Assembly: GCF_947494755.1 (NCBI RefSeq)
Contig: NZ_CANLVZ010000015.1
Span: forward strand, 1 to 64,000
Source: an uncultured Tateyamaria sp.
GTDB lineage: Bacteria > Pseudomonadota > Alphaproteobacteria > Rhodobacterales > Rhodobacteraceae
Reading direction: 5' to 3'
DNA: 64,000 nucleotides
A program made the translations under genes and the position numbers. The notes beneath the pieces are model-generated. The model did not search any database. It was given only the letters and a program-made list of their open reading frames with translations, and was not told the origin of the DNA. Positions 1 to 64,000 of the stretch are shown piece by piece. Numbering within the stretch: the first letter of the stretch is position 1; every line of letters starts with the position of its first letter.

Positions 1-262
1 TATGCTAACCGGTCAGAAGAGGACCAAAACCTGAACAGTGCTAACTTATAAACACGGACTCTCAGGGGAGCAGGTCAGTAACTGTCCGCTTACGTTCGCC
101 CGGTCTGCGAATGGTTGCCCCTTGTTCGTGATAGAACCTGAACGCAAATCGATGGTTTCGGCGGAGCGCGTTATCATCAACGCCGATGAGTGAGATGAGA
201 CATGGGTAGCCCTTGATTTGCAATAAAGCTAGGTGCGCCAATTGCAGACTCATCAGGCGTGA
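1..262. other. Unassigned left edge
   Basis: I see no gene here that I can support. A 79-codon open frame on the minus strand (62-301) has no recognisable motif. A stop codon at 260-262 lies just upstream of the recombinase remnant and in its frame, so if this stretch once held the middle of the recombinase gene it is no longer readable as such. Confidence 0.4.
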
Positions 263-628
263 CGATACGGCGACCTGGGATCCAGAGCCAAACTGATCCA
301 CGCTGACAAGGTGGCCAAGTTTATCGAAGAATACGACCGGGAGCGAAGACGCTTGGCGCGAGAGGTGATGTCAGATCGAATGGCCTTCGAGGCGGGCCTG
401 ACAAAGGCGACCCAACAAATCGAACAGATCGTGACGAACATCACCGAGGGGGCGTTCGACAGTTCGATGAAAAATGATCTGGAAGTGCGCAAAGCACAGT
501 CAGAGGGCGAACTTGCAGCCCTTCCTCCCGGGAACACCGCTATCCCGCATTCGGTGCTGGCCGCGATCTTGGAGTCATCAGGCCCAAAACGACGAACCCC
601 GCCGTTTTACGGGCGGGGTGTCGGTTTT

Positions 629-643
<15 letters not shown>
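263..643 (+). pseudogene. Serine recombinase C-terminal remnant
   Basis: This open frame carries the coiled-coil tail typical of large serine recombinases. An 'FIEEYDRERRRLAREV' helix is followed by alternating charged and hydrophobic heptads up to 'GELAALPP'. The catalytic resolvase domain, the recombinase domain and the zinc ribbon are all absent. The frame is closed upstream by a stop at 260-262. Downstream it runs on without homology into the tRNA terminator and the 3' end of the tRNA gene, where it stops. It is therefore read as a fragment left by decay or deletion of an integrated element. The family assignment rests only on the coiled-coil pattern, and another helical protein is possible. 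Confidence 0.6.
597..618 (-). terminator. Terminator of tRNA-fMet
   Basis: A perfect 7-bp stem (ccccgcc at 597-603, ggcgggg at 612-618) lies 10 nt beyond the 3' end of the minus-strand tRNA gene. On the minus strand it is followed by TTCGTCGTTTT. The position and shape fit a Rho-independent terminator. Confidence 0.7.
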
Positions 644-705
<62 letters not shown>

Positions 706-828
706 CCAGTTGGTGGAGTGCGTTTAGTCCGAGTCGGAGGGGACTGCAAGGGGATCAAATCGGTTTGCGCCGCGAAAGTGATATTCTTCGTGGCTGAGGC
801 GCTTGCGACTCTTGAAACCACCGATGGC

Positions 829-1716
829 TCAGGTTTGGGTTTCGCGGACCACCTCGGCGATCTCGCGCAGGGCGTTGCCCATCGGATTTGCCTTGCGCCA
901 GATCAGCCCGATGGTGCGGGTTGGCGCAGGGGGGGCGAAGCGGGACACGTGTACCGACGTTGCGCGCGTTTCGACCCCAATGGCCATTTCGGGAATGAGC
1001 GTCGCCCCGATCCCGGCCCCCACCATCTGCACAAGTGTCGACAAAGAGCTGCCGTCCAGCCCGTCACGCCGCCGCGCCGCGTTTATGTTGCAAAATGACA
1101 GGGCTTGGTCGCGAAAGCAGTGTCCTTCTTCAAGCAACAGCAGGCGCATATCACTCAGTGCATCGGTACTGAGGGGGGTGGGCGGATCTGGTGCGCCGCT
1201 GCGGACCAACACCATTTCTTCGGTGAAAAGCGGTACTTCGATCAGGCTTGGTTCCTCAACGGGCAAGGCGACGATAGCGGCATCAAGGCGGCCATCCATC
1301 AGTTCCTCAAGCAGGCGGGGGGTGATCGTCTCGCGGACGTCGATGTCCATCTTGGGAAAGCGCGCAGTCAGATCGCCAATCAACCGCGGCAACAGATAGG
1401 GCGCGATGGTCGGGATAACGCCAAGGCGCAACCGCTCAAGCAGGCCGCCCCGCACGGCCTCGGCCCACTCGCCCATCTGCTGCACTTCATCCAGCACCAC
1501 GCGGGCGCGCGCGGCAAAGGCGACCCCGGACGGGGTCAATCGCACCTGTTTCGGGGCCCGCTCAAAAAGTTGCAGGCCAAGCGTCTCCTCGAGCTCCCTG
1601 ATCTGCACCGACAAGGCAGGTTGAGAGATGGCGCAACTGTCCGCAGCGTTGCCAAAATGGCCTTCGCGGGCGAGCGCTTCGAAATAGCGCAATTGCCGTA
1701 GGGTGATGTTCTTCAT
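829..1716 (-). CDS. oxyR: Hydrogen peroxide-inducible regulator OxyR (LysR family)
   Basis: This 295-residue LysR-type regulator has an N-terminal winged helix-turn-helix (residues 3-62, with 'AISQPALSVQIRELEE') and a C-terminal periplasmic-binding-like sensor domain. The pair C200 and C209 in 'EEGHCFRDQALSFC' matches the redox-active Cys199/Cys208 pair of Escherichia coli OxyR, which forms a disulfide on oxidation by peroxide. It is divergent from katG across 206 bp, the usual arrangement for a regulator of its neighbour. It probably activates katG when oxidised and regulates itself. The start ATG at 1716 gives a standard LysR N-terminus. Confidence 0.95.
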   Translation of the reverse strand: MKNITLRQLRYFEALAREGHFGNAADSCAISQPALSVQIRELEETLGLQLFERAPKQVRLTPSGVAFAARARVVLDEVQQMGEWAEAVRGGLLERLRLGVIPTIAPYLLPRLIGDLTARFPKMDIDVRETITPRLLEELMDGRLDAAIVALPVEEPSLIEVPLFTEEMVLVRSGAPDPPTPLSTDALSDMRLLLLEEGHCFRDQALSFCNINAARRRDGLDGSSLSTLVQMVGAGIGATLIPEMAIGVETRATSVHVSRFAPPAPTRTIGLIWRKANPMGNALREIAEVVRETQT

Positions 1717-1724
1717 AATGCAAG

Positions 1725-1740
1725 GCTATCGATGCTATCG
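1725..1740. promoter_or_regulatory. Candidate OxyR operator in oxyR-katG intergenic
   Basis: Two direct copies of GCTATCG start 9 nt apart (1725-1731 and 1734-1740), 9-24 nt before the oxyR start codon. OxyR sites contain ATAG/CTAT elements at about 10-11 nt spacing, so the CTAT cores here are suggestive. The spacing and the lack of a second dyad make the assignment tentative. Confidence 0.35.
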
Positions 1741-1910
1741 GAAAATGTAACTTAGATTTATCGCGCGAGATCGGTAACAATTGGCCAATGCGACAAAGCC
1801 AGAGCAAGATTCGGATAGAAACGAAGATGTTTCGGCGTGCATAAACGACCTATGATGCGCATCTGGAATGATTCCAATCTGGGCTCAATTCCAGCGCGGA
1901 CAACCAATGA

Positions 1911-4127
<2,217 letters not shown>

Positions 4128-4147
4128 GCCTGACACAGTAATGTAGC

Positions 4148-4176
4148 AAAGCGCGGGGCATCACACCCCGCGCTTT
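4148..4176. terminator. Bidirectional terminator katG/pcaG
   Basis: An 11-bp perfect stem (aaagcgcgggg at 4148-4158, ccccgcgcttt at 4166-4176) lies between the convergent ends of katG and pcaG. The A/T ends give a short U-tract on either strand. Confidence 0.85.
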
Positions 4177-4184
4177 CTTCATGC

Positions 4185-4784
4185 TCAGACGTCGAAAAAG
4201 ATCGTCTCGTCGGGCCCCTGCAGGTGAATGTCGAACTTGAATGTGCCGGGTGTCGTTTCCTGCGCGATCAGGGTCGGCACACGGTTCTGATGCTCGATGC
4301 GGGTCAGCCATGGATCGTCGCCCAGCATCGGATCACCGGGAAAATACATCCGCGTTTGCAATCCGATATTGATGCCGCGCGCCACCAGCCAGATCGAGAT
4401 GTGCGGGGCCATCATGCGCCCATCGGTGAAGGGCACCGGGCCGGGCCGGACCGTTTCCATCGACCATTGGCCCGTCTCCGCATCGCCAGCGGTGCGGCCC
4501 CACCCGGTGAAGGTCGGGTCAGCCCCATCACGGCCCGGATAGAGGCCTTGCGCGTCCGCTTGCCACAGCTCCATCATCGCATCGCGCAGGGGCGTCCCCG
4601 TGCCGTCAAAGACGGTGCCGGTGACGGTGATCCGCTCTCCCTTGGTGTTATCGGTGACCATCGCGGCGCCCAGATCTGCCTCATAGACATCCGTAATCCC
4701 TGCGAAATTCGGAACGCATCCGATGTGGACGTAAGGCCCTGCGGTCTGCGAGGGGCTTTCGTGCAAATGGGTCAGACGTTGCAT
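4185..4784 (-). CDS. pcaG: Protocatechuate 3,4-dioxygenase alpha subunit
   Basis: The 199-residue alpha subunit of intradiol protocatechuate 3,4-dioxygenase, which cleaves protocatechuate to 3-carboxy-cis,cis-muconate in the beta-ketoadipate pathway. 'SQTAGPYVHIG' near the N-terminus, 'GTPLRDAMMELWQAD', 'DGRMMAPHISIWLVARGI' and 'TRMYFPGD' follow the intradiol dioxygenase fold. The non-haem iron ligands are contributed by the beta subunit. Its ATG overlaps the stop of pcaH in a TGATG arrangement, so the two subunits are translationally coupled, as expected for a 1:1 complex. Confidence 0.95.
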   Translation of the reverse strand: MQRLTHLHESPSQTAGPYVHIGCVPNFAGITDVYEADLGAAMVTDNTKGERITVTGTVFDGTGTPLRDAMMELWQADAQGLYPGRDGADPTFTGWGRTAGDAETGQWSMETVRPGPVPFTDGRMMAPHISIWLVARGINIGLQTRMYFPGDPMLGDDPWLTRIEHQNRVPTLIAQETTPGTFKFDIHLQGPDETIFFDV

Positions 4785-5509
4785 CAGTTCCCCTCAATCC
4801 GGTTTTCAAACATGGTCGAACGCCGCCCGCGCAGCACGATGTCAAAGTGATAGGCGCGCGCATCCATCGGAACCGTGTTGTTCATATCAAGTGGCGCAAC
4901 CAGCTGGCTGACGGCCTCCGCATCGGTGATCGTGCGCACAATGGGGCAGAGCGGGATCAGCGGATCGCCTTCGAAATACATCTGCGTGATCAACCGCTGG
5001 CCAAAGCTGTGACCGAAGACGGAAAAATGGATGTGGGCGGGTCGCCAGTCGTTGACACCGTTGGGCCAAGGATAGGCACCGGGCTTGATCGTGCGAAAGC
5101 TGTAGCCGCCCTGATCGTCGGTGATCGTGCGCCCGCAGCCCCCGAAATTGGGATCGAGCGGGGCGATGTAACCCTCCTTGGCATGGCGATAGCGCCCACC
5201 TGCATTGGCCTGCCACACCTCGATCAATGCGTTGGGCACCCCGCGCCCGTTCTCATCCAAGACGCGGCCATGCACGATGATCCGCTGCCCGATCGCCATC
5301 TCGCCAGCGGCTGCATAGTTCACGATCAGGTCGTTGTCGTGCGCGCCTATGATGTCATGGCCAAAGACCGGCCCCGCCTCTTCCGACAATGTGGTCGGCA
5401 TCGACAGCAGCGCCTTTTGCGGGGACCGCACGACACTCGTTTTGTAGTCAGGCGTCAGCGCCTTGGGATGACGGTCGCGGTTGCGGTGAAACAGGGGGCC
5501 GTCGCTCAT
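4784..5509 (-). CDS. pcaH: Protocatechuate 3,4-dioxygenase beta subunit
   Basis: The 241-residue catalytic beta subunit that binds the ferric iron. The family ligands are visible as Tyr in '[11 protein letters not shown]' and 'GAYPWPNG' and the HxH of '[14 protein letters not shown]'. '[17 protein letters not shown]' is the standard dioxygenase C motif. It sits between pcaC and pcaG, with an ATGA overlap with pcaC upstream and a TGATG overlap with pcaG downstream. It converts lignin-derived and other aromatics through protocatechuate, a common roseobacter carbon route. Confidence 0.96.
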
Positions 5510-5886
5510 GCCTCGGCCTCCATCTCGGCAAAGGTTTGTTTCGCGAGTTTGAGCGCGTGGTTGGCGCGCGGGACGCCTGCGTAGATCGCCACGTGCTGAA
5601 ACGCTTCGGCCACATCTTGCGGGGACGCTCCGGTCCGGGCACAGGCGCGGATATGCATGGGGATTTCGTCAAAATTGCCTGTCGCGGCGAGCAATGCCAG
5701 TGTCAGCATCGAGCGTTCACGCAACGAAATCGCGTCACTGGCCCAGACCGTGCCCCACGCGCCTTCGGTGATGAGGTCCTGAAAGGGGGCGTCAAACGGC
5801 GTTTTCGCAGCCTCCGCGCGGTCCACATGCGCGTCGCCCAAGACGGTGCGGCGCACGGCCATGCCCTTTGATTGTTTGTCGCTCAT
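5506..5886 (-). CDS. pcaC: 4-carboxymuconolactone decarboxylase
   Basis: A 126-residue small helical protein of the CMD family, which decarboxylates 4-carboxymuconolactone to beta-ketoadipate enol-lactone. '[33 protein letters not shown]' and '[22 protein letters not shown]' are the CMD core. The start at 5886 is chosen because GAGG lies 7 nt upstream; longer versions would overlap the aspS promoter region. It is the first gene of pcaCHG. No pcaQ regulator, pcaD or pcaB is in the window, unlike the fuller roseobacter pca clusters. Confidence 0.92.
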
Positions 5887-6005
5887 CACGCGCCCCTCGC
5901 TTTTTGCCCGTATTAGCATGGGTGCGCAGGCTTTGTCGCCTTGACTTTCCACCCCTCGCCCGGTGTATCTGCGCCGATCTTGACACGCCCGAAGGGACCA
6001 TTCCG

Positions 6006-7787
6006 ATGCATGCTTACCGCTCTCATTCCTGTGCCGCGCTGACCTCGGCCAATGTGGGTGATACCGTGCGCCTGTCGGGCTGGGTGCACCGGGTGCGCGA
6101 CCATGGCGGCGTGCTGTTCATCGACCTGCGCGACCACTACGGCATGACGCAGTTGCTGTGCGACCCCGACAGCCCGGTCTTTGCCGAGGTGGAAAAGGTG
6201 CGCAGCGAGTGGTGCATTCGCATCGACGGGACGGTCAAGGCGCGCGATGCCTCGCTTGTGAACCCCAAGATCCCGACCGGCGAAATCGAAGTCTTCGTGC
6301 GCGATCTCGAGGTGCTGGGCACGTCGGCGGAATTGCCGCTGATGGTCTTTGGCGATCAGGAATATCCCGAAGAAACGCGGCTGACCTACCGCTATCTCGA
6401 TCTGCGCCGTGAAAAGATGCAGGATAACATGAAGCTGCGCAGCGATGTGGTCGCGTCGATCCGCAAGCGCATGTGGGATCGCGATTTCCGCGAGTACCAG
6501 ACGCCCATCATCACCGCCTCCTCGCCAGAAGGCGCGCGCGATTTCCTCGTGCCGTCGCGCCTGCATCCGGGCAAGTTCTATGCGCTGCCGCAGGCCCCAC
6601 AGCAGTTCAAGCAGCTGTTGATGGTGTCGGGCTTTGACAAATATTTCCAGATCGCGCCCTGTTTCCGGGACGAAGACCCGCGCGCTGATCGCTCGCCCAC
6701 CGATTTTTATCAGCTCGACCTCGAGATGTCGTTTGTCACGCAACAGGATGTGTTTGACACAATTGCACCCGTGCTGGCAGGCGTGTTCGAGGAATTCGGC
6801 GGTGGCAAATCCGTCGACGCGCCAGACAGTTGGGAGCAGATCAGTTACCGCGATGCGGCGCTCTGGTATGGGTCGGACAAGCCCGACCTGCGCAACCCGA
6901 TCAAGATGCAGGTGGTGTCGGACCACTTCGCGGGCTCGGGCTTTGCGATCTTTGCCAAACTTCTGGAGCAGGACGGCACCGAAATCCGCGCAATTCCGGC
7001 CCCCGGTGGCGGGTCGCGCAAGTTTTGTGATCGGATGAACGCCTATGCGCAAAAGGAAGGGCTGCCCGGGATGGGCTATATCTTCTGGCGCGATCAGGGC
7101 GAGGGGATGGAGGCCGCAGGACCACTTGCCAAGAACATCGGCCCCGAGCGGACCGAGGCGATCCGCCTGCAACTGCGCCTGGGCGTGGGGGATGCCGCGT
7201 TCTTCCTTGGCGGCAAGCCCAAGACATTCGAGGCCATCGCGGGGCGCGCGCGCAACGTGATCGGCGAGGAATTGAAGCTGATTGACGAAAACCGCTTTGC
7301 CTTTGCATGGATCGTCGATTTCCCGATCTACGAACAGGACGCGGAAACCGGCAAGATCGACTTTGAGCACAACCCGTTTTCGATGCCGCAGGGCGGGATG
7401 GAGGCTTTGCAGGGCGATCCGCTCGACGTGCTCGGCTTTCAGTATGACCTCGCGTGCAACGGCTATGAACTGGTGTCGGGTGCGATCCGGAACCATCGGC
7501 CCGAGATCATGTTCAAGGCGTTCGAGATCGCAGGTTATGACGAGAGCGAAGTGCGCAAGCGGTTCGGCGGCATGGTCAACGCGTTCCAATACGGCGCGCC
7601 GCCCCACGGTGGTTGTGCGGCGGGGATCGACCGGATCGTGATGCTGCTGGCGGGCGAACAGAACATCCGCGAGGTGATCCTGTTCCCGATGAACCAGCGC
7701 GCCGAAGACTTGATGATGGACGCGCCCTCCGAGCCGACAAGCGATCAGCTGATGGAGCTGGGGCTGCGGGTCATTCCGCAAGACTAG
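6006..7787 (+). CDS. aspS: Aspartyl-tRNA synthetase
   Basis: A 593-residue class II synthetase that charges tRNA-Asp (in many alphaproteobacteria also tRNA-Asn, which is then amidated). An OB-fold anticodon-binding domain (residues about 17-105, '[26 protein letters not shown]') is followed by motif 2 '[22 protein letters not shown]', a GAD insertion domain, and motif 3 '[11 protein letters not shown]' near the C-terminus. The start at 6006 is the family N-terminus; the open frame extends 46 codons further upstream without homology. It is divergent from pcaC across 119 bp and followed by a terminator hairpin. Confidence 0.97.
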
Positions 7788-7813
7788 GCGGGCAGGATTT
7801 CACGACATTTCAG

Positions 7814-7841
7814 GGGCGCGCCTTACCAGCAGGGCGCGCCC
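7814..7841 (+). terminator. aspS terminator
   Basis: A 9-bp perfect stem, gggcgcgcc (7814-7822) and ggcgcgccc (7833-7841), with a 10-nt loop, followed by TTTG 26 nt after the aspS stop codon. The short U-tract makes it a moderately good Rho-independent terminator. Confidence 0.65.
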
Positions 7842-7922
7842 TTTGTCGTCGATCTGCTGATCGACTCTGCGTGCACCTCGAAAGCGCTTGGCGTTGCGCG
7901 GAACTCCGCCTAACGTCCGGCC

Positions 7923-8651
7923 ATGACGGGAATTTACCAGATCAATGATGCGCCCGTGCCCAATTGGACGCCGCCACCTGTACCGGATGCGACCACGGTG
8001 CTGACAGGGCAGTACGCCACACTTGAACCGCTGGTGGCGGACACTCATGCCGCGTTGTTATATCAGCCCTTTGTCGGCCACGACCATGTCTGGAATTTCC
8101 TGCCCTACGGTCCTTTTTCGTCCTCTGCGCAGTATTATCGGTGGGTCCGCGAGATCGAGATGGGGAAAGACACGCAGTTTTACGCCATCAAGAACCATGA
8201 CAGCGGCGCCTTCGAGGGTGTTGCGAGTTTTCTGCGCATCGCCCCCGAGGCGGGAAGTATCGAGGTCGGCCACATCAACTTCAGCCCGGCGCTGCAGAGA
8301 ACGCGCGCCGCGACCGAGGCGCTGTATCTGATGATGGGCTGGGCCTTTGAGGCGGGTTATCGCCGCTTTGAATGGAAGTGCGATGCGATGAACGCAGGCT
8401 CGCGCCGGGCAGCGCAGCGCCTTGGGTTCAGTTACGAGGGCGTCTTTCGCCAAGCGGCAGTCGTCAAAGGGCGCAATCGTGACACCGCTTGGTTTGCGGC
8501 CATCGACGCGGAGTGGCCTGCGCTCAAGGAAGCGTTTGGCGTTTGGTTGAACCCGGCCAATTTTGATGTGCAAGGCCGACAGAATGAAAGCCTTGCCGAC
8601 ATGACTCAACTGGTCCGTGTGGCGGATGATCCGACCCTCGCCACCTCCTGA
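7923..8651 (+). CDS. GNAT family N-acetyltransferase (RimJ/RimL-like)
   Basis: A 242-residue protein with the RimJ/RimL-type acetyl-CoA-dependent acetyltransferase fold. It shows 'GVASFLRIAPEAGSIEVGHI', the acetyl-CoA-binding region around 'RTRAATEALYLMMGWAFE', and the diagnostic 'RFEWKCDAMNAGSRRAAQRLGFSYEGVFRQ'. Such enzymes acetylate protein N-termini or small amines; the substrate cannot be told here. No clear Shine-Dalgarno precedes the ATG. It ends 4 bp from the convergent receiver gene. Confidence 0.88.
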   Translation: MTGIYQINDAPVPNWTPPPVPDATTVLTGQYATLEPLVADTHAALLYQPFVGHDHVWNFLPYGPFSSSAQYYRWVREIEMGKDTQFYAIKNHDSGAFEGVASFLRIAPEAGSIEVGHINFSPALQRTRAATEALYLMMGWAFEAGYRRFEWKCDAMNAGSRRAAQRLGFSYEGVFRQAAVVKGRNRDTAWFAAIDAEWPALKEAFGVWLNPANFDVQGRQNESLADMTQLVRVADDPTLATS

Positions 8652-8655
8652 CAAA

Positions 8656-9375
8656 TCAGATCGCGATTTTCTCAGCCAACCGCTCCTGAACTAGCCCGGC
8701 CACCGTCGCGGCCTCTGACGCGGCAGAGTCGCCGCGTGCCCGTTTGGCCGCCAATGCAGCACTGGCCATCATCAGTTCGTCATCGTCTGCACTGCGCGCC
8801 ACGCCGCTGAGGAATTGCGCAACGTAGTCAAGCGCACGCACATCGCTCGCCCCTTCGAGCACGTCAGCCACATGGGCCATGTCATCGCGGTAGGCAATCG
8901 GGTCAGGCTCGACCAAATCGTTGGGCACGGACCGCGGCCCGTTCGGGCGCCGATCCGGCGGCAGATGCGACAGGATCGTGTCCTGAAACACGCCCAACGA
9001 GACAACAGGCTTCGCCATAAAACCATCAGCGCCCGCGTCCAACGCGATCCCCTCGCGGTCAATGTCGCCAGACGTGCCCAGAATCACATCCGGGCGATTG
9101 CCCGACGCGGACAGCTCGCGGATCAAATCACTGCCGCTGCCGTCCGGCAGACCGATATCCACGATCACGACCGTTGGCCGGTAAACCTGCAAATGGCGGC
9201 GCGCCGAGCGCAACGTGTCGGCCCGCCGAATGCGCGCCCCACTGCGCAAACACAACAATCGCAGCGCCTCGCAAGCGAATCGACTGTCTTCGATGACCAA
9301 AACGGTCAGACCCAAAAGGGGGCGCATCGCGGTTGGGGCGGGGTAAATTGGCTTGAACGGGTCCGTCGTATCCAT
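8656..9375 (-). CDS. Orphan response-regulator receiver protein
   Basis: A 239-residue protein with a CheY-like receiver domain at residues 23-138. The acidic pair is 'VIEDS' (E29, D30), the phospho-acceptor is D73 in 'IVDIGLPDG', a Thr/Ser is in 'GTSGD', and the conserved Lys is K122 in 'FMAKP'. The remaining 100 residues are helical and contain no DNA-binding or output domain that I recognise. No histidine kinase is adjacent. Start 9375 is preceded by GGAGG at 5 nt. It probably works by protein-protein contact, but this is inference. Confidence 0.8.
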   Translation of the reverse strand: MDTTDPFKPIYPAPTAMRPLLGLTVLVIEDSRFACEALRLLCLRSGARIRRADTLRSARRHLQVYRPTVVIVDIGLPDGSGSDLIRELSASGNRPDVILGTSGDIDREGIALDAGADGFMAKPVVSLGVFQDTILSHLPPDRRPNGPRSVPNDLVEPDPIAYRDDMAHVADVLEGASDVRALDYVAQFLSGVARSADDDELMMASAALAAKRARGDSAASEAATVAGLVQERLAEKIAI

Positions 9376-9502
9376 CACTTCCTCCGGCTGAACTCTGGAC
9401 CTGACGTTACGGGCCCTTAGCTAACAGCAAGTTAACGCCTGCTCTTGCGTGATATTCCGTGCTTAGCGATAAGGGCGCAACGCCAAACCAAAGGAGTTCC
9501 AG

Positions 9503-9907
9503 ATGATTGGTCGCTTGAACCATGTCGCGATTGCGGTCCCCGATTTGGACGCCGCCGCTGCACAATATCGGGGTGCTTTGGGGGCCGTCGTGGGCGCACC
9601 GCAGGATGAACCCGATCACGGCGTGACTGTCATTTTCATCGAACTGCCCAATACCAAGATCGAACTGCTGTATCCCTTGGGTGATGACAGCCCCATCAAC
9701 GGTTTTCTTGAGAAAAACCCGACAGGTGGCATTCATCACATCTGTTATGAGGTCGATGATATTCTGGCTGCCCGCGATCACCTGCAATCAACCGGCGCGC
9801 GTGTTCTGGGGTCGGGTGAGCCCAAGATCGGGGCCCACGGCAAACCCGTTCTTTTCCTGCATCCCAAGGACTTCAACGGCTGCCTTGTTGAGCTTGAGCA
9901 AGTCTGA
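9503..9907 (+). CDS. mce: Methylmalonyl-CoA epimerase
   Basis: A 134-residue VOC-fold metalloenzyme that interconverts (2S)- and (2R)-methylmalonyl-CoA between propionyl-CoA carboxylase and methylmalonyl-CoA mutase. 'LNHVAIAVPDLDAAAAQYRGALGA', 'GGIHHICYEVDDI' and 'NGCLVELEQV' supply the His and Glu metal ligands. AAGGAG lies 7 nt before the ATG. The stop overlaps the next start (TGATG), so the DUF1467 gene is co-translated, an arrangement common in Rhodobacterales. Confidence 0.93.
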   Translation: MIGRLNHVAIAVPDLDAAAAQYRGALGAVVGAPQDEPDHGVTVIFIELPNTKIELLYPLGDDSPINGFLEKNPTGGIHHICYEVDDILAARDHLQSTGARVLGSGEPKIGAHGKPVLFLHPKDFNGCLVELEQV

Positions 9908-10182
9908 TGGGTCTCACATCAGCCCTTGTCCTTTATGCCGTGATCTGGTGGATGTGTTTCCTGATCTCACTGCCCATCAAGGTGCAAACCCAGGGCGATC
10001 TGGGGCAGGTGGAACCGGGCACCCATGCGGGCGCGCCCGAACATCACCACACCAAGCGCAAGGCGTGGATCGTGACGTGGGTGGCGCTGGTTTTGTGGAT
10101 CATCGTGGCCGGCATCATCCTGTCGGGGTGGATTTCCTTCAGCGATATGAGCTGGTTTGACCGGGCGCTTGAGCCTTTGTGA
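9907..10182 (+). CDS. DUF1467 family small membrane protein
   Basis: A 91-residue protein with two hydrophobic segments (about residues 3-22 and 51-73) separated by a short polar loop ending 'HHHTKRKAW'. It matches the DUF1467 pattern, whose function is unknown. It is coupled to mce by a TGATG overlap. Its last 44 bp overlap the 3' end of the convergent EI24 gene. Confidence 0.82.
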   Translation: MGLTSALVLYAVIWWMCFLISLPIKVQTQGDLGQVEPGTHAGAPEHHHTKRKAWIVTWVALVLWIIVAGIILSGWISFSDMSWFDRALEPL

Positions 10183-10858
10183 TCTTGTGAAAAAGATGGG
10201 TGAATGTCGCTGCCCCAATGATCGGGATCAGTAAATTTATCAATGGGATAGACAGTGGAATCGCCATCAGCGTCCCTGCCAGCCAGATAGTGGCAATGTG
10301 AGCGCGCCGCAACTCTTTGGCGCGCGCCCGTCCGACCCGGCGCATTGCGGCGAGCGTGAAATATTCGCGGCCCAGCAGGAACCCGTTCAGGCCCCAAAAA
10401 ATGAAGGGCGCAAGTGGGGCAAAGAACACGTAGAGGATCAGCGCCAGCAGGTTCGCGACGATCAGCACGCCGAGAAAATTGAGCGTGTCCACCACCGCAT
10501 CGCTAATCGGTACGCTGTTGGCGGGGGCCAAGTGGGGGTAGTGTCGATCCTCGACGGCCTGCGCCACCTCGTCCAAAAACATCGAGGTGATGGCCGAGGC
10601 CACTGGCATCATCAGAAAGATCGACAGGCCAAAGAACAGAAAGAATGACCCCCAACTGACGATATCATCCAGCCACGTGATTGTGCCGACCCATGGCACG
10701 CTGACACTGTCTGCTGTCAGCGATCCGATCAGCCAGACAAGGCCGGAGGTTGCAGCGATCAACAGCGCAACGGTGAGTGCAACGCCCAGCAACAGCACAC
10801 GGCGAAACCGGGCATCGCCGATCTGGCCGAGTGCGGCAAAGAAGGAGGTGATGATCAT
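10139..10858 (-). CDS. EI24 (CysZ-like) membrane protein
   Basis: A 239-residue integral membrane protein with about four to six hydrophobic segments and the EI24/CysZ signature 'SMFLDEVAQAVEDRHYP'. CysZ is a sulfate permease in enterobacteria; the role in Rhodobacterales is not established. The start at 10858 overlaps the nitroreductase stop (ATGA). A start 12 nt upstream is also open but lacks a Shine-Dalgarno. The 3' end overlaps the DUF1467 gene on the other strand. Confidence 0.8.
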   Translation of the reverse strand: MIITSFFAALGQIGDARFRRVLLLGVALTVALLIAATSGLVWLIGSLTADSVSVPWVGTITWLDDIVSWGSFFLFFGLSIFLMMPVASAITSMFLDEVAQAVEDRHYPHLAPANSVPISDAVVDTLNFLGVLIVANLLALILYVFFAPLAPFIFWGLNGFLLGREYFTLAAMRRVGRARAKELRRAHIATIWLAGTLMAIPLSIPLINLLIPIIGAATFTHLFHKITKAQAPGQTSSYR

Positions 10859-11433
10859 GCCTCGACCCATGTGGTGATGGCGTGGAGGTCGGGGCGTGGC
10901 CGATCCGGCGGAGTGCTTGTCTCGGTGCCGATATGGACAAACCCTGCGATCTTTTCGTGTGGCCCGAGGTCAAGCGCCTGCTCCATGAAATCACGATCAT
11001 GGCTGGGCCAGCCGCTCAGCCAATTGGCCCCCCACCCCGCGGCAAGGGCGGCGTTCAGCAGGGCGAGGCAGACGGCCCCGGCGGAATAGGTTTGTTCCAG
11101 CGCCGGAATTTTTTCGGAGGGTTTCTGCACCTCGATCACAGCGATGGCGAGGTTGCCTTGGTCGAATTGCGTGCGCCCCTTGGTGATCTGTTCGTCGTCG
11201 AGTCCGAGGGCACGGCCACGTTGCTCTGCGACTTCGGCGAGTCGTGGCATCGCACCTGCGCTCAGGACGATAAAGCGCCATGGCTCCAGCTTGCCATGAT
11301 CGGGGGTGCGCGCCGCGGCTGTCAGGATCTTCTCGACCATTGCGCGGTCTGGCACGGGTGTGGTCAGCGTCTTGGCCGGGCGCGAGCGGCGGCTGAGCAG
11401 GAAATCGAGCGCTTCGGGGTTCGGGCTGGGCAT
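10855..11433 (-). CDS. Nitroreductase family protein (YdjA-like)
   Basis: A 192-residue FMN-dependent nitroreductase-fold protein. 'FLLSRRSRPAKTL' is the N-terminal FMN phosphate-binding stretch, 'AARTPDHGKLEPWRFIVL' the second flavin motif, and 'LLNAALAAGWGANWLSGW' and 'GFVHIGT' complete the family pattern. The short form resembles YdjA. The natural substrate is unknown. It is upstream of and coupled to the EI24 gene by an ATGA overlap. Confidence 0.9.
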   Translation of the reverse strand: MPSPNPEALDFLLSRRSRPAKTLTTPVPDRAMVEKILTAAARTPDHGKLEPWRFIVLSAGAMPRLAEVAEQRGRALGLDDEQITKGRTQFDQGNLAIAVIEVQKPSEKIPALEQTYSAGAVCLALLNAALAAGWGANWLSGWPSHDRDFMEQALDLGPHEKIAGFVHIGTETSTPPDRPRPDLHAITTWVEA

Positions 11434-11494
11434 ATGTTACGCCTTTTTACATGTTGAAGGTCATGTCGTGGCGATGGGCTGCGACGTCAAGAGG

Positions 11495-12601
11495 TTAGAG
11501 GCCAAGTTGCTCGGCCATGTGGTCGATTTCGCCGCGCAGGAACGCGTCAAAGCGTGGGCCCGGCTGGCGCGCGTCAAGGGCGCGCTTCATAGGGTCGGGC
11601 GCGGTGATCCCGCTGCCGGACAGCGCCTCGATCGTGGCGTGACCGCAGAAGGGCACGTAGACTTCGGAATAGCCGCCCTCGTGGCTCAGCACGAGCTTGC
11701 CGTCGCAGATGTCTTCGGCCAGTGCGTTGATCTTCAACGTCATTTGGCGGAACGTGTCGGCGGTGGCGAGCATCCGGGCGAGGGGGTCGATTGCGCCCGC
11801 ATCAAATCCGCAAGCGACGATAATCAGGTCGGGATTGTAGGCCTTGATCGCCGGAACGATGACACGGTCCATCGCGTGCAGGTATGCCGTGTGACCGGCT
11901 CCGGCAGGCAGGGGCAGGTTGAGGTTGAACCCTTTGCCCGCGCCCGTGCCGCGATCCGCCAGCGCGCCCGTGTCGAGGGGATAGTTCCCCTCTTGGTGCA
12001 TCGACAGGGTGAACACATCCGCCCGGTCATAGAAGATCGACTCGGTCCCGTTGCCGTGGTGGACATCCCAGTCGAGGACTGCGACCCGCAGGTCGGGGCG
12101 ACTGGTCTTTGCGGTCTCAATCGCGATGGCGATGTTGGCCATCAGGCAGAACCCCATCGGCGCGTCCGCGCGGCAGTGATGCCCGGGCGGGCGGGACAGC
12201 GCGTAGGCGTTGTCGTGGGTGCCATCCAGGACGCTTTCCACCGCCGCTGTGGTCAGACCGGCAGACAGCGCCGCCAGTTCATAGCCACCTTTTGCGAACG
12301 GCGCGTGATGCCCGATCTCGCCGCCGTGGTCGTCGGACAGGGCCTTGAATTTCGACAAATAGCTTTCGGGATGAACGCGGCGCAATTGCGCGTGTGTCGC
12401 CTCATGGGCGGAGGATACGTGAAGATCGCCCATCAACCCCGTCACCTCCATCAGGTTCTTGAGGCGGCGCTTGGTTTCGGGGCTTTCCGGCAGACCACCG
12501 GCAGCGAGCGGCTGGACCAGACCGCCAAGCGGCACCGTAAAGGCATAGTCGCCGCCTGCATGCCACATGGTCCGTTCGTCATGGAAAAATCCTGTGCGCA
12601 T
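11495..12601 (-). CDS. Histone deacetylase-like amidohydrolase
   Basis: A 368-residue zinc hydrolase of the HDAC/acetylpolyamine amidohydrolase/AcuC superfamily. 'SRPPGHHCRADAPMGFCLMANIAIA' carries the catalytic His pair, 'VAVLDWDVHHGNGTESIFY' the Asp-His zinc ligands, and 'LSHEGGYSEVYVPFCG' the C-terminal loop. Bacterial relatives deacetylate polyamines or acetyl-CoA synthetase, and the substrate here is undetermined. It lies 61 bp from the nitroreductase gene on the same strand and could share its transcript. Confidence 0.9.
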   Translation of the reverse strand: MRTGFFHDERTMWHAGGDYAFTVPLGGLVQPLAAGGLPESPETKRRLKNLMEVTGLMGDLHVSSAHEATHAQLRRVHPESYLSKFKALSDDHGGEIGHHAPFAKGGYELAALSAGLTTAAVESVLDGTHDNAYALSRPPGHHCRADAPMGFCLMANIAIAIETAKTSRPDLRVAVLDWDVHHGNGTESIFYDRADVFTLSMHQEGNYPLDTGALADRGTGAGKGFNLNLPLPAGAGHTAYLHAMDRVIVPAIKAYNPDLIIVACGFDAGAIDPLARMLATADTFRQMTLKINALAEDICDGKLVLSHEGGYSEVYVPFCGHATIEALSGSGITAPDPMKRALDARQPGPRFDAFLRGEIDHMAEQLGL

Positions 12602-12658
12602 GGCGGTCCTCGGTTCAGCCTGCGCGCAAGGTGGCTGAAATCAACGAGGTGGGCAAGA

Positions 12659-13144
12659 TCAGGCCGCCTCGGCCAGCAGCGCCGCGACATCAAGCGGTGC
12701 GTTGACCATTTCAAGCGCGCCATCCGCATCGCGCGGCCACTCTGCCGGATCGCGGTCACGGTACAATTCGACCCCATTTCCGTCCGGGTCGCGGACATAG
12801 ACGGCCTCGGACACGCCATGATCCGCCGCACCATCCAATGGCGTGCCATGATCCAGCACCCGTTGCAGTGCCGCCCCAAGCGAGGCGCGGTCGGGAAACA
12901 GGAACGCGCTGTGGTACAGACCCGCCGCCCGCTCGGGCGCAGGTCCAGCCCCCCGCGAGTGCCATGTGTTGAGACCGATGTGGTGGTGATAGTCACCCGC
13001 CGCCAGAAATGCCGCCTGATCGCCATAGCGTTGGGTCAAGGTGAAGCCGAGCACATTGCCGTAAAAGTGGATGGCCCGTTCGAGGTCCGTGACCTTGAGG
13101 TGGATATGGCCGACGCGCGTGTCGGTGGGAACTTTTGCGGTCAT
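12659..13144 (-). CDS. VOC family (glyoxalase/extradiol dioxygenase-like) protein
   Basis: A 161-residue VOC-fold protein with paired modules. 'VGHIHLKVTDLERAIHFYGNVLGF' carries the first His, 'GLYHSAFLFPDR' the second, and 'YVRDPDGNGVELYRDRD' the Glu metal ligand. The sequence leans towards the catechol-2,3-dioxygenase-like CatE branch rather than glyoxalase I; the substrate is unknown. The start at 13144 has AAGAGG upstream. The open frame extends 72 codons further without homology. It lies 57 bp upstream of the HDAC-like gene on the same strand. Confidence 0.85.
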   Translation of the reverse strand: MTAKVPTDTRVGHIHLKVTDLERAIHFYGNVLGFTLTQRYGDQAAFLAAGDYHHHIGLNTWHSRGAGPAPERAAGLYHSAFLFPDRASLGAALQRVLDHGTPLDGAADHGVSEAVYVRDPDGNGVELYRDRDPAEWPRDADGALEMVNAPLDVAALLAEAA

Positions 13145-13340
13145 GATGGCCTCTTGCGTGCGAATGCGGCTGTGATCTGAAGGGTAGGTGTCCACAAACG
13201 ACGCAGCAACATGCACAGGCGCGCATAATTTGTGCGTGTCTGTAGGGGCGTCGCAGAGGAGAGGCTGTGCCGCACCCGGACACTTTCGCCCAAAAGGTTT
13301 GCGTTTGACATCCGGGTCGGCCTGCGCCCCTCTTGGGCGC

Positions 13341-14573
13341 ATGGCTCTCCTCATATCCAACCGCCCTTATCGTCTGCTATTCTCGGCCACTGCCATCTCG
13401 AACCTTGGCGACGGGGTGTCGGCACTGGCCTTTCCCTGGCTTGCAACGCTCATCACCCGTGACCCGGCGCTGATCGCACTTGTCGCCTTTGCGACCCGGC
13501 TGCCATGGCTGCTGCTGTCGATCCCGGCGGGTGTTGTGGTGGATCGCTATGATCGGCGGTTGTTGATGGTGCAGGCAGATGTGTTCCGGCTTTTGCTGAC
13601 CGGCGCGGTGATCGCGCTGATCCTGTCGGTGCCTGTGCTGCCTCCACCGGGTGATCCGTTGCCATATATCTTGGCGCTGTCGGGTCTTGCGATGCTTTTG
13701 GGCTGTGCCGAGGTGATCCGCGACAATGCCGCCCAAACCGTGCTGCCCTCGGTGGTCGCCAAGACGGATCTTGAGGCGGCGAATGGTCAGATGTGGAGCG
13801 TTGAGCAGATCATGGGCTCGTTCGTCGGTCCACCGCTGGCCGGGATCCTGATTGCGTTTGCGGTGCCTGCGCCGTTTACGCTGGATGCGATCACCTTCGG
13901 GATTGCCGCATGGCTGGTCTGGTGCATCGCGATCCCGCGCCGTGTTGCCCCGCCCCGCAGACGGATCAGGCCCGAAGTGGTGGAAGGCTGGCAATGGATG
14001 CGCGGCCATTCCGTCATCTTTCGCCTCGCGATCATGCTGGGGCTGATCAACGCGATTTCGACGATGGCCGTCACCATCCTGATCCTGTTTTCGCAAGAGG
14101 TTCTGGGGTTAAGCGCGGTGGGCCATGGCATCCTGCTGACGGCCGGAGCTGCCGGCGGGGTGGTTGGCGGTATTGTCGGTCCGCTCGTCGTCGCGCGGAT
14201 TGGCGGGCAGCGGGCGGTGATGCTGGCGCTTGCGCTGATACCTGTGCCGTTTCTGGTGATCGCCCTGACCTCAAACCCGTATGTAGTCGCCGTTGCGCTG
14301 TTTGTGGAGATGATCGCGGCGCTGCTTTGGAACATCGTGACGGTGTCCTATCGTCAACGGCTGATTCCGGATAATCTGCTAGGCCGGGTCAACTCGCTCT
14401 ACCGGTTTTTTGGCTGGGGGATGATGCCCGTCGGCGCGCTGGCGGGTGGCTGGATGGTGTCGCTGGCCGAGCCGGAGTTGGGCCGGGAACTCGCCTTGCG
14501 CGCGCCTTACATCCTTGGCGCGGTGGGCTCTTGTCTGATGATGCTTTATGGGTGGCGCAAGTTGCGGCTATGA
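13341..14573 (+). CDS. MFS transporter (MFS_3, enterobactin-exporter-like)
   Basis: A 410-residue major facilitator protein with about 12 membrane helices. It opens with 'NRPYRLLFSATAISNLGDGVSALAFPWLATLIT' and has the loop 2-3 motif 'GVVVDRYDRRLLM' and a second-half pattern typical of MFS_3 drug or siderophore exporters. The start at 13341 gives the family N-terminus but has no Shine-Dalgarno. A 6-bp hairpin (13324-13329/13335-13340) touches the ATG. The 3' end overlaps the convergent tag gene by 6 bp. The substrate cannot be inferred. Confidence 0.87.
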   Translation: MALLISNRPYRLLFSATAISNLGDGVSALAFPWLATLITRDPALIALVAFATRLPWLLLSIPAGVVVDRYDRRLLMVQADVFRLLLTGAVIALILSVPVLPPPGDPLPYILALSGLAMLLGCAEVIRDNAAQTVLPSVVAKTDLEAANGQMWSVEQIMGSFVGPPLAGILIAFAVPAPFTLDAITFGIAAWLVWCIAIPRRVAPPRRRIRPEVVEGWQWMRGHSVIFRLAIMLGLINAISTMAVTILILFSQEVLGLSAVGHGILLTAGAAGGVVGGIVGPLVVARIGGQRAVMLALALIPVPFLVIALTSNPYVVAVALFVEMIAALLWNIVTVSYRQRLIPDNLLGRVNSLYRFFGWGMMPVGALAGGWMVSLAEPELGRELALRAPYILGAVGSCLMMLYGWRKLRL

Positions 14574-15212
14574 CCTGTTGGGCGGGGGTTGCGGCACGGT
14601 AAAGGCGCCCCGTTCGGCCAAAGAGGGCGGGCGGAAATCGCAACCGTCAAAGTGGTCATTGATCAGCCCGCAACCTTGCAACACGCCGTACATTGACACG
14701 GGGCCGACGAACTTGAAGCCGTGCGCCTTGAGATCCTTAGCCAGCCGCTCGGAATAGACAGATTGGGTGTTCGCGCGCAGCGTTTCGGCTGTTACGGGAT
14801 CGGGCCGGGTGGCCGGATCGGGTTCGTATTGCCACAGGAAGGCGGCCAGTGAGCCGTACCTTTCCACAAGATCAAGCGCGCATCGGGCGTTGTTGATCAC
14901 TGCCCCGATCTTGACCTTGTTGCGCACAAGGCGGGCGTCCTGCATCAGCCGGTTCACGTCTGCATCGCCGTAATTGGCGATCACGTTCATATCGAAGCCA
15001 TCATAGGCCTCGTCGAACATCTCGGCCTTGGTCAGCACGCCGTGAAACGACAGGCCCGAGGCGAAGATCTCGAAACAGATTTTCCGAAAGATATAGGTGT
15101 CGTCGGCGGTGGGTCGCGCGAAGGCCGTGTCGTGATAGTGGGTAAATATCGGATCATCGACGCGGAAATTGCACCGCACCTTGCCGTCCGCGCATGTCAC
15201 CAGATCGCTCAT
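14568..15212 (-). CDS. tag: DNA-3-methyladenine glycosylase I
   Basis: A 214-residue HhH-superfamily base-excision glycosylase that removes 3-methyladenine. The catalytic Glu is in 'RKICFEIFASGLSF', and 'KDLKAHGFKFVGPVSMYGVLQGCGLINDH' is a strong Tag signature. The structural zinc ligands appear conserved (a Cys in 'KVRCNF', a His in 'FTHYHD', and His and Cys in 'NDHFDGC'). It is divergent from E. coli Tag, with Phe replacing the usual Trp after the first Cys ligand and in 'LSF'. Its ATG overlaps the stop of the upstream NADAR-like gene. Confidence 0.9.
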   Translation of the reverse strand: MSDLVTCADGKVRCNFRVDDPIFTHYHDTAFARPTADDTYIFRKICFEIFASGLSFHGVLTKAEMFDEAYDGFDMNVIANYGDADVNRLMQDARLVRNKVKIGAVINNARCALDLVERYGSLAAFLWQYEPDPATRPDPVTAETLRANTQSVYSERLAKDLKAHGFKFVGPVSMYGVLQGCGLINDHFDGCDFRPPSLAERGAFTVPQPPPNRS

Positions 15213-15457
15213 GTGGCTTCCCTGGGGGCGGCACGTGCGTCTATCAGAATTTGGCCCAAAGGGTTATAACCTTTCTCATCGTGATCGCCGATCTTCCAAT
15301 CGCGCACCTCTGCGCGTTTGGGTTTGCCATATTGGAACGCGTGCTCGGCACTCGGCAGCGTCACCCCGTCAAAGGTCACGTCGCAGGAATACAGCGGGCT
15401 GAACATGCCATGCGGCTTTCCATTGGCCTTGCTGAAGGTCATCGTATCCGCGTCCAT
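15209..15457 (-). CDS. Short NADAR-like protein
   Basis: An 82-residue ORF coupled to tag by an ATGA overlap. 'MFSPLYSCDVTFDGVTLPSAEHAFQYGKPKRAEVRDW' resembles the start of NADAR/YbiA domains, which cleave N-glycosidic bonds of ADP-ribose or riboflavin-pathway intermediates ('FSNFYPSPI...YPTVEHYFQAQKF'). The usual domain is about 140-170 residues, and everything after the first helix is missing or replaced. Either it is a decayed gene or a real short relative. Start choice is uncertain, with Met6 and Met18 also possible. Confidence 0.5.
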   Translation of the reverse strand: MDADTMTFSKANGKPHGMFSPLYSCDVTFDGVTLPSAEHAFQYGKPKRAEVRDWKIGDHDEKGYNPLGQILIDARAAPREAT

Positions 15458-15492
15458 GACCAGCAGCTAAGGCGGACAAGCGGCATGGCAAG

Positions 15493-16512
15493 TCAGCTGC
15501 CGACCATCCCAACGATCTCATAGGTCTTTTTCAGAATTGGCGCAGTGATCTCGCGCGCCTGCTCGGCACCGCGTGCCAGCACCTTATCGATCTCGCTCAC
15601 ATCATCCATCAGGCGCGCCATCTCGGCCGAGATCGGCGACAGCTTGGCCACGGCGAGATCGGCGAGCGCGGGTTTGAATGTGCCGAATTGCGCGCCACCA
15701 TGTTCGGCCAGCACCTGATCGACGCTGATATCGGCAAGGGTGGCGTAGATGTTGACGAGGTTGCGGGCCTCCGGGCGATCCTCAAGCCCCTTGGCCTCGG
15801 AAGGCAGCGCGTCGGGGTCGGTCTTGGCCTTGCGGATCTTCTTGGCAATCGTGTCAGCATCATCGGTCATGTTGATGCGCGAGGCATCAGATGGGTCGGA
15901 CTTCGACATCTTCTTGGACCCATCGCGCAGGGACATGACGCGGGTCGCCGCGCCCTCGATCACCGGTTCGGTGATGGGAAAGAAATCCACCCCAAAATCG
16001 TGGTTGAACTTGGTTGCGATGTCGCGGGTCAACTCAAGGTGCTGTTTCTGATCCTCACCCACTGGCACATGGGTCGCATGATAGACCAGAATATCCGCCG
16101 CCATCAGGGCCGGATATCCAAACAGCCCGAGCGAGGCGTTCTGTGCATTCTTGCCCGCCTTGTCCTTGAACTGGGTCATACGCTGCATCCAGCCCATGCG
16201 CGCCACGCAGTTGAAGATCCAGCCCAGTTGCGCATGTTCGGGCACCTGGGACTGATTGATCAGGATCGACTTCTCGGGGCTGATGCCGGACGCAATGAAC
16301 CCGGCGGCCAACTCGCGCGTGTTGTGCATCAACGCTTTGGGGTCCTGCCACACGGTGATCGCGTGCAGATCGACCATGCAATAGACCGTCTCGTAGTCTT
16401 CGTCCTGCATGGACACGAACCGTTTGATCGCGCCCAGATAGTTGCCAAGGGTCAGCCCGCCGGACGGCTGGATGCCGGAAAAGACGCGGGGGATAAAACT
16501 GGTGTCGGACAT
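15493..16512 (-). CDS. trpS: Tryptophanyl-tRNA synthetase
   Basis: A 339-residue class I synthetase that charges tRNA-Trp. '[22 protein letters not shown]' contains the HIGH-type signature (TLGN), and '[11 protein letters not shown]' is the KMSKS loop. The length matches bacterial TrpRS. The start at 16512 is preceded by AGAGGG at 6 nt; a start six codons upstream lacks a ribosome site. It is divergent from the rhomboid gene. Confidence 0.96.
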
Positions 16513-16584
16513 GGGCAACCCTCTGGGCAAATCTGATGGGCTGGCTTACCCATGGGGGCAAGACCCGTCAAGCAGGCGACCTTT

Positions 16585-17268
16585 ATGACCGACTACCACG
16601 ATCCGAGCCCGATCAATCCCTTGCCGCCCACTGTGTGGCTGCTGTTCATTGCGATGGCGCTGCCCGAGCTCGCATTCTCATTGGGTGAGGCTGGGCTGGT
16701 CGGCGGCCCCGGTGCGGTGGGCTGGCGGCTCAATGCGCTCAACACCTATGCGTTTTCGGGTGAGGCGTTTGATTACATGGCCGAGAACGGGCGGCTCCTG
16801 CCCGAACACCTGCTCCGCTTTGTCACTTATCCGTTTGTGCATGGGTCCGTCACATCGACGGTCTTTGCCTGCGTCATCCTGCTGGCGATGGGCAAGATGG
16901 TGGGTGAGATCATGGGCGGGTGGGCCGTTATCCTGATGTTCATCCTCAGCGGCATTTTCGGGGCGCTGGTGTTCGCACTGCTGACGGATCAGCCATGGCT
17001 TATCGGGGCTTACCCGTGCGTCTACGGGCTGATCGGGACCTATACGTTTCTTTACTGGCAGCGGCAGGTGGCAAGCGGGGGGCCGCAAGGGCAGGCTTTC
17101 ATGCTGATCGGGGTGCTGATGGGGCTGCAACTGATCTTTGGCGCGCTGTTTCAGGTGGGCTGGGCGTGGGTCGGGGAACTGGCAGGTTTTGTGGCGGGGT
17201 TTGCGCTGACGGCCTTTGTGATGCCGGGGGGCATGGGCCGCGTGCTGGCAAGTCTGCGCCGCCGTTAA
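16585..17268 (+). CDS. Rhomboid-fold membrane protein, catalytic residues absent
   Basis: A 227-residue protein with six predicted membrane helices in the rhomboid layout, including the amphipathic 'RFVTYPFVHGSVTSTVFACVILLAMGKMVGEIMGG' region after the first helix. The GxSG motif expected in helix 4 is replaced by 'GAYPCVYG' (residues 141-148), with no serine. The helix-6 catalytic His position reads 'VGELAGFVAGF', with Glu198 in its place. By sequence it should be proteolytically inactive, like iRhoms and derlins. The stop codon shares 3 bp with the convergent murJ stop. Confidence 0.8.
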   Translation: MTDYHDPSPINPLPPTVWLLFIAMALPELAFSLGEAGLVGGPGAVGWRLNALNTYAFSGEAFDYMAENGRLLPEHLLRFVTYPFVHGSVTSTVFACVILLAMGKMVGEIMGGWAVILMFILSGIFGALVFALLTDQPWLIGAYPCVYGLIGTYTFLYWQRQVASGGPQGQAFMLIGVLMGLQLIFGALFQVGWAWVGELAGFVAGFALTAFVMPGGMGRVLASLRRR

Positions 17269-18800
17269 CGGCGTACGGCCTGGCGCAGGTCTGATGCACG
17301 CAGCGCACCGGTGACTTGGGCCGCTCCGAAATAGGCCGCAGCCCCGATCAGGATCAGCCCAAGCAGCGCGAGATAGCGGACATAATCCGTCCCAAGCGCG
17401 GGCTTGAGCATGATTTCCGCAATCCAGAGCACGGCCCCCATGATCAAGGCCGACAGGATGATCCGGGGCAGGCGACTGCGGTAGCGGGCGTCGAGTCGCA
17501 CGACTTCACCCTTGTCGCGCAATCCCCAATAGAGCAGACCCAGCATAGCCCATCCGGCGACCGTTGTGGCAAGGGCGGGCGCGAGCCAACTCACGACCGG
17601 GGCCAAGCCGATTGCAATGGCGGCGTTGATGACCATCGCCGCAACTGCGAAATAGAACGGACGTTTGGTGTCGCCGCGCGCGAAATACTGGGGTTGCAGT
17701 ACTTTTTGCAGCACAAAGGCGGGCAGGCCCAACCCATAGACCGACACGGCCACGGCAATCGCTGCGGCGTCATCCGCACCTGTGGCACCGCGTTGGAACA
17801 TCACCGAGACCAAGGGCAGCGGGATCACGATCAGCGCAATCGCCGAAGGGATTGTCAGCGCCATCGCGAACTCAGACGCCCGCGAATAGGCTCCGCGCGC
17901 GCCTTCGCTATCCCCGGCCTTGAGCTTGCGGGACAGGTCCGGCAGCAGCACGATGCCCACCGCGATCCCGACCACCCCGAGCGGCAGCTGATACAGGCGA
18001 TCGGCTGCGAACAACCAACTGACCGCATTGTCATATTGGCTGGCGACGATCTGACCCACGACCAGATTGATCTGCATCACGCCGGTTGCGAGCGCGGCGG
18101 GCAAGGCTGTGCGCACCATCTGGCGCATGTCCGGGCTCCACCGGGGCCATCCTGGGCGCAGTGCAAACCCGGCAGAGGCGGCTGCCGACCATGTCAGTGC
18201 AAGCTGCGCAATGCCGGCCAGTGGGACGGCCCAGATCAGCCATCGGATAACGTCCGCGCCCAGCACATGGGCTGTCGCCATCGCGCCAATCACCATTACG
18301 TTCAGCAACACAGGCGCGGCTGCCGCGGCTGCAAACCGGCCCGTCGCGTTCAGGATGCCGGAAAACAGCGCCGAAAGGGACATGAAGAAGATGTAGGGAA
18401 ACACAATCCGCCCAAAGCCCACCGTCAGATCGAACCGTTCCTGATCAAAACCGCCCGCCGTCGCCCAGACAAGCGCGGGCATAAAGATCATCGCAAGTGC
18501 GGTCAGCATCAGCGTCATCAGCGCCAAGCCGTTCAGTGCGTCGCGGCCAAAGCGGGCGGGGTCTTCGTCGCCCTCCAGCTTGGTCGAAAACATCGGCACG
18601 AAGGCGGCGTTGAACGCACCCTCGGCAAAGAAGCGGCGGAACATGTTGGGCAGACGAAACGCCGCGACAAAGGCATCCATCAACGGCCCCGGCCCGATCA
18701 GCGACAGGATCATCACCTCGCGCACAAATCCCAGCACCCGGCTGGCCAATGTCCAGAAGCCGACCGTGAGAAATCCGGACATGAGGCGGATGGGTTTCAT
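17265..18800 (-). CDS. murJ: Lipid II flippase MurJ
   Basis: A 511-residue MOP-superfamily membrane protein with about 14 helices that flips lipid II to the periplasmic face for peptidoglycan synthesis. The N-terminus 'GFLTVGFWTLASRVLGFVREVMIL' and 'FRLPNMFRRFFAEGAFNAAFVPMF' are diagnostic and contain the essential Arg residues. The start at 18800 gives the family N-terminus. In many alphaproteobacteria glnD lies just upstream of murJ. Here glnD is nearby at 20982-23753 on the same strand, but four plus-strand genes or ORFs lie between. Confidence 0.95.
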   Translation of the reverse strand: MKPIRLMSGFLTVGFWTLASRVLGFVREVMILSLIGPGPLMDAFVAAFRLPNMFRRFFAEGAFNAAFVPMFSTKLEGDEDPARFGRDALNGLALMTLMLTALAMIFMPALVWATAGGFDQERFDLTVGFGRIVFPYIFFMSLSALFSGILNATGRFAAAAAAPVLLNVMVIGAMATAHVLGADVIRWLIWAVPLAGIAQLALTWSAAASAGFALRPGWPRWSPDMRQMVRTALPAALATGVMQINLVVGQIVASQYDNAVSWLFAADRLYQLPLGVVGIAVGIVLLPDLSRKLKAGDSEGARGAYSRASEFAMALTIPSAIALIVIPLPLVSVMFQRGATGADDAAAIAVAVSVYGLGLPAFVLQKVLQPQYFARGDTKRPFYFAVAAMVINAAIAIGLAPVVSWLAPALATTVAGWAMLGLLYWGLRDKGEVVRLDARYRSRLPRIILSALIMGAVLWIAEIMLKPALGTDYVRYLALLGLILIGAAAYFGAAQVTGALRASDLRQAVRR

Positions 18801-18934
18801 GGGCTTTGGCCTAGCCGCTGGCGGGCGGGGGCGCAACATCTGTTGGATGTGCGAGGTTCGCTATACGCTGCCTTATGGAACCAATCGGGGGGGCGGCTGG
18901 TTAGCACTGGACATATACAAGGGAGTTACCAGCC

Positions 18935-19009
18935 ATGAACCGCCTCATTTACATTATCGGGTTAATCGTCGTCATCCTCGTTATCCTGTCTTTCCTCGGC
19001 TTGCGTTAA
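18935..19009 (+). CDS. 24-residue transmembrane microprotein
   Basis: A complete 25-codon frame opens MNRLIYIIGLIVVILVIL, continues as a hydrophobic stretch and ends GLR-stop. It is essentially one transmembrane helix with an Arg near each end. GGGAG at 18921-18925 is a credible ribosome site 9 nt before the ATG. It is too short for standard ORF calling. It is transcribed away from murJ and 53 bp before the AI-2E-type permease gene on the same strand, so the two may be one transcript. Function is unknown; such peptides often bind a membrane complex. Confidence 0.65.
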   Translation: MNRLIYIIGLIVVILVILSFLGLR

Positions 19010-19062
19010 GCGTTCTTTAGAAATGGTGTTGCCCACTTGAGGCGACAGAGTGAGAGGCTGAT

Positions 19063-20145
19063 TTGAAGGACGATGTCCGCGCCTTGCGGCACAGCGCCGC
19101 GATCCTGGCGACATTGGCAACATTCGTGGTCGTGTACTTTGCGCGCGATCTCATGTTGCCTGTATTGCTGGGATTTCTCATTTCCCTCACCCTCAGCCCG
19201 GTGAACCGGGCCATGCAGCGGTTCGGCCTGCCAGCCGCCTTGTCGGCGACCCTGCTGATTTCCGGCGCGGCGGCTGCGTTTGCGGCTGTATTTTACTTTG
19301 CCGGTGAGACACTGGCGTCCGGGACCAACGATGCCCCCGCCATCATGCGCGAGTTGCGAGACAAGCTGAGCGGCGTAGCCAGCACCATTGAGAAGGTCAA
19401 AGACGCCTCAAGCGAAGTCGAGGCGATGACGTCCGATACCGCAGGGACGAGCCAACCCGTAGTGGTCGAACAGCCCGGCTTGATGAGCTTTGCAGTCTCT
19501 GCGGCTGCGGGCACGATCACATCGGCCATCGTTGCCCTGACGCTGGCGCTGTTTCTGCTTGCGTCGGGCGACATGTTCTACATCAAGATCGTGCGCGCGT
19601 TCAAAACGATGACGGGGAAAAAGAGGGCTCTGACAACCGTTTACGATATTGAACGGCGGGTGTCGCATTACTTGCTGACGATCACCGTGATCAACGCGTG
19701 CTTGGGCGTTGTTGTGGGCTTTGCCATGTGGTTGATCGGTCTGGAATACGCCTACATCTGGGGCATTGCGGCGTTTTTGTTGAACTACCTGCCGATACTG
19801 GGCGGGCTGATCGGGTCAGTCCTGATCGGGGCCTATGCGATCATCTCGTTTGACAGCCTCTCCTACGCCCTGCTCGCACCGCTGGTGTACCAGACGCTCA
19901 GCTCGTCCGAAGCGCAGTTCGTGACGCCCTACCTGGTTGGCAAACGGCTAAAGCTGAACACGGTGGCCGTGTTTCTCACCGTCGTTCTGTGGGGCTGGTT
20001 GTGGGGCATTGCAGGCGCCCTCGTGGCGGTGCCGTTCCTGCTGGTGTTCAAGGTCATTTGCGACAATGTCGAGAACCTGCATACGATCGGCACGTTCCTC
20101 AGCGGGGCCGATCATGAAACACCTGACGAGCAAGAGGCGCTCTGA
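19063..20145 (+). CDS. AI-2E family transporter (PerM/TqsA-like)
   Basis: A 360-residue membrane protein with the AI-2E exporter fold: an N-terminal helix pair 'LPVLLGFLISLTLSPVNRAMQRFGLPAALSATLL', a soluble coiled segment at about residues 85-140, and C-terminal helices with 'ALLVAVPFLLVFKVICD'-like pattern. Family members have been linked to autoinducer-2, auxin or Na+/H+ exchange, and the substrate is undetermined. The start is TTG, chosen because GAGAGG lies 5 nt upstream and no in-frame ATG precedes the homologous N-terminus. Confidence 0.87.
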   Translation: MKDDVRALRHSAAILATLATFVVVYFARDLMLPVLLGFLISLTLSPVNRAMQRFGLPAALSATLLISGAAAAFAAVFYFAGETLASGTNDAPAIMRELRDKLSGVASTIEKVKDASSEVEAMTSDTAGTSQPVVVEQPGLMSFAVSAAAGTITSAIVALTLALFLLASGDMFYIKIVRAFKTMTGKKRALTTVYDIERRVSHYLLTITVINACLGVVVGFAMWLIGLEYAYIWGIAAFLLNYLPILGGLIGSVLIGAYAIISFDSLSYALLAPLVYQTLSSSEAQFVTPYLVGKRLKLNTVAVFLTVVLWGWLWGIAGALVAVPFLLVFKVICDNVENLHTIGTFLSGADHETPDEQEAL

Positions 20146-20274
20146 ACCCGCTTGCCGAGGCTTGGGCCACATTTCCAACTTTCCTTTCGAATAAACGCCG
20201 CCCGTCGCGCGTTGGTATTGCACTGACGCATGACCGCTCAGGACGGCACAGAGATATTGAAAGGGACATTCAGG

Positions 20275-20952
20275 ATGAGAACTCCGAAGGCATTGATGGA
20301 TATCGAACGTAATCCCCGTTTGCGCAAGGCGTGGATAGCGTATCTGGAAAAACAGCAGTTGGACCGTGCCTATGTCATGGCGACCAGCGACGTCGAGGTG
20401 CACTATTTCGTGAATCATTTCATGGACCGGATGGTGCCCGGCGAGGCTCAGCATTTCTCGCAACATCACAAGGCTTACGTGAAACGTCACAACAGGCTGT
20501 TGGTCAAATCACGGCGGGTGATCGCGGCCAAATATGGGATCTCTGCGGCTGAGGCTGAAACCCGGATGGGACGTGACCGCGCCTTTCTCAATGAAGTCTA
20601 CGCCGCGCTCTATGCGCATCGGCATTGGGCCAGGTTCATCCGCGTCGTGCAGCGACATATCCTGACCACCTGCAACACGCTGGCGGCGTCTGCGGTTGAG
20701 GGTGGCTTCAAGGCGTCCAACCCCTATCGAGCCTATCGGCAAGGGGCGCTTGATCCCAAGAAGACCGGTGCCAAGATGGACCTACTGGACATCGAAAAGG
20801 ACCGGCTTTCTGACCCGCTGCCGCTCTTTGCAACCCGGGTGAAGGCGCGCACCAATTGGCGGTTTCGTTGGGTGATCGCAGATCGTTGGCTGCGCCCGGT
20901 CCTCTTTCCCGGCGTATTGGCCAAAGCGATGGGCCGGCCGCCAAGATGCTAA
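20275..20952 (+). CDS. Hypothetical protein, helical and His/Arg-rich
   Basis: A 225-residue protein that I do not recognise. It looks soluble and mainly helical, with a dense His/aromatic segment 'VEVHYFVNHFMDRMVPGEAQHFSQHHKAYVKRHN' (residues about 41-74) and a conserved-looking basic C-terminus. No signal peptide or membrane segment is evident. An ATG at 20230 is in frame, but 20275 is preferred because AAAGGG precedes it. It stands alone between the permease gene and the convergent glnD. The His pattern suggests metal or cofactor binding, which is only a guess. Confidence 0.6.
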   Translation: MRTPKALMDIERNPRLRKAWIAYLEKQQLDRAYVMATSDVEVHYFVNHFMDRMVPGEAQHFSQHHKAYVKRHNRLLVKSRRVIAAKYGISAAEAETRMGRDRAFLNEVYAALYAHRHWARFIRVVQRHILTTCNTLAASAVEGGFKASNPYRAYRQGALDPKKTGAKMDLLDIEKDRLSDPLPLFATRVKARTNWRFRWVIADRWLRPVLFPGVLAKAMGRPPRC

Positions 20953-20981
20953 AGCCGGTCTGATACGAGGGGAGCCGGCGG

Positions 20982-23753
20982 TTAGACCTCCGCCCGCTCG
21001 ACCCCTTCGGTGATCGCGGTGCGCAGCCGTTTCTCGAGCGTCTTTTGCTTGGCCTCGGAGTAGTATTTCAGCCCGAACATGTCCTTGACATAGAACGTGT
21101 CGACCACCTGTTCGCCGTATGTCGCGATGACTGCATTGGCGATATAGACATTCGAAGCCGCAAGCGTGCGCGTCAGATCATGCAGCAGGCCGGGGCGGTC
21201 GCGGGTGTCAACCTCGATGATGGTGTAGATGTCGGACCCTTCGTTGTCGAAGGTGATGTGGGTGGGGACCTTAAATGCCTTTTCGCGTTTTTTGACCTTG
21301 TCGCGGTCCTTGATGGCTTCGCGGGTGACGACTTCGCCAGCGAGCGTGCGTTCGATCATCTTGCGCAGGCGGGGCAGGCGGGACGCCTCGAATGGGTTGC
21401 CGTCCGCATCCTGGATCCAGAACGCATCCGTCACAAACCCGTCCTTGGTGGTGTAGCTGCGGGCATCGACCACGTTGGCTCCGACCAGCGCCAGCGCGCC
21501 CGTCAGTCGCGCAAAGATACCTGGATGGTCGGGCATCACAAAGCAGGCGCGGGTGGCATCGCGATCCTCGTCGGGGTGCAGATCTATGGCGATCTCGTTC
21601 TCGCCGATATTGCGGAGCAGCTCGGCAAAGACGACATGGGCCGTCACGTGCAACCCTTGCCAGTAGGGATCATAATGGCGCGCGGTTTCGGTCTGTATGT
21701 CCTTGCGGGGCCAGTCGACAAGTTCGGCGCGCAAGGCCTTTTTGGCCTCGACCCCGCGGTTGTCGCGGTTGAGCGCCTCCATCCCGTCCTCAAGCGCGCG
21801 CTTGGTCTGGCGATAAAGCGCGCGGATCAGCACGGCCTTCCAATTGTTCCACGTGTTCGGGCCGACCCCGCGAATGTCGCAAACCGTGAGCACGCAGAGC
21901 AATTCCAGCCGCTTGACCGTCTGCACCGCCTTGGCAAAGTCGCGCACCGTGCGCGGATCGGCGATGTCGCGTTTCTGGGCCATGTCGGACATCAACAGGT
22001 GATAGCGGACCAGCCATTCGACCGTATCGACGTCCTCTTGCTTTAGCCCCAGACGCGGGGCGATCTTGCGCACCATCTGCGCCCCGAGGATCGAGTGATC
22101 TTCGGCCCGCCCCTTGCCGATATCATGCAGCAGCAGCGCCACATACAGCACGCGGCGGTTCACCCCGCGTTTGAGGATGTTCGAGACGACCGGCAGGTCC
22201 TCGACCAACTCTTCTTTTTCGATCATGGCCAGTTGCGCGATGCACTGGATTGTATGTTCGTCCACCGTGTAGGCGTGATACATATTGAACTGCATCATCG
22301 CCACGATGGGCTCAAATTCGGGAATGAAGGCTGACAGGACGCCTAATTCGTTCATGCGGCGCAAGGCCCGTTCGGGATTGCCGTGTTTGAGCAGCAGATC
22401 AAGGAATATCCGCCGCGCTTCGGGCGTGGTGCGCAGGTCATCGTCGATCAGATCAAGGTTGGATTTGATCAAGCGCATCGCATCGGGGTGGATCAACATG
22501 CCCGTGCGCAATGCCTCCTCAAAGATGCACAACAGGTTCAGTTTGTCCGATAGGAACGCCGCTTCGTCTTTGACGGCGAGCCGGTTGTGGATCACCTCAT
22601 AGCCCGACTTGACCCGCGGTTTACGTTTGAACAGCCGCTCGAGCAGGGGTTCAGCCTTGAGGTGGACAGCTTCGAGTTTTGTAAGGAAAATGCGAGTCAG
22701 ATCGCCCACTTGAGTCGCATGAAGGAAATAGGCCTGCATGAACAACTCAACCCCGCGCCGCCCGGCCTTGTCCTCGTATCCCATGGCCTCGGCGACAGCG
22801 ACCTGCATGTCAAAGGTCAGTTGTTCAGTGGCGCGGTTGGTCAGCAGATGCAAATGGCAGCGGGTCGCCCACAGGAAATCCTCGGCGGCGACGAAATCGG
22901 TGAATTCCTCGGGGGTGAACAGGCCCAAAGGCACTAGATCAGCGGCATCCTGCACCTTGTGGATGTATTTCCCGATCCAGAACAAGGATTGCAGGTCGCG
23001 CAGGCCGCCTTTGCCCTCTTTGACGTTCGGCTCCACCACATAGCGTTGCCCCTGGCGTTCGTGCCGGGCGTCGCGTTCGGCCAGTTTGGCTTCGATAAAG
23101 TCCTGCTCTGTGCCCTTGAACAGGTCCGCGCGCAGGCGGGTGTCCAGTTTTTTGGCAAGGGCGATGTCCCCGAACAGGAACCGGTGTTCCAGCATGGCAG
23201 TGCGGATGGTGAAGTCTTCGGCCCCAAGGCGCAGGCAGTCGCGTACGGTTCGGCTGGAATGGCCGACTTTCAGCTTGAGATCCCAAAGGATGTAAAGCGT
23301 CGCCTCGATCACGCTTTCGGCCCATGGTGTGATCTTGTGCGGGGTCAGGAACAGCAGATCGACATCCGAAAACGGGGCCATCTCACCGCGGCCGTACCCG
23401 CCCACGGCCAGCACGGCAAGCCGCTCGCCGGTGGTCGGAGTCGGGTTGGGAAACATCAGGTCCTGCGCCGTGCGCAGGGCCGCATCGACAAGGCAATCGG
23501 TCAGATAGGTATAGGCTTTGGTTGTGGGGCGGGATTGAAACGGGGCGGCGCGAAAGCTGTCTGCGATCTGCGCGCGCCCGGCCCTTTGGGTGGCCTTGAG
23601 GTGGGCGACAATGGCCGCGCGCGCCTCGGTTTGCGACATCTTGTGCGCTTGGGACAGGACCGCGTCGAAGGCGGTGCTGTCGAATATCTCACGCGGCGCG
23701 CAGATCAGCGCATCGGGCATCACGACAGGGGCACGCAGTGCAGATTGGGTCAC
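20982..23753 (-). CDS. glnD: Bifunctional uridylyltransferase/uridylyl-removing enzyme GlnD
   Basis: A 923-residue nitrogen sensor that adds UMP to PII proteins when glutamine is low and removes it when high. The nucleotidyltransferase motif is 'GGYGRGEMAPFSDVDLLFL' (residues 118-136, catalytic Asp130 and Asp132). A GlnD-type HD domain follows ('LLLHDIGKGRAEDHS'), then two C-terminal ACT domains ('FVMPDHPGIFARLTGAL' and 'VDTRDRPGLLHDLTRTL') that bind glutamine. The start is GTG at 23753, with AGGAG 6 nt upstream. Confidence 0.97.
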   Translation of the reverse strand: MTQSALRAPVVMPDALICAPREIFDSTAFDAVLSQAHKMSQTEARAAIVAHLKATQRAGRAQIADSFRAAPFQSRPTTKAYTYLTDCLVDAALRTAQDLMFPNPTPTTGERLAVLAVGGYGRGEMAPFSDVDLLFLTPHKITPWAESVIEATLYILWDLKLKVGHSSRTVRDCLRLGAEDFTIRTAMLEHRFLFGDIALAKKLDTRLRADLFKGTEQDFIEAKLAERDARHERQGQRYVVEPNVKEGKGGLRDLQSLFWIGKYIHKVQDAADLVPLGLFTPEEFTDFVAAEDFLWATRCHLHLLTNRATEQLTFDMQVAVAEAMGYEDKAGRRGVELFMQAYFLHATQVGDLTRIFLTKLEAVHLKAEPLLERLFKRKPRVKSGYEVIHNRLAVKDEAAFLSDKLNLLCIFEEALRTGMLIHPDAMRLIKSNLDLIDDDLRTTPEARRIFLDLLLKHGNPERALRRMNELGVLSAFIPEFEPIVAMMQFNMYHAYTVDEHTIQCIAQLAMIEKEELVEDLPVVSNILKRGVNRRVLYVALLLHDIGKGRAEDHSILGAQMVRKIAPRLGLKQEDVDTVEWLVRYHLLMSDMAQKRDIADPRTVRDFAKAVQTVKRLELLCVLTVCDIRGVGPNTWNNWKAVLIRALYRQTKRALEDGMEALNRDNRGVEAKKALRAELVDWPRKDIQTETARHYDPYWQGLHVTAHVVFAELLRNIGENEIAIDLHPDEDRDATRACFVMPDHPGIFARLTGALALVGANVVDARSYTTKDGFVTDAFWIQDADGNPFEASRLPRLRKMIERTLAGEVVTREAIKDRDKVKKREKAFKVPTHITFDNEGSDIYTIIEVDTRDRPGLLHDLTRTLAASNVYIANAVIATYGEQVVDTFYVKDMFGLKYYSEAKQKTLEKRLRTAITEGVERAEV

Positions 23754-23779
23754 GTCATGCTCCTGTCAGATGGGCGGTA

Positions 23780-24976
23780 TCAGAAACCGCCGCCGCTAAA
23801 GCCGCGCGGGGCCGGGCTGACAATCGCAACCTGGTTGTTCTGCACGGTCGCAATAGCAAGCCCGCGTTCGTTGGTTCCATCGTTGCGCAGGCGGAAGATG
23901 CCTGTCGCGCCCTGAAACCCGGACCCTTGGGTAAGTGCCGCTCTGGACAAGGCGTTGCCCCGGCCACGGCTGGCCAAGGCCCCTACGGCTGCGATCCCGT
24001 CAAAGGCAAGGCCTGCCAAAGGGTGGGGCGCATCGCCGTAGGCGGCTTGGTACTGCGATCTGAAGGCTGCGGCCCGGCTTGGGTCGGGCAGGGCGAACCA
24101 GCCCCCCTGCACACCGGGTAGATCAAGGGTCTGGCGCGGAATGTCCCACCGGGTCAGCCCGAGGAATTGCGTCGTGTCAGGGGTCACACCGGCTTCGGGC
24201 AACAGCTGTGTCAGCAGCGGCAGTCCGGCGGCGGGTGCGGCCGTCAGAAAGACGCTGTTGGCCCCTGAACTGTCCACTGCTGCCTTTACCCGTGGCACCG
24301 CAGCGATCAGCCCCTGTTGGGACAGGGGATAGTCCACTGTACCTGCCAAGGTCGCCCCATTGCGCGAGATCGCCTGCTGGATCGCATTGCGCCCCAATTG
24401 TCCGGCAACATCCTGCGCATGCACCACCACGATGCGGTCGCGGCCTTGGGATTTCGAATAGTTCACCAAGCGGTTGGCTGTATTGGCAAAGGTCGACCCC
24501 AGTACGAACACGTTGCCCCCGGCGATGGTGGTGTTGTTCGAGAAGGCGAGGATGTTGACGTTCTGGGCGGCCACTGCCACGCCTGCCGCATTCGCCGCTT
24601 CGGCATAAAGCGGGCCAAGGATGATCTGGGCACCATCATTGACGGCCTGAACTGCTTGGGTGGCCGCCCTCTGGGCGTTGCCCGCAGTGCCATAGACGCG
24701 CAGATCGATCTGCACCCCGTTTAGGTCGCGGATCGCCAGGCGCGCCGCGTTTTCGAGGTTTCGAGCCAACAGCTCATCGCCGCCCTGACCTGATCCGCGT
24801 GGCACCAGCAGGGCCACCGGGATCGGCTGTGAGGCGTCGATGCGGGGCCCGTCATTGCCCCCCCCCGTAAGCCCGCCCAAAGCGGCCGGATCGCACCCGG
24901 CCAGCGCCAACGCGGCCACCGGCAGGATGAATGCACGACGGGTTGCCTTGCGCAAGGTTTTGAAAAACGCAAACAT
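23780..24976 (-). CDS. LpoA-like penicillin-binding protein activator (lipoprotein)
   Basis: A 398-residue lipoprotein. The signal peptide ends in lipobox LALAGC (lipidated Cys28), followed by a type I periplasmic-binding-protein fold ('PIPVALLVPRGSGQGG', 'LILGPLYAEAANAAG'-like pattern) that matches the C-terminal domain of LpoA, the outer-membrane activator of PBP1a. The E. coli neighbourhood (rsmI divergent from lpoA-yraN) is partly conserved here, which supports the assignment; the N-terminal TPR part of LpoA is missing. The start at 24976 gives a proper signal peptide and follows GGAG. Confidence 0.85.
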   Translation of the reverse strand: MFAFFKTLRKATRRAFILPVAALALAGCDPAALGGLTGGGNDGPRIDASQPIPVALLVPRGSGQGGDELLARNLENAARLAIRDLNGVQIDLRVYGTAGNAQRAATQAVQAVNDGAQIILGPLYAEAANAAGVAVAAQNVNILAFSNNTTIAGGNVFVLGSTFANTANRLVNYSKSQGRDRIVVVHAQDVAGQLGRNAIQQAISRNGATLAGTVDYPLSQQGLIAAVPRVKAAVDSSGANSVFLTAAPAAGLPLLTQLLPEAGVTPDTTQFLGLTRWDIPRQTLDLPGVQGGWFALPDPSRAAAFRSQYQAAYGDAPHPLAGLAFDGIAAVGALASRGRGNALSRAALTQGSGFQGATGIFRLRNDGTNERGLAIATVQNNQVAIVSPAPRGFSGGGF

Positions 24977-25066
24977 GATGACTGTCACTCCCAACATTTG
25001 GGGCATACCATAGGCCGCCCGCTTTTATGGGGCGGATAATAGACGTCACGAAAGGCGGGTCCAGCG

Positions 25067-25927
25067 TTGAATCATGTCAAACTCGCCTTGAGCCCGGGCA
25101 TCTGGTTTGTCGGGGTGCCCATCGGGACGGCCCGTGACATCACATTGCGCGCGCTTGATGTGCTGGCATCCGCGGATGTGTTGGTGGCCGAAGACACGCG
25201 ATCCTTGCGCAAGTTGATGGATATCCACGGCGTCCCGCTTGAGGGGCGACGCATTGAGGCGTTGCATGATCACTCGGGGGCCGGATTGGTTGAGCGGCTG
25301 GTGGCGCGTGCAGCGGGCGGTGAGAGCGTGGCCTATGCGTCCGAAGCGGGCATGCCGCTGATCGCGGACCCCGGATTTGAGCTGGGTCGGGCGGCGCGTG
25401 CAGCCGGGGTTGCGGTCACATGCGCGCCAGGCCCCTCCGCGGTTTTAACGGCCCTTGTTGTCGGCGGATTGCCGACGGATGCCTTTCATTTCGGAGGATT
25501 CTTGCCCAATGCGCGCGGTGCGCGGCAAACGGCACTGCGCGCGTTTATCGGCGTACAGGCGACCTTGGTGCTTTACGAGTCGCCCAAGCGGGTTGGGGCG
25601 TTGCTGCGGGACGCGGCAGAAGTGCTTGGCCAGGACCGCCCGGCAGTTGTGTGTCGCGAACTGACCAAGAAATTCGAAGAAAAGCGGCATGGCAGCTTGG
25701 CAGAATTGGCCGGAATTTATGATGGATTGTCGGTAAAAGGTGAGGTCGTGGTGCTGATCGGGCGACGTGAGGTCGAGGACATTAAGGAAACAGACATCGA
25801 ATCGGCGCTAGAGTCAGCGTTGCAGGACATGTCGGTCAAAGATGCAGCGGCCTTTGTTGCAGAGACGTTTGGCCTGCCGAAACGAAAAATCTATCAGCAG
25901 GCGCTGGACGTGGCGCGCCGAAACTAG
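25067..25927 (+). CDS. rsmI: 16S rRNA (cytidine1402-2'-O)-methyltransferase
   Basis: A 286-residue SAM-dependent tetrapyrrole-methylase-fold enzyme that methylates the ribose of C1402 in 16S rRNA. 'GIWFVGVPIGTARDITLRALDVLASADVLVAEDTR' and 'EAGMPLIADPGFELGRAARAAG' are the RsmI signature. The start is TTG at 25067 with AAAGG upstream; no ATG is available before the homologous region. It is followed 10 bp later by yraN. Confidence 0.94.
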   Translation: MNHVKLALSPGIWFVGVPIGTARDITLRALDVLASADVLVAEDTRSLRKLMDIHGVPLEGRRIEALHDHSGAGLVERLVARAAGGESVAYASEAGMPLIADPGFELGRAARAAGVAVTCAPGPSAVLTALVVGGLPTDAFHFGGFLPNARGARQTALRAFIGVQATLVLYESPKRVGALLRDAAEVLGQDRPAVVCRELTKKFEEKRHGSLAELAGIYDGLSVKGEVVVLIGRREVEDIKETDIESALESALQDMSVKDAAAFVAETFGLPKRKIYQQALDVARRN

Positions 25928-25937
25928 GGGTACGCAG

Positions 25938-26357
25938 ATGACGAGACAGGCACATGCCGATTTTGCCGGGGCGACCCCAGTTGTGCAGGCGCGCATGGAT
26001 CGCGGGCGACGGTCCTATCTGGCGGGGCTTGCCGCCGAGGATATTGTGAGGCGCGACTATGCCGCGCGCGGCTTTCCTTCGCGCGAAAGCCGGTGGCGCG
26101 GCAAGCGGGGCGAGATCGATCTGGTGATGAACGATGGCGATGGGATCGTGTTCGTCGAGGTCAAGAAAAGCCGTGATTTCGAGACTGCGATGTCGCATGT
26201 GACAGCCGCCCAAGTCCGACGGCTATACGCAACGGGCGAAGAATATCTGGCACAAATGCCCAATGGCAGTTTGACGGACGTGCGGTTTGACGTGGCGCTT
26301 GTGGACGGCACAGGTGCCGTGCAGATCGTGGAAAATGCGTTTGGGCACGTGTTTTAG
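25938..26357 (+). CDS. YraN family protein (UPF0102)
   Basis: A 139-residue protein with the restriction-endonuclease-like core of the YraN family: 'AEDIVRRDYAARGFPSRESRWRGKRGEIDLVMNDGDGIVFVEVKKS', which contains the Glu-Asp...Glu-Val-Lys catalytic-type residues. The biochemical activity of the family is unresolved, with a role in DNA processing suggested. The start at 25938 follows AGGGG. It is in an operon with rsmI. Confidence 0.9.
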   Translation: MTRQAHADFAGATPVVQARMDRGRRSYLAGLAAEDIVRRDYAARGFPSRESRWRGKRGEIDLVMNDGDGIVFVEVKKSRDFETAMSHVTAAQVRRLYATGEEYLAQMPNGSLTDVRFDVALVDGTGAVQIVENAFGHVF

Positions 26358-26456
26358 CCATCGCCAACCGCGCCGTGCGCAGGCGCACAGTGCAATACCA
26401 TTGCGTACAAGCGACGTGTGGGCCATCTAAGCTGGGACAAAGCCGGAGATGTGACC

Positions 26457-27392
26457 ATGAAGATCGCCTTTCAGATGGACCCCATCGGGGCCGTTGATAT
26501 CAACGCAGACAGCAGTTTTCGCCTCGCCGAAGAGGCGCAGGCCCGTGGACACAGCTTGTTTTTCTACACTCCTGATCATCTCGCCTATCAAGAGGGGCGC
26601 ATCACCGCACGTGGCCATGATCTGAGCGTTCAACGTGTGCAGGGCGATCACGCCGACCTTGGCCCGGAACTCGAGGTTGATCTGGCCGAGTTCGATGTTG
26701 TGTGGCTGCGGCAGGACCCACCTTTTGACATGCACTACATCACCTCCACCCATCTGCTGGACCGTCTGGCACCGCGCACATTGGTGGTGAATGATCCGTT
26801 CTGGGTGCGCAATTTCCCGGAAAAGCTGCTGGTTCTGGATTTTCCTGACCTGACGCCCCCCACCACGATCGCGCGTGACCTCGACACGATCAAAGCGTTC
26901 AAGGCCAAGCATTCCGATGTGATCCTGAAACCGCTCTATGGAAATGGCGGGGCGGGCGTGTTCCGCCTCGATGCCAATGACCGCAATCTGACGTCGCTGC
27001 ACGAACTCTTTGCCAGCTTTTCGCGCGAGCCTTTGATCGTTCAAAAGTTTCTGCCGGACGTGTCCAATGGCGACAAACGGGTGATCCTTGTTGATGGAGA
27101 ACCGGCGGGCGCGATCAACCGTGTGCCGGCGGCGGGCGAAACACGGTCCAACATGCATGTGGGTGGCCGTCCCGAAAAGATCGGGCTGAGCGCGCGTGAC
27201 CGTGAAATCTGCGCCGCCATTGGTCCGTTGTTGCGCGAAAAGGGTCAGATCTTCGTCGGTATTGACGTGATCGGCGATTACCTGACCGAGATCAATGTGA
27301 CCTCGCCCACAGGCATTCAGGAACTTGAACGATTTGACGGTGTGAATATCGCAGGCAAGATCTGGGAGGCCATCGAGGCGAAACGTGCGTAA
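26457..27392 (+). CDS. gshB: Glutathione synthetase
   Basis: A 311-residue ATP-grasp ligase that joins gamma-glutamylcysteine and glycine, the last step of glutathione synthesis. '[32 protein letters not shown]', '[16 protein letters not shown]', '[16 protein letters not shown]' and '[13 protein letters not shown]' are family motifs. The start at 26457 is preceded by GGAG at 8-9 nt. It follows rsmI-yraN on the same strand and is convergent with comM. Confidence 0.96.
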
Positions 27393-27431
27393 GCCTGCCG
27401 TGTCCTCGGCTGTAACAGGTCCGACCAGACG

Positions 27432-28943
27432 TCAGACCGGTGCAAGTGCGCCAACCCGGTAGCTGACAGCCTCGGCGATATGGGGTTTGCGCACATGCGT
27501 GGCCCCGTCGAGGTCCGCGATGGTGCGCGCGACCCGCAGCACCCGGTGGTAGCCGCGTGCGGATAATCCGAACCTGTCGGCCACCCGTGTCAGCAAGGCG
27601 CGCCCGTCCTCGTCCGGTGAGGCATGCTCGTCAAGCGCCGCCCCGGACAGGTCCGCGTTGCACTGCCCCGTGGTGTTGCCAAACCGCGTGGCCTGCACCG
27701 CGCGCGCCTCTGCGACACGTGCCGCGACGCTGGCGGAGCTGTCCCCCGAGGCGGGCAGGTCAAGGTCGCTGTAACAGACCGGGGGCACGTCGACGCGCAG
27801 ATCAAACCGGTCCATCAGAGGGCCAGATATTCGGCCCATATAGTCGTCGCCGCATGCCGGCGCGCGCGCGCAGGCCCGCGCCGCATCGCTGAGATAACCG
27901 CATTTGCACGGGTTCGCGGCGGCCACCAACATGAACCGGCAGGGATATTTGATGTGATTGTTGGCGCGCGCGATCATCACTTCGCCTGTTTCAATGGGTT
28001 GGCGCAGCGTTTCGAGGACCGTGCGCGGGAACTCGGGGAATTCGTCCATGAACAGCACACCGTTGTGCGCCAGGGACGCTTCGCCCGGTTTGGCCCCTCG
28101 CCCGCCCCCGATGATGGCGGCCATCGAGGCGGTGTGGTGGGGTTCGCGAAACGGACGGTCCATCGAAATGCCACCCGCGTCCAACAGCCCGGCAAGCGAA
28201 TGGATCATTGATGTCTCGAGCGCCTCCATCGCCGAAAGCGGTGGCAGGATGCCGGGTAGGCGCGCGGCCAGCATGGATTTGCCAGAGCCCGGCGTGCCCA
28301 CCATCAGCAAGTGGTGTCGCCCTGCCGCGGCCACTTCGAGGGCGCGTTTGGCGCGTTCCTGTCCTTTGACGTCGGCCAGATCGGGGACGCCCGTGCCACG
28401 TGCAACATGGCCTGCCTTGGCGGGTTCCAGCGGCACTTGTCCGGTATAGTGACGGATCACGTCGCCAAGCGATTTGGCCGCGATCACTTTGGTCGCGTCC
28501 ACCCATGCCGCTTCGGAGCCGGACCCGGCCGGGCACAGCAACCCGCGATCCTGTTCAGCGGCGGCCATCGCGGCGGGCAAAGCGCCCACGACCGGGACAA
28601 GCGTTCCATCAAGGGACAGCTCGCCGAGGGCCACGGTGCCTTCGACAGTGTCTTCGGGCAGAATCCCCAGGGCGGCCAGCATAGCCAGCGCAATCGGCAG
28701 GTCGAAATGCGAGCCCTCTTTAGGCAGATCGGCGGGGGACAGGTTGATGGTGATCCGTTTGGACGGCAGCGCGATGGACATCGCCGTCAGCGCGGTGCGC
28801 ACCCGGTCGCGCGCTTCGGACACGGCCTTGTCCGGCAGGCCAACGATGGAAAACGCAGGCATGCCGGGGGTGAGCGCGCACTGCACTTCAACTTCGCGCG
28901 CCTCGACCCCTTGGAATGCAACCGTGTAGGCGCGTGCGACCAT
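27432..28943 (-). CDS. comM: ComM/YifB Mg chelatase-like AAA ATPase
   Basis: A 503-residue protein with an N-terminal LonC-like domain ('VEVQCALTPGMPAFSIVGLPDKAVSEARDRVR') and a central AAA+ Mg-chelatase-like domain carrying Walker A 'GTPGSGKSMLA' and Walker B 'VLFMDEFPEF'. The C-terminal 'LSARGYHRVLRVARTIADL' is conserved. In Vibrio, ComM is a hexameric branch-migration helicase promoting integration of transforming DNA. No other competence gene is nearby. Confidence 0.94.
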   Translation of the reverse strand: MVARAYTVAFQGVEAREVEVQCALTPGMPAFSIVGLPDKAVSEARDRVRTALTAMSIALPSKRITINLSPADLPKEGSHFDLPIALAMLAALGILPEDTVEGTVALGELSLDGTLVPVVGALPAAMAAAEQDRGLLCPAGSGSEAAWVDATKVIAAKSLGDVIRHYTGQVPLEPAKAGHVARGTGVPDLADVKGQERAKRALEVAAAGRHHLLMVGTPGSGKSMLAARLPGILPPLSAMEALETSMIHSLAGLLDAGGISMDRPFREPHHTASMAAIIGGGRGAKPGEASLAHNGVLFMDEFPEFPRTVLETLRQPIETGEVMIARANNHIKYPCRFMLVAAANPCKCGYLSDAARACARAPACGDDYMGRISGPLMDRFDLRVDVPPVCYSDLDLPASGDSSASVAARVAEARAVQATRFGNTTGQCNADLSGAALDEHASPDEDGRALLTRVADRFGLSARGYHRVLRVARTIADLDGATHVRKPHIAEAVSYRVGALAPV

Positions 28944-29030
28944 ATCCTTGCCCTTTGCAGATGGTTCTTGGTTAAGGGCTACCGGGGGGTGGTTTAGGAT
29001 TGGTTAACGCTTGGCTGCGCGCGTTGGACT

Positions 29031-29057
29031 TTGAGTATTTTTGGAACAATGAAAGGA
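29031..29057 (+). repeat. Short intergenic motif, copy 1
   Basis: TTGAGTATTTTTGGAACAAT followed by GAAAGGA lies between comM and the GST gene. A closely similar copy occurs at 33971. Neither copy is coding by any support I can see. Confidence 0.45.
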
Positions 29058-29735
29058 TCAGCTGGGCCAATCCGCAGTCTTGGTGCCCATGTCGTAAGGA
29101 AATGGGTCATATTTGGTTTTCAGCCCCTCAGCGCGCCATGCCTTGAAGGCCGCGTCATTGATCGTCGCCGTGCAATAGGCGCGCGCCGCCTCGCTGACGG
29201 GCAGATCATAGCCGACGATCCGCGCGCAGACTGGCGCGTAGAATACATCCGCCAGCGAGTAGGTCCCGAACAGCCACGGCCCCTCGGATTTGAAGGTGGC
29301 GGCGTGTGCCCACAGGGTTTCGAGCCGGGTGAGGTCCGCCTTGACCGCATCGGATACTGCAAAGCCCACATTGACGTGCTGCAATTGCATGGGGCAGGCG
29401 GTGCGCAACGCTTGAAATCCGCCCACCATCTCGGCGCAGAGCCAGCGGGCGGTGGCACGCGCACGGGCATCTTCGGGCCACATCCCGATACCCGGGTGGT
29501 CTTCGGCAAGCGTTTCGGCCATCGCGAGGCTTTCGCCAACAACTGTGCCATCTGGTGTGCGTATGGTGGGCACCAGTCGCGCCGGAGCCAATGAGGCCAT
29601 GTCGTCCGCCATTGTCCCGCCATAAAGCCCGATCATGTGGACCCGGTGGCTGATGTTGAAATTCTCCATCATCAGCCAGCCCCGCAAGGACCAGCTCGAA
29701 AATGTGCGATCGCCGATATAAAGGTCATATGTCAT
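29058..29735 (-). CDS. Glutathione S-transferase
   Basis: A 225-residue protein with an N-terminal thioredoxin-like GSH-binding domain ('DLYIGDRTFSSWSLRGWLMME', 'VPTIRTPDGTVVGESLAMAETLAE', the latter containing the cis-Pro and the ES motif that contacts glutathione) and a helical C-terminal domain. Ser13/Ser14 in 'TFSSWSLR' sit at the usual catalytic position. Substrate is unknown. It is the first gene of a possible GST-comM transcript, 114 bp apart. Confidence 0.9.
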   Translation of the reverse strand: MTYDLYIGDRTFSSWSLRGWLMMENFNISHRVHMIGLYGGTMADDMASLAPARLVPTIRTPDGTVVGESLAMAETLAEDHPGIGMWPEDARARATARWLCAEMVGGFQALRTACPMQLQHVNVGFAVSDAVKADLTRLETLWAHAATFKSEGPWLFGTYSLADVFYAPVCARIVGYDLPVSEAARAYCTATINDAAFKAWRAEGLKTKYDPFPYDMGTKTADWPS

Positions 29736-29795
29736 GGCGCAGACGCTAAACCGTACATTTGTTATCAGGCCAACGCTGTTTTGTGTGGGCTGTTA

Positions 29796-30368
29796 TCACG
29801 GACAGTGATTGATGACCGCCGCTTGCCCCGACGAGGGATGCAAGGTCGTCACTGACAGGTTGTCGATCTTTTGACCCAGGACCTCGTAGGCGGACTTGCC
29901 GAGCACCGCCTGCACTTGCGTCAGGATCACCCCGAAATGGGCCACCGCGATGATATGCGCATGGGGGTGGGCCGCTTCGATCCGCCTTACGGCCATGGCC
30001 ACCCGCGCGGCCGATACGTTCCAGCTTTCGCCGCCGGGGGGCACGTGATCGCCGGGTGTTTCCCAATATGCCCGGCTGAGGGTTGGGTGTCTGTCCGCCA
30101 CATCCGAGAAATGGACTCCGTCCCATGTGCCAAAGTGGAATTCCCGCAGCGCCGGGTCATCGGCCAGCCGCGTGCGACTGCCTTGCAGCGCGCTGGCGGT
30201 CTCAATGGATCGCTTGAGATCGGAGGAAATGACCAAGGCATCCGCGGGCAAGTGATCTGACAGCCGCGCAATCGCGGCCTGATCGGACAGGTCCGCGTCA
30301 ACATCCCGCCATCCTGTGAAGGATTTTTGATGTGTCGGCCCGTGGCGCACCCAATGCCATGTGGTCAT
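29796..30368 (-). CDS. Histidine phosphatase family protein, possible alpha-ribazole phosphatase
   Basis: A 190-residue phosphoglycerate-mutase-fold phosphatase. 'WHWVRHGPTHQ' is the RHG catalytic loop, Glu is in 'LREFHFGTWDG', and the second His is in 'AVAHFGVI'. The start at 30368 overlaps the cobU stop (ATGA). That coupling suggests the CobC reaction, removal of the 5'-phosphate from alpha-ribazole phosphate during cobalamin assembly. The sequence alone does not separate CobC from other family members. Confidence 0.8.
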   Translation of the reverse strand: MTTWHWVRHGPTHQKSFTGWRDVDADLSDQAAIARLSDHLPADALVISSDLKRSIETASALQGSRTRLADDPALREFHFGTWDGVHFSDVADRHPTLSRAYWETPGDHVPPGGESWNVSAARVAMAVRRIEAAHPHAHIIAVAHFGVILTQVQAVLGKSAYEVLGQKIDNLSVTTLHPSSGQAAVINHCP

Positions 30369-30886
30369 CGGGCCGTTCCTTTGAGTGTGCGGGGCAGGCC
30401 CGCAACCACATGTATGACGCACTCCGATTGGGCGGCGAGGGTGATGTTCAGCCGTCCTTGGGCCTCGCGAAACCTGCGCGCCAGTGCGTTGTCCGGCACG
30501 ATGCCCTGACCCACCTCATTGCTCACAACGACCACGGGGGCGGCGCAGGCTGCGAGTGCCGCCAGCAGATCGGTCTGGGCCTGCGCAACATCCTGTTCGT
30601 CGAGCATCACATTGGTCAGCCACATGGTCGCGCAATCCAGCAAGACAGCCTGCGACGGGGTTGCCCGCCCGAGAGGGCCAGCCACGTCAATCGGGGCATC
30701 AATTGTCTGCCATTCGGGGCCTCGACGGGCGCGATGCAGATTTACTTTGGCCTCTACCTCGTCATCCCAGACTCGTGCTGTTGCTAGATAAACAGGTGTT
30801 AAGTCACTGTTAATAATTATATTTTCAGCTATCTGCGATTTGCCGGAGGCCGCACCGCCTAGTACAAACGTCATCGCTGGCAACAT
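30365..30886 (-). CDS. cobU: Adenosylcobinamide kinase/guanylyltransferase
   Basis: A 173-residue bifunctional P-loop enzyme that phosphorylates adenosylcobinamide and then transfers GMP to it. 'FVLGGAASGKSQIAE' is the Walker A loop, 'HRARRGPEW' contains the guanylylated-His region, and 'VVVSNEVGQGIVPDNALARRFREAQGRLN' is highly diagnostic. The second Met (30874) is an equally possible start. The codons just after the P-loop (about 30780-30850) are unusually AT-rich, with ATA, TTA and CTA. No other cobalamin gene is in the window. Confidence 0.93.
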   Translation of the reverse strand: MLPAMTFVLGGAASGKSQIAENIIINSDLTPVYLATARVWDDEVEAKVNLHRARRGPEWQTIDAPIDVAGPLGRATPSQAVLLDCATMWLTNVMLDEQDVAQAQTDLLAALAACAAPVVVVSNEVGQGIVPDNALARRFREAQGRLNITLAAQSECVIHVVAGLPRTLKGTAR

Positions 30887-30902
30887 TTATTCGTCTTTCC
30901 GG

Positions 30903-30932
30903 TGAACCGTTTCCCAAGTTCGTGCGTAGTAA
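30903..30932 (+). promoter_or_regulatory. Candidate ECF sigma promoter of rpoH2
   Basis: TGAACC (30903-30908) is spaced 18 nt from TAGTAA (30927-30932), 45 nt before the rpoH2 start. Rhodobacter rpoHII is transcribed by the RpoE-ChrR singlet-oxygen sigma factor from a TGATCC-type -35. The match here is one base off in the -35 and loose in the -10. Confidence 0.35.
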
Positions 30933-30977
30933 TTGTAAGTGCGCAAAACAAGACCAACCATTCAGGGGGATGATGAT

Positions 30978-31856
30978 ATGCCATTGGACAACGTTCGGGA
31001 CATGTCACTTTCGCGCATTGCGATGAAAGCGGAACTACTTGATGCAGAGACTGAGTTGCGTCTTGCCTATGCCTGGCGTGACGAACGGGACGAGGCCGCG
31101 CTGCATCGCCTGATCACAGCCTATATGCGGCTTGCCATCTCGATGGCGTCCAAATTCAAGCGCTACGGCGCGCCGATGAACGACCTGATCCAAGAGGCGG
31201 GTCTGGGTCTGATGAAGGCCGCTGACAAGTTTGACCCCGATCGCGGCGTGCGCTTTTCAACATATGCAGTGTGGTGGATCAAGGCGTCCATTCAGGACTA
31301 TGTGATGCGCAATTGGTCAATGGTGCGCACCGGGTCCACATCCTCGCAAAAGTCGCTGTTTTTCAACATGCGTCGGGTTCAGGCCCGCTTGGAACGCGAA
31401 AGCGCGTCGGCAGGTGAAACCCTTGATCGTCACCAGCTCCGCCAGATGATCTCGACCGAGATTGGCGTGCCCCTGCATGATGTGGAGATGATGGAGGGGC
31501 GTCTGTCCGGCTCCGACTACTCCCTCAACGCCACCCAGTCCGTGGATGAGGAGGGGCGCGAGTGGATTGATGCGCTGGAAGATGACAGCGCGCAGGCCGC
31601 CGAAACGGTCGAACATGCCCATGACACTGAGCAATTGCGAGAATGGTTGTTGTCGGCCATGGCGGCGTTGAACGAGCGTGAGCGGTTCATCGTGCGCGAA
31701 CGCAAGCTGCGCGATGCCCCGAGGACACTAGAGAGCCTGGGCCAGGAACTCAGCCTGTCCAAAGAGCGTGTCCGCCAGCTTGAAGCTGCTGCATTCGGCA
31801 AGATGCGCAAATCGCTTGAGCATCAGAGCCGCGAGGTCCACCATTTCCTCGCATGA
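30978..31856 (+). CDS. rpoH2: RNA polymerase sigma-32 family factor (RpoH2 type)
   Basis: A 292-residue sigma factor. Region 2 reads 'LIQEAGLGLMKAADKFDPDRGVRFSTYAVWWIKASIQDYVMRNWSMVR', the RpoH box is 'QKSLFFNMR' (residues 124-132) and region 4 is 'ESLGQELSLSKERVRQLEAAAF'. The divergence from group-I RpoH and the coupling to chaN suggest the RpoHII branch, which in Rhodobacter sphaeroides drives singlet-oxygen and oxidative stress genes. The start at 30978 follows AGGGGG at 8 nt. An upstream ATG (30939) lacks a ribosome site. The stop overlaps the chaN start. Confidence 0.9.
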   Translation: MPLDNVRDMSLSRIAMKAELLDAETELRLAYAWRDERDEAALHRLITAYMRLAISMASKFKRYGAPMNDLIQEAGLGLMKAADKFDPDRGVRFSTYAVWWIKASIQDYVMRNWSMVRTGSTSSQKSLFFNMRRVQARLERESASAGETLDRHQLRQMISTEIGVPLHDVEMMEGRLSGSDYSLNATQSVDEEGREWIDALEDDSAQAAETVEHAHDTEQLREWLLSAMAALNERERFIVRERKLRDAPRTLESLGQELSLSKERVRQLEAAAFGKMRKSLEHQSREVHHFLA

Positions 31857-32632
31857 GGTATGTGGTCACTCTGATTTTGGTACTGATGGGTCTGCCCGGT
31901 TGGGCGGACCTTTATAATGCCGATGTGATTATCATTGGCGAAGCCCACGACAACCCCGCCCACCACAGAACACAGGCCGATATTGTGGCCGAGGTGAAGC
32001 CCGCCGCCTTGGTTTTCGAAATGCTGACCGAGGCGCAAGCGGCCCGCCACGTGGCAGGTGCAGACCTTCAGACCTTGGCCGATGCGTTTGATTGGGAGGC
32101 GAGTGGGTGGCCTGATTTCGAAATGTACTATCCAATTTTTAGGGCGGCCCCGCAGGCACGTGTGTTCGGGGCCGGTGTGCCGCGTGCTGCTGCACGGCAG
32201 GCGATGACGGATGGGGTGGCAGCGGCCTTTGGCATTGGGGCGGGAACCTATGGGTTGACCACGGCCCTTGACCCCGACGCCCAAGCGACGCGCGAGGCCC
32301 TGCAAATGGCGGCCCATTGCGACGCACTGCCTGCGGATATGCTGCCTGCCATGGTGGACATTCAACGGCTGCGCGACGCGCAACTTGCCAAGATGGCGGT
32401 GCGTGCCTTTGATCTGACCGGCGGGCCGGTGGTGGTGATCACCGGCAACGGGCATGCGCGCACGGATTGGGGCGTGCCGGTCTATCTTGCCCGCGCCCCC
32501 GTCACGCTGTCCGTGCTGAGCATCGGGCAGGGCGAAGACCGTGTGCCGCCCGCCGGAACCTTCGATCTGATCAAGGACGCGCCGGGCGCGGTTCGCTCAG
32601 ACCCCTGCGCGGCATTTCAGACATCGGACTGA
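31853..32632 (+). CDS. ChaN family haem-binding/erythromycin-esterase-like protein
   Basis: A 259-residue secreted protein with signal peptide 'MRYVVTLILVLMGLPGWA'. The ChaN core is 'DVIIIGEAHDNPAHHRTQADIV' and 'PAALVFEMLTEAQA', ending 'VVVITGNGHARTDWGVPVYL'. ChaN of Campylobacter binds haem pairs at the outer membrane. Here the lipobox Cys is absent, so it should be periplasmic or exported. ATGA coupling to rpoH2 places it in the same stress regulon by inference. Confidence 0.85.
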   Translation: MRYVVTLILVLMGLPGWADLYNADVIIIGEAHDNPAHHRTQADIVAEVKPAALVFEMLTEAQAARHVAGADLQTLADAFDWEASGWPDFEMYYPIFRAAPQARVFGAGVPRAAARQAMTDGVAAAFGIGAGTYGLTTALDPDAQATREALQMAAHCDALPADMLPAMVDIQRLRDAQLAKMAVRAFDLTGGPVVVITGNGHARTDWGVPVYLARAPVTLSVLSIGQGEDRVPPAGTFDLIKDAPGAVRSDPCAAFQTSD

Positions 32633-32748
32633 TTGCCCGTTCATTTCTGACCTAAAGTGCTCCGGCCTGCTCCCGAATGCAGCGGGGCTGGTTCTTGGCC
32701 AAGGCGCGGCCTATGGTCGGGCGATCTGAACGACCGGAGCCACGGCCC

Positions 32749-33942
32749 ATGCTGCAAGACAAACGCATATTGTTGATCCTGACGGGGGGGATCGCGGCCT
32801 ATAAGGGGCTCGACCTGATCCGTCGATTGCGCGAACGCGGCGCGCAGGTCACGCCGGTTCTGACCCGCGCCGCCGAGCAATTCGTGACCCCCCTGTCGGT
32901 GTCGGCCCTCGCCGGGCACAAGGTCTATCGCGACCTGTTTGACCTGACAGATGAGGCCGAGATGGGGCATATCCAGTTGTCCCGATCCGCGGACCTGATC
33001 CTTGTCGCGCCAGCAACGGCGGATATCATGGCCAAGATGGCGCAAGGACGGGCGGACGATCTGGCCTCGACCCTGTTGCTGGCGACGGACACGCCTGTGA
33101 TGGTTGCCCCGGCGATGAATGTGCGCATGTGGGATCACGCCGCCACACAGCGCAACCTGGCGCAGATCAAACAGGATGGGGTCAGCGTTATCGGCCCCAA
33201 TGACGGGGACATGGCCTGTGGCGAATTCGGGCCGGGCCGTATGTCCGAACCGCTTGAGATCGTCGCGGCGGTCGCGGCGCATTTCGGACCACGCCCTTTG
33301 AGTGGTAAGCGCATTGTCGTCACCTCCGGGCCAACTCACGAACCAATTGACCCTGTGCGCTATATCGCGAACCGGTCCTCTGGCGCGCAAGGCACCGCCT
33401 TGGCGCAGGCGTTGGTGGATTTGGGGGCCGAGGTGGTCTTTGTCACCGGTCCTGCTGAGGTGTCGCCGCCCCGTGGCGCGCATGTGGTGTCTGTTCAAAC
33501 GGCGGCAGAGATGATGGCGGCGGTGGAAACCGCGTTGCCAGCGGATGCGGCTGTCTTTGCCGCCGCCGTCGCGGATTGGCGGGTCCGGGGTGCAAGTGCG
33601 CGCAAGTTGAAGAAACAGGCGGGTGATTTGCCAACGCTGAGCTTTGCCGAAAACCCAGATATCCTTGCCCATGTCGCCCAATTGGACAGCGGGCGGCCCG
33701 GGCTGGTTGTCGGCTTTGCGGCTGAAACGGATGATGTGATCGACAATGCGACAGCCAAGCGTCTGCGCAAGGGGTGCGACTGGATCGTGGCCAATGATGT
33801 CTCTCCCGAAACCGGCATCATGGGGGGGACCGAGAACGCGATTACGCTGATCACGGATGCAGGGGCGGAAACATGGCCGCGCATGTCCAAGACGGATGTG
33901 TCGGCCCAATTGGCGCAACGGATCGCGAATGCGCTGACCTGA
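32749..33942 (+). CDS. coaBC: Phosphopantothenoylcysteine synthetase/decarboxylase
   Basis: A 397-residue fused CoaC-CoaB protein for coenzyme A synthesis. The N-terminal flavoprotein decarboxylase has '[18 protein letters not shown]' and the substrate-clamp 'APAMNVRMW'. The C-terminal ligase has '[22 protein letters not shown]' and 'WIVANDVS', with the Asn used in acyl-cytidylate formation. The start at 32749 follows GGAG at 10 nt. It leads a four-gene run with dut, the ThiF-family gene and the M3 peptidase. Confidence 0.95.
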
Positions 33943-33970
33943 ACCGATTTGTCGGTGGTCAGGTGGGAAT

Positions 33971-33999
33971 TTGAGTTTATTTGGCAAGATGAAGATGGA
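33971..33999 (+). repeat. Short intergenic motif, copy 2
   Basis: TTGAGTTTATTTGGCAAGAT followed by GAAGATGGA resembles the copy at 29031 over most positions. It lies directly before and partly over the dut start. This argues against translation of dut from the TTG at 33971. Confidence 0.4.
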
Positions 34000-34456
34000 T
34001 CAGATTGCACTGAAACTGATGCGGGTCGCGGGGTCGGACCCGGCAATCGAGTTGCCCGCCTACGCGACCTTTGGCGCAGCGGGGGCGGACCTGCGCGCGA
34101 ATTTTCCGGACCGGGCAGGTTTTGTGCTTGATCCCAAAGCGCGGGCCTTGATTCCCACGGGGCTTGCCATGGCAATTCCGCATGGGTTTGAGGTTCAGGT
34201 GCGGCCCCGATCCGGCCTGGCCCTGAAACATGGGATCGCATTGGTCAACAGCCCCGGCACCATCGACAGCGACTATCGCGGCGAGGTTGGGGTGATCGTT
34301 CTGAACACGTCGGATTTGCCCTTTGAAGTGACCCATGGCATGCGCATTGCGCAGATGGTGATCGCACCCGTTGTGCAGGCCGACTTCCAGATCGTCGATG
34401 CGCTCGAGGACACAGCGCGCGGCGCGGGCGGCTTTGGTTCGACGGGGCGCAGCTGA
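33995..34456 (+). CDS. dut: Deoxyuridine 5'-triphosphate nucleotidohydrolase
   Basis: A 153-residue trimeric dUTPase that hydrolyses dUTP to dUMP, keeping uracil out of DNA and feeding thymidylate synthesis. All five motifs are present: 'AGADLRANF', '[13 protein letters not shown]', '[14 protein letters not shown]', '[10 protein letters not shown]' and the C-terminal '[11 protein letters not shown]'. The start at 33995 (MDQIALKL) fits the family; 33989 ATG and 33971 TTG are in frame but the latter lies in a repeat-like motif. The TGATG overlap with the next gene couples them. Confidence 0.94.
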
Positions 34457-35523
34457 TGCTTTTGGTCTTTGCCTTGGCCGTGATGCTGTGGGGGTTCGGG
34501 GCCGCAATGCGGGTGCGCCGTCGGGCCCGATGGACGATGATCGCCCTTCTTTACGTTGTGGTGCTGGCCTTGCAGGTTGCGCTGCCGCCGTTTCATCCGG
34601 TGCGCATGGCAACGGGGGAAAGCCCTGCATTCTGGCTGATCCTTGGTGGGTTTGCGCTGATCGTGCTGGCCTATCGGATGGGGTTGCGCTGGTTGAGCGG
34701 GCGGGCACAGCCCGTGTCTGCTGCTGCCGCCCCGCAAGGAGACCCCGGCACGTTCAGTGATACGGAATTGAACCGCTATGCCCGCCACATCGTCCTGCGC
34801 GAAGTCGGCGGACCGGGGCAGAAGGCACTGCGCGACGCGTCAGTTCTGGTGATCGGGGCCGGTGGGCTTGGCTCGCCCGTGCTGCAATATCTGGCTGCTG
34901 CCGGTGTCGGAACCATTGGCGTGATTGACGATGACGTGGTCGAAAACGCTAACCTCCAGCGGCAGGTCATTCATACGGACGCCCATATCGGGATGCCCAA
35001 GGTTTTTTCAGCACAGGCGTTGATGGAAGCCCAAAACCCCTTTGTCACTGTGCGCCCCTACCACCGCCGCCTTGATGCCGATATCGCGGACGATCTGATT
35101 GCCGACTATGATCTGGTGATCGACGGAACCGACAATTTCGACACCCGCTATCTGGTGAATGCCGCCGCTTTTCGCGCGGGTGTGCCACTGATTTCAGGCG
35201 CGTTGACACAGTGGGAAGGGCAGGTCAGCGTATTCGATCCGGCCCACGGCGCGCCTTGCTATGCGTGCATCTTCCCAACACCGCCCGCGCCCGAACTGGC
35301 CCCAAGCTGTGCTGAGGCGGGCGTGATTGGCCCCCTGCCGGGCGTGGTGGGGTCGATGATGGCCGTCGAGGCGATCAAGATCATCACAGGTGCAGGCACC
35401 CCGTTGCGCGGTGAAATGGTCATTTACGACGCGCTGTATGGTGAAAGTCGCAAGATCGCCCTGACCTGCAACCCTGCATGCAAGACATGCGCCCCTCATA
35501 CCCCTCCAAAGGAGACGACATAA
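34456..35523 (+). CDS. ThiF/MoeB/HesA family adenylyltransferase with membrane-anchor N-terminus
   Basis: A 355-residue E1-like enzyme that adenylates the C-terminus of a small sulfur-carrier protein (MoaD or ThiS). Residues 1-85 hold two or three hydrophobic segments not found in E. coli MoeB. The catalytic domain begins at 'RYARHIVLREVGGPGQKALRDASVLVIGAGGLGSP'. The zinc site is formed by 'CYACIFP' and 'CNPACKTC', and Cys in 'APSCAEAGVIGPLPGVVG' lies at the MoeB/ThiF position. Start 34456 overlaps the dut stop, so the membrane part belongs to the protein. MoeB versus ThiF cannot be decided without the partner. Confidence 0.88.
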   Translation: MLLVFALAVMLWGFGAAMRVRRRARWTMIALLYVVVLALQVALPPFHPVRMATGESPAFWLILGGFALIVLAYRMGLRWLSGRAQPVSAAAAPQGDPGTFSDTELNRYARHIVLREVGGPGQKALRDASVLVIGAGGLGSPVLQYLAAAGVGTIGVIDDDVVENANLQRQVIHTDAHIGMPKVFSAQALMEAQNPFVTVRPYHRRLDADIADDLIADYDLVIDGTDNFDTRYLVNAAAFRAGVPLISGALTQWEGQVSVFDPAHGAPCYACIFPTPPAPELAPSCAEAGVIGPLPGVVGSMMAVEAIKIITGAGTPLRGEMVIYDALYGESRKIALTCNPACKTCAPHTPPKETT

Positions 35524-37535
35524 TGACCAACGTGCTTTTGCAAGACTGGGATACGGCGTTTCAGATCGTCCCCTTTGACCGGATTTCGGACGAGGATTTT
35601 GCGCCTGCTTTGGACATCGCTCTGGCCAATCACAGGGCCGAGATTGACGCCATTGCAGGCAATGCCGCGGCCCCTGATTTTGCCAACACGATCGAGGCGC
35701 TTGAGGCTGTGGGCCGGGATTTGGACAAGGTTTTGGGCACATTCTACACGGTTGCGGGCGCAGACAGTAACCCCGCGCGCGAGGCGTTGCAGCGTGATTT
35801 CTCGCCCAAGCTGGCGGCGCATTTTGCCGAGGTTTCAGGGAACAAGGCGCTGTTTGCCCGTGTGGCGGCGGTCTATGAGGCGCGCGACAGTCTTGACCTG
35901 ACGCCCGAAAAGGCGCGGGTTTTGATGCTGAACCATCGCGGGTTCGTCCGCTCGGGTGCTGCGCTTGATGGTGCCGAAGAGGCGCGGATGAAAGTGATCA
36001 AGGGACGGTTGGCTGAATTGGGCACGTCCTTCACCCAAAACCTGCTGAAAGACGAGCGCGATTGGTTCATGGAACTGAGCGAAGGCGATCTGGCGGGCCT
36101 GCCTGATTTCGTGGTCAGCACCGCGCGGGCTGCGGGCACCGAAAAGGGGGTTGATGGCCCCGTTGTGACGCTGTCGCGTTCACTCATCGTGCCGTTCCTG
36201 CAGTTTTCAACCCGTCGGGACCTGCGCGAGATTGCGTACAAGGCGTGGACCGCGCGTGGCGCGAATGGGGGCGAGACGGACAACCGTGCGATTGCTGCCG
36301 AAATACTGGCGCTGCGCGAGGAACGGGCCAAACTGCTCGGCTACGAAAGTTTCGCCGCCTACAAGTTGGAAACCGAAATGGCCAAAAACCCCGAGGCGGT
36401 GCGTGATTTGCTGATGGCCGTGTGGGAACCGGCCAAGGCGCAGGCGGATGCGGACGCCTGGGCGCTCGAGCAGATGATGCAGGCGGACGGCGTCAACGGC
36501 CCGCTCGCGCCTTGGGATTGGCGCTTTTATTCGGAGCGTCGCCGCAAGGAGTTGCACGATCTGGATGAGGCTGAGGTCAAGCCGTACTTCCAACTGGATC
36601 GCATGATCGAGGCATCCTTTTCCTGCGCCTCTCGATTGTTCGGGCTCGCGTTCAGGCCGCTCGACATTCCGCTCTATCACGAGGATTGCCGTGCTTGGGA
36701 AGTGACCCGGGACGGCCAACATGTCGCTGTGTTTATTGGGGACTACTTTGCGCGCGGATCCAAGCGGTCGGGTGCATGGTGTTCGGCGATGCGGGCACAG
36801 GCAAAATTCCCCGAAGTACAGGCCCCGGTTGTCATCAACGTGTGCAACTTTGCCAAGGGCGATCCGGCGTTGTTGTCATACGACGATGCGCGCACGCTGT
36901 TTCACGAATTTGGCCACGCGCTGCATCAGATGTTGTCGAATGTGACTTACGAGTCGGTCAGTGGTACGTCTGTGGCGCGCGATTTCGTTGAACTACCGAG
37001 CCAGCTTTATGAGCACTGGCTGGACGTGCCCGAAGTGCTGCGCGAGTTCGCGGTCCATGCTCAAACAGGTGAGGCGATACCGCAGACATTGCTGGACAAT
37101 GTCTTGGCCGCCGCAACTTACGACATGGGCTTTCAGACGGTCGAATACGTGGCCTCTGCGATGGTCGATCTGGCGTTTCATGATGGAGATGCACCGGCTG
37201 ATCCGATGGCCAAACAGGCGGAGGTGCTGGCCGATCTGGGGATGCCTGACGCGATCGGGATGCGCCATGCCACCCCGCACTTTGCCCATGTCTTTGCAGG
37301 CGACGGGTATTCCTCGGGCTACTACAGTTACATGTGGTCCGAGGTGATGGATGCGGATGCGTTTGCCGCCTTTGAAGACGCAAATGGCCCGTTCGATGAG
37401 GAACGGGCCAAGGCACTCGAAACGCACATCCTCAGTACTGGGGGGAGTGTGGATGCCGCGGAACTTTATACCGCATTTCGAGGGCGTCTGCCTGGGGTCG
37501 AGGCACTGCTGAAAGGGAGGGGGTTGGCGGCCTGA
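35523..37535 (+). CDS. M3 family metallopeptidase (Dcp/oligopeptidase A-like)
   Basis: A 670-residue cytoplasmic zinc peptidase. The active site 'FHEFGHALH' carries the zinc ligands H461 and H465 and catalytic E462, with the third ligand Glu further on in 'DFVELPSQLYEHW'. 'YYSYMWSEVMDADAFAAFE' is typical of the M3A branch (peptidyl-dipeptidase Dcp, oligopeptidase A). It degrades short peptides released by other proteases. The start codon overlaps the stop of the ThiF-family gene (TAATG). Confidence 0.92.
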   Translation: MTNVLLQDWDTAFQIVPFDRISDEDFAPALDIALANHRAEIDAIAGNAAAPDFANTIEALEAVGRDLDKVLGTFYTVAGADSNPAREALQRDFSPKLAAHFAEVSGNKALFARVAAVYEARDSLDLTPEKARVLMLNHRGFVRSGAALDGAEEARMKVIKGRLAELGTSFTQNLLKDERDWFMELSEGDLAGLPDFVVSTARAAGTEKGVDGPVVTLSRSLIVPFLQFSTRRDLREIAYKAWTARGANGGETDNRAIAAEILALREERAKLLGYESFAAYKLETEMAKNPEAVRDLLMAVWEPAKAQADADAWALEQMMQADGVNGPLAPWDWRFYSERRRKELHDLDEAEVKPYFQLDRMIEASFSCASRLFGLAFRPLDIPLYHEDCRAWEVTRDGQHVAVFIGDYFARGSKRSGAWCSAMRAQAKFPEVQAPVVINVCNFAKGDPALLSYDDARTLFHEFGHALHQMLSNVTYESVSGTSVARDFVELPSQLYEHWLDVPEVLREFAVHAQTGEAIPQTLLDNVLAAATYDMGFQTVEYVASAMVDLAFHDGDAPADPMAKQAEVLADLGMPDAIGMRHATPHFAHVFAGDGYSSGYYSYMWSEVMDADAFAAFEDANGPFDEERAKALETHILSTGGSVDAAELYTAFRGRLPGVEALLKGRGLAA

Positions 37536-37554
37536 CGGCCACCAGCCTTAATGC

Positions 37555-37932
37555 CTATTCGGCAGGTTGGGCCACGGCTGCGGTGGTGTTTGCGCTATGC
37601 GCGCTGACAACAACCAGAACGGTCGCACCGAGCACCCAGAAGTAGAGGGCGTCGAGCCCCACGAACCCGAACAGGAACGGCGCGGCGACGAAAGTGGCCC
37701 CCACAACCGCATCAACGGCCAGATGGAATTTGTAGGACAGAACTGGCAGCAGCCCTGTTTCGTGATCGGTGAGAGCCGTGAGGACGAGGGCTGCAAGCCC
37801 TGTGACAACCGACAGGGCAAACGCCCAGGCGTTTGTCATCCCGACGCCCAGAACAAAGGGCATGACGATCAGGCCAAGGGCCACGGGATAGTCGATATAG
37901 GCGTGCATTCTTTGGGTCATGAAGCGGAACAT
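37555..37932 (-). CDS. SPW-repeat-like small integral membrane protein
   Basis: A 125-residue protein with four hydrophobic helices in two similar halves ('YIDYPVALGLIVMPFVLGV...NAWAFALSVVTGLAALVLTAL' and 'FHLAVDAVVGATFVAAPFLFGF...DALYFWVLGATVLVVV'). The pattern resembles the SPW domain, whose function is unknown. It ends 20 bp from the convergent M3 peptidase gene. No partner gene is adjacent. Confidence 0.7.
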   Translation of the reverse strand: MFRFMTQRMHAYIDYPVALGLIVMPFVLGVGMTNAWAFALSVVTGLAALVLTALTDHETGLLPVLSYKFHLAVDAVVGATFVAAPFLFGFVGLDALYFWVLGATVLVVVSAHSANTTAAVAQPAE

Positions 37933-38041
37933 CAGGGGATTTCCTTATCCTTGAGGGTGGTGGGCGTGACTGCCTTATGACCAGCACTTAGGGTGGGGAA
38001 CCGCTTGGTACAAAACAACTGGGCGTGAGCGTTCTGTAACG

Positions 38042-38974
38042 TTAATATCCAGCGTCGCGGTCGACGAGATGTAGGAAGCGCTCGTCCGCTTCGCCGCGTC
38101 GGATGTTCTCTGCCACGGTCTTGGCCGAATAGGCCGCGCGGGTTTCCGAGGCAATGTGCGGCGTGACCGTGACCTGTGGATGCGCCCAATAGGGATCATC
38201 GGCGGGCAGTGGTTCAACACGGAACACATCCAGCGTGGCGTGATCAATGTGCCCGGAGTCCAGTGCCGCGCGCAGGGCCGCATCGTCGATCAACGGCCCG
38301 CGTCCGGGGTTCAGAATGCGCGCGCCCTTGGGCATCAACGCAAGCGTGCGCGCATTGATCGTGTTTTCAGTCTCGGGCGTTTTGGGCAACAGCAGCACAC
38401 AGTAATCTGCGCGCGCCAAGGCGGCATCCAATCCTTCGGCACCGGACAGGCAGGTGATCCCGTCGATCTGCTTTTGCGATCTGCTCCACCCGGCCACATC
38501 GAACCCCAATGCGCTGAGTGCCCGTGCGCAGGCCGCCCCCAACTCGCCCAGCCCCAAAACGCTGACCCGTGTGTCAAATGCCAGCGGTGGCGCTTGTGGG
38601 GCCCAGGTGCCCGGGGCGGCCCCGATATGCGCATCCATGCCCAGATGCAGCCGCAGGATGTGCCCTGTGACCCATTCCACCATCCCCTGCGTCAGCGCCG
38701 GATCAACCATGCGGCACAGGGGCAGGCGCAAGGTGGGGTTGCCTACAATCGCCTCAACCCCGGCCCAAAGGTTCAGCACCGCCTTGGCGCGGGTATAGGG
38801 TGTGAAATCCTGCAGCTCGGAGTTCGGGGCGTAGACGATATAGTCGACCTGATCGGGGGTGATATCAGTCGCGATATGGGCGTCGATGCCTGCGGCGGAG
38901 ACGGCGTTGCGCAGGGGTGCTTCATACTCTGCCCACCGATTTTCAGTGGCCGCGAAAAGGACGTTGACGGTCAT
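38042..38974 (-). CDS. ghrA: Glyoxylate/hydroxypyruvate reductase A
   Basis: A 310-residue NAD(P)H-dependent D-2-hydroxyacid dehydrogenase that reduces glyoxylate and hydroxypyruvate. The Rossmann motif is 'VSVLGLGELGAACARALSALGFDVAGWSRSQK'. 'NPGRGPLIDDAALRAAL', 'VFRVEPLPADDPYWAHPQVTVTPHIAS' supply catalytic Arg, Glu and His. The start at 38974 (MTVNVLFAATEN) follows GGAG at 10 nt; a TTG six bases upstream is possible. It lies 30 bp downstream of rodA and could be read through from the rod-shape operon. Confidence 0.92.
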   Translation of the reverse strand: MTVNVLFAATENRWAEYEAPLRNAVSAAGIDAHIATDITPDQVDYIVYAPNSELQDFTPYTRAKAVLNLWAGVEAIVGNPTLRLPLCRMVDPALTQGMVEWVTGHILRLHLGMDAHIGAAPGTWAPQAPPLAFDTRVSVLGLGELGAACARALSALGFDVAGWSRSQKQIDGITCLSGAEGLDAALARADYCVLLLPKTPETENTINARTLALMPKGARILNPGRGPLIDDAALRAALDSGHIDHATLDVFRVEPLPADDPYWAHPQVTVTPHIASETRAAYSAKTVAENIRRGEADERFLHLVDRDAGY

Positions 38975-39004
38975 GGGCAAGGAACTCCGAAAAGGGGGGC
39001 GTGT

Positions 39005-40144
39005 TTAGCGGGGGCGATGCACATGGGCGCTTTGCGCCAGGCCAAAGGCCAGCATCAGGACCAGCATCGCCGACCCACCATAGCTGACCAGCGGCAGCGG
39101 CACCCCAACCACAGGGGCCAGTCCCATGACCATCGACATGTTCACCGCAAAGAACAAAAAGAAGTTGAGCGCGATCCCAAGCGTCAGCAGGGAGGAAAAC
39201 CGATCCTTGTTCGCCAGCGCTGAGGCCACGCAGAACACGATGATCAGCGTATAGAGCGCCAGCAGGGAAAAGGCGCCGATGAACCCGAATTCCTCGGCCA
39301 GTGTGGTAAAGATAAAGTCGGTATGCTTTTCAGGCAGAAAGTTCAGTCGCGATTGCGTGCCTTGCATGAACCCCCGTCCGGTCCACCCCCCGGACCCAAG
39401 CGCAATCTTGGATTGGGTAATGTGATAGCCGGCGCCAAGCGGATCCGAGGACGGGTCCAGAAACGTGTCGATCCGGCGGTATTGATAGTCCTTGAGCAGT
39501 TGCCAGCTTTCGCCCCGTGACTGAAACACGGTAGTCACAAGCCCGACCCCGGCTGCGATAACGGCAGCGAAATAGGCCCAGTGCACTCCGGCCAGAAACA
39601 TCAGCCCGCCCCCCGCAGCCAGCAAAAGAATCGAGGTGCCAAGATCGGGTTGGCGCAGCACAAGGGCCGTCGGAATCAGGATCAGGATGACAGGCAGCAA
39701 CACCCAGATGGGCCGCGATTTGCGATGTATCGGTAGCCAATCGTAGTAGGCGGCAAGCATCAGCACCAGCGTGACTTTCATCAACTCGGACGGTTGCAGA
39801 CGCATGAACCCCAGATCAATCCAGCGCTGCGCCCCCATCCCGACCGAGCCAAAGAACTCGACCGCCAGCAGCAGCGCCAGCGAGGCCAGATAGGCGACAC
39901 TCGCCATGTTGCGCCAGAACCACGCGGGCACCATGGCCACCATCATCATCAATGCGAAACCGACGGCAAACCGCTTCATTTGCGGCTCGGCCCAGGGCGA
40001 GAATGATCCCCCCGCCACGGAGTAGAGCATAAGGAACCCGACGCCCGCCACGGCGCTCAGTAGCACCGCGAGCGGCCAGTTTACGTACAGAATCTTGCGC
40101 AGCCCTGTCGGGACATACTTGGTGTTATACTCAAGATAGCTCAT
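39005..40144 (-). CDS. rodA: Rod shape-determining glycosyltransferase RodA
   Basis: A 379-residue SEDS-family polytopic membrane protein that polymerises lipid II into glycan strands during elongation, paired with PBP2. 'NWPLAVLLSAVAGVGFLMLYSVAGG' opens the protein. 'LPEKHTDFIFTTLAEEFGFIGA' contains the catalytic Asp/Glu region of SEDS proteins, and 'APVVGVPLPLVSYGGSAML' is the C-terminal signature. It is coupled to mrdA by an ATGA overlap. Confidence 0.96.
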   Translation of the reverse strand: MSYLEYNTKYVPTGLRKILYVNWPLAVLLSAVAGVGFLMLYSVAGGSFSPWAEPQMKRFAVGFALMMMVAMVPAWFWRNMASVAYLASLALLLAVEFFGSVGMGAQRWIDLGFMRLQPSELMKVTLVLMLAAYYDWLPIHRKSRPIWVLLPVILILIPTALVLRQPDLGTSILLLAAGGGLMFLAGVHWAYFAAVIAAGVGLVTTVFQSRGESWQLLKDYQYRRIDTFLDPSSDPLGAGYHITQSKIALGSGGWTGRGFMQGTQSRLNFLPEKHTDFIFTTLAEEFGFIGAFSLLALYTLIIVFCVASALANKDRFSSLLTLGIALNFFLFFAVNMSMVMGLAPVVGVPLPLVSYGGSAMLVLMLAFGLAQSAHVHRPR

Positions 40145-42084
40145 GCCTGATCCTTGCCTGTCACATTGGCAAGCGGCTCAATCCCGCGCAGCACGCGCTG
40201 TTGTTCCTTAATGCGATCACGATCCTTGGTTGGATAGGCTTCGAGCGAGGGTTCACCCCCCGAAAGGGCCTGCAAGGTCACATCGCGCGCAATCGGCGCG
40301 GCAGCCTTGGATCCGCCGCCGCCGTGTTCCACCACCACGGCTACCGCGTATTTCGGATTGTCGTAGGGCGCAAAGTTCACAAACAGTGCGTGATCGCGCC
40401 GTTCCCACGGCAGGTCTTCGTTGCGGATCACGCCTGCGCGCCGTTCGGCCGCGGTGATGTTGCGCACCTGACTCGTACCTGTCTTGCCCGCCATGCGCAT
40501 GGCGTCGTCGATGATCCGGCTGCCATAGGCCGTGCCGCGACGGTCGTTGACGACCTCGAACATGGCCCGTCGCATCTTGCGCAGGTTGTTTTCATTCATC
40601 CCCATGCTGACGCCGCCGCCCGAAGGCTGTTCGATCCCGTCGATGGATTTGATCAGGCGCGGGGTCACGGTGTTGCCAGAGGCCAGACGCGCGGCCATGA
40701 CAGCCAGCTGCAAAGGCGAGGCCAGCATGTACCCCTGCCCGATGGAGGCGTTGACTGTGTCCCCGATCACCCAATCCTGTCCGTGTGTGCTGGCCTTCCA
40801 CGCCTTGGTGGGCGTCAGCCCCTGCGCCACGGCAGACATGGGCACATCATGGCGTTCCCCAAGCCCGAACCGGTTGGCCATGGCCGTGATCTTTTCAATG
40901 CCGACCTTCAGGGCGAGGTCGTAATAGTAAACGTCGCAGGATTGCTTGAGCGAGTTTTGCAGATCGACCCAGCCATGCCCCGCCCGTTTCCAGCAGTGGA
41001 ACCGGCGGCCCGCGACCTCAAGGTGCCCCGGGCAATAGACTGTCTCGTCCGGCCCGATCAGCCCTTCCTCAAGGGCTGCCATGGCCGTGATCATCTTGAA
41101 GGTTGAGCCGGGTGGGTAGGTGCCTTGGACCGATTTGGAGGCAAGCGGGCGATACTTGTTTTCGGTCAGCGCGCTGTAATCGGCCGTCGATATGCCGCGC
41201 ACGAACAGGTTGGGATCAAAAGTGGGCGCGGATGCAATCGACAGCAGGTCACCGCTTGTCACATCCATGATCACAGCGGACGCGCTTTCGCCGTTCAGCC
41301 GCGCCTGTACATAGCTTTGCAGCTTGGAATCGATGGTAAGTTGCAGGTCGGATCCGGCGGTGCCTTCGCGTCGGTCAAGTTCACGCATGACACGGCCTGT
41401 GGCATTCACTTCTACCCGTTTGGCCCCGCCCTTGCCGCGCAGCGGCCCTTCGGCTTTCGCCTCGACCCCGACCTTGCCGATCTGAAAGCGGGGGATGCGC
41501 AGCAATTGGTCCGGGTCTTCGAGCTTGTCGAGGTCGTAGTCGCTGACTGGTCCGACATAGCCCAGCACATGCGCATAGTCTGATCCGAACGGGTAGACGC
41601 GGCTGAGGCCTACTTCGGGAGTGACACCCGGCAGGGCAGGCGCGTTGACGCTCACCCGGCTAAGGTCGTCCCATGTGACCTCATCCGCAAAGGTGATCGG
41701 CAGGAACGGGGCCGAGCGTTTCATCTCGGCCATCGCCCGCTCGACCTCGTCCTCGTCGAGGGGGACAATCTTGCCAAGGCGGCTGACGACCTCTTCGACG
41801 TCGCCTGCATCCTCGCGCACAATGACGATCCGATAGCTGGGCACATTGCGCGCCAGCGCAACGCCGTTACGATCAAAGATTTCGCCGCGTGCAGGTGGGA
41901 TAATGCGGATGTTGATCCGGTTTTCCTCGGCCAGCAAGCGGAACTGGTCGGCCTGATCGACTTGCAGGAACTGCATCCGCGCGCCCAATGCCCCAACAAA
42001 GGCCAGTTGCACGCCGCCCAGAATGGCGGCGCGGCGCGAGATCAGTTTGTGGTTGGCCTCAACATCAATGCGGGGACGTTTCAT
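40141..42084 (-). CDS. mrdA: Penicillin-binding protein 2
   Basis: A 647-residue class B transpeptidase that cross-links peptidoglycan with RodA in the elongasome. One N-terminal membrane anchor is followed by the pedestal domain and the transpeptidase domain. The nucleophile motif is 'PPGSTFKM' (SxxK), the second motif 'SCD' in 'QSCDVYYYDLALKVG' and the third KTG in 'MAGKTGTSQV'. The C-terminus is extended past the usual end. ATGA overlaps with mreD upstream and rodA downstream keep the complex in proportion. Confidence 0.96.
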   Translation of the reverse strand: MKRPRIDVEANHKLISRRAAILGGVQLAFVGALGARMQFLQVDQADQFRLLAEENRINIRIIPPARGEIFDRNGVALARNVPSYRIVIVREDAGDVEEVVSRLGKIVPLDEDEVERAMAEMKRSAPFLPITFADEVTWDDLSRVSVNAPALPGVTPEVGLSRVYPFGSDYAHVLGYVGPVSDYDLDKLEDPDQLLRIPRFQIGKVGVEAKAEGPLRGKGGAKRVEVNATGRVMRELDRREGTAGSDLQLTIDSKLQSYVQARLNGESASAVIMDVTSGDLLSIASAPTFDPNLFVRGISTADYSALTENKYRPLASKSVQGTYPPGSTFKMITAMAALEEGLIGPDETVYCPGHLEVAGRRFHCWKRAGHGWVDLQNSLKQSCDVYYYDLALKVGIEKITAMANRFGLGERHDVPMSAVAQGLTPTKAWKASTHGQDWVIGDTVNASIGQGYMLASPLQLAVMAARLASGNTVTPRLIKSIDGIEQPSGGGVSMGMNENNLRKMRRAMFEVVNDRRGTAYGSRIIDDAMRMAGKTGTSQVRNITAAERRAGVIRNEDLPWERRDHALFVNFAPYDNPKYAVAVVVEHGGGGSKAAAPIARDVTLQALSGGEPSLEAYPTKDRDRIKEQQRVLRGIEPLANVTGKDQA

Positions 42085-42620
42085 GAGCGCACCCCCTGGC
42101 CACCGACATCATTGGGCGTGGCCTTGCGCACCCCCATCACCAGATGTGTGATTGCAACAACCAGCGGATAGGCCATTACCGTCACCGCGGTCTGGATCAC
42201 GTCCAGTCCGAAGGGTGGGACATTGACCAACAAGATTGCGAGGATGATCCGATAGGCAAGGCCCACCCCCACAATCCACGCTGCCACCGATACCATCTCG
42301 GCGGCAAAGGTTGAATCGCGCAGGGCCCGCGATTGCAGTTTGACCTGTTCACAGGCGATCAGGGCCAGCAGCGCCCACAGCCCCGGCGGACGCTGCAACA
42401 GCAGATCGGCCAGCAGGAAGGCCAGCGCCAGCAAGACCGTCGGCACATATTCGGGACGCCGCACCGACCATGCCAGCGCAAAGGCCAACAGCAGGTCGGG
42501 CCAGATCAACCCACCAGCGGAGGTCTGCAAAGGCAGCAGATGAAAGAACAGGATCGACAGCACCAGAGCCGCAAAGGCCGCGCGCATTGTCCACAGGCGA
42601 GAGGGGGCGAGGTCGCTCAT
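42081..42620 (-). CDS. mreD: Rod shape-determining protein MreD
   Basis: A 179-residue membrane protein with five or six helices and the MreD layout, beginning 'WTMRAAFAALVLSILFFHLLPL' with 'WPDLLLAFALAWSVRRPEY'. It links MreC to the inner-membrane elongasome. It is coupled by ATGA overlaps to mreC upstream and mrdA downstream. The family is poorly conserved in sequence, so gene order is strong support. Confidence 0.92.
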   Translation of the reverse strand: MSDLAPSRLWTMRAAFAALVLSILFFHLLPLQTSAGGLIWPDLLLAFALAWSVRRPEYVPTVLLALAFLLADLLLQRPPGLWALLALIACEQVKLQSRALRDSTFAAEMVSVAAWIVGVGLAYRIILAILLVNVPPFGLDVIQTAVTVMAYPLVVAITHLVMGVRKATPNDVGGQGVRS

Positions 42621-43501
42621 TCCGCCACCTCCGGTGCCAGCAAAGCGGCAGGTTGCAGCACGTCGTTGGTGTCCGACACCGGCTCGTTCCCGTAATGGCG
42701 CAGCACCCGCAGAAATTCGAGCCTTTCGTAGTCTGCCGCTAGTCGCACACGCAGGCGCCCACCCGGATCAGCGGCGACTTGGCCAATCAGCAACCCGGCG
42801 GGAAAGACCCCCCCATCACCGCTGGTCACCACCCGGTCGCCGGGGCGCACAAGTTCGCGGTTTTCCAAGAAATCCAGCGGCGGCGCAGCAGAGTTGTCGC
42901 CCGCCACAATCGCTTTCTGCCCGGAAGGCTGAATGATCGCAGGAATACGGCTGGACGCATCGGTTGCAAGGATCACCCGCGCCGTGTTCTGCGCCACCCC
43001 CGAAATACGACCGACAAGGCCGATCCCGTCCATGGTCGCCCAGCCTTCGACAATCCCGTCGCGTGCGCCGACGTTCAGCAGGACCGACTGACGGAATGGC
43101 GATCCGGAATCGGCCAGCACAACGCCGGTGATATAGGTGAGACGCGGATCGAGCCGGACATTGTTCAGATCAAGCAGCCGGGCGTTTTCCTGTTCAAGTT
43201 GCAGTGCGGCCTCTTTCCACGCCTGCATCTGGCGCAATTCACGGCGCAGCTCGGTGTTTTGCTCCGCTATCCGTCGATAGCTTTGGAAATCGCGGGCCAG
43301 ATTGATGGTGCCGGTGATCGGTGCCATCGCCCAGTCCATATTGGGCACGATGGTGTCCGTCACCTGGGCGCGGAACCGCTCGACCCGAGGGCTGTCAATG
43401 CGCCAGAGCAGGAAGATACCGGCCAGCACCAACACCAGCACAGCCAGAACAAGCCGCCTGAGCGGGCCTGCATAATCGACTTGTGCGCGGTCCTTGGCCA
43501 A
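42617..43501 (-). CDS. mreC: Rod shape-determining protein MreC
   Basis: A 294-residue periplasmic scaffold anchored by one N-terminal helix ('LVLAVLVLVLAGIFLLWRI'), then a coiled coil ('YRRIAEQNTELRRELRQMQAWKEAALQLEQENARL') and beta-rich MreC core ('VVLADSGSPFRQSVLLNVGARDGI', 'VTSGDGGVFPAGLLIG'). The start is TTG at 43501 with GAGG about 10 nt upstream. It follows mreB by 94 bp on the same strand. Confidence 0.94.
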   Translation of the reverse strand: MAKDRAQVDYAGPLRRLVLAVLVLVLAGIFLLWRIDSPRVERFRAQVTDTIVPNMDWAMAPITGTINLARDFQSYRRIAEQNTELRRELRQMQAWKEAALQLEQENARLLDLNNVRLDPRLTYITGVVLADSGSPFRQSVLLNVGARDGIVEGWATMDGIGLVGRISGVAQNTARVILATDASSRIPAIIQPSGQKAIVAGDNSAAPPLDFLENRELVRPGDRVVTSGDGGVFPAGLLIGQVAADPGGRLRVRLAADYERLEFLRVLRHYGNEPVSDTNDVLQPAALLAPEVAE

Positions 43502-43595
43502 GGCGGCTTCACCTCACTTTGGGTCACGTTGCGGGATGGTCCGACATTTGCCCCTGCGGGGCAAGTCAACACTTTGTTCCGGGGATCAGGCGGGC

Positions 43596-44651
<1,056 letters not shown>

Positions 44652-44914
44652 CTAGCCCGCGCCTGACCTCAACAAGATCCGGCCCAAAATGAAATTGGGT
44701 CCGCGACTCGATATGAGGCGCAGACCGACCGCCTTATAGGCCCGCCTGTGCAGGGGCGAAAGGCCCCAATCGGCGTGAAAGTGGCGAGGTTTTGCCGCAT
44801 GTCGCAAGGATGTGAAAAAACTTTCGGACCACTTCGAATAAAATTCAGACACGAGTTGTTAATCAGGTTCGGATCGCGCCGTGGTCGCGGCGTTTGGATT
44901 TTTCGGAGGATGAT

Positions 44915-45508
44915 ATGTTTTTCAAGCAGATTGCAGCAGTGGGGCTCGGTCTTGCGCTGAGTGTGAGTGTCGCGCAGGCCGACACCTGGACGCTGGACGG
45001 AGCCGCCTCGAACCTCGCTTTTGGCTCGATCAAGTTCAATGACACGGGCGAGGTCCACAGCTTTGGATCCGTGGACGGCACTGTCGCCGAAGATGGGACC
45101 GTGACGCTTGGCATCGATCTGTCATCGGTCGAGACGAATATCGACATCCGTAACGAACGCATGATCGAACATGTGTTCAAGAACGCGCCCCGCGCCGCGA
45201 TTTCTGCGCAGATCGACATGACGGCGCTGGATGCTATGCCTGTGGGCGACAGCACGGTGATGGAGGTTGAAGGCACGCTCGAGTTGCTTGGCACCGAGAT
45301 CCCGCTTTATGGCGATATGTTCGTGATGCGCCTGACGGAGGACAAGGTAATGGTCACAACCGACAGCATGATGTTCCTGTCGACGGCCGATGCCGGGATC
45401 GAGGCGGGCGTGGACAAGTTGATGGAATTGGCGAGCCTGCCCAACATCGTGCGCACCGTGCCTGTGACCTTGCGTCTGATGTTTGATGCGGACGGCACCA
45501 GCGGCTGA
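44915..45508 (+). CDS. YceI family periplasmic lipid-binding-like protein
   Basis: A 197-residue secreted protein with a signal peptide cleaved near 'VSVAQA-DTW'. The mature part is the YceI lipocalin-like beta barrel ('WTLDGAASNLAFGSIKFN', 'GSVDGTVAEDGTVTLGIDLSSVETNIDIRNERM'), which binds isoprenoids in relatives. 'MDFSEDD' upstream is not part of the gene; the start at 44915 follows CGGAGGA. Its 3' side has a 19-nt palindrome shared with other intergenic regions. The physiological ligand is unknown. Confidence 0.88.
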   Translation: MFFKQIAAVGLGLALSVSVAQADTWTLDGAASNLAFGSIKFNDTGEVHSFGSVDGTVAEDGTVTLGIDLSSVETNIDIRNERMIEHVFKNAPRAAISAQIDMTALDAMPVGDSTVMEVEGTLELLGTEIPLYGDMFVMRLTEDKVMVTTDSMMFLSTADAGIEAGVDKLMELASLPNIVRTVPVTLRLMFDADGTSG

Positions 45509-45518
45509 GGCTGGGCCG

Positions 45519-45537
45519 GGCGGACGACACGTCCGCC
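45519..45537. repeat. 19-nt palindrome, copy A
   Basis: The minus strand reads GGCGGACGTGTCGTCCGCC, a perfect 7-bp stem with loop GTGTC, preceded by CGTAA. It lies between the convergent ends of yceI and leuA and may act as a terminator. A copy at 54840 differs by a compensatory pair. Confidence 0.7.
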
Positions 45538-45577
45538 TTACGGGATGTCAAGCGGGCTGTTGCGCCCGCCTGTGTCG

Positions 45578-47134
45578 TCAGCTGACGTCCTTGTAGCTGA
45601 TTTCGGCCTTGTCGCTGCCGGATTTTTCGCGCCGGACCAGCAGGCGATTGAGCGCGTGCACATAAGCCCGCGCCGAGGCCACGACGGTGTCCGTGTCGGC
45701 AGATTGGCCGGTCACGATCCGCCCATCTTCCTCCATCCGCACCGATACGGTGGCTTGGGCGTCGGTGCCTTCGGTTACGGCGTGCACTTGATAAAGCTGC
45801 AGCCGTGCTTCGTGCGGGAACAGCGCCTTGACCGCGTTGAAGGTTGCATCGACCGGCCCGTCGCCCGTCTGTGTCGTCATCTGCCGCTCGCCATTGATCG
45901 TCATCACGAGGTCAGCGACTTGTGGGCCGTCCGTGCCGCAGCGCACGGCCAGTTTTTCGATCTTGAGCCGTTCGTCTTCGGGGTCGGTGCTGGTGCGCAT
46001 AAGCGCGATCAGATCGTCGTCAAAGATTTCCTTTTTGCGGTCGGCGAGCGCCTTGAAGCGGACAAACACGTCCTTTAGTTGGTTATCGCCCACTTCAAAG
46101 CCCAACTGTTCCAGCTTGTCGCGCAAGGCGGCACGGCCCGAATGCTTGCCCATCACGAGGTTGGTGGCCGACAGGCCCACATCCTCGGGGCGCATGATCT
46201 CGAAGGTCTCGGCGTTCTTGAGCATCCCGTCCTGGTGGATGCCGGATTCGTGGGCGAAGGCGTTCTTGCCCACGATGGCCTTGTTGAACTGCACCGGAAA
46301 GCCGCTGACGGTCGCAACACGGCGCGAGATATTCATGATCTTGGTCGAGTCGATGCCCGTTTGATAAGGCATGATGTCGTTGCGTACCTTCAGCGCCATC
46401 ACGACCTCTTCCAAGGCCGTGTTGCCTGCGCGTTCACCAAGCCCGTTGATGGTGCATTCGATCTGGCGCGCACCGGCCTCGACGGCGGCGAGGCTGTTGG
46501 CGGTCGCCATGCCGAGGTCGTTGTGGCAGTGGGTGGCAAAGATGATCTCGTCCGCGCCGGGCACGTTTTCCAGCAGCTTTCGAATCAAATCCGCGCTTTC
46601 GCGTGGGGCAGTGTAGCCGACCGTGTCGGGGATGTTGATCGTGGTCGCCCCCGCCTTGATCGCGATTTCGACCACCCGGTAGAGGTAGTCGAGTTCGGTG
46701 CGGGTCGCATCCATCGGCGACCACTGCACATTGTCGCAGAGGTTCCGCGCGTGGGTGACGGTCTGTTCGATCCGCTCGGCCATTTCATCCATGCTGAGGT
46801 TGGGGATGGCGCGGTGCAGCGGCGAGGTACCGATGAAAGTGTGGATGCGTGGTTGGCGGGCATGTTTGACCGCCTCAAAGCAGCGGTCGATGTCGCCGAT
46901 CTGGGCGCGGGCCAGCCCGCAGATCACCGAATTGGTCGCGTTTTTGGCGATGTCCGAGACAGCGTTGAAATCCCCCTCAGAGGCGATGGGAAACCCGGCC
47001 TCGATGATGTCGACGCCCATATCATCGAGCAGGCTCGCGATTTCGAGCTTTTCGGTGTGGGTCATCGTGGCACCCGGGGACTGTTCGCCGTCGCGGAGCG
47101 TTGTGTCGAAAATTACGACTTTATCTTGTGTCAT
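45578..47134 (-). CDS. leuA: 2-isopropylmalate synthase
   Basis: A 518-residue first committed enzyme of leucine synthesis, joining acetyl-CoA and 2-oxoisovalerate. The TIM-barrel domain has 'IFDTTLRDGEQSPGATMT', 'THCHNDLGMATANSLAAVEAGA' (metal ligands) and 'VGKNAFAHESGIHQDGML'. A C-terminal LeuA allosteric domain binds leucine for feedback inhibition. The start at 47134 follows AGAG. Upstream is a leucine-rich leader peptide and a 10-bp hairpin, which indicate control by leucine supply in addition to feedback. Confidence 0.97.
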   Translation of the reverse strand: MTQDKVVIFDTTLRDGEQSPGATMTHTEKLEIASLLDDMGVDIIEAGFPIASEGDFNAVSDIAKNATNSVICGLARAQIGDIDRCFEAVKHARQPRIHTFIGTSPLHRAIPNLSMDEMAERIEQTVTHARNLCDNVQWSPMDATRTELDYLYRVVEIAIKAGATTINIPDTVGYTAPRESADLIRKLLENVPGADEIIFATHCHNDLGMATANSLAAVEAGARQIECTINGLGERAGNTALEEVVMALKVRNDIMPYQTGIDSTKIMNISRRVATVSGFPVQFNKAIVGKNAFAHESGIHQDGMLKNAETFEIMRPEDVGLSATNLVMGKHSGRAALRDKLEQLGFEVGDNQLKDVFVRFKALADRKKEIFDDDLIALMRTSTDPEDERLKIEKLAVRCGTDGPQVADLVMTINGERQMTTQTGDGPVDATFNAVKALFPHEARLQLYQVHAVTEGTDAQATVSVRMEEDGRIVTGQSADTDTVVASARAYVHALNRLLVRREKSGSDKAEISYKDVS

Positions 47135-47184
47135 GGTGGTATCTCTTTTGATCTGATCCTGAAGCCTTTTGACGCGCGAGCGAT

Positions 47185-47221
47185 CCTCTGAGCGGGCGCG
47201 CCGACGGGCTGCGCTCAGAGG
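47185..47221 (-). promoter_or_regulatory. leuA leader hairpin
   Basis: A perfect 10-bp stem, CCTCTGAGCG (minus, 47221-47212) with CGCTCAGAGG (47194-47185), has a 17-nt loop. The 5' arm covers the end of the leader peptide gene: the final Leu codon and the UGA. The four tandem Leu codons lie 6-17 nt upstream. No long U-tract follows, so it may work with Rho, by an alternative stem, or on translation of leuA. Confidence 0.65.
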
Positions 47222-47295
47222 CGAATTAGGAGCAGTAGGCCACGCGAAATAGCACCGGAAAGATGCAGCGTTTGGATATGCGAGGCTCGTGTCAT
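47215..47295 (-). CDS. leuA leader peptide (LeuL-type)
   Basis: A complete 27-codon frame encodes 26 residues: it opens MTRASHIQTLHL, continues SGAISRG and ends LLLLIRL-stop. Seven of 26 residues are Leu, with four tandem Leu codons CTA CTG CTC CTA at 47238-47227. It is 80 bp upstream of leuA and overlaps the 5' arm of a strong hairpin. A TATAAT box 7 nt before the ATG implies a leaderless transcript, as in the trp leader of Sinorhizobium. No Shine-Dalgarno is present, consistent with that. Ribosome stalling at the Leu codons when leucyl-tRNA is short would alter leader folding. Confidence 0.75.
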   Translation of the reverse strand: MTRASHIQTLHLSGAISRGLLLLIRL

Positions 47296-47302
47296 GGCCC
47301 TA

Positions 47303-47330
47303 ATTATATCGCGGCTGTCTCAAATGGGAA
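47303..47330 (-). promoter_or_regulatory. leuA promoter
   Basis: A perfect TATAAT (47308-47303, minus) is preceded at 16 nt by TTCCCA (47330-47325), a four of six match to TTGACA. Transcription would begin 7-8 nt downstream, at or one base before the A of the leader peptide ATG. Confidence 0.65.
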
Positions 47331-47363
47331 GACTGAAATACGAGCGTTGAGGCGCGTGGCTGT

Positions 47364-47387
47364 CCGGCCCTCCGGGGGCGGTTTTTT
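47364..47387 (+). terminator. Terminator-like hairpin in the divergent leuA/SDR region
   Basis: On the + strand CCGGCCC (47364-47370) pairs with GGGGCGG (47375-47381) with one mismatch and is followed by TTTTTT (47382-47387). No + strand gene precedes it. It would end a short transcript antisense to the leuA leader or act as a leader terminator for the SDR gene. Confidence 0.5.
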
Positions 47388-47434
47388 GGCGAAATGAAGT
47401 TGATGGATCGTGAATGCCATCTAGTTTGGCTTTG

Positions 47435-48097
47435 ATGAGCAGTGTATTGATTATTGGGGCGTCGGGCGGCATTGGCTCCGCTTTGGCAGATGGGTTTGTT
47501 GCGCGGGGGTCGCAGGTGGATCGCCTGTCGCGTTCGGCTGACGGGTTTGATGTGACGGATGCCGGGTCGATTGCGCAGCATTTGTCGGGTCGGGGTCCGT
47601 ATGAGCGCGTGGTCGTTGCGACCGGCGCGTTGGAGATTGGCGGGGCGGCCCCTGAAAAAACCATCAAGGGGTTGGATGCGCGTGCGATGGCCGATCAGTT
47701 TGCGCTGAATGCCATCGGGCCTGCCTTGGTGCTATCCCATGCCCATGCGTTGTTGCACCGGGACCGGCCTTGCGTGTTTGCGGTACTGTCGGCCCGTGTC
47801 GGGTCGATTGGCGACAATCGAATAGGGGGCTGGATCAGTTATCGCAGTGCCAAAGCGGCGGTGAACCAGATCGTGCGCACTGCATCCATTGAGCTTGCCC
47901 GCACGCACAAGGAGGCTGCTGTTGTCGCCCTGCACCCGGGTACTGTGGAAACTCCGTTTACCGAGAAATATCTGAGCCGCCACCCGGCCGTGCCAGCATC
48001 CGAGGCCGCACAGAACCTGATTGGTGTGATGGACGGGCTTGGGCCCAGACAGACGGGCAGCTTCTTTGACTATTCCGGTGCGGAGGTGGCGTGGTGA
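47435..48097 (+). CDS. Short-chain dehydrogenase/reductase (C-factor-like)
   Basis: A 220-residue Rossmann-fold oxidoreductase. 'VLIIGASGGIGSALADGF' is the nucleotide-binding motif and 'YRSAKAAVNQIVRTASIEL' holds the catalytic YxxxK. 'VALHPGTVETPFTEKYL' is typical of C-factor-type SDRs. Substrate unknown. Start 47435 gives the standard N-terminus; an ATG 21 bp upstream is also in frame and neither has a clear ribosome site. Its stop overlaps the start of the photolyase gene, an SDR-photolyase pair seen in roseobacters. Confidence 0.87.
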   Translation: MSSVLIIGASGGIGSALADGFVARGSQVDRLSRSADGFDVTDAGSIAQHLSGRGPYERVVVATGALEIGGAAPEKTIKGLDARAMADQFALNAIGPALVLSHAHALLHRDRPCVFAVLSARVGSIGDNRIGGWISYRSAKAAVNQIVRTASIELARTHKEAAVVALHPGTVETPFTEKYLSRHPAVPASEAAQNLIGVMDGLGPRQTGSFFDYSGAEVAW

Positions 48098-49620
48098 GCC
48101 GGTTGATCCTTGTGCTTGGGGACCAGTTGAGTTTGGACGTGGCCGCACTGGCGGCTGCGGACAAGGCGACCGACGTGGTTGTTATGGCCGAGGTCGCCGA
48201 GGAGGGCAGTTATGTGCCCCACCACCCCAAGAAAATCGTGCTGGTACTGGCGGCGATGCGCAAATTTGCGGCCCGTTTACGCGATGACGGGTGGCAGGTC
48301 GCCTATACCGAGTTGGACGATACCGACAATACCGGGTCTATCGTGGGGGAGTTGATCCGGCGCGCCGATCAGTTTGGGGCCAGCGAAGTGATCGCCACCA
48401 AGCCCGGCGAGTTTCGCCTGATTGCCGCGCTTGAGGATGCGCCGTTGTCTTTGACGATGCTGGAGGACGACCGTTTCATCGCGTCCCATGCGATGTTTGA
48501 GGGCTGGGCCGAAGGGCGCAAGGCGCTGCGGATGGAGTATTTCTATCGCGAGATGCGCCGCAAGACCGGCCTTCTGATGGAAGGTGATGAGCCTGCGGGT
48601 GGCAAGTGGAATTACGACCATGAAAACCGCAAACCGGCACCCAGTGATGTCGCGTTTTCAGGGCCGATGCAATTTACGCCGGATGATGTGGTTGAGGACG
48701 TCCTTGATCTGGTGGAGGCCCGCTTTGGCAATCATTTTGGCGATGTGCGCCCGTTCTGGTTTGCCACCGATCAGGGGCAGGCGCGCCGCGCGCTCGCGCA
48801 TTTTGTGAAATACGGGTTGGCCAAGTTTGGTGACTTTCAGGATGCGATGCTGGCGGACAATCGGTTCCTTTATCACGCGCTGGTATCGCCCTACCTCAAC
48901 ATCGGTCTGCTTGACCCGCTCGAGGTGTGTCGCGCGGTCGAGGACGCGTGGAAAGCCGGCGATGCGCCCATCAACGCGGCCGAAGGGTTCATTCGTCAGG
49001 TCATCGGCTGGCGCGAATATGTGCGCGGGATCTACTTTCACGAGGGGCCGGACTATGCGGGCCGTAACGGGTTGGGTCACACCCGCGATCTGCCGGACTT
49101 CTTTTGGGGGTCCGAAACCCGGATGCATTGTGTGTCCAAGGCCGTCGAACAGACGGGGGCCGAGGCCTATGCCCACCATATCCAGCGTTTGATGGTCACG
49201 GGCAACTTTGCCCTGCTCGCTGGTCTTGATCCGGGGCAGGTGTCCGAGTGGTATCTGGCCGTTTATGCAGATGCGTTTGAATGGGTCGAGGCCCCTAATG
49301 TCGTGGGCATGTCGCAATTTGCGGATGGGGGCGTGATCGCCTCAAAACCCTACGTGAGTTCAGGGGCTTACATCAATCGCATGTCGGATTACTGCAAGGG
49401 ATGTGCCTATAAGGTCAGCGTCAAGACGGGTGAGGGGGCGTGCCCGTTCAACCTGCTCTATTGGCATTTCCTTGACCAGCACCGGGACCGGTTTTCGAAC
49501 AATGCGCGCATGGGCAACATGTACCGGACGTGGGATCGGATGAGTGATGAGAAACGCGCGACCGTCCTGCAAGAGGCCGATGCGTTTTTGGAACGGATGG
49601 AGGCGGGCGAGGTGGTTTAG
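48094..49620 (+). CDS. FeS-cluster (6-4) photolyase/cryptochrome (PhrB/CryB type)
   Basis: A 508-residue flavoprotein of the iron-sulfur bacterial cryptochrome/photolyase group, which repairs (6-4) photoproducts with blue light. The N-terminal 'RLILVLGDQLSLD' is the deoxyribodipyrimidine photolyase-related domain. FAD-binding features include 'EGFIRQVIGWREYVRGIYF'. The [4Fe-4S] ligands are C346, C434, C437 and C450, with exactly the spacing of Agrobacterium PhrB (350, 438, 441, 454). Start GTG at 48094 follows CGGAGG at 7 nt. In Rhodobacter CryB is under singlet-oxygen/RpoHII-related control. Confidence 0.95.
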   Translation: MSRLILVLGDQLSLDVAALAAADKATDVVVMAEVAEEGSYVPHHPKKIVLVLAAMRKFAARLRDDGWQVAYTELDDTDNTGSIVGELIRRADQFGASEVIATKPGEFRLIAALEDAPLSLTMLEDDRFIASHAMFEGWAEGRKALRMEYFYREMRRKTGLLMEGDEPAGGKWNYDHENRKPAPSDVAFSGPMQFTPDDVVEDVLDLVEARFGNHFGDVRPFWFATDQGQARRALAHFVKYGLAKFGDFQDAMLADNRFLYHALVSPYLNIGLLDPLEVCRAVEDAWKAGDAPINAAEGFIRQVIGWREYVRGIYFHEGPDYAGRNGLGHTRDLPDFFWGSETRMHCVSKAVEQTGAEAYAHHIQRLMVTGNFALLAGLDPGQVSEWYLAVYADAFEWVEAPNVVGMSQFADGGVIASKPYVSSGAYINRMSDYCKGCAYKVSVKTGEGACPFNLLYWHFLDQHRDRFSNNARMGNMYRTWDRMSDEKRATVLQEADAFLERMEAGEVV

Positions 49621-49659
49621 GCGCTGTTTGCGTGATCTGAACCCCGGCAGGTCTGGTCC

Positions 49660-50349
49660 CTATGGGTCTTGCGTCACGCAGCTCTCGAAACCTTCGATAT
49701 CGCGCGTTTCGCTGATTTTGGCGCTGCATGCCGACACCTTCTGCACGCATTCCACATCCAGCTTAGGGAACTGACAGGCCGTCATCGCGGCCAGCAATGC
49801 TTGAGAGGCCGCGTCCTCCCACTCGGCCCCGGCAGGTGTGCCGTTCATCGAAATCCCAAGCGCCTGGGCAACGGCCTGTTCAGCCCCGGCCATGGCCCAG
49901 GATGTTGTGATCCGGGTGTCGTCTGCCTGCGTGAGTGTCACGGACAGGGTGGGCGCTTCGAGAATGTCATGGAAGGTGCCAAAGGCGGGCGCTTGCCCTT
50001 CGCCGTGCCAGAGCCGGTCGCGCATTTGGCGTCCGTTGCTCAGCGCATATTCCACGACCCGGCCCCGTTCGTCGCGGGCCTCGATCAGCTTGGGGTCAGC
50101 GCCTTCGGGGGTCAGTGTGGCAATCGCTCCGGTCGTGACCAGATCGGGGGCACCCTCGGGCAACGAGATCAGCACATAGACCCGTCCGACGGGGTTGCGG
50201 TAAAGGTGGAGTTGGTAGCCATCCGCGTTGCTGGTGGTCGCTGCGCGTGTGTCATAGCCGTCAAACGGGTCCGTCCATGTCGGCACATAGGTCCAGTCCG
50301 CAAAGGCAGGCCCGGCGATCAGGCACAGTATCCAGATCAGGTGCCGCAT
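49660..50349 (-). CDS. Periplasmic protein of unknown function
   Basis: A 229-residue protein with a clear signal peptide ('MRHLIWILCLIAGPAFA-DW'). The mature protein is beta-rich, and four Cys are packed into the last 40 residues ('TACQFP', 'VECVQ', 'SACSAK', 'ESCVTQ'), implying two disulfides in the periplasm. No family is recognised; the acidic C-terminus and general layout recall invasion-associated locus B-like proteins only weakly. It starts 5 nt after the stop of the MORN gene, so the two are co-transcribed and may act together. Confidence 0.7.
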   Translation of the reverse strand: MRHLIWILCLIAGPAFADWTYVPTWTDPFDGYDTRAATTSNADGYQLHLYRNPVGRVYVLISLPEGAPDLVTTGAIATLTPEGADPKLIEARDERGRVVEYALSNGRQMRDRLWHGEGQAPAFGTFHDILEAPTLSVTLTQADDTRITTSWAMAGAEQAVAQALGISMNGTPAGAEWEDAASQALLAAMTACQFPKLDVECVQKVSACSAKISETRDIEGFESCVTQDP

Positions 50350-50354
50350 CACCC

Positions 50355-51752
50355 TCAGCTTTCGTCGTTGAGCGCGCCGCTCTCCCATTCGCCGGTGGCC
50401 TCTTCGCCCGTGGCATAGCGCATGGTGCCGACGCCCTGGCGTTTGCCGTTCTTGAAGGTGCCTTCATAGATGTCGCCATTGGCATAGGTGGCGATGCCTT
50501 GGCCGTCGATCTCGCCGCGTTGCCATTGGCCTTCATAGATGAAGCCCGAGGCCATTTCGATTCTGCCGGTGCCATGGCGCTGTCCGGACTCGAACTGGCC
50601 CACATAGATGGTGCCGTCCGGGTAGGTGGCGGTGCCCTGACCATGGCGCTGCCCGTCCAGCCAGTTGCCCTCATAGCGGTATCCATCGGCATAGGTCATG
50701 ACGCCTGTGCCGTGGTTTCGCGCGTTCTTGAACCCGCCCTCGTAGACAACGCCGTTGGGGTAGGTCGCGCGCCCGGTGCCTTCGATTACGCCTGCAACCC
50801 AGTCCCCGTCGTAGGTTGAGCCATCGGTATAGGTGATCTTGCCCTTTCCATTGGCCAGATCATCCTCGAACGCCCCTTCATAGACAGCCCCATCGGGGTA
50901 GGTGACGCGGCCTGCACCATCAATCTGCCCTTCGGCCCATTGCCCGATATAGGTATAGCCATCGTTGCCGATGAACGTGCCTTGGCCGTGGCGTCGGTCG
51001 TCTGCGAATTGCCCTTCGTAGACGTCACCATTGGCGTAGGTGACCCGGCCTTTGCCTTCGCGGCGGCCTTCGACCAGGTTGCCCTCGTAGACGTCGCCAT
51101 TGGGTTGGGTCAGGGTGCCGGTGCCGTCGATCTGTCCGTCTTTCCACAGGCCGACATAGACAAGGCCATCGGGCATCGTCAGCGTGCCGTTGCCTTCGCG
51201 TTTGCCCGCCTCGATCTGCCCGTCATAGACCGCCCCATCCGGGTAGGTGATCACGCCAGTGCCCTGTTTGATCCCATCGATCCAATCGCCTTTGTATTCG
51301 TAGCCACCGGGGCTTTGCATCACGCCTTTGCCGTGGTGCTTGGCATTGCGGAACTGTCCCTCATAGCGCACCCCGTTGGCATAAAGAGCCACACCCTCTC
51401 CAATGATCGCGCCTGCTTCCCATTCGCCTTCATAGGTGCCGCCATCTGCGAAAGTAATCTTGCCGAACCCGTCAGGTTTGCCCTTTGAGAAGTTGCCCTG
51501 ATAGACCGAGCCATTGGGAAAGCGTGCGGTGCCTTCGCCCTTGATCTCACCGTCCACCCATTCGCCGGAATATTCATAGCCGTTGGGCAGCCGGTAGGTG
51601 CCTTGCCCATGTTGCAGCCCACCGCGAAACGCGCCCTCATAGATACCGCCATCGTCATATTGTTTGGTCTGCACGTTCCCCGATTGGGCCAGCGCCCCGC
51701 TGGCGAGGGCTGGAACCAGAACAAGGCCGACGATCAGGCTGCGCAACGACAT
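50355..51752 (-). CDS. Secreted MORN-repeat protein
   Basis: A 465-residue protein with signal peptide 'MSLRSLIVGLVLVPALASGALAQ', then 18 complete 23-residue MORN repeats and one partial, with no other domain. A typical unit is 'YEGQFRNAKHHGKGVM'. The DNA repeats in 69-bp units with many synonymous differences, so the array is old rather than freshly expanded. MORN arrays bind phospholipids or form elongated beta scaffolds in eukaryotes; bacterial roles are poorly known. Export to the periplasm or surface is predicted. The next gene is 5 nt away. Confidence 0.92.
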   Translation of the reverse strand: MSLRSLIVGLVLVPALASGALAQSGNVQTKQYDDGGIYEGAFRGGLQHGQGTYRLPNGYEYSGEWVDGEIKGEGTARFPNGSVYQGNFSKGKPDGFGKITFADGGTYEGEWEAGAIIGEGVALYANGVRYEGQFRNAKHHGKGVMQSPGGYEYKGDWIDGIKQGTGVITYPDGAVYDGQIEAGKREGNGTLTMPDGLVYVGLWKDGQIDGTGTLTQPNGDVYEGNLVEGRREGKGRVTYANGDVYEGQFADDRRHGQGTFIGNDGYTYIGQWAEGQIDGAGRVTYPDGAVYEGAFEDDLANGKGKITYTDGSTYDGDWVAGVIEGTGRATYPNGVVYEGGFKNARNHGTGVMTYADGYRYEGNWLDGQRHGQGTATYPDGTIYVGQFESGQRHGTGRIEMASGFIYEGQWQRGEIDGQGIATYANGDIYEGTFKNGKRQGVGTMRYATGEEATGEWESGALNDES

Positions 51753-52008
51753 GGAGTACCCCTTGGAGTTAGGTCAGCTTGCCCACCCATGGCCAAGCCC
51801 GCCAAAGCGTAAGACAGGGCGCGGCAGGGGGCAATGGGGTTAACCAAATGGTGTTGGACGGCGCGGGTTGGGTCAGGGTGCGCCCGTCTTGGTCTTTTGG
51901 CGCTATCCTCGCGGTGCCACTGTAAGTGGGGGACGCCTCGCGCGCATGTTGGGTTTCCTTGGCCCCGCTTTCTGCTACATCACCCGCAACGGTGAAGGAG
52001 CGCCCCAT

Positions 52009-53667
52009 ATGGCTGAGACATTCCGCATTACGTTGGGCCAGTTGAACCCGACAGTGGGCGATATTGAGGGCAATGCCGCCAAGGCGCGCGCCGCATGGGA
52101 AGCGGGCCGCGATGCCGGTGCTGATCTTGTTGCGCTGCCCGAGATGTTCATCACCGGCTACAATGCACAGGATCTGGTGCGAAAACCCGCCTTTTTCACC
52201 GCCGCCATGCAGGCGGTCGAGGGCTTGGCCGCGGCTTGTGCGGATGGCCCTGCGCTTGCGATTGGCTGCCCCTGGGCCGAAGGCACCGAGTTGTTCAATG
52301 CCTATCTGATTTGCAAGGGCGGCAAGATCGCCAGCCGTGTGCTCAAGCATCATCTGCCCAATGAGACCGTGTTTGATGAGGTTCGGATCTTTGATGCCGG
52401 GCCTTTGGGTGGCCCCTATTCCGTGGGCAATACGCGCGTTGGCAGCCCCATCTGCGAGGATGCTTGGCATGGCGACGTGGCCGAAACGCTGGAAGAAACA
52501 GGCGCTGAATTTTTGCTCGTCCCGAACGGCTCGCCCTATTATCGCGACAAGTTCGAGACCCGCCTGAACCACATGGTCGCCCGCGTTGTCGAAACCGGGT
52601 TGCCGCTGATTTACCTCAATATGGTCGGGGGGCAGGACGATCAGGTCTTTGACGGGGGCAGTTTTGCGCTGAACCCGGGCGGCCAGTTGGCGGTGCAATT
52701 GCCCGTGTTCGACGAAATCGTCGCTCATGTCGATCTTGAGCGGGGCCCCGAAGGGTGGCGTGTTGTAGACGGCCCCAAGGCCCACCGCGCCGACGAGTGG
52801 GAGCAGGATTACCGCGTGATGGTCACCTCCGTGCGCGACTATTGCGCCAAGACGGGGTTCAAGAAGGTGTTGCTGGGCATGTCGGGCGGTGTGGACAGCG
52901 CGCTGGTGGCCACCATTGCGGCGGACGCCCTTGGCCCCGACAACGTGCGCTGCGTGATGTTGCCCTCTGAATATACCTCGCCCCATTCGCTTGAGGATGC
53001 TGAGGCCTGCGCCAAGGCACTTGGTTGCCGCTATGACTATGTGCCCATCACCCAGACCCGCGCGGCTGTGACCGACACGCTTGCGCCGCTGTTTGAGGGG
53101 CTGGACGAGGGCCTGACCGAGGAAAACGTGCAAAGCCGCATTCGCGGCCTGCTGCTGATGGCGCTGTCCAACAAGTTTGGCGAGATGCTGCTGACCACCG
53201 GCAACAAGTCCGAAGTCGCGGTGGGCTATGCGACGATCTACGGCGATATGGCGGGCGGCTATAATCCAATCAAGGATCTTTACAAGACGCGCGTGTTCGA
53301 GACCTGCCGCTGGCGCAACGCCAATCTGCGCGACTGGATGATGGGCCACGGGGGCGAGGTTATTCCCTACCGGATCATCACCAAACCGCCCTCGGCCGAA
53401 TTGCGCGATGACCAGAAAGACAGCGACAGCTTGCCGGACTATCCCGAGCTTGATGCGCTGCTTGAGATTCTGGTGGATCAGGACGGGTCGATTGCCGATT
53501 GCGTGGCCGCCGGGTTCGATCGGGATGTGGCGCGCAAGATCGAAAAGCTGATTTATCTCAGCGAATACAAACGCTTTCAATCCGCCCCCGGCGCGCGGCT
53601 GACCAAGCGGGCCTTCTGGCTGGATCGACGATACCCAATCGTGAATCGGTGGCGCGATCCCAGTTGA
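52009..53667 (+). CDS. nadE: Glutamine-dependent NAD+ synthetase
   Basis: A 552-residue two-domain enzyme that amidates deamido-NAD using glutamine. The N-terminal nitrilase-type amidase has the Glu-Lys-Cys triad: Glu in 'LVALPEMFITGY', Lys in 'RVLKHHLPNETVFDE', Cys in 'GSPICEDAWHG'. The C-terminal synthetase has the P-loop 'LLGMSGGVDSALVA' and 'LLTTGNKSEVAVGYATIYGDMAGGYNPIKDLYKT'. Start 52009 follows AAGGAG at 8 nt; the open frame extends 47 codons upstream without homology. Confidence 0.96.
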   Translation: MAETFRITLGQLNPTVGDIEGNAAKARAAWEAGRDAGADLVALPEMFITGYNAQDLVRKPAFFTAAMQAVEGLAAACADGPALAIGCPWAEGTELFNAYLICKGGKIASRVLKHHLPNETVFDEVRIFDAGPLGGPYSVGNTRVGSPICEDAWHGDVAETLEETGAEFLLVPNGSPYYRDKFETRLNHMVARVVETGLPLIYLNMVGGQDDQVFDGGSFALNPGGQLAVQLPVFDEIVAHVDLERGPEGWRVVDGPKAHRADEWEQDYRVMVTSVRDYCAKTGFKKVLLGMSGGVDSALVATIAADALGPDNVRCVMLPSEYTSPHSLEDAEACAKALGCRYDYVPITQTRAAVTDTLAPLFEGLDEGLTEENVQSRIRGLLLMALSNKFGEMLLTTGNKSEVAVGYATIYGDMAGGYNPIKDLYKTRVFETCRWRNANLRDWMMGHGGEVIPYRIITKPPSAELRDDQKDSDSLPDYPELDALLEILVDQDGSIADCVAAGFDRDVARKIEKLIYLSEYKRFQSAPGARLTKRAFWLDRRYPIVNRWRDPS

Positions 53668-53765
53668 TTTGCGGAAAATTGCGTTGATTTTTTTGCAAGG
53701 CGAGGCGCGCATTTAAGGAGGCGTCAGGATATTTGCGGCATGCAGGACCCCAAGAAGGGGGGCCT

Positions 53766-54785
53766 ATGCCGACGACGTTTTATGCCGAAGATTCTGAGTT
53801 TGGAACCGCGACCGGGCGGGATGCATCTGCAGGCGATGGCACGGCTGTGTTTGACGAGCGGATGGCGGGTTGCCGCAACTTGGTGATCACCTCGCATGGC
53901 GAGGATGACAGTGGGCAGTTTCGTGTGGGCGACAGATATGCGCTTTCACTCAATCGCGCAGCCGTTGAGGATGCGGTGGTGGTTCACTGCGAGATGCGAC
54001 TGGGGCGTCCGAGTGCGATCGTCTTTGAGGGGACAAAGCCGCAAGGCACGGTGATGCGCGTCGTGTGGACCCCGGATTTCGATCTGACCGGATGGCATGA
54101 GGCGCATAAGGCGGCGGGCCGGTCCACCGGCTTCTACAGCGCTTACCAAAGTGAGGCACAGCACCGGTTTGCCTGCTTTGCCCAGGGGTCCCTGATTGAC
54201 ACTTTTGCAGGGCCACAACGGGTCGAGGATTTGAAACCGGGCGTGTTGATCAAAACCCGTGACAGTGGCCCGCAGCCGCTGTTGTGGATGGCCCACTCGA
54301 ACGTGCCGGGGATGGGCCGGGCCGCCCCGGTGACGATCCAGACAGACACGCTTGGTGCGACGGCACCCGTCCGGGTGTCTGCGCGCCACCGGTTGCTGAT
54401 CTCGGACATGCGATGTGAGGCCAGTTTTGGAACGTCCGAGGTGATGATCGCCGCCCGCCATCTGGTTGACGGGCACCGGGTGACGCGGGAAAGCACTGGC
54501 AGGATCACATATTACCATCTGCTGCTCGAACGGCATGAGGTGATCCGCAGCAGCGGTGTGTTCAGCGAAAGCATGTTGCTTGGCGATGACCTCGAAGGGG
54601 TGATGGGGGCCGAAAGCCACCGTAAATTCGTGTCGGTGTTTGACGGCTCATATCCGCGGCAACGCATCTACAAACCGGCGCGCCGGATATTGGACCCGTC
54701 CGACGCGCCCGTGATCCGAGACATTCTTGGACTTGCGCCCAAAGACACAACACCGGCCCCGCCCGCCCCGCTGTTCGCAGCCTAA
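53766..54785 (+). CDS. Hint (Hedgehog/intein-type) domain protein
   Basis: A 339-residue protein. Residues 1-130 form an unassigned N-terminal domain. From about 137 the sequence is a Hint_2 domain: nucleophile Cys137 in 'CFAQGSLIDTFAGPQRVEDLKPGVLI', then 'ATAPVRVSARHRLLI' with the conserved His, and 'YYHLLLERHEVIRSSGVFSESML'. Such proteins are common in roseobacters, often surface-exposed or with RTX partners; self-processing is assumed but unproven. A small hairpin (CCCC AAGAA GGGG) covers part of the ribosome site. Confidence 0.85.
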   Translation: MPTTFYAEDSEFGTATGRDASAGDGTAVFDERMAGCRNLVITSHGEDDSGQFRVGDRYALSLNRAAVEDAVVVHCEMRLGRPSAIVFEGTKPQGTVMRVVWTPDFDLTGWHEAHKAAGRSTGFYSAYQSEAQHRFACFAQGSLIDTFAGPQRVEDLKPGVLIKTRDSGPQPLLWMAHSNVPGMGRAAPVTIQTDTLGATAPVRVSARHRLLISDMRCEASFGTSEVMIAARHLVDGHRVTRESTGRITYYHLLLERHEVIRSSGVFSESMLLGDDLEGVMGAESHRKFVSVFDGSYPRQRIYKPARRILDPSDAPVIRDILGLAPKDTTPAPPAPLFAA

Positions 54786-54794
54786 GGCACAAGC

Positions 54795-54819
54795 AAAAAA
54801 GGCGAAGGATACCTCCGCC
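54795..54819 (-). terminator. Terminator of the MBL-fold gene (palindrome copy C)
   Basis: The minus strand reads GGCGGAGGTATCCTTCGCC followed by TTTTTT (54800-54795). The 8-bp stem has one G-T wobble and a full U-tract, a good Rho-independent terminator for the gene ending at 54867. The core is related to the palindromes at 45519 and 54840. Confidence 0.8.
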
Positions 54820-54839
54820 TCTCATGCTCAATCTCGTAA

Positions 54840-54858
54840 GGCGGAGGTGTCCTCCGCC
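54840..54858. repeat. 19-nt palindrome, copy B
   Basis: The + strand reads GGCGGAGGTGTCCTCCGCC, a perfect 7-bp stem with loop GTGTC, preceded by CGTAA exactly as in copy A at 45519. The single stem difference from copy A is a C-G to G-C swap on both sides. Confidence 0.7.
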
Positions 54859-54866
54859 CCGTTGGA

Positions 54867-55796
54867 TTACAGCATCAACTGATAGCTGTGCGCGACATAT
54901 CGATAGCCGCCATCGCCGCTCTTTTCGACATAGCCGATGCCGGGCCACGGCATGTGGTATCCGATAAACGCCGTCTTGTCGGCGGCCATCATGTCCAGCA
55001 GCCGTTTGCGCGTGGCTGCGGCCGCCTCTTTGTCCATGTCAAAGCGGACCTCCCAATCGGGATGGGCCAGCGACCAGACATAGTGGTTGGCAAAGTCGGC
55101 ACCGATGACCAACTGCGTGCCCCCATCCTCAACCATATAGGTCATGTGACCGGGGGTGTGCCCAAAGGCGGCCATGGCCGTGATCCCGGAGGCCGGTGAT
55201 CCGCCATCGTCCAGCATCGTCATCTGTTCGGCCAAGGGGCGCACTTTGCCTTCGAAGTTTTCGTTGTCGGCCTTCGCCCATGCATCAAATTCAGTGCTGC
55301 CGGTCACATAGGCGGCGTTGGCGAATGTCGGCGTGCCATCGGTCGACAGGCCGCCGATGTGATCGCCGTGCATGTGGGTGATGACCACCTTGTCGACCTG
55401 ATCGGCGGTGTATCCGGCGGACTCAATCGCCTGCACTGTGGTCGCACCTTGCAAGCCCGTGTCAAACAGCACCAGTTCGGAGCCGTTGTTCACCAGCGTT
55501 GGCGTGAAAAAGAACTGAGCGGCGGTTGTCGACAGGCCAGCCTCGGCGGACACGTCATCAAAGGTCTCTTTATCGACGTTCATCCCGAAAATTTCGTGCG
55601 GGTTTTCGACGGGCCGGGTGCCGGCCAACAATGTGGTGACTTCGAAATTGCCCACCTTTACGCGGCGAAAGTTGGACTGTGCGACGCCCAGCATCGGGGC
55701 GGCGGCACGGGCCGACGTGACGCTTGCAGCGGCCAAAGGCAGTGCGGCGGCCCCCAACAGGGCGGTGCGGCGGGAAAATTTTGAGGAATGGGACAT
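54867..55796 (-). CDS. Tat-exported metallo-beta-lactamase-fold hydrolase
   Basis: A 309-residue protein with a twin-arginine signal ('FSRRTALLGAAALPLAAASVTSARA'), so it is exported folded with its metals. The MBL motif 'VVITHMHGDHIGG' (HxHxDH), 'GHTPGHMTYMV' and 'VIGADFANHYVW' supply zinc ligands. The pattern is close to quorum-quenching or methyl-parathion-hydrolase-type members, but the substrate is unknown. The start at 55796 gives a proper Tat signal. Confidence 0.9.
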   Translation of the reverse strand: MSHSSKFSRRTALLGAAALPLAAASVTSARAAAPMLGVAQSNFRRVKVGNFEVTTLLAGTRPVENPHEIFGMNVDKETFDDVSAEAGLSTTAAQFFFTPTLVNNGSELVLFDTGLQGATTVQAIESAGYTADQVDKVVITHMHGDHIGGLSTDGTPTFANAAYVTGSTEFDAWAKADNENFEGKVRPLAEQMTMLDDGGSPASGITAMAAFGHTPGHMTYMVEDGGTQLVIGADFANHYVWSLAHPDWEVRFDMDKEAAAATRKRLLDMMAADKTAFIGYHMPWPGIGYVEKSGDGGYRYVAHSYQLML

Positions 55797-55892
55797 GGGT
55801 GCTATCCTTGCATATGAGACTCTCAAGATAGCCCAATTTTGCGACTGTCACGGGCTTTCACGCAAAAATTATCGACCGGTGAGGGGGCACTC

Positions 55893-56312
55893 ATGGGCGA
55901 CGACCCCGATCTTGCGTTTCAGGTGTGGCTTGAAAACCTGTCACCCGCGCGCCGCCAGAGTGACGCGCGCACCCTGGACGGACTGTTTCGGCGAGCCACC
56001 GGATTTGATCCGCGCCTTTGGGCAAATGGGGTCGTGGGTTACGGTGCCTATGACTACACCTACGCGTCGGGCCGGTCGGGCACGTGGTGCGCCACCGGCT
56101 TTGCCCCGCGCGCCGCCAAGCTGAGCATCTACATTCTGCCGGGCTATACCGATTTCTGCGACATCCTTGCGCGCCTCGGCCCGCACACCAAAGGCAAATC
56201 CTGCGTTTACATCACGCGGCTGGATCGCATTGACCCGGATGTGCTGGTCGAACTGATCCGGGCCGGTATCGCAGATCTGGCAACCTATTGGCCTGTTCGT
56301 GCCGCACCGTGA
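55893..56312 (+). CDS. DUF1801 domain protein
   Basis: A 139-residue cytoplasmic protein with the DUF1801/YdhG fold: 'RRQSDARTLDGLFRRATGFDPRLWANGVVGYGAYDYTY' and 'LSIYILPGYTDFCDILARLGPHTKGKSCVYITRLDRID' are family-typical. Function is unknown; relatives are thought to bind iron or act as chaperones. The start at 55893 follows GAGGGGG. gltX begins 68 bp downstream on the same strand. Confidence 0.87.
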   Translation: MGDDPDLAFQVWLENLSPARRQSDARTLDGLFRRATGFDPRLWANGVVGYGAYDYTYASGRSGTWCATGFAPRAAKLSIYILPGYTDFCDILARLGPHTKGKSCVYITRLDRIDPDVLVELIRAGIADLATYWPVRAAP

Positions 56313-56380
56313 GGGTGCAAAACTGGACAAGCCAGCGGCCCTATGACAAGGCAGGCGACAAGAGCCCGGAGAGCACAAAA

Positions 56381-57703
56381 ATGACCACCACCCGTTTCGC
56401 CCCATCGCCCACTGGATATCTCCATGTCGGGAACCTGCGCACGGCGCTGATGAACTATCTCATCGCGCGCAAGGCCGGTGGGACCTTCATCCTGCGTATT
56501 GACGACACCGACCCCGAGCGGTCGAAGGAAGAGTATGTCGATGCCATCAAGCAGGACCTCGAATGGCTGGGCCTGCATTGGGACAAGGTCGAGCGCCAGT
56601 CGACCCGTCTTGATCGCTATGCCACGGCGGCGGACACAATGCGCGCCAATGGCCGCTTTTACGAGGCGTTCGAGACGCCGGTCGAGCTGGACCTCAAGCG
56701 CAAGAAACAACTCAACATGGGCAAGCCGCCGGTCTATGACCGTGCGGCCCTCGCGCTGAGCGAAGCCGAACGCGACGCCCTGCGTGCCGAGCGCGGGCAA
56801 GGGGTGTGGCGGTTCAAGCTGGATCAATCCCGCATTGAATGGACCGACGGCATTCTGGGCGATATCAGCATTGATGCGGCCAGCGTGAGCGACCCGGTTC
56901 TGATCCGTCAGGACGGTCAGGTCCTTTATACTATTGCCTCTGTTGTCGATGATATGGAGATGGGCGTGACGGATGTCGTGCGTGGATCCGATCACGTGAC
57001 GAACACGGCAACCCAGATCCAGATCATCGAAGCCCTTGGTGGGACTGCGCCGCGCTTTGCCCACCATTCCCTGTTGACAGGCCCACAAGGCGAGGCGCTG
57101 TCCAAACGTCTTGGCACGCTTGCCTTGCGCGATTTGCGCGCGCGCGGTGTTGAGCCGATGGCGCTGTTGTCGTTGATGGCCCGTTTGGGCTCGTCCGACC
57201 CGGTCGAGTTGCGCACGGACATGGCGGACTTGGTGGATGGGTTCGACATCGCGCGTTTCGGGTCGGCCCCGACCAAGTTTGATGAGGCGGACCTGTTTCC
57301 GCTGACCGGTCGGTATCTGCAATCGCTGCCGGTGGCGGCGGTGCAGGCCAAGATCGACGCGTTGGGTGTACCGGCCAACTGGGCAGAGCCGTTCTGGCTG
57401 GTGATGCGCGACAATATCGAGACGCTGCATGATCTGGATGCCTGGTGGGCGCTGTGCCGAGATGGGGCGGAGCCCGTTATTGACGACGAGGATGAGGCGT
57501 TCGTGGCCGAGGCGCTGACGATGCTGCCCCAAGCACCGTTTTCGGCAGATACATGGGGCACGTGGACAGCTGCCGTCAAAGAGGCGACAGGCCGCAAAGG
57601 GCGCGGCTTGTTCATGCCATTGCGCAAGGCCCTGACCGGACAGGCGCACGGTCCCGACATGGCGGCGCTCATGCCATTGCTGCAGGTCATAAAGGCGCGC
57701 TGA
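56381..57703 (+). CDS. gltX: Glutamyl-tRNA synthetase
   Basis: A 440-residue class I synthetase. 'TRFAPSPTGYLHVGNLRTALMNYLIAR' contains the HIGH-type motif HVGN and 'GEALSKRLGTLALRDL' the KMSKS-type loop. At 440 residues it resembles the shorter GluRS copy that many alphaproteobacteria keep beside a longer one, and it may have glutamine-tRNA specificity; this cannot be decided from one gene. Start 56381 follows GGAG at 9-10 nt. Confidence 0.95.
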   Translation: MTTTRFAPSPTGYLHVGNLRTALMNYLIARKAGGTFILRIDDTDPERSKEEYVDAIKQDLEWLGLHWDKVERQSTRLDRYATAADTMRANGRFYEAFETPVELDLKRKKQLNMGKPPVYDRAALALSEAERDALRAERGQGVWRFKLDQSRIEWTDGILGDISIDAASVSDPVLIRQDGQVLYTIASVVDDMEMGVTDVVRGSDHVTNTATQIQIIEALGGTAPRFAHHSLLTGPQGEALSKRLGTLALRDLRARGVEPMALLSLMARLGSSDPVELRTDMADLVDGFDIARFGSAPTKFDEADLFPLTGRYLQSLPVAAVQAKIDALGVPANWAEPFWLVMRDNIETLHDLDAWWALCRDGAEPVIDDEDEAFVAEALTMLPQAPFSADTWGTWTAAVKEATGRKGRGLFMPLRKALTGQAHGPDMAALMPLLQVIKAR

Positions 57704-57781
57704 TCATGTCCTTCCCGCTGCGTGCGCCCCGACAGCGGCCCTCAGGGGGGGACTATTCAGCAACAGCGGCGGCGCGGTTCC

Positions 57782-59173
57782 GTGGCTGAGGGGCAGGCGA
57801 AGTTCTTGTCCGGCTCTTTGCTGCGCCATGTGACAGTGATGTCGCTGACCTCTGCGGTGGGGATCACGGCGGTGTTTCTGGTCGATTTCATCGACATGAT
57901 TTTCATCTCGATGTTGGGCAAGGCCGAGTTGGCGGCGGCCATCGGCTATGCCGGGTCCATCCTGTTTTTCACCACCTCCTTTTCCATCGGCATGGCCATT
58001 GCGGTGGGTGCGCTGGTGGCCCGATCACTGGGGGCGGGGAATGAGGATGCGGCGCGGGCCAGCAGCACCCATGGGCTGATCTATGGGGTCGGCTTCGGGG
58101 CGCTCTTTGCTTTTTGTGTCTGGCTGAACATCCCCACATTCGTACGCTGGATCGGGGCCGAGACCGAGACCGCCGCCTTGGCCGAAAATTACCTGCGCAT
58201 CATTGTGCCGTCGCTGCCGTTTCTGGTGGTCGGCATGATGGGGGGTGCCATTCTGCGCGCCCATGGAGATGCGCGTCGCGCGATGATGGCGACAATCTAT
58301 GGCGGCGGCGTAAATGCGGTGCTGGATCCGATCCTGATCTTTGGGCTGGGCCTTGATCTGACCGGGGCGGCCCTGGCATCTGTAGCGGCTCGGGTTGTCA
58401 TTGGCGTGACCGCCTTGGTCCCGATCTATCGCCATCACGGCGGATTGCCACGCCCGGACCCCGCGGCGATGTGGCAGGATCTGCGCCCCCTGATGGTCAT
58501 TGGATGCCCCGCGATCCTGACCCAACTGGCGACCCCTGTGGGGCAGGCGATTGTGACCCGGTCCATGGCGCAGTACGGGCTTGAGGCCGTGGCCGGGATG
58601 GCGATTGTGGGGCGTCTGATGCCTGTCTCATTCGCAGTGGTGTTTGCCCTGTCGGGTGCTGTGGGCCCGATCCTTGGCCAGAATTACGGGGCGCAACGCT
58701 TTGACCGTGTGCGGGCCGGATTCGGCGCCGCGCTGATCTTTGCTGCTGGAGTGATCGTGGTGATTGCGCTCTTGTTGTTCGCCCTGCGCGGTCTGATCGC
58801 CGACCTTTTCGGGGCGACCGGCGTGACCCGCGAGTTGGTGTTCCTGTTTTGCGGCCCTCTCGCCTTGCTGTTTTACTTCAACGCGGTGTTGTTCGTTGCA
58901 AATGCCGCCTTCAACAATCTGGGCCACCCGTTTTACTCCACGTGGATGAATTGGGGGCGCAACACGGCCGCGATGATCCCGTTTGTGTGGCTGGGCGCGT
59001 ATCTTTATGGCGCGCCGGGCGTGTTGATTGGCCAATCCCTCGCCGGGGTTGTGTTCGGAGGCGTGGCCTGGGCCTTGGCCCGCCGCGTCATCGCGCAGGA
59101 GGGGCCGCAAGCTGTGCGTGACCGTTTTGATCGCGAGGGGCGTCTGATGTCCCTATTGCACCTGCGCAAGTAG
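57782..59173 (+). CDS. MATE family efflux transporter
   Basis: A 463-residue membrane protein with 12 predicted helices in two MatE halves. The first half opens 'LSGSLLRHVTVMSLTSAVGITAVFLVDFIDMIFISMLGKAELAAAIGYA', with the acidic residues used for cation coupling, and the second has 'VGPILGQNYGAQRFDRVRAGF'. It should expel cationic drugs or toxic metabolites in exchange for H+ or Na+. Start GTG at 57782 is a best guess since no clear ribosome site is visible. The 3' end overlaps the convergent gene by 21 bp. Confidence 0.87.
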   Translation: MAEGQAKFLSGSLLRHVTVMSLTSAVGITAVFLVDFIDMIFISMLGKAELAAAIGYAGSILFFTTSFSIGMAIAVGALVARSLGAGNEDAARASSTHGLIYGVGFGALFAFCVWLNIPTFVRWIGAETETAALAENYLRIIVPSLPFLVVGMMGGAILRAHGDARRAMMATIYGGGVNAVLDPILIFGLGLDLTGAALASVAARVVIGVTALVPIYRHHGGLPRPDPAAMWQDLRPLMVIGCPAILTQLATPVGQAIVTRSMAQYGLEAVAGMAIVGRLMPVSFAVVFALSGAVGPILGQNYGAQRFDRVRAGFGAALIFAAGVIVVIALLLFALRGLIADLFGATGVTRELVFLFCGPLALLFYFNAVLFVANAAFNNLGHPFYSTWMNWGRNTAAMIPFVWLGAYLYGAPGVLIGQSLAGVVFGGVAWALARRVIAQEGPQAVRDRFDREGRLMSLLHLRK

Positions 59174-59692
59174 GCGATCCGTCAGCGCGCGTTCCTGCGG
59201 GCTGAGGGTTTGTGCACGTGGATAAAGCGGCTGCGCCCGGTCATCCAGCACCGGCGTATCCCACCCGTCTGTGGTTGCGAAAAACGCTTCGGCTCCGGCA
59301 GGTCCGAACTCGTTTGCGAACCCCTGCACCACCACATCGAGATAGCTCAGAAGGATATGGTGCGCCCCGCCCGGGCGCTGATCCTCAACTGGCACCTGAT
59401 ACGCCGCGATGGTGCTGGCCGGAGCGTTGTGCGTGATCTGTCCGCTGACATCGCGCCGTGCATAGCCTGTTTCGCGCAGATCAAGTGCGGCCCAATCCGC
59501 ATTCGGCACTGCCGCGATCAGGCCATCAATGCTGTGTCCGGGACTTGGGTGGATGGACAGGAACACCACATCGCGCATCGCGGTGCGCACCCAAATCCGT
59601 CGCCAGCCGTTCAAACGGGCCGTTTGGGCCTGCGGATAGCTTTGTGTGGCGCGATTGACGAGGCTGCCATAGCCAAAGAACCAGGGTGTCAT
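59153..59692 (-). CDS. Gamma-glutamylcyclotransferase family protein
   Basis: A 179-residue protein with the AIG2/GGCT-like fold: 'WFFGYGSLVNRAT' is the substrate-binding YGSLV loop and 'DLRETGYARRDV' contains the catalytic-type Glu of the family. Family members release 5-oxoproline from gamma-glutamyl compounds. The substrate is not proven. It is coupled to the inositol-phosphatase-family gene by an ATGA overlap. Confidence 0.82.
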   Translation of the reverse strand: MTPWFFGYGSLVNRATQSYPQAQTARLNGWRRIWVRTAMRDVVFLSIHPSPGHSIDGLIAAVPNADWAALDLRETGYARRDVSGQITHNAPASTIAAYQVPVEDQRPGGAHHILLSYLDVVVQGFANEFGPAGAEAFFATTDGWDTPVLDDRAQPLYPRAQTLSPQERALTDRLLAQVQ

Positions 59693-60558
59693 GCTTTGTC
59701 CTTAAGCCCTTCGAAATGGGTGGCGACCGTGTCCCAAACTTCGGGGGAGGAGGCGGTCAGCAAATACCCGGTCGAGACGGTTGCGTCATAGGCCCTGCCG
59801 TCCAACATGCCCGTCTTGCCCCCGGCCTGCTGGCAGATCAGCGCGCCTGCCGCGTGGTCCCAACTGTTGAGGTGGCCGGACAGCACAAAGTCGACGGCCC
59901 CTGTCGCCAACAGACGATATTCATGCGCCGAACAGCGCAGTGACCCGACAAAGGCGATATCGCCGACCTTGCTCCACATCAGGGCGCGATGGGCCGGCGG
60001 CATCAGCCGGATGTGCGCGTATCCGGCGAGTTGGCCGAGCGGCTTGGTCGGGCTTGTGTGAATGGCCCGTTGCCGCCCCGATTGCGTCTGCCACAGCGCG
60101 GGCGACGTGCTGTCTGCCATGATTGCGTCATCGCCGACAGGGTCGTAAATCAGCCCGAACACCGGTTGCCCAAACCGGCAGACTGCGACCATCGTGCCGA
60201 AAAGTGGCATGCCCTTCGCGAAGTTCCATGTCCCGTCCACCGGGTCGATGATGAAGGACAGCTCCGCCTCGCCCACCCCGTCGAGCAGTTTGGGGTTGGT
60301 CGAAACCGCCTCTTCCCCGATCACCAGCGCGTGGGGGAAGGCCATTTGCAGGCCACGTGTGATCATCGCTTCGGCGGCGGTGTCCGCTTGGGTGACCAGA
60401 TCGTTTTCGTCACGCTTGGTGTCAATGTCCCCGGCATCGAGGCGGCGAAAGCGGGGCATGATCTCGGCCCGGGCGGCGCGGCGGACGAGGTTCAGCACCT
60501 GGTTTTTTTGCGCGCGCGTCAAAGGGGGCGTGATGGGCATGGGCAACTGGTCGGTCAT
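59689..60558 (-). CDS. Inositol monophosphatase family protein (HisN/CysQ-like)
   Basis: A 289-residue Mg2+-dependent phosphatase. The metal sites are 'VIGEEAV' (Glu) and 'FIIDPVDGTWNFAKGMPLFG' (Asp-Pro-x-Asp-Gly-Thr), and 'LNSWDHAAGALICQQAGG' closes the active site. The family includes inositol-1-phosphatase, histidinol-phosphatase HisN and PAP phosphatase CysQ, and I cannot choose between them. The start at 60558 (MTDQLPMPI) is the second of several possible. ATGA-coupled to the GGCT-like gene. Confidence 0.85.
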   Translation of the reverse strand: MTDQLPMPITPPLTRAQKNQVLNLVRRAARAEIMPRFRRLDAGDIDTKRDENDLVTQADTAAEAMITRGLQMAFPHALVIGEEAVSTNPKLLDGVGEAELSFIIDPVDGTWNFAKGMPLFGTMVAVCRFGQPVFGLIYDPVGDDAIMADSTSPALWQTQSGRQRAIHTSPTKPLGQLAGYAHIRLMPPAHRALMWSKVGDIAFVGSLRCSAHEYRLLATGAVDFVLSGHLNSWDHAAGALICQQAGGKTGMLDGRAYDATVSTGYLLTASSPEVWDTVATHFEGLKDKA

Positions 60559-60624
60559 GGCGGGGCCTTCGGCTCGGGTGGGTGTGGATGGTCTGACAGT
60601 GCGCGCGCGCTGACGCAACGCGGC

Positions 60625-63153
60625 TTATTCGCGCCCTCGCAGCACTTGGGCCGGGCGCGCGGCAAGCGGACCCCAGGCGAAGGCGAGCCCGGCAATCAGT
60701 GTTGCGACAACGCCGCCGATGATAATCGCAAGGGCCGAGGGCCAGATGATCGCAAAGTCGGTGTCCATGACAAAGCGGCTGACCGCCCATCCCCCCGCGA
60801 TCCCGGCGGCGAGCGCGACAGCGCCTGCGCCCAGTCCCAAGAGGGCGGCGCGGGTGGCAAAGCTGATCAGGATGCGCCGTCGAGTCGCTCCGAGCGTTTT
60901 CAGCACTGCGGCTTCGTAGGTGCGTGCCTGAGTGCCCGCTGCCGCTGCTCCGATCAGGACGAGGAAACCCGTCAGCAAGGTCGCAGCCGCACCATAGGAT
61001 GTGGCGGCGGCCAGTCCCGCCAACACCTCGCTGACGCGATCAATGGCGTCGCGCACCCGGATGGCGGTCACGTTGGGATAGGCATTGGCGATGTCGCGCA
61101 GGATTTGGGTCTCGGCACCCTCCTCGGCATAGACGGTCGAGATGAACGTGTGCGGCGCACCCTCCAGCGCGCTTGGGTTCATCGACAGGATGAACCCGAT
61201 GCCTGCCGTCGAAAAGTCGACCTCGCGGAACGACGTGATCGTGCCCGTAATGTCACGCCCGAGAATGTTGATGGTCATGCTGTCCCCAAGGGACAGACCC
61301 ATTTCTTCGGCCTCTTCGGCAGCGAAACTGATCTGGGGGAGGCCGGTATAATCGTCCTCCCACCACTCGCCCGCTGTGATCCGGGTGTTTTCGGACGGGG
61401 TCGCGGAATAGGTGATCCCCCGGTCGCCCGAGATCACCCAGTGATCACCAGCCACCTCGCGCGCAGGTGTGCCGTTGATTTGCGTGATGATGCCGCGCAG
61501 CATGGGTGCGCTGTCGATACGGCTGACGGCAGGGTCGTTTTCCAGCCGCTCGGTATAGCCTTCCATCTGGTCACGCTGGATGTCGACAAAGAAATAGCTT
61601 GGCGCGATATCGGGCAGGTTGCCGGTGATCGCATTGCGCAGGTTGCCGTCGATCTGGCCCACGGCGGCCAGCACCGAAAGGCCCAACCCAAGGGACAAGA
61701 CAACCGATGTGGCCCCCTCGCGGGATCCCGATATCGCGCCAAGCGCCCATCTGAGTGCGGGTCGCCCTCGTGCGCGCGGGGCCAAGAGGCGCGACAGCCA
61801 GCGGATCAGGACCGCCGCCAGTGCCAGCAGACAGAGCGCAAAGGCGATGCCACCCGCCGTCCAAAGGGTCAGTCGCCACGTGCCGGAAAAGAGGCCCGCC
61901 AATCCGATGAGTGCGGCAAGCCCAAGAGCGATCCAGACTAGGTAACGCGTGGCGGGCAGCAACTTGGCGGTGCCAAGTGCGTCGCGAAAAAGGGTGGCGG
62001 CGCGCACGTCTTCGGCGCGCGCCAGTGGCCACAGGGTAAAGATGAAGGCGGTGAGGAGGCCGTAGATTGCGGCCTCGACCAAGGGGGCCGGGTAGAGTGC
62101 AAAGCTGGCAGGGATCGGCAGGCGCGCTTCGATGATCGGGGCCAGCAGGATCGGGGCAAGTGCCCCCAAGGCGACGCCGATGACGATGCCAAGCAGGGAC
62201 AGCGCGCCGATCTGAAGAAAGTAGGTTTGAAAGATCGTCGCACGTTCAGCGCCCAAGGTGCGCAAGGTGGCAATCACGCTGGTTTTCTCAGCGAGGTAGG
62301 ATCGCACAGCGTCCGACACGCCCACACCGCCGACCGCCAGTCCGGACAAGCCCACCAGCACCAGAAACGCACCAAGCCGGTCGACGAATTCGGCCACACC
62401 GGGTGCGCCATTGCGCGCGTCGGTCCAGCGCAAACCGCTGTTTTCAAACTGAGCGCGGGCTTGGGTTTCGAGCGCTGCGAGGTCAGTGTTTTCGGCCAAG
62501 GCCAGCCTGTATTTCGAGTTGAACAACGTCCCCGGTGCCAGCAATTCGGCGTTGGCGAGGCTTGAGCGCAACACGATTGTGCGCGGCCCAAGGGCGAAAC
62601 CGCCTGCCGCGCTGTCAGGTTCTCGGGCCAGTTGGGCGGTCAGGATGAACTCCTGCGTGCCAAGCCGAAACGTATCCCCGACGGTCAGGCCCAGACGATC
62701 AATCAAGGCCTGCTCCATCACGGCGCCGGGCACCCCGTCTTGGGGGGCGAGCGCCTCGGCCAACGGGATAGCGGGGTCCAGTTCGACGGTGCCGATCAAA
62801 GGATAGGCGCTGTCGACCGCCTTGATTTGCGTCAGGCCGCGTTCCGCCCCGTCGGGGCGGTCAATCACGGCCATGGACCGAAAGTTCGCGATTTCGGAGA
62901 CGTCCGTGGCGACGCTTTGCATCCAGGCCCGTTCTTCGTCGGTGGCAAAGCGGTAGGTGAAATCAAGCTCGGCATCGCCGCCAAGCAGAGCGGCCCCCTC
63001 GCGGGCCAATCCGGCCTCAATGGCGGAGCGGACCGAGCCGACGGCGGCAATGGCGGCGACCCCAAGGGCCAGACAGGCGAGAAAAATGCGAAAGCCGCGC
63101 AGGCCGCCACGCAATTCGCGCCGCGCGAAACGGGCGGAGATGGCAAGGCTCAT
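60625..63153 (-). CDS. ABC exporter permease (YbbP/FtsX-like)
   Basis: An 842-residue inner-membrane protein of the MacB/FtsX superfamily with about ten membrane helices and two large periplasmic domains. The second half of the N-terminal copy reads 'LVGLSGLAVGGVGVSDAVRSYLAEKTSVIATLRTLGA', and the C-terminal copy repeats this as 'TYEAAVLKTLGATRRRILISFATRAALLG'. It forms an export complex with the ATPase upstream, coupled by an ATGA overlap. In E. coli ybbAP is divergent from tesA, as here. The exported substrate is unknown. Confidence 0.92.
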   Translation of the reverse strand: MSLAISARFARRELRGGLRGFRIFLACLALGVAAIAAVGSVRSAIEAGLAREGAALLGGDAELDFTYRFATDEERAWMQSVATDVSEIANFRSMAVIDRPDGAERGLTQIKAVDSAYPLIGTVELDPAIPLAEALAPQDGVPGAVMEQALIDRLGLTVGDTFRLGTQEFILTAQLAREPDSAAGGFALGPRTIVLRSSLANAELLAPGTLFNSKYRLALAENTDLAALETQARAQFENSGLRWTDARNGAPGVAEFVDRLGAFLVLVGLSGLAVGGVGVSDAVRSYLAEKTSVIATLRTLGAERATIFQTYFLQIGALSLLGIVIGVALGALAPILLAPIIEARLPIPASFALYPAPLVEAAIYGLLTAFIFTLWPLARAEDVRAATLFRDALGTAKLLPATRYLVWIALGLAALIGLAGLFSGTWRLTLWTAGGIAFALCLLALAAVLIRWLSRLLAPRARGRPALRWALGAISGSREGATSVVLSLGLGLSVLAAVGQIDGNLRNAITGNLPDIAPSYFFVDIQRDQMEGYTERLENDPAVSRIDSAPMLRGIITQINGTPAREVAGDHWVISGDRGITYSATPSENTRITAGEWWEDDYTGLPQISFAAEEAEEMGLSLGDSMTINILGRDITGTITSFREVDFSTAGIGFILSMNPSALEGAPHTFISTVYAEEGAETQILRDIANAYPNVTAIRVRDAIDRVSEVLAGLAAATSYGAAATLLTGFLVLIGAAAAGTQARTYEAAVLKTLGATRRRILISFATRAALLGLGAGAVALAAGIAGGWAVSRFVMDTDFAIIWPSALAIIIGGVVATLIAGLAFAWGPLAARPAQVLRGRE

Positions 63154-63839
63154 TCTGCGGCCTTGACCTGTGGGTCGATCGCTCCGTCAGCGAGGCGGAT
63201 CAACCGGTCACAGCGTGCGGCCAGATCAGGGGCGTGGGTGACCAGCACCAAGGTGGCCCCATGCCTGTCGCGCAAGGAAAAGAGCAGATCCATGATCGCC
63301 GCCCCGTTGACCCCGTCGAGGTTGCCGGTGGGTTCGTCCGCCAGCAGGATGTCGGGCCGCGTGACCGAGGCGCGCGCCAGCGCGACGCGTTGCTGTTCAC
63401 CCCCCGACATCTGGCTGGGATAGTGTCCGGCGCGGTGGCCCAGACCGACAGCCTCCAACTCTGCTTCGGCCCGGGCAAAGGCATCGCGCGCGCCGGCGAG
63501 TTCGAGCGGCGTGGCCACGTTTTCGAGGGCTGTCATCGTGGGGATCAGGTGAAAGGACTGGAACACCACACCCATGTGCCCGCGCCGAAAGCGGGCCAGC
63601 GCATCCTCGTTCATGGCGGTCAGATCTTGGCCCAAGGCGTGAATTGATCCGCCAGTCGCCCGCTCCAGCCCGCCCATGATCATCAGCAGCGACGACTTGC
63701 CTGACCCGGATGGGCCCACAAGCCCCACAGTTTCGCCACCGGCGATATCCAGCGTAATCCCGTGCAGGATATCGACCCGCCCGGCATTGCCATCAAGGCT
63801 GAGCGCCGCATCTTTGAGCGACAGGACTGGATCGGACAT
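63150..63839 (-). CDS. ABC exporter ATP-binding protein (YbbA-like)
   Basis: A 229-residue nucleotide-binding subunit of the LolD/MacB/YbbA group. Walker A is 'GPSGSGKSSLL', the signature is 'QMSGGEQQRVALARA' and Walker B 'ILLADEPTGNLD', with the H-loop in 'LVLVTHAPDLA'. It is the first gene of the pair with the FtsX-like permease and is divergent from the GDSL arylesterase, conserving the E. coli tesA-ybbA-ybbP layout. Confidence 0.94.
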   Translation of the reverse strand: MSDPVLSLKDAALSLDGNAGRVDILHGITLDIAGGETVGLVGPSGSGKSSLLMIMGGLERATGGSIHALGQDLTAMNEDALARFRRGHMGVVFQSFHLIPTMTALENVATPLELAGARDAFARAEAELEAVGLGHRAGHYPSQMSGGEQQRVALARASVTRPDILLADEPTGNLDGVNGAAIMDLLFSLRDRHGATLVLVTHAPDLAARCDRLIRLADGAIDPQVKAAE

Positions 63840-63890
63840 GCAAGAGACCCTTTATTGTACGATACGAACTCATATGGAGGCTGGATCAGC

Positions 63891-64000
63891 ATGGGCAAGG
63901 TGATGGGCGCGATTGTCCTTATTTTCTGGGCAAGTTTCGCGGTGGCTGAGAAGGTGACGATTGCGGCCTTGGGGGACAGCCTGACCCAGGGCTATGGTTT
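63891..64000 (+). CDS. tesA: GDSL arylesterase/thioesterase, TesA-like (partial)
   Basis: The first 36 codons of a secreted esterase are present; the gene is cut by the window edge. The signal peptide 'MGKVMGAIVLIFWASFAVA' is followed by 'TIAALGDSLTQGYG', which contains the GDSL catalytic serine. TGGAGG at 63874-63879 is the ribosome site, 11 nt before the ATG at 63891. It is divergent from the YbbA-like ATPase gene, as in E. coli. Family members hydrolyse acyl esters in the periplasm. Confidence 0.85.
   Translation, partial: MGKVMGAIVLIFWASFAVAEKVTIAALGDSLTQGYG

Follow-up and report, generated by a model that had tools for sequence, protein, structure and literature searches.

The closest described counterpart of the leader reported here is the LEU element of Actinobacteria. 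In the cited passages on it, an open reading frame with a run of Leu codons stands before leuA, the RNA forms a pseudoknot, and a base stem joins the Leu codons to the leuA Shine-Dalgarno (SD) sequence, with no clear terminator (PMC1262725). There, Seliverstov et al. (2005) doubted attenuation for the LEU element and favoured a protein-binding site; the same passages tell of mutations in the leuA leader of Streptomyces coelicolor that had some effect, inconsistent with classical attenuation, and of Leu codon mutations said to leave regulation uninfluenced (PMC1262725). For Streptomyces lividans, the cited part of a further study describes LeuL1, a peptide (MRFGLLLLSCRGEGL) encoded before leuA, transcribed leaderless and followed by no typical Rho-independent terminator (PMC8079986). 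Among Alphaproteobacteria, a 2005 survey of RNA motifs mentions an ilvB leader peptide, and the portion of its text consulted holds no hit for leucine or isopropylmalate (PMC1273637). Our literature search turned up no paper on a leuA leader in Alphaproteobacteria among the matches listed, and an earlier mention is possible.

Here we examine such a leader in the window, the whole stretch of 64,000 nt from an uncultured Tateyamaria sp. that was analysed. Judged by comparison with relatives, the leader probably attenuates translation of leuA under the control of a ribosome, a reading to which we assign a probability of roughly 0.8.

The leuA leader in the window and its relatives

The leader is real. 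Its principal parts lie on the minus strand as a preliminary description had placed them: a TATAAT box with an ATG 7 nt on, a 26-residue peptide with seven Leu, four of them in tandem, and a last Leu codon and UGA that fall within a stem of 10/10 Watson-Crick pairs before leuA (Table 1). The leuA ATG is at 47134, 50 nt beyond this P1 stem, and we agree with the same description that the hairpin is followed by no U-tract. Two further helices can be drawn. P3 in the window is strong, with 7 bp, one being G-U (-14.1 kcal/mol), and P0 is imperfect. The 7 bp of P0, broken by one C.U mismatch, set CUG and UCCU from the Leu codons against AGGAUCAG at 47160-47153 (-7.0 kcal/mol), and the helix is weaker than that of many relatives. 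Folded alone, the window leader is no better than its dinucleotide shuffles (z = 0.41), and the evidence for it is thus comparative, not energetic. The leader is single-copy in the source genome, with one covariance-model match at E up to 10, and Tateyamaria sp. syn59, with a LeuA match of 94%, is its nearest relative bearing a name. On the plus strand, a terminator-like hairpin with a T-run occupies 47363-47379, between the leuA leader and a divergent short-chain dehydrogenase gene (47414-48097); as two such sites were found against 1.1 in shuffles, this hairpin may be due to chance.

Table 1. Positions in the window of leuA and of the elements of its leader
Feature	Sequence	Position	Strand	Remark
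-35-like hexamer	TTCCCA	47325..47330	-	spacer 16
-10 hexamer	TATAAT	47303..47308	-	7 nt 5' of peptide ATG; predicted leaderless start
Leader peptide ORF	MTRASHIQTLHLSGAISRGLLLLIRL, then stop	47215..47295	-	26 aa, 7 Leu
Tandem Leu codons	CUA CUG CUC CUA	47227..47238	-	proposed sensor
P0 5' strand (Leu codons)	CUGCUCCU	47228..47235	-	can pair with RNA 5' of leuA
P0 3' strand	AGGAUCAG	47153..47160	-	-26 to -19 of leuA
P1 5' arm	CCUCUGAGCG (CCTCTGAGCG in stem)	47212..47221	-	contains last Leu codon and UGA stop
P1 3' arm	CGCUCAGAGG (CGCTCAGAGG in stem)	47185..47194	-	pairs with P1 5' arm
P3 5' strand	GGCGCGC	47196..47202	-	inside P1 loop
P3 3' strand	GCGCGUC	47171..47177	-	3' of P1; pseudoknot, or alternative hairpin if P1 blocked
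Probable leuA Shine-Dalgarno	AGAG	47143..47146	-	-12 to -9
leuA, 2-isopropylmalate synthase		45578..47134	-	518 aa; HMGL-like, LeuA_dimer domains

Comparison among relatives brings out the peptide and the three helices of the leader, along with the promoter spacing and the rarity of terminators. The family sample comprised the leuA upstream regions of 145 of the 148 genomes with a match (149 were searched), three partial matches being left out, and further regions came from the best 80 of 591 named contigs. Of the 217 distinct regions left after removal of 8 duplicates, 190 belong to Rhodobacteraceae and close kin and 27 to other members of the class. In 196 of the 217 a Leu-rich peptide has its stop inside a stem, and 176 of these are family members. 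Fourteen of the 21 regions without such a call also belong to the family; 13 were searched with R1, a covariance model trained on 54 of the 154 alignable family leaders, and 11 were positive. A leader is thereby found in 187 of the 190 distinct family leuA regions, 176 by peptide and stem and 11 more by R1. The three family regions without a leader call are L080, L077 and L207, the first of which was left out of the R1 search because its contig ends 3 nt upstream.

A strict sequence motif is carried by 156 of 198 family loci (duplicates included), against 0.7 expected from first-order shuffles. In a class-level sample, where leuA of this type (E up to 1e-120) is present in 56/123 genomes, 31 of 57 upstream regions have the motif (0.4 expected), as do 19 of the 27 non-family regions (0.1 expected), both again relative to first-order shuffles. 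The strict motif misses some leaders, for example L084 and L096, which match R1 at 31.5 and 22.9 bits, and regions without it are, by eye, frequently AT-rich. R1 itself is narrow, reaching E 0.01 in only 29/289 genomes of the class sample and E 0.005 in 14/249 of a phylum sample, 13 of them family members and one from the same class. In five regions from other families (L274, L279, L288, L290 and L307) the peptide often ends LRL(R/S/T)(C/R)P, with CGACTTA replacing the pure Leu run, and the stop is kept within the stem. A 17.9-kb plasmid of Phaeobacter inhibens (L259, NZ_CP081282.1) carries leuA with a full leader, matching R1 at 90.7 bits.

The same relatives speak to where the transcript starts. 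When promoters are scored by their -35 and -10 hexamers alone, the top-scoring one stands 6-9 nt 5' of an in-frame ATG in 146/176 leaders, against 6/176 with shuffled upstream DNA. The -35 box in relatives is mostly TTTTCA or TTTCCA, not TTGACA, and the spacer is 16 nt in 122 of the 146. Across the family an SD sequence is present before leuA and none before the peptide; with an assumed anti-SD sequence, the region upstream of leuA gives a duplex energy of -3.46 kcal/mol, compared with -1.59 for shuffled sequence, and that upstream of the peptide one of -0.80 (n = 146). Because the promoter-to-ATG spacing is conserved, the transcript likely begins at or beside the peptide AUG, and the leaderless start predicted in the preliminary description from the window alone is likely for the relatives as well. 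The N-terminus of the peptide (47295-47272 in the window) is also kept among relatives, as MT...HI, with His6 in 90/146 and Ile7 in 100/146, a conservation that attenuation leaves unexplained.

Helices that link the Leu codons to the start of leuA

Alignment A1, of 54 leaders aligned without structure, provides evidence for three helices, and its covariation score was equalled by 0/500 shuffles. P1 is paired in 98.0% of cells, with an invariant UGAGCG at its core and both sides changed in 3/10 pairs; these compensatory changes give a positive answer to the search for stem covariation that the preliminary description had proposed. P3 joins GGCGCG in the P1 loop to a downstream CGCGCC, forming a pseudoknot, with 92.4% of cells paired and 2/6 pairs double-changed. 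P0 pairs the last Leu codons and the next codon with a site 5' of leuA; 74.9% of its cells are paired and 5/8 pairs double-changed, figures that are somewhat flattered, since A1 was hand-picked after P0 had been counted and is richer in P0 of at least 7 bp (30/54) than the remaining leaders (44/122). RNAalifold recovers P1 and the inner helix, and P0 was not found by it.

P0 was therefore tested further. Unrestricted duplex energies offered a modest contrast (own partners -14.9, shuffled -13.8, swapped -13.0), with 26/162 own partners in the top 5% and 36/162 in the worse half. As this contrast was weak and the positions scattered, we turned to contiguous Watson-Crick runs with swapped partners as the comparison. 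At least 7 contiguous pairs are formed with the leader's own partner in 74 of the 176 leaders, against 12.9% with foreign partners and 6.2% with shuffled ones; the other 102 have fewer than 7. The excess persists in the 122 leaders outside A1, where the corresponding background is 11.0% and the mean was reached by 0/300 permutations. Where 7 bp or more form (74 relatives), the partner lies at a median position of -26 to -19.

A finer test comes from the third base of a single codon. Codon -4, the fourth of the Leu run, encodes Leu in 176/176 leaders, and so the conservation of the Leu run, named earlier as a check, is borne out. It is CUU in 110 and CUA in 61, and these codons make up 7.6% and 0.9% of the Leu codons in leuA genes (74 loci). 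The downstream partner follows the codon: among CUU leaders UAAG occurs in 49, UUAG alone in 1 and both in 3, and among CUA leaders UUAG occurs in 30 versus UAAG in 1, with neither word in 57/110 CUU and 30/61 CUA leaders. The codon-partner control, taken from the upstream region, gave 10, 2, 3 and 3. A LeuA tree of 74 leaves, 43 of them informative, puts all five codon switches (5/5) on branches where the partner word switches too, and one partner-word change occurs without a codon change. Such co-switching ties the third base of the Leu codon to the RNA 5' of leuA, with the amino acid constant.

Read-out of the leader and competing explanations

The position of P0 relative to the gene start bears on what the leader does. 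Where leuA is the first gene, P0 has its median end at -19 and the SD its median start at -13, a gap of some 5-6 nt, so that the SD is not covered. The partner strand lies in the SD region in some of 50 non-family leaders, not in the window (-26 to -19): P0 of at least 7 bp falls within the last 20 nt 5' of leuA in 12/50, compared with 4% for swapped partners. A variant arrangement comes from a small cupin gene (Cupin_2) lying between leader and leuA at L022, L037, L047, L055, L153, L169, L172, L183 and L262; a cupin gene intervenes in 8 of the 11 family leaders rescued by R1. Of 10 loci examined, 9 allowed the cupin start to be placed, and a match was sought within 30 nt 5' of it. In these nine loci the longest match to the Leu codons lies at -20 to -5, over or beside the cupin SD (for example, CUAAGGAGA), with lengths of 9, 6, 6, 8, 9, 8, 9, 5 and 7 bp, the 5-bp match belonging to L153; the mean is 7.4 for own partners and 5.3 for swapped ones. 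In L195 the leader (49.5 bits) lies well 5' of leuA, and a cupin start could not be placed after it. The cupin variant points to a translational read-out, and P0 together with the loop pseudoknot, both missed in the preliminary description, likewise suggests one.

Folding with a simulated ribosome is consistent with such a read-out. With a ribosome seated on the final codon of the Leu run, the 5' strand of P0 and most of the 5' strand of P1 are no longer available. In calculations that cannot treat pseudoknots, the predicted unpaired probability of the P0 site then goes from 0.42 to 0.60 (higher in 133/153 leaders) and that of the SD, a small change, from 0.57 to 0.66 (higher in 107/153), and a ribosome placed 11 codons earlier hardly opens the SD (0.58).

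We infer from this comparison the start site, the stalling, the translational read-out and the response to leucine in the following scheme. Transcription would start at or next to the peptide AUG, as the spacing implies, so that a ribosome could start the peptide without an SD site. With charged tRNA-Leu ample, the ribosome would reach the UGA and depart; P1 would then close, its loop would pair with a strand further 3' (P3), and the Leu codons, now vacant, would pair with the RNA directly 5' of leuA (P0) and hold the start region shut. Under leucine shortage, the ribosome would stall on the Leu run and mask the 5' strands of P0 and P1, the GGCGCG/CGCGCC hairpin would remain, and the leuA start would be open. 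The scheme offers a concrete read-out for a leader without a terminator. It also retains the core of what had been proposed for the window, a leader peptide with ribosome-dependent attenuation of leuA, which the conserved Leu codons and the covarying stem support.

The best surviving alternative, though an unlikely one, is that the leader works on transcription through Rho: with leucine present, the released and untranslated leader would let Rho stop the polymerase before or early in leuA, and stalling would prevent this. An intrinsic terminator is not the rule, as a U-tract between P1 and leuA (at least 6 T in any 8 nt) is present in only 3/176 leaders; the stretch from P1 to leuA is T-poor and contains C, and blocked leuA translation alone could let Rho act. 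Against this, only 50 nt separate P1 from leuA in the window, and the conserved Leu-codon partner sits at the start region of whichever gene comes first, lying at the cupin SD where a cupin gene intervenes, a placement that a purely transcriptional switch does not need.

A site for a regulatory protein, of the kind that Seliverstov et al. (2005) favoured for the LEU element, with a Leu run of no significance to it, is a good deal less probable still. The invariant UGAGCG in the P1 core speaks for such a site, yet the core pairs covary, and codon -4 remains Leu in every leader although its third base varies (CUU/CUA); codons -7 and -6 are Leu in 144/176 and 166/176, with all four CUN codons used. 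Very improbable, too, is an action in trans of the peptide or leader RNA, in the manner of peTrpL/rnTrpL, with a minor effect in cis. It would give a role to the N-terminal MT...HI, which is kept beyond apparent need, but P0 ties the leader to the adjacent start site, and in the 13 class genomes with both an R1 match and a located leuA the match lies directly 5' of leuA (12) or of a cupin-leuA pair (1).

Classical attenuation at an intrinsic terminator, of the type of the E. coli leu leader (leuL), is hardly credible and was rejected despite the Leu-run peptide and perfect GC-rich hairpin, given the near-absence of U-tracts noted above, a window with no minus-strand terminator-like site in 46900-47600, and a leader that finds no Rfam match even at E 10.

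Relation to the LEU element and other leaders

A probable translational attenuator of this form invites comparison with the actinobacterial leaders at the level of sequence. R1, trained on Rhodobacteraceae only, was compared with six actinobacterial leuA regions and gives full-length matches in three. The Microbacterium match (24.6 bits) ends at the annotated leuA start; that in Nonomuraea (24.6 bits), in an unannotated record, ends at an in-frame AUG close to where the LeuA match begins; and that in Nocardia (20.1 bits), seen only with filters off, ends at the leuA ATG. The Tsukamurella leader scores 7.1 bits, which is chance level, and two Streptomyces plasmid copies yield no R1 match ending a leader at E 10. 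As for background, the best R1 matches off leaders are 17.1 bits (22 nt) and 16.0 bits, and across 98 kb from the records of Nonomuraea and Microbacterium the best is 11.9 bits. CTTAGCTGCC, a DNA word present in the leaders of Microbacterium and Nonomuraea, recurs in 15/225 alphaproteobacterial leuA upstream regions, and the peptide GLLLLSC is found in both phyla. Common ancestry of the alphaproteobacterial and actinobacterial leaders is possible on these similarities, with shared constraint as the alternative.

We would go one step further only tentatively, since the odds are somewhat against it: both phyla may share an ancient or horizontally spread translational attenuator in which the Leu codons being sensed (CUCCUU, for example) are themselves the anti-Shine-Dalgarno strand. 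If that is true, the same nucleotides gauge leucine and shut the gene, no terminator, SD site for the peptide or protein factor is required, and the question of how the LEU element works, which the 2005 paper did not resolve, would be settled. Independently of this, a regulatory RNA confined to Actinobacteria in the literature searched is extended to almost every leuA region sampled in one alphaproteobacterial family, and elsewhere in the class to about half or more of those sampled (31/57 and 19/27). The leader also illustrates a principle specific to the amino acid: the complement of a ribosome-binding site can be encoded by Leu codons, whose codon-sensing role could be separated from the pairing role by synonymous changes.

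Several known leaders share parts of this design. In Escherichia coli, the cited part of the source has a leader peptide, leuL (28 aa, 4 Leu), before leuABCD; attenuation ends transcription there, whereas the U-tract is absent here (PMC6123439). Sinorhizobium meliloti trpL offers an alphaproteobacterial leader peptide that starts at the first base of its transcript, but as presented in the cited passages it serves trp and has an attenuator that yields an sRNA, in contrast to the leuA leader, for which no terminator was found (PMC10117765). LeuL1 of Streptomyces lividans, so far as the excerpt cited at the outset describes it, resembles the present leader as a leuA leader peptide reported to be leaderless and terminator-less, and differs in its shorter peptide and its phylum. 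Mycobacteria reportedly have cysteine-responsive poly-Cys sORFs, in which a leaderless peptide with an amino-acid run controls a biosynthesis operon; the amino acid is another one, and the likeness drawn here is one of layout. The LEU element belongs to another phylum and another type of leuA and, going by the passages cited above, differs in two details: in Rhodobacteraceae the stop codon lies within P1, and where leuA comes first the base stem stops some 5-6 nt before the SD. With the element as those passages portray it, the leader shares the Leu-run ORF, the pseudoknot, the base stem between Leu codons and gene start, and a layout that does without a terminator.
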